This document shows, in pieces, positions 1 to 7,937 of a DNA stretch of 7,937 bases. Below the pieces are notes generated by a model. It was given only the letters and a program-made list of their open reading frames with translations. It was not told the DNA's origin and did no database searches. Source of the stretch: Pseudobdellovibrionaceae bacterium (GTDB lineage: Bacteria > Bdellovibrionota > Bdellovibrionia > Bdellovibrionales > Bdellovibrionaceae); contig JACMRP010000073.1 in NCBI GenBank assembly GCA_014376325.1, forward strand, positions 1 to 7,937, given 5' to 3'. Position 1 is the stretch's first letter. Each line of letters opens with the position of its first letter. The translations under genes were made by a program, and so were the position numbers.

Positions 1-1160
1 ACCGGGCACTCACACATTTTTCAAAGCTGATTGAATTTCATGCGGGCACCGATGAAGCGGTCGAAGCCTTGATGCGCTCGGGATTGATTCATCTGCGATT
101 AAAGAACTTTGCTTCCGCACAATTGCAGTTCGAAAAGTTGCTTGCGCAAAAGCGCGATCGTTTCGATCTTCAGGGACGTTATTGGTTAGTGCGTACTTTA
201 GAAAATACCGACAAAGAACGCTTCGCGGTCGAGGCAAAAATATTGATGGATCGTTATCCGTTTTCGTATTACGGTCTACGGCTGAATGCCGAGCTGAACA
301 AAGGCGAATACACGTGGCCGCAAGCTTCGGTTGTCGTACCTGCGGGCAGCGGCGATATGTGGTTGGTCGGCGATCAAGTCAAAGCGTGGAACCGATTTAA
401 GGTTTTGACGAAGGCGGGTTGGCTGCTTGAAGCACAGAGCGAGGTTCAGGGACTGCCCCTCAGTAAAAATCCTTATCTAGAATACCAGTACGCAAAATAC
501 ATGTCGCTGAATAACCAGTATCCGGCGGCCATTCGGGCGATGAACGACGCGATGGATTTAGAAAACTCTTTGCGCGCTCCAGAAAGCTTAAGTTTAGTTT
601 TTCCAAAAAATTATTCGACGTGGATCGAAGCGGAATCTAAAAAGTACAATTTAAATCCGATCTTGATCCGCAGTTTGATCCGTCAGGAAAGCGCTTTCGG
701 GATTAGGGCGTTATCAGTTTCAAACGCCCAGGGTTTGATGCAGTTGATTCCTGGAACCGCGCAGGATGTCGCGCGAAGACTTGGAATGAAGAAGCTGGAT
801 TTTCCGGAAGACGTGTTTCGGCCAGAGATAAATATTCCGCTTGGCACTTTTTATATTTCATCGATGATTGATCAGTTCGGTGGGAATGTGCCTTTTGCGC
901 TGGCGGCTTACAACGCAGGTCCTACAAAGATGAAGATATTTGCCGAAGCACGCGAGGAAATACGCACCGCTCGTGACAAGCCAACGTCTTCGCCACTCGA
1001 CGAGATTTGGTTTGATGAGCTACCATGGAGCGAGACCAGCTTCTATATAAAAGCGATATTACGAAACTCTTTGCTGTATAAATTAATCGACGCGGCAAAA
1101 ATTGACTGGACCCTGGTCCTTTGGCAGGACCTACACAGTAAAAAACCAACTTTGAAGTGA
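1..1160 (+). CDS. Soluble lytic murein transglycosylase (Slt-type), C-terminal part; 5' end outside window
   Basis: Cleaves the MurNAc-GlcNAc bond of peptidoglycan in the periplasm, forming 1,6-anhydro products. The frame is open from the left edge (first full codon at position 3), so the TTG at 69 and ATG at 72 are not needed as starts and the N-terminus is missing. The visible part first shows helical, TPR/superhelix-like sequence as in the U and L domains of Slt70. The catalytic SLT domain follows, with IRQESAF holding the catalytic Glu (codon 687-689), then GLMQLIPGTA (codons about 732-761) and the C-terminal motif ALAAYNAGP (codons about 900-926). The order ES, GLMQ, AYNAGP is diagnostic of family 1 transglycosylases. 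It ends 55 bp before a second transglycosylase gene on the same strand, and I see no convincing terminator between them, so read-through is possible. Family assignment is firm; the substrate role in growth or predation is inferred. Confidence 0.93.
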   Translation, partial: RALTHFSKLIEFHAGTDEAVEALMRSGLIHLRLKNFASAQLQFEKLLAQKRDRFDLQGRYWLVRTLENTDKERFAVEAKILMDRYPFSYYGLRLNAELNKGEYTWPQASVVVPAGSGDMWLVGDQVKAWNRFKVLTKAGWLLEAQSEVQGLPLSKNPYLEYQYAKYMSLNNQYPAAIRAMNDAMDLENSLRAPESLSLVFPKNYSTWIEAESKKYNLNPILIRSLIRQESAFGIRALSVSNAQGLMQLIPGTAQDVARRLGMKKLDFPEDVFRPEINIPLGTFYISSMIDQFGGNVPFALAAYNAGPTKMKIFAEAREEIRTARDKPTSSPLDEIWFDELPWSETSFYIKAILRNSLLYKLIDAAKIDWTLVLWQDLHSKKPTLK

Positions 1161-1215
1161 TGATCTATTGTAATGCCGGGTCGTTTTTTGTAGCCTGAAA
1201 TGACTCGGAGGCCTC

Positions 1216-2922
1216 ATGCAGAAAATAGTTTCTTTGACCTTAGTCGTGGCGTTAGTGAGTGCCTGTGCGCACTCTCCAAGAACCGCTGATAGCGCGACTC
1301 CGTCGACCACGACAGCATCTACGACTACGACCGCAAATGCTCCGGATCCTTCGGCAGTAAAAGCTGGCGAAGAAGATGCTCCACCATTAAAAGACCTTGA
1401 ATCTTTTCGCGTAAAAGATGCGGAAGGCCCAAAAGTTGTCGATCAGGAATTGGAAGCGATTCCGACGGAAGTAAATCCGTTAGTGGAACAATGGGTTGGT
1501 TATTTTCAAGGCCGTGGCCGCCGTCATATGGAGCGTTATTTAGCGCGTTCGACTCGTTACGAAAAGTTGATGAAGAAAGTTTTGAAAGACAACGGTCTTC
1601 CTGAAGATTTGTTTTACATCGCACTGATCGAATCCGGTTTTAATACTCAAGCGCGTTCGCATGCGGCAGCGGTTGGTTACTGGCAGTTTATTCGTGGCAC
1701 CGGTAAGCGTTACGGATTAGAAATCAGCGCCCTCGTAGATGAACGCAAAGATCCGGTTTTAGCAACCCAGGCGGCGGCAGAATATTTCAAAGGTCTTTAT
1801 AGCGTTTTCGGATCTTGGTATTTGGCGATGGCTTCTTACAACGTTGGCGAAAACCGCGTAAAGCGTGAAGTGATGAATCACTACACTCGCGATTTTTGGG
1901 AACTTGCTAAGAAAAAACGTTTCCCGAAAGAGACCATTCATTACATTCCAAAATTCATCGCGGCTAAGTTGATCGCGAAAGATCCAGAAAAATACGGTTT
2001 TGCAGAATTAGACTACATGGCGCCGATAGAGTTCGATCACATCACGGTCGACACCGCGATCAACTTGCGTGTCATGGCCGAAAAAATGGGAATCAACTAC
2101 GAAGAGTTCAAAGATTTGAATCCGAAGTTTAAGGGCGAAGTAGCGCCACTGAAAGCGAATAACAAACTCGAGCTCCGTATTCCACCAGGAACTTCGGAAG
2201 CCGCAACCGTTGCCGCGAATCAGTCCGTTGTTGAAAAAGTGGAATACATTGCGGATGCTGGCGACACCGAAGTTTACCGCATCAAGCGCGGTGACAGTTT
2301 GCACACGGTAGCCCGCAAATATCGCACGACGGTGGCGTACCTGCGTGACCTGAATGACATTCCAAAGGGCAAGCGCCTGAAGGTTGGTATGAAGCTTTAC
2401 GTCCCGGACCGCGCACCGGTCGCGGCGAAACGTAAAGTCGTCTCTAAGGCTGCCGCTAAAAAATCTAAAAATGCGGTCAACGCTTCGTCTTCGGATGAAA
2501 ATGCGCCAGCAGTGGGCAGCAAAGTCGCGATGGCGGGCGGGCGTTTTTACACCGTGCAGTCTGGCGACACTTTGTCTTCGATCGCTAAGAAATACGCGGT
2601 TAGTATCAGCCAATTGAAGCGTGCGAACAATATCCGTCGCGGGCGACTGCTGAAGGTTGGCGTCCGTTTAGAAATTCCTGGTGATTCAAAAGCTCCGTCT
2701 TCAGATGACGGCGCAAAAAGACTGCCGGCTTCCAGCGCAAAGCGCGCCGGCGCTAACAAAGCAAAGTATCACGTTGTTAAGCGCGGAGAAAATCTTTCGA
2801 ACATCGCGGGCAAATACAAAATCTCCGTCTCCGATATCAAGAGTAAGAACAAGTTAAATAACATATCCAAGTTATTCGTAGGCGCTCGACTGCTGATCCC
2901 GGAAGCGCTGGCATCTAAGTAG
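1216..2922 (+). CDS. mltD: MltD-like membrane-bound lytic transglycosylase, lipoprotein with three LysM domains
   Basis: A 568-residue peptidoglycan lytic transglycosylase. The N-terminus is a lipoprotein signal: hydrophobic residues 3-13, then lipobox VSAC with the lipidated Cys at 17. The +2 residue is Ala, not Asp, which in E. coli rules would send it to the outer membrane. A Thr/Ser/Ala-rich linker covers about 22-45. The SLT domain spans about 115-235, with IALIESGF (catalytic Glu139), AVGYWQFIRGTG (152-163) and MASYNVGENRV (205-215), the MltD pattern. A LysM-like degenerate module lies at about 276-324, followed by three clear LysM repeats at 353-397, 443-488 and 518-562. Each starts YxVxxGDxL-like and ends with an LxIP-like motif; Lys/Ala-rich linkers separate them. 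GGAGG at 1207-1211 sits 4 bp before the ATG, a tight but usable spacing. A strong terminator follows. The LysM domains should anchor the enzyme to the wall. Confidence 0.95.
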   Translation: MQKIVSLTLVVALVSACAHSPRTADSATPSTTTASTTTTANAPDPSAVKAGEEDAPPLKDLESFRVKDAEGPKVVDQELEAIPTEVNPLVEQWVGYFQGRGRRHMERYLARSTRYEKLMKKVLKDNGLPEDLFYIALIESGFNTQARSHAAAVGYWQFIRGTGKRYGLEISALVDERKDPVLATQAAAEYFKGLYSVFGSWYLAMASYNVGENRVKREVMNHYTRDFWELAKKKRFPKETIHYIPKFIAAKLIAKDPEKYGFAELDYMAPIEFDHITVDTAINLRVMAEKMGINYEEFKDLNPKFKGEVAPLKANNKLELRIPPGTSEAATVAANQSVVEKVEYIADAGDTEVYRIKRGDSLHTVARKYRTTVAYLRDLNDIPKGKRLKVGMKLYVPDRAPVAAKRKVVSKAAAKKSKNAVNASSSDENAPAVGSKVAMAGGRFYTVQSGDTLSSIAKKYAVSISQLKRANNIRRGRLLKVGVRLEIPGDSKAPSSDDGAKRLPASSAKRAGANKAKYHVVKRGENLSNIAGKYKISVSDIKSKNKLNNISKLFVGARLLIPEALASK

Positions 2923-2960
2923 CTTTCAGATTTTGATCGTTGAAAATTAGAAGTTAACCC

Positions 2961-2993
2961 GCGGGAAGCTCTTTAGCTTCCCGCTTTTTTTTT
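2961..2993 (+). terminator. Strong rho-independent terminator of the transglycosylase gene
   Basis: Perfect 10-bp stem GCGGGAAGCT (2961-2970) with AGCTTCCCGC (2975-2984), loop CTTT, followed at once by nine T (2985-2993). It lies 38 bp after the stop of the MltD-like gene. There is no equivalent A-run on the left side, so it works in the plus direction only. Confidence 0.95.
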
Positions 2994-3000
2994 ACGGTCT

Positions 3001-3038
3001 CCTAGGTCTTGCCCGACAGGCGAAAGCGGCTAGGGACC
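3001..3038. repeat. Imperfect inverted repeat in the convergent gap, possible intergenic repeat unit
   Basis: CCTAG at 3001-3005 faces CTAGG at 3030-3034, and GGTC at 3005-3008 faces GACC at 3035-3038. GCC (3011-3013) and GGC (3022-3024 or 3028-3030) offer an inner stem. The arms cannot all pair at once, so only a modest hairpin is expected. It lies between the terminator and the TGCA array and may belong to the same dispersed element; copy number elsewhere in the genome is unknown. Confidence 0.3.
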
Positions 3039-3041
3039 CTT

Positions 3042-3084
3042 TGCAGCGAAGTGCAGAATTTGCACATGATGTGCAGATTCTGCA
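3042..3084. repeat. Helically phased array of five TGCA sites made of overlapping palindromes
   Basis: TGCA occurs at 3042, 3052, 3061, 3072 and 3081, steps of 10, 9, 11 and 9 bp. The core is a 20-bp tandem direct repeat: GTGCAGAATTTGCACATGAT (3051-3070), then GTGCAGATTCTGCACATGGC (3071-3090). Copy 2 contains the perfect palindrome GTGCAGA-T-TCTGCAC (3071-3085), copy 1 the same with one mismatch (3051-3065), and the junction is a further perfect palindrome TGCACAT-G-ATGTGCA (3061-3075). The three palindrome centres (3058, 3068, 3078) are exactly 10 bp apart, so a dimeric protein would meet them on one face of the helix. Both flanking genes end here, so this is not an ordinary promoter operator. 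A protein-binding array or part of a dispersed repeat are the two readings I favour. Confidence 0.7.
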
Positions 3085-3163
3085 CATGGCGAAAAGGGGT
3101 TGCGCGAACGCCGTCAATGTCGTTGTGAAATACATGAATGTGTCGCCACGTTTATTACGCGAA

Positions 3164-4144
3164 TTAGCGTACGCGTAGGCAGTTTGAATCGTAGGCAGCG
3201 GGAGTTATCAATCCAATATCAAAATCGTTCCAACGACCTCCGGAAGGAACGAGATTCACATCGTCTGAAAGCGAGGATGTCTCTACAATTGCTTCAGCTT
3301 CAATTATCGGCGGGTTGTTTTTGCACTCGCTCCATTTCCAAATGGGATCGTTATGTGCGGGCATTGTAGGGTGACAGGCGGTATTTACGATAAGTATAGA
3401 AGCTGTTTTTGCTTTGACGAGATCTTTGAGTGAAGGAACTTCTTTCGAGGCGCCCCCCTTGGTCCAATGAAATGCGCCGACGATGAGTATGCCGGCCTTG
3501 CACGTTCCATTTTCGAAATTTTTATCGATAGCGTTTGCCATAACTAGGTTTCGGTCTCGAAAACCTTGTTTGGACAACGACTTCACCTGATCAATGCGAG
3601 TGGGATGATTATCAATGGGAATAACTTTCAATCCAATTTTGTCGGCAGCTAAAATTTGGTTCTGCGATATCATCAGACCTATATTCTCTTGAGAATCGAA
3701 GGGCAGTTTTTGCTGCTCCTGAAGTTCTTTAAGTTTCTGACCAAAGCTATCTGGGTATTCGACAAAAAGGCAGTCGGTTTCTGGATTCGTTTTTTTTATA
3801 GAATATAGTATTTGTGGAAAACTGAGCGCTGATGGTGAACCGTGGTTTTCTGCGAGAACAACCAACTTGGGTCTTTTTGCGTTCAGTAAATTTTCGATCG
3901 CAGTTTGGTTGTCGATCAGCTTTACCGATTTCGAAAGGCCCTTAAGACGCGATTCACATTGGGGGTGGTCACTCATCGCAAGCTTCTCGGCCATTTTTAT
4001 CGGAACGCAACGATCCGGGAAAAAAATATTACCGCGAGTTAAATTTGCGACTCCGTTGACCAGCTCAAGCAAATAAGTATCGTTTGCTAAGGACAGAGCT
4101 GGCAAACTAATGAGGGTGAAAAGTAGTAAAGTAAACTTAGACAT
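3164..4144 (-). CDS. Exported protein with TIKI/TraB/ChaN/EreA-superfamily-like motifs
   Basis: A 326-residue protein with a clear Sec signal peptide: MSK, a hydrophobic core, then cleavage probably after SLA at residue 20, so it should act in the periplasm or outside. The mature part has VVLAENHGS (95-103; Glu99, His101), CLFVEYPDS (125-133; Glu129), VIPIDNH (174-180), RDRNLVMANAI (196-206) and ILIVGAFHWTK (219-229; His226). The order ENHG, a downstream acidic strand, an RN pair and VGxxH recalls the TIKI/TraB/ChaN/EreA group of putative metal-dependent hydrolases. The assignment rests on motif memory, not a search. Seven cysteines could form disulfides. The ATG is preceded directly by an in-frame TAG and has no good Shine-Dalgarno sequence. 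The gene looks AT-rich: three sampled 60-base stretches (3601, 3661, 3781) count 35, 43 and 35 % G+C, against 58 and 52 % at 2281 and 7201, which may mean later acquisition. It lies downstream of a c-di-GMP riboswitch on the same strand. Confidence 0.8.
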   Translation of the reverse strand: MSKFTLLLFTLISLPALSLANDTYLLELVNGVANLTRGNIFFPDRCVPIKMAEKLAMSDHPQCESRLKGLSKSVKLIDNQTAIENLLNAKRPKLVVLAENHGSPSALSFPQILYSIKKTNPETDCLFVEYPDSFGQKLKELQEQQKLPFDSQENIGLMISQNQILAADKIGLKVIPIDNHPTRIDQVKSLSKQGFRDRNLVMANAIDKNFENGTCKAGILIVGAFHWTKGGASKEVPSLKDLVKAKTASILIVNTACHPTMPAHNDPIWKWSECKNNPPIIEAEAIVETSSLSDDVNLVPSGGRWNDFDIGLITPAAYDSNCLRVR

Positions 4145-4153
4145 CTAGTTTTT

Positions 4154-4182
4154 ATTTTATGATGAGATATCGTCTTTTTGAA
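4154..4182 (-). promoter_or_regulatory. Candidate sigma70 promoter for the exported-enzyme gene, very close to its ATG
   Basis: On the minus strand, TTCAAA (4182-4177, 4/6 match) is followed after 17 bp by TAAAAT (4159-4154, 5/6 match). Only 9 bp separate the -10 from the ATG at 4144, so the RNA would start about 1-3 nt before the codon, giving a near-leaderless message. That would fit the missing ribosome binding site. The region is AT-rich, so a chance match is possible. Confidence 0.35.
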
Positions 4183-4264
4183 GCTAATAATCCGGCTGAG
4201 GTAACTGGATTTATCAATAAAGTAAGAATTAAAAGAAATGAGCCTACGAAAGGCAGGGAAATCG

Positions 4265-4308
4265 AAAAAATAGGGGCTTGCAGAAAATAATCATTATAAA
4301 CTGCAAGC
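4265..4308 (-). terminator. Candidate intrinsic terminator downstream of the riboswitch
   Basis: Minus-strand arm GCTTGCAG (4308-4301) pairs perfectly with CTGCAAGC (4283-4276). The 17-nt loop contains a further small ATAAT/ATTAT inverted repeat that can extend the stem. After the stem comes CCCTA, then six T (4270-4265). The T-run is set off by 5 nt from the stem, which makes it weaker than the terminator at 2961. It lies about 86 nt beyond the aptamer, directly after a tiny ORF whose stop codon overlaps the first base of the stem. It could end the riboswitch RNA or be its switchable expression platform. Confidence 0.5.
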
Positions 4309-4367
4309 TAAGGGGAATGAAACCAATCCTTGAATGAATTTTGTAGACTTGAACCTTCCATTTGCAT
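4308..4367 (-). CDS. Candidate 19-codon small ORF between riboswitch and terminator
   Basis: Encodes MQMEGSSLQNSFKDWFHSP. The ATG (4367-4365) has AGGA at 4379-4376 with 8 bp spacing, a good Shine-Dalgarno arrangement. The stop TAG (4310-4308) shares its last base with the terminator stem. The SD lies only about 15 nt after the aptamer P1 3' strand, where a translational expression platform would be expected. GAGG of the SD (4380-4377) is complementary to CCUC (4478-4475) just before the aptamer core, so ligand-dependent SD exposure is conceivable. Too short for coding statistics. It has no signal peptide or known motif. It may be a real peptide, a leader peptide or chance. Confidence 0.4.
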   Translation of the reverse strand: MQMEGSSLQNSFKDWFHSP

Positions 4368-4393
4368 CACCTAATTCCTCGGGCGACTCATAA

Positions 4394-4478
4394 CCTTTGG
4401 CAGTCTGGCTGGCTGGCTCTTGCGAGCTGAAGCCCCTGTAGCTTTGCGTCCCGTCATTTCTAACGGTTTGCCTTGAGG
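4394..4478 (-). promoter_or_regulatory. c-di-GMP-I (GEMM-I) riboswitch aptamer
   Basis: Read on the minus strand. P1 is formed by GGCA (4472-4469) with UGCC (4402-4399), extended by CCU (4478-4476) with AGG (4396-4394). AAGGCAAACC (4474-4465) is the conserved entry segment. The next hairpin is CCGUUA-GAAA-UGACGG, with the conserved GAAA tetraloop. It is followed by the invariant GGACGCAAAGC (4451-4441). The second arm ends in hairpin GCUC-GCAA-GAGC (4427-4416) and closes with CAGCCAG and CUGCC, as in the family consensus. By alignment to the Vibrio Vc2 aptamer from memory, the ligand-contacting G20 corresponds to G4472 and the intercalating A47 to A4445. Keeping G at position 20 points to c-di-GMP rather than cGAMP. 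The nearest downstream genes are a 19-codon ORF and then, 250 nt away, the exported-enzyme gene. Confidence 0.93.
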
Positions 4479-4482
4479 CAAA
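4467..4482 (-). promoter_or_regulatory. Hairpin that competes with riboswitch P1
   Basis: TTTGCC (4482-4477), loop TCAA, GGCAAA (4472-4467) form a perfect 6-bp stem on the minus strand. Its 3' arm contains the GGCA strand of aptamer P1 and the conserved AAAC entry bases, so this hairpin and the ligand-binding fold cannot coexist. It would form first during transcription. It may be a folding checkpoint or simply a consequence of the conserved bases. Confidence 0.45.
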
Positions 4483-4586
4483 AGAAGGACTTAATCCTTA
4501 GAGAAGTACCGCTGGGAACCTCCTATTGGAAATTCTGGGTTAATAATTCTCTTCATTTGCGTAGTAAAATTTTTGTCTTAGCTTCG

Positions 4587-4631
4587 TCACTTTGGGCTTT
4601 TGTCATTTTGACTGCGATGGCAGATCTTCAT
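4587..4631 (-). CDS. Candidate 14-codon ORF behind a perfect AGGAGG, upstream of the riboswitch
   Basis: A perfect AGGAGG (4643-4638) lies 6 bp before ATG (4631-4629), the best ribosome binding site in the window. Yet the frame encodes only MKICHRSQNDKSPK before TGA. A second, +1-shifted ORF overlaps it (ATG 4606-4604 to TGA 4555-4553) and encodes MTKAQSDEAKTKILLRK. The upstream part of that second frame stays open back to the SD-led ATG, so one indel would join them into about 25 codons. It may be a decayed small gene, a leader peptide upstream of the aptamer, or programmed frameshifting. No known motif. Confidence 0.3.
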   Translation of the reverse strand: MKICHRSQNDKSPK

Positions 4632-4650
4632 ATGATTCCTCCTGTGTGCC

Positions 4651-4679
4651 GACCCTCGAAGCGGGTTGTTAACCGGGTC
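4651..4679 (-). promoter_or_regulatory. 5' leader hairpin region between promoter and AGGAGG
   Basis: On the minus strand GACCC (4679-4675) can pair with GGGTC (4655-4651), and GGTT with AACC (4674-4664 region) makes an inner stem. The same ACACAG hexamer flanks the structure on both sides (about 4685-4680 and 4647-4642). It places a folded element just upstream of the SD at 4643. Function unknown; the stems are short. Confidence 0.3.
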
Positions 4680-4697
4680 TGTGTGTTCAACTCACTC

Positions 4698-4727
4698 AGA
4701 ATAACCGGTCCTAGGTCGACTTTTCAA
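4698..4727 (-). promoter_or_regulatory. Candidate sigma70 promoter for the riboswitch RNA
   Basis: TTGAAA (4727-4722, 5/6 match) and TATTCT (4703-4698, 4/6 match) are separated by 18 bp on the minus strand, with transcription expected to start near 4691. It lies 134 bp beyond the Mrp stop codon. A second weaker pair, TTTACT and TATTAA about 17 bp apart (near 4570-4540), is closer to the aptamer. I found no good FliA-type (TAAA/GCCGATAA) promoter. Confidence 0.4.
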
Positions 4728-4860
4728 GAGGAGCGAATTCGAATCTCAATTAAGTTCGTTTCGCGTACAGAAACCGCGTATCGCACTGAGAATCTCCCTC
4801 GAACCGTCGCAAAAAAAGACGAGGAATGTGATTTTCAGAGTCAAAAAACTTTGATCGAAC

Positions 4861-5649
4861 TTAAACCGGGAGCAATTCGCGAATGCGATTCGCGATCGCC
4901 AGAAACTCTTGCGCTTCGGCGCTGGATTTATTCGCCTCGACGATGGGAACGCCGGCTTCAGAGGCTAAACCAACATTTGGATGAAATGGAACTTCGCCGA
5001 GCTTCACGATGTTCTGTGATTTCATGTAGGCCTCTAGCTCGCCCTTAGGGAACAACTGCATCCGTTCGCCATTTGCCGGGTTGATCATGTACGACATATT
5101 TTCGACAAGGCCGAGCAACGGGATGCCCACGCGTTGGTACATGTCGACCGCGCGCTTAACGTCGGTCAGCGACACGTTCTGAGGAGTCGAAACCATCAAC
5201 GCCCCCGCGACCGGGACTTTTTGCGCGAGCGATAACTGGACGTCGCCAGTGCCCGGGGGAAGATCTATCACGAGGTAATCGAGTTCTCCCCATTGCACGT
5301 CGCGCAGGAATTGGTCCATGGCCTTAAATAGCATTGGACCCCGCCATACGACTGCCGCGTTTTCGTCGATCAAGAAGCCAATGCTCATCAGTTTGACGTT
5401 GTAACGGGTGATAGGTTCAATCTTTTGATCGGGCGTGATATTCGGTTTCTGGTTCAGACTGCCCAACATGCGAGGAATGCTCGGACCGTAGATGTCCGCA
5501 TCCAACAAGCCCACCCGGTTTTTTTGAGCAAGGGCCGTGGCTAGATTTGTGGCAACGGTGCTTTTGCCGACGCCGCCTTTGCCCGAACTCACAGCTATAA
5601 TGTGTTTAACGCCTGGGATTGCCTGCTGTTGATCGAAGGGACTTGCCAT
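4861..5649 (-). CDS. mrp: Mrp/ApbC-family P-loop ATPase, cysteine-free
   Basis: Cytosolic ATPase of the Mrp/NBP35 family, whose members usually act as Fe-S cluster carriers. The start is taken as ATG at 5649-5647 because AGGAG lies 7 bp upstream (5661-5657). A longer TTG start at 5688 has no such support. This gives 262 residues: deviant Walker A SSGKGGVGKST (21-31), LLDADIYGPSIPRML (48-62), VVWRGPM (100-106), Walker B-like YLVIDLPPGTGD (125-136), STPQNVSLTDV (154-164) and GLVENMSY (180-187). It is a stand-alone ATPase core without an N-terminal MIP18/DUF59 domain. After VENMSY, many relatives carry a CxxC that holds the cluster; here the sequence reads MINPANGERM, and the protein contains no Cys at all. 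It is divergent from the J-like gene, with 52 bp between starts. It may run on into the riboswitch region, as I see no clear terminator. Confidence 0.95.
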   Translation of the reverse strand: MASPFDQQQAIPGVKHIIAVSSGKGGVGKSTVATNLATALAQKNRVGLLDADIYGPSIPRMLGSLNQKPNITPDQKIEPITRYNVKLMSIGFLIDENAAVVWRGPMLFKAMDQFLRDVQWGELDYLVIDLPPGTGDVQLSLAQKVPVAGALMVSTPQNVSLTDVKRAVDMYQRVGIPLLGLVENMSYMINPANGERMQLFPKGELEAYMKSQNIVKLGEVPFHPNVGLASEAGVPIVEANKSSAEAQEFLAIANRIRELLPV

Positions 5650-5663
5650 CTTGGAACTCCTGC

Positions 5664-5692
5664 TTGAAAAAGGGACGCCCAACACCAATAAT
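5664..5692 (+). promoter_or_regulatory. Candidate sigma70 promoter for the J-like gene
   Basis: TTGAAA (5664-5669, 5/6) and AATAAT (5687-5692, 5/6) with an ideal 17-bp spacer. Transcription would start near 5699, just before the GTG at 5702. It overlaps the mrp leader on the other strand, so the two divergent transcription units share this 52-bp gap. Confidence 0.5.
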
Positions 5693-5701
5693 GAAAAACA
5701 A

Positions 5702-6154
5702 GTGGATAGCCAACAGTTTTTATTTTTAAATTTAGTGGTAATGGTCGCCTTCGTGTTCTGGTTTATATCAGCGCGCCGTCATTCGCAAAAAAAACCCACC
5801 GTGCTGAATCTGAAGCGCCCCGACAAACCTCCGGCGAAGTCGGAGCGGAGTGATTCGGCCGTGACGCAAGGTCCATTCACCGCAACGACTGCCGGCGGCA
5901 GCAAGTACAGTCATCCAAAATATCAAAAGTATCTCGACAGCGAAGCCTTAAAACCAGGCGGAGAGCCCAAAGAGCTGAATGTTTTGTTCAATTATAATGG
6001 CCACACCTGGGATGCCTACGAAGTGCTCGGCGTTCCGGCCGGGGCGGGCTTGGTTGAGGTTACGAAAGCGTACCAAGAGATGTTAAGGAAAGCCGATCCA
6101 GAATCGCATACGTATTTAGAAACCGCCTACCGAGCGATCCTCGCAAAAACCTAA
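5702..6154 (+). CDS. Membrane-anchored J-domain-like protein lacking the HPD motif
   Basis: The start is uncertain. TTG at 5651 would abut the mrp start and lie upstream of the promoter seen at 5664-5692, so GTG 5702 is preferred (150 residues). The next in-frame ATG (5741) falls inside the membrane helix. Residues about 6-24 form one hydrophobic segment followed by ARRHSQKK, giving an N-terminal anchor with the rest probably cytosolic by the positive-inside rule. A basic, Pro/Ser-rich linker follows (about 30-65). The C-terminal 102-148 reads as a J domain: helix I around DAYEVLGV, helix II VTKAYQEMLRK, and helix III TYLETAYRAIL. At the place of the invariant HPD it has DPE (132-134), so it probably cannot stimulate DnaK ATPase in the usual way. 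It may be a pseudo-J scaffold. No Shine-Dalgarno sequence is visible before the GTG. Confidence 0.75.
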   Translation: MDSQQFLFLNLVVMVAFVFWFISARRHSQKKPTVLNLKRPDKPPAKSERSDSAVTQGPFTATTAGGSKYSHPKYQKYLDSEALKPGGEPKELNVLFNYNGHTWDAYEVLGVPAGAGLVEVTKAYQEMLRKADPESHTYLETAYRAILAKT

Positions 6155-6216
6155 TTCGTCGATACCTGATCCGAAGTCCAGTAGCCATCAATCTTGCGCT
6201 CACATATTCTAAACAA

Positions 6217-7050
6217 ATGAAAAAATTAGTAAGTACCGTCGTTCTGATTTCTTTTTTAAATCCGTTTATCGCATCAATCAGCTTCGCGCAAGATAAGCCC
6301 GAATCGAAAGGCGAATCTAAAGCCGAATCAAAATCAGAGACGAAAAAATCCGTCACGATTCCGGCCAAAGATAAAGATGACGACATTTTAAAAGGACTCG
6401 ATTATCCAGAGTTGCAAGTCGTTCCGCGCGCAACGGACAGGCTTCTTATGGAAGCACAAAACGAACGTGAATACGGTTGGCTCGCATTTTGGCCTTATCA
6501 AGTTTCTTCGATCGCGACCATCTTATCGGGCAATCGCCTACGTGGAAATTACACGAATGAAAACAACACGGATGAACTGCGCAAAGCCAGTGACAATGTC
6601 GGGATGGCCGCAATGGCAGTGGGCATCAGTGGATTGGGTCTTTCGGTCTTTTTGATCCGCATGGATTTATACCGCGACGGATTTCGCGGAGTAAAAACCG
6701 TGAAGGTCACCGACAAACGCAGTGATCTATTGCGCGAGCGTCTTGCGGAAGAGTCTTTAGAAAAACCTGCGCACTTAATCAACATGCTAACGACCGTATC
6801 GGTCGCGACCAATTTGATTGCGAACATCGCAGTCGCGACGCAAGCGAACGGTGACGTTCGGGCCTTCGCCGCGGTGGGGGTCTTAGCTTCTTTCCTGCCA
6901 TGGATGTTTGAAAATCGTTACGTCGACAATTGGCAAAAACAACAAGAATACAAACGCAAGATTTATACTCCTTTGGTAGGATACGACCTGCAATTTCAGC
7001 CAAAGACCGCAAGCCTGCAGCCGCAGCTGACGATGAATTGGATGTTCTAA
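6217..7050 (+). CDS. Exported membrane-associated protein of unknown function
   Basis: 277 residues, family not recognised. A signal peptide (KK, hydrophobic 4-23) probably cleaves near SFA-Q (24/25). A charged low-complexity stretch of Lys, Glu, Ser and Gly follows (27-45). The body has three hydrophobic helices: about 128-147 (GMAAMAVGISGLGLSVFLI), 188-207, and 212-231. The last two are separated only by a short polar turn. The protein ends NWMF; a C-terminal Phe is typical of outer-membrane barrels, but the hydrophobic helices argue for the inner membrane. There is no Shine-Dalgarno sequence. TATTCT at 6205-6210 lies 6 bp before the ATG, so a leaderless transcript is possible, although no good -35 is seen. 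The stop codon TAA is followed without a gap by the ATG of the next gene, which suggests coupling. Confidence 0.8.
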   Translation: MKKLVSTVVLISFLNPFIASISFAQDKPESKGESKAESKSETKKSVTIPAKDKDDDILKGLDYPELQVVPRATDRLLMEAQNEREYGWLAFWPYQVSSIATILSGNRLRGNYTNENNTDELRKASDNVGMAAMAVGISGLGLSVFLIRMDLYRDGFRGVKTVKVTDKRSDLLRERLAEESLEKPAHLINMLTTVSVATNLIANIAVATQANGDVRAFAAVGVLASFLPWMFENRYVDNWQKQQEYKRKIYTPLVGYDLQFQPKTASLQPQLTMNWMF

Positions 7051-7937
7051 ATGTTGGCGTTGTTGTTCTTCGCGAACGCGGCTTTTGCGACCGAAGTCAA
7101 ATCCGCGCAAGAACGCGAAGGGATTTACGGTGCTCCGCTTTCTGCGATCACTTTGATGGCGGCAGACAAAGAACGCGCGAGACCCTGCGAAAGCTTCACT
7201 GAATTCCAACAGAGTTACGAAAAGTTACTCGCGGACGGCGATCTCGCTCTCGGTGAAGAGCGTGCGGCTAGGCTTGCGCTGAAAATCAGTCGCGGTTGCA
7301 ACGGCGCCTCTGCCAGATACTTCAAAGCCTACGAGATGATGAAAAAGACTGGTGTAGCCCTGACGAAAGCCGTCGAAGTCGGACTCGAATTCGCGCGCTT
7401 AGACGACGAGCGTTTGAAAAACTTCAACGAAGTCTTCGCCAAAATGTACCTGCAGAATATTTTTGATTTCGATTTTATGACTGCCTACCGGGTCAGCTTC
7501 GAGCTTTCACGTAATTATGAAGGCAAAGCCGCAGACGTTCGCGAAGACTTTATCCAGCTGGTAAAATTTTGTACGAAGAGCGACAAAGTGGCCTTGCCGT
7601 TGAAACAATGCGCAGAACTTTCGCTAAAAATTGTTGAGCACACGCCGAAATTCCCGGGTGGCTTGTTTTCCTCTTTCGAAAAGTTTTATTCTTTCTTGCG
7701 CACCGATAAACGCATGGGACTTTCGGTGATTCAGTCGTTGAATTTGGTGCCGCAGGTTTTCGCCTATGGCCCCAAAGCTCCGGAGAACTTTCAGAAGTCG
7801 CTGGAATATACTCTGTCGTCAAAAAAAATCACGATTGACCATAAGAATGCGATGAACTTAGCGCTCCGCTTGGCCGAGCAGACTTTGCCGAACTCGTCCG
7901 AGTTAGCAACTTCAGAAACGCCCAATGTACGCACCAC
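7051..7937 (+). CDS. Exported hypothetical protein, 3' end outside window
   Basis: The frame is open without a stop for 295 codons to the right edge, in phase with and directly after the TAA of the previous gene. The N-terminus MLALLFFANAAFA is a short hydrophobic signal-like segment, with probable cleavage after AFA (13), though it lacks the usual Lys/Arg before the core. The mature part is mostly amphipathic helix with recurring A/L/K/E patterns, as in helical-repeat (TPR- or Sel1-like) proteins, but I cannot assign a family. Cys at 46, 83, 174 and 187 could form disulfides in the periplasm. There is no independent Shine-Dalgarno sequence, so translation probably depends on reinitiation after the upstream gene. 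Codon use (many GCG, GAA, CGC) matches its neighbours, supporting a real gene. Confidence 0.8.
   Translation, partial: MLALLFFANAAFATEVKSAQEREGIYGAPLSAITLMAADKERARPCESFTEFQQSYEKLLADGDLALGEERAARLALKISRGCNGASARYFKAYEMMKKTGVALTKAVEVGLEFARLDDERLKNFNEVFAKMYLQNIFDFDFMTAYRVSFELSRNYEGKAADVREDFIQLVKFCTKSDKVALPLKQCAELSLKIVEHTPKFPGGLFSSFEKFYSFLRTDKRMGLSVIQSLNLVPQVFAYGPKAPENFQKSLEYTLSSKKITIDHKNAMNLALRLAEQTLPNSSELATSETPNVRT

What the first reader, a model, noticed from the sequence alone, without database searches (positions are those of the whole stretch)
4265..4727. Apparently self-contained c-di-GMP-sensing RNA locus on the minus strand
A textbook GEMM-I aptamer (GGACGCAAAGC, GAAA tetraloop hairpin, CUGCC closing) sits in a 715-bp gene-free gap. 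It has its own promoter-like elements upstream and a terminator-like hairpin downstream, with only tiny ORFs between. The layout resembles what I recall of the massively expressed Bdellovibrio merRNA, proposed to hold c-di-GMP, rather than a normal riboswitch just ahead of its target gene. If so, the RNA itself may be the product.
Basis: partly seen in the sequence, partly recalled or inferred. Interest (0 to 1): 0.85.

Follow-up and report, generated by a model that had tools for sequence, protein, structure and literature searches.

The report
c-di-GMP-sensing merRNA carrying two micro-ORFs
This is a relative of merRNA, an extremely abundant RNA of Bdellovibrio predators that carries a sensor for the signal molecule c-di-GMP, and comparison with relatives suggests that this supposedly non-coding RNA also carries two conserved tiny genes, one of which starts inside a helix that closes around the sensor.

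Summary
A c-di-GMP-I aptamer (RF01051, 61.8 bits, cut-off 35) lies at 4482-4396 minus, between a promoter aligned with that of Bdellovibrio bacteriovorus merRNA (4727-4698) and a terminator ending at 4265. The merRNA comparison holds: published HD100 merRNA is its homologue. 90 of 143 genomes of the class match the aptamer, once each; in 81 of those 90 loci, within 5-kb flanks, mrp lies upstream on the same strand, a convergent lytic-transglycosylase gene downstream, or both. "Only tiny ORFs" and "the RNA itself may be the product" need revising: the RNA holds two conserved micro-ORFs. sORF1 (4631-4587, MKICHRSQNDKSPK) belongs to a set with a codon-level signature of selection. sORF2 (4361-4308, MEGSSLQNSFKDWFHSP), just after the aptamer, keeps its frame through seven lengths in 33 of 35 unique sequences. 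A helix closing the aptamer includes the sORF2 start; one pair covaries. HD100 merRNA has both ORFs, although its authors found no conserved ORF downstream of the riboswitch. Best reading: a stand-alone c-di-GMP riboswitch RNA that gates micropeptide translation. Binding, transcription and translation are untested here.

The parts
4698..4727 (-). sigma-70-type promoter, TTGAAA-N18-TATTCT; predicted transcript start about 4690
   Evidence: consensus match; aligned with TTGAAA-N18-TATCCT of HD100 and relatives
4587..4631 (-). sORF1, 14 codons plus stop, MKICHRSQNDKSPK*, Shine-Dalgarno AGGAGG 6 nt before the ATG
   Evidence: C-terminal D..P[KE]* pattern in 53 of 90 loci; synonymous-biased substitution among relatives
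4518..4524 (-). SD2: AGGAGGT without a start codon at the usual spacing; possible alternative partner of the P0 5' strand or of the end of sORF2
   Evidence: GGAGG in 77 of 89 class loci against 4 of 89 in an upstream control stretch and 0 of 89 on the reverse complement; ATG at SD spacing in only 5 of 77
4483..4490 (-). 5' strand of helix P0 (CCTTCT core)
4396..4482 (-). c-di-GMP-I (GEMM-I) aptamer, RF01051; its first part also forms the hairpin UUUGCC-UCAA-GGCAAA (about 4482-4467)
   Evidence: 61.8 bits; hairpin in the consensus folds
4352..4359 (-). 3' strand of helix P0 (GGAAGG, beginning with the G of the sORF2 ATG)
   Evidence: variable pair CG 33, AU 6, UA 1 of 40
4308..4361 (-). sORF2, 17 codons plus stop, MEGSSLQNSFKDWFHSP*
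   Evidence: in frame in 33 of 35 unique sequences with seven lengths
4265..4308 (-). intrinsic terminator: stem GCTTGCAG/CTGCAAGC (4308-4301 with 4283-4276), then CCCTATTTTTT; the stem begins at the last base of the sORF2 stop
   Evidence: by the same criterion 81 of 88 class loci, against 11 of 86 upstream control stretches
4861..5652 (-). mrp/apbC-like P-loop ATPase gene, the conserved upstream neighbour
   Evidence: PF10609, E 2.3e-95; upstream on the same strand within the 5-kb flank in 61 of 90 relatives, within 700 nt in 34
1216..2922 (+). SLT + LysM lytic transglycosylase gene, the conserved convergent downstream neighbour
   Evidence: downstream and convergent within the 5-kb flank in 62 of 90 relatives
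3164..4144 (-). 326-aa protein of unknown family lying between the RNA and the transglycosylase gene; not a conserved target
   Evidence: no Pfam or NCBIfam match; tblastn match in the flanks of 0 of 90 relatives' loci

Best explanation
The locus is the merRNA gene of a Bdellovibrio-like bacterium: a stand-alone RNA of about 425 nt with its own promoter and terminator, one GEMM-I c-di-GMP aptamer and two micro-ORFs. Shown by comparison: homology to HD100 merRNA, single-copy and positional conservation, peptide-level selection on sORF1 in relatives, frame preservation of sORF2, and a conserved helix (P0, covarying at one pair) that closes the aptamer and contains the last base of the sORF2 start codon and codons 2-3. 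Inferred: the RNA is a translational riboswitch whose regulated gene is sORF2 itself. In the predicted consensus fold the start codon sits in P0 and the first aptamer bases sit in a competing hairpin (UUUGCC-UCAA-GGCAAA). c-di-GMP binding should free that hairpin's 5' half to pair with CAAAGG just 3' of the aptamer, using part of the P0 5' strand, and so change access to the sORF2 start. The sign (on or off) is not determined. sORF1, with a strong Shine-Dalgarno site, would be a leader or a second product. At merRNA-like abundance the RNA would also bind much of the cell's c-di-GMP.
For: RF01051 match. HD100 merRNA coordinates and abundance from PMC3627812 (passages) contain the G017 aptamer, both sORFs and the T-run. 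90 of 143 class genomes have the aptamer, each once; a 138-position model of the extended RNA gives one match in each of 121 matching genomes of 368 and scores the window 127.7 bits. Within 5-kb flanks mrp is upstream on the same strand in 61 of 90 and the transglycosylase convergent downstream in 62 of 90. sORF1: 53 of 90 loci have a Shine-Dalgarno-preceded ORF ending D..P[KE]*, against 1 of 90 on the reverse complement and 0.15 per shuffled set; single-difference codon pairs in 20 unique 14-codon versions are 631 synonymous to 296 not in frame, against 65/799 and 140/729 out of frame. sORF2: 33 of 35 unique sequences in frame, distances 30-54 nt; 37 of 46 end DWFHSP*. P0: variable pair CG 33, AU 6, UA 1 of 40; covariation score and cells changed on both sides reached by 0 of 500 shuffles.
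Against: No expression, translation or binding data for this organism. The sORF2 box is missing from 38 of 91 loci, so sORF2 is not class-wide. Its last codons are almost invariant in nucleotides, which points to RNA-level constraint too; five of 46 run past the usual stop (L117, L103, L105, L107, L118) and L126, L188 and L142 are out of frame. P0 covariation rests on one variable pair among related sequences: the two measures least fooled by relatedness (pairs changed on both sides, 1; further pair types, 6) did not exceed the shuffles (433 and 391 of 500 as high), and the outermost pair is unpaired in 14 of 40. The helix expected in the bound state (CCUUUG:CAAAGG) pairs in 40 of 40 but gives no covariation. 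The single-sequence fold of the window is not better than shuffles (z -1.0). HD100 sORF1 ends DDELK, without the proline motif, and the window's own sORF1 is not in the 20-member group (it is in the wider set).
Confidence: 0.55

Rival explanations
1. A purely non-coding c-di-GMP reservoir, as proposed for HD100 merRNA: very many aptamers soak up c-di-GMP and release it on prey entry; the micro-ORFs are incidental.
For: HD100 merRNA reaches 2,038,479 RPKM in attack phase against 407 in growth phase, and its authors proposed storage (PMC3627812, passages). Stand-alone, single-copy aptamer in 90 of 143 genomes.
Against: Does not predict synonymous-biased evolution of sORF1 or frame preservation of sORF2.
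Confidence: 0.22
2. The short ORFs serve the RNA rather than a peptide: ribosome loading or stalling at sORF1 (proline-rich C-terminus before the stop in many relatives) and at SD2 controls folding, stability or decay of the RNA, with c-di-GMP as a second input.
For: Start-less GGAGG in 77 of 89 loci; proline-containing C-termini such as DPPPK/E*; nucleotide-level invariance of the sORF2 end.
Against: The proline motif is absent in HD100 (DDELK); no stalling data; residues before the motif are also conserved within the 14-codon group.
Confidence: 0.17
3. An ordinary cis-acting riboswitch of the 326-aa gene at 4144-3164.
For: Same strand, about 250 nt downstream.
Against: A terminator lies between; the gene has no match in the flanks of 90 relatives' loci; in 60 of 84 loci the next ORF of at least 90 aa is on the opposite strand.
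Confidence: 0.03

Closest known systems
merRNA of Bdellovibrio bacteriovorus HD100 (PMC3627812)
   Same: GEMM-I aptamer, position downstream of mrp, promoter, length of about 425-445 nt, terminator, extended sequence around the aptamer; both micro-ORFs are present in it too
   Different: HD100 sORF1 is MRTHEHHDDELK*, here MKICHRSQNDKSPK*; in HD100 no transglycosylase or 326-aa homologue was found within 5 kb, while here both lie downstream; abundance here is unknown
c-di-GMP-I (GEMM-I) riboswitch, RF01051
   Same: Full-length match above the gathering score
   Different: No downstream structural gene evidently under its control; the nearest candidate target is a 17-codon ORF inside the same short transcript
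Single-copy GEMM-I RNAs of other classes of the phylum (46 loci)
   Same: One aptamer per matching genome; complementary tracts on both sides of the aptamer in many: GAAGAGG upstream with CCTCTTC downstream in 27 of 46
   Different: Different flanking tracts, no mrp or SLT2 match in the flanks; micro-ORFs of this kind were not noticed by eye there but not searched for systematically

Membership tests
c-di-GMP-I riboswitch aptamer (RF01051) | Covariance-model score above the gathering threshold over the full model | tested here: met
   61.8 bits against 35, model 1-87 of 87
c-di-GMP-I riboswitch aptamer (RF01051) | Binds c-di-GMP | not testable with these tools
   needs in-line probing or ITC
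merRNA | Homologous sequence and structure beyond the aptamer, same genomic place | tested here: met
   extended model 127.7 bits in the window, 149.3 bits in G017, which is HD100 by inference (both sequences are in the training alignment); mrp upstream in both; aligned promoter
merRNA | Discrete transcript of about 445 nt with own promoter and terminator | tested here: inconclusive
   promoter and terminator predicted, about 425 nt; no transcript data
merRNA | Massive attack-phase expression | not testable with these tools
   published for HD100 only (passages)
merRNA | Authors' statement: no conserved ORF downstream of the riboswitch (a description by its authors, not a defining feature) | tested here: not met
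   sORF2 is present in the window, in HD100 itself and in relatives, so the type member does not meet it either
Classical cis riboswitch of the 3164-4144 gene | Aptamer and expression platform in one leader with the target gene, conserved association | tested here: not met
   terminator between; gene unmatched in the flanks of 90 of 90 relatives' loci
Leader or arrest peptide (sORF1) | Short ORF with Shine-Dalgarno site under peptide-level selection | tested here: met
Leader or arrest peptide (sORF1) | Ribosome stalls on it and this changes downstream RNA folding | not testable with these tools
   needs toeprinting or ribosome profiling

The most novel reading that the evidence does not exclude
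merRNA is not a non-coding sponge but a messenger for one or two micropeptides of about 12-18 residues: a stand-alone c-di-GMP riboswitch RNA whose only regulated gene is a micro-ORF that starts inside its own closing helix, so that one of the most abundant attack-phase RNAs of Bdellovibrio couples c-di-GMP to production of a tiny, previously unnoticed peptide used in the predatory cycle.
Probability: 0.38. Interest if true: 0.87.

Novelty: new variant of a known kind. Interest (0 to 1): 0.72.

Why it matters
merRNA was reported with about as many attack-phase reads as all protein-coding genes of B. bacteriovorus together (PMC3627812, passages), yet its role has been a speculation about c-di-GMP storage. 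Two conserved micro-ORFs, one with a codon-level signature of selection and one starting inside the helix that closes the aptamer, give concrete, single-codon tests of what the RNA does. The comparison also extends the RNA to 90 of 143 sampled genomes of its class, always single-copy where found, which suggests a core element of the lineage.

Tried and rejected
Cis-regulation of the 326-aa gene: rejected. Single-sequence folding of the window transcript: uninformative, z -1.0, 19 of 100 shuffles fold at least as well. The Rfam hits istR (26.8 bits, cut-off 45) and S_pombe_snR96 (19.8 bits, cut-off 100): below their gathering scores, taken as chance. Simple terminator scan: did not list the 4308-4276 stem, which has a 17-nt loop. 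SD2 as the ribosome site of a third ORF: not favoured, since only 5 of 77 loci have ATG and 11 of 77 any start at the right spacing. More genomes through an extended model R1: it matched 121 of 368 genomes, all among those already found with RF01051. Broken contigs as the reason for absences: the mrp contigs of L001 and L003 end 660 and 389 nt after mrp, but L001 seems to show another gene there (read by eye), so this is not established; the other genomes without a match were not examined. Literature: the titles and abstract beginnings listed showed no paper on ORFs in merRNA. I read passages of PMC3627812 and PMC11323537; of all other papers I saw only the search listing and the start of the abstract. 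The searched library holds open-licence PMC papers only.

Selection effects: alignment A1 (40 of the 42 anchored, unique loci; L136 and L130 left out, L182 re-anchored by hand) was chosen by the motifs TTTG and ATGGAAG, so the invariant part of P0 is partly selected; the covarying column pair (3 with 174) is outside both motifs. The sORF1 pattern was read off the same loci before one search counted it. The 61 sORF1s of 90 loci were chosen by C-terminal patterns, some of them (DDELK, DPGYE, SRVPK, SRAPE) added after looking. L160 was left out because its upstream flank is 22 nt. Sequences are related, so permutation and codon-pair counts are not independent probabilities. My terminator criterion finds 81 of 88 downstream stretches and 11 of 86 upstream control stretches. 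I did not test other riboswitch families across the genomes, nor compare with GEMM-I loci outside the phylum apart from the 14 control genomes of the genome search (0 matches).

Full report
1. The observation. The c-di-GMP-I aptamer is real: RF01051 matches 4482-4396 on the minus strand over all 87 model positions with 61.8 bits (gathering score 35). Upstream lies TTGAAA-N18-TATTCT (4727-4698), a 9-of-12 consensus match that alone would mean little (8 such sites against 2.4 expected in that stretch). It aligns with TTGAAA-N18-TATCCT in HD100 and relatives. Downstream is an 8-bp stem, GCTTGCAG/CTGCAAGC, with a 17-nt loop and the tail CCCTATTTTTT ending at 4265.

2. Relation to merRNA. PMC3627812 (passages read) places merRNA of HD100 at 1,073,741-1,074,185 on the reverse strand, 445 nt, 2,038,479 RPKM in attack phase and 407 in growth phase. 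In G017 the -10 box ends 16 nt before the published 5' end and the published 3' end lies just past the T-run. The window RNA is its homologue: mrp upstream on the same strand in both, aligned sequence before, in and after the aptamer (the printed output was cut within the aptamer), and 127.7 bits to a 138-position model of the extended RNA that scores G017 at 149.3 bits (both sequences are among the 40 that trained the model).

3. Distribution and place. In the class of G001, 90 of 143 genomes match RF01051, each exactly once; 0 of 14 control genomes match. In the phylum it is 136 of 368 (135 over the cut-off), again one each (strict filters were used and can lose weak matches). In the 90 class loci, with flanks of up to 5 kb, tblastn finds mrp upstream on the same strand in 61 (within 700 nt in 34), the SLT/LysM transglycosylase downstream and convergent in 62, either in 81, both in 42, neither in 9; of these nine, three have under 600 nt of downstream flank and one under 400 nt of upstream flank. 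mrp lies inverted on the downstream side in two loci. The 326-aa gene of the window has no match in any of the 90. A terminator by my criterion follows the aptamer in 81 of 88 class loci with enough sequence, window included, against 11 of 86 upstream control stretches. The nearest downstream ORF of at least 90 aa is on the opposite strand in 60 of 84. This is not the usual layout of a leader riboswitch. The authors of PMC3627812 could not find conservation outside the Bdellovibrio lineage; here the aptamer RNA is found across the class.

4. sORF1. A Shine-Dalgarno-ranked scan and a pattern search find in 61 of 90 loci a short ORF beginning 112-260 nt before the aptamer. In the window it is MKICHRSQNDKSPK* (4631-4587, AGGAGG 6 nt before the ATG), in HD100 MRTHEHHDDELK*, in other clades MKNRIHDHHDEPPK*, MYKLPKDWRLDSPPK*, MAKRPKDWRLDPPPK*. 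The C-terminal pattern (D, one to two residues, P, K or E, stop) was read off these loci and then counted: 53 of 90 loci have such an ORF, against 1 of 90 on the reverse complement and 0.15 per set of dinucleotide shuffles, 20 sets. Among 20 unique 14-codon versions (the window's is not among them), codon pairs that differ by one base are synonymous 631 times and not 296 times in the ORF's frame, but 65/799 and 140/729 in the other two frames; over 51 unique eight-codon tails the synonymous share is 0.59 against 0.21 expected. Pairs are not independent, but the contrast between frames is clear. sORF1 evolves as a coding sequence.

5. sORF2. Right after the aptamer 53 of 91 loci have a box close to TTTCATTCCCC. 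From ATGGAAG to the box the distance is a multiple of three in 33 of 35 unique sequences (44 of 46 in all), with seven different lengths from 30 to 54 nt; six of seven further loci have an in-frame ATG. Of the 46, 37 end DWFHSP*, 5 contain DWFHSP and run on, 2 end RFHSP*, 2 are out of frame. In the window it is MEGSSLQNSFKDWFHSP* (4361-4308), in HD100 MEGTNTYKDWFHSP* at offset 353 of the published RNA. Against it: 38 loci lack the box; L126, L188 and L142 are out of frame; and the end of the ORF is almost invariant in nucleotides, so an RNA role for that stretch is likely as well. PMC3627812 states that no conserved ORF was found downstream of the riboswitch; this analysis disagrees, for HD100 itself too.

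6. Structure. RNAalifold on three separate groups of relatives (24, 13 and 6 sequences) and on a 40-sequence alignment gives one core: a helix P0 between CCUUCC just 5' of the aptamer and GGAAGG just 3' of it. The first base of GGAAGG is the G of the sORF2 AUG. At the variable pair (columns 3 and 174) the 40 sequences have CG 33, AU 6, UA 1, none unpaired; the next pair outwards is unpaired in 14 of 40. For P0 and the hairpin below counted together, 0 of 500 shuffles reach the covariation score, the share of paired cells or the number of cells changed on both sides, and slid versions pair in 29-60% of cells against 96.7%. The number of pairs changed on both sides (1) and of further pair types (6) is not above the shuffles (433 and 391 of 500 as high), so the covariation evidence is one pair deep. 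A separate permutation on 20 unique strand combinations from 48 loci gives p 0.0077. The hairpin UUUGCC-UCAA-GGCAAA uses the first aptamer bases and pairs in 98.7% of cells, with few changes. The alternative CCUUUG:CAAAGG is possible in 40 of 40, without covariation. A start-less GGAGG (SD2) lies 27-75 nt before the aptamer in 77 of 89 loci, against 4 of 89 in a control stretch, and could pair with the P0 5' strand or with the end of sORF2. The fold of the single window transcript is no better than shuffles.

7. Mechanism. Shown: homology, single copy, place, peptide-level selection on sORF1 in relatives, frame preservation of sORF2, conservation of P0. Inferred: in the ligand-free fold the sORF2 start is in P0 and the aptamer's first bases are in the competing hairpin; c-di-GMP would pull those bases into the aptamer and let CCUUUG pair with CAAAGG, which takes two bases of the P0 5' strand and so changes access to the sORF2 start. 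Whether that turns sORF2 on or off cannot be told from sequence. That proline-rich C-termini such as DPPPK* slow ribosomes is recalled general knowledge (EF-P biology), not tested. High abundance would make the RNA a buffer of c-di-GMP at the same time; the two roles are compatible.

8. Novelty. The kind (merRNA, GEMM-I) is known. New here, as far as the listings reach (open-licence PMC only), are the two micro-ORFs, P0 around the sORF2 start, and the class-wide single-copy distribution. I rate it a new variant of a known kind.

Noticed in passing
window 4144-3164 (minus): 326-aa protein with an apparent signal peptide and motifs such as LAENHGSP and VGAFHW that recall the TraB/ChaN/erythromycin-esterase-like superfamily (recalled resemblance); no Pfam or NCBIfam match.
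   Followed up: no
L189-L234 (46 loci outside the class): Single-copy GEMM-I RNAs of other classes of the phylum have their own pairing tracts: GAAGAGG upstream with CCTCTTC downstream in 27 of 46, and TTTGAA beside the aptamer with TTCAAAGG downstream in 24 of 46, which looks like an anti-aptamer switch; no mrp or SLT2 match in the flanks. They may be a second stand-alone c-di-GMP RNA type.
   Followed up: partly
L173, L143, L144, just downstream of the aptamer: In these loci a different proline-rich micro-ORF with a strong Shine-Dalgarno site follows the aptamer: MDITPIFRPPYPPPK..., MDTMPIFSPPTPPPK..., MGFNCCLHPPYSPQ*.
   Followed up: no
53 genomes of the class without a match: RF01051 is not found in 53 of 143 genomes. 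For two the mrp contig ends within 660 nt of mrp (L001, L003), which may or may not be the reason; the rest were not examined. Real losses would allow a comparison with lifestyle.
   Followed up: partly
L099, about 50-80 nt before the aptamer: GGUUGGAUC upstream of SD2 in HD100 and several Bdellovibrio repeats the end of 16S rRNA (recalled), while SD2 itself is complementary to it; may be chance.
   Followed up: no
window 4805-4930 (+): Sub-threshold istR match (26.8 bits, cut-off 45) at the end of mrp; taken as chance.
   Followed up: no
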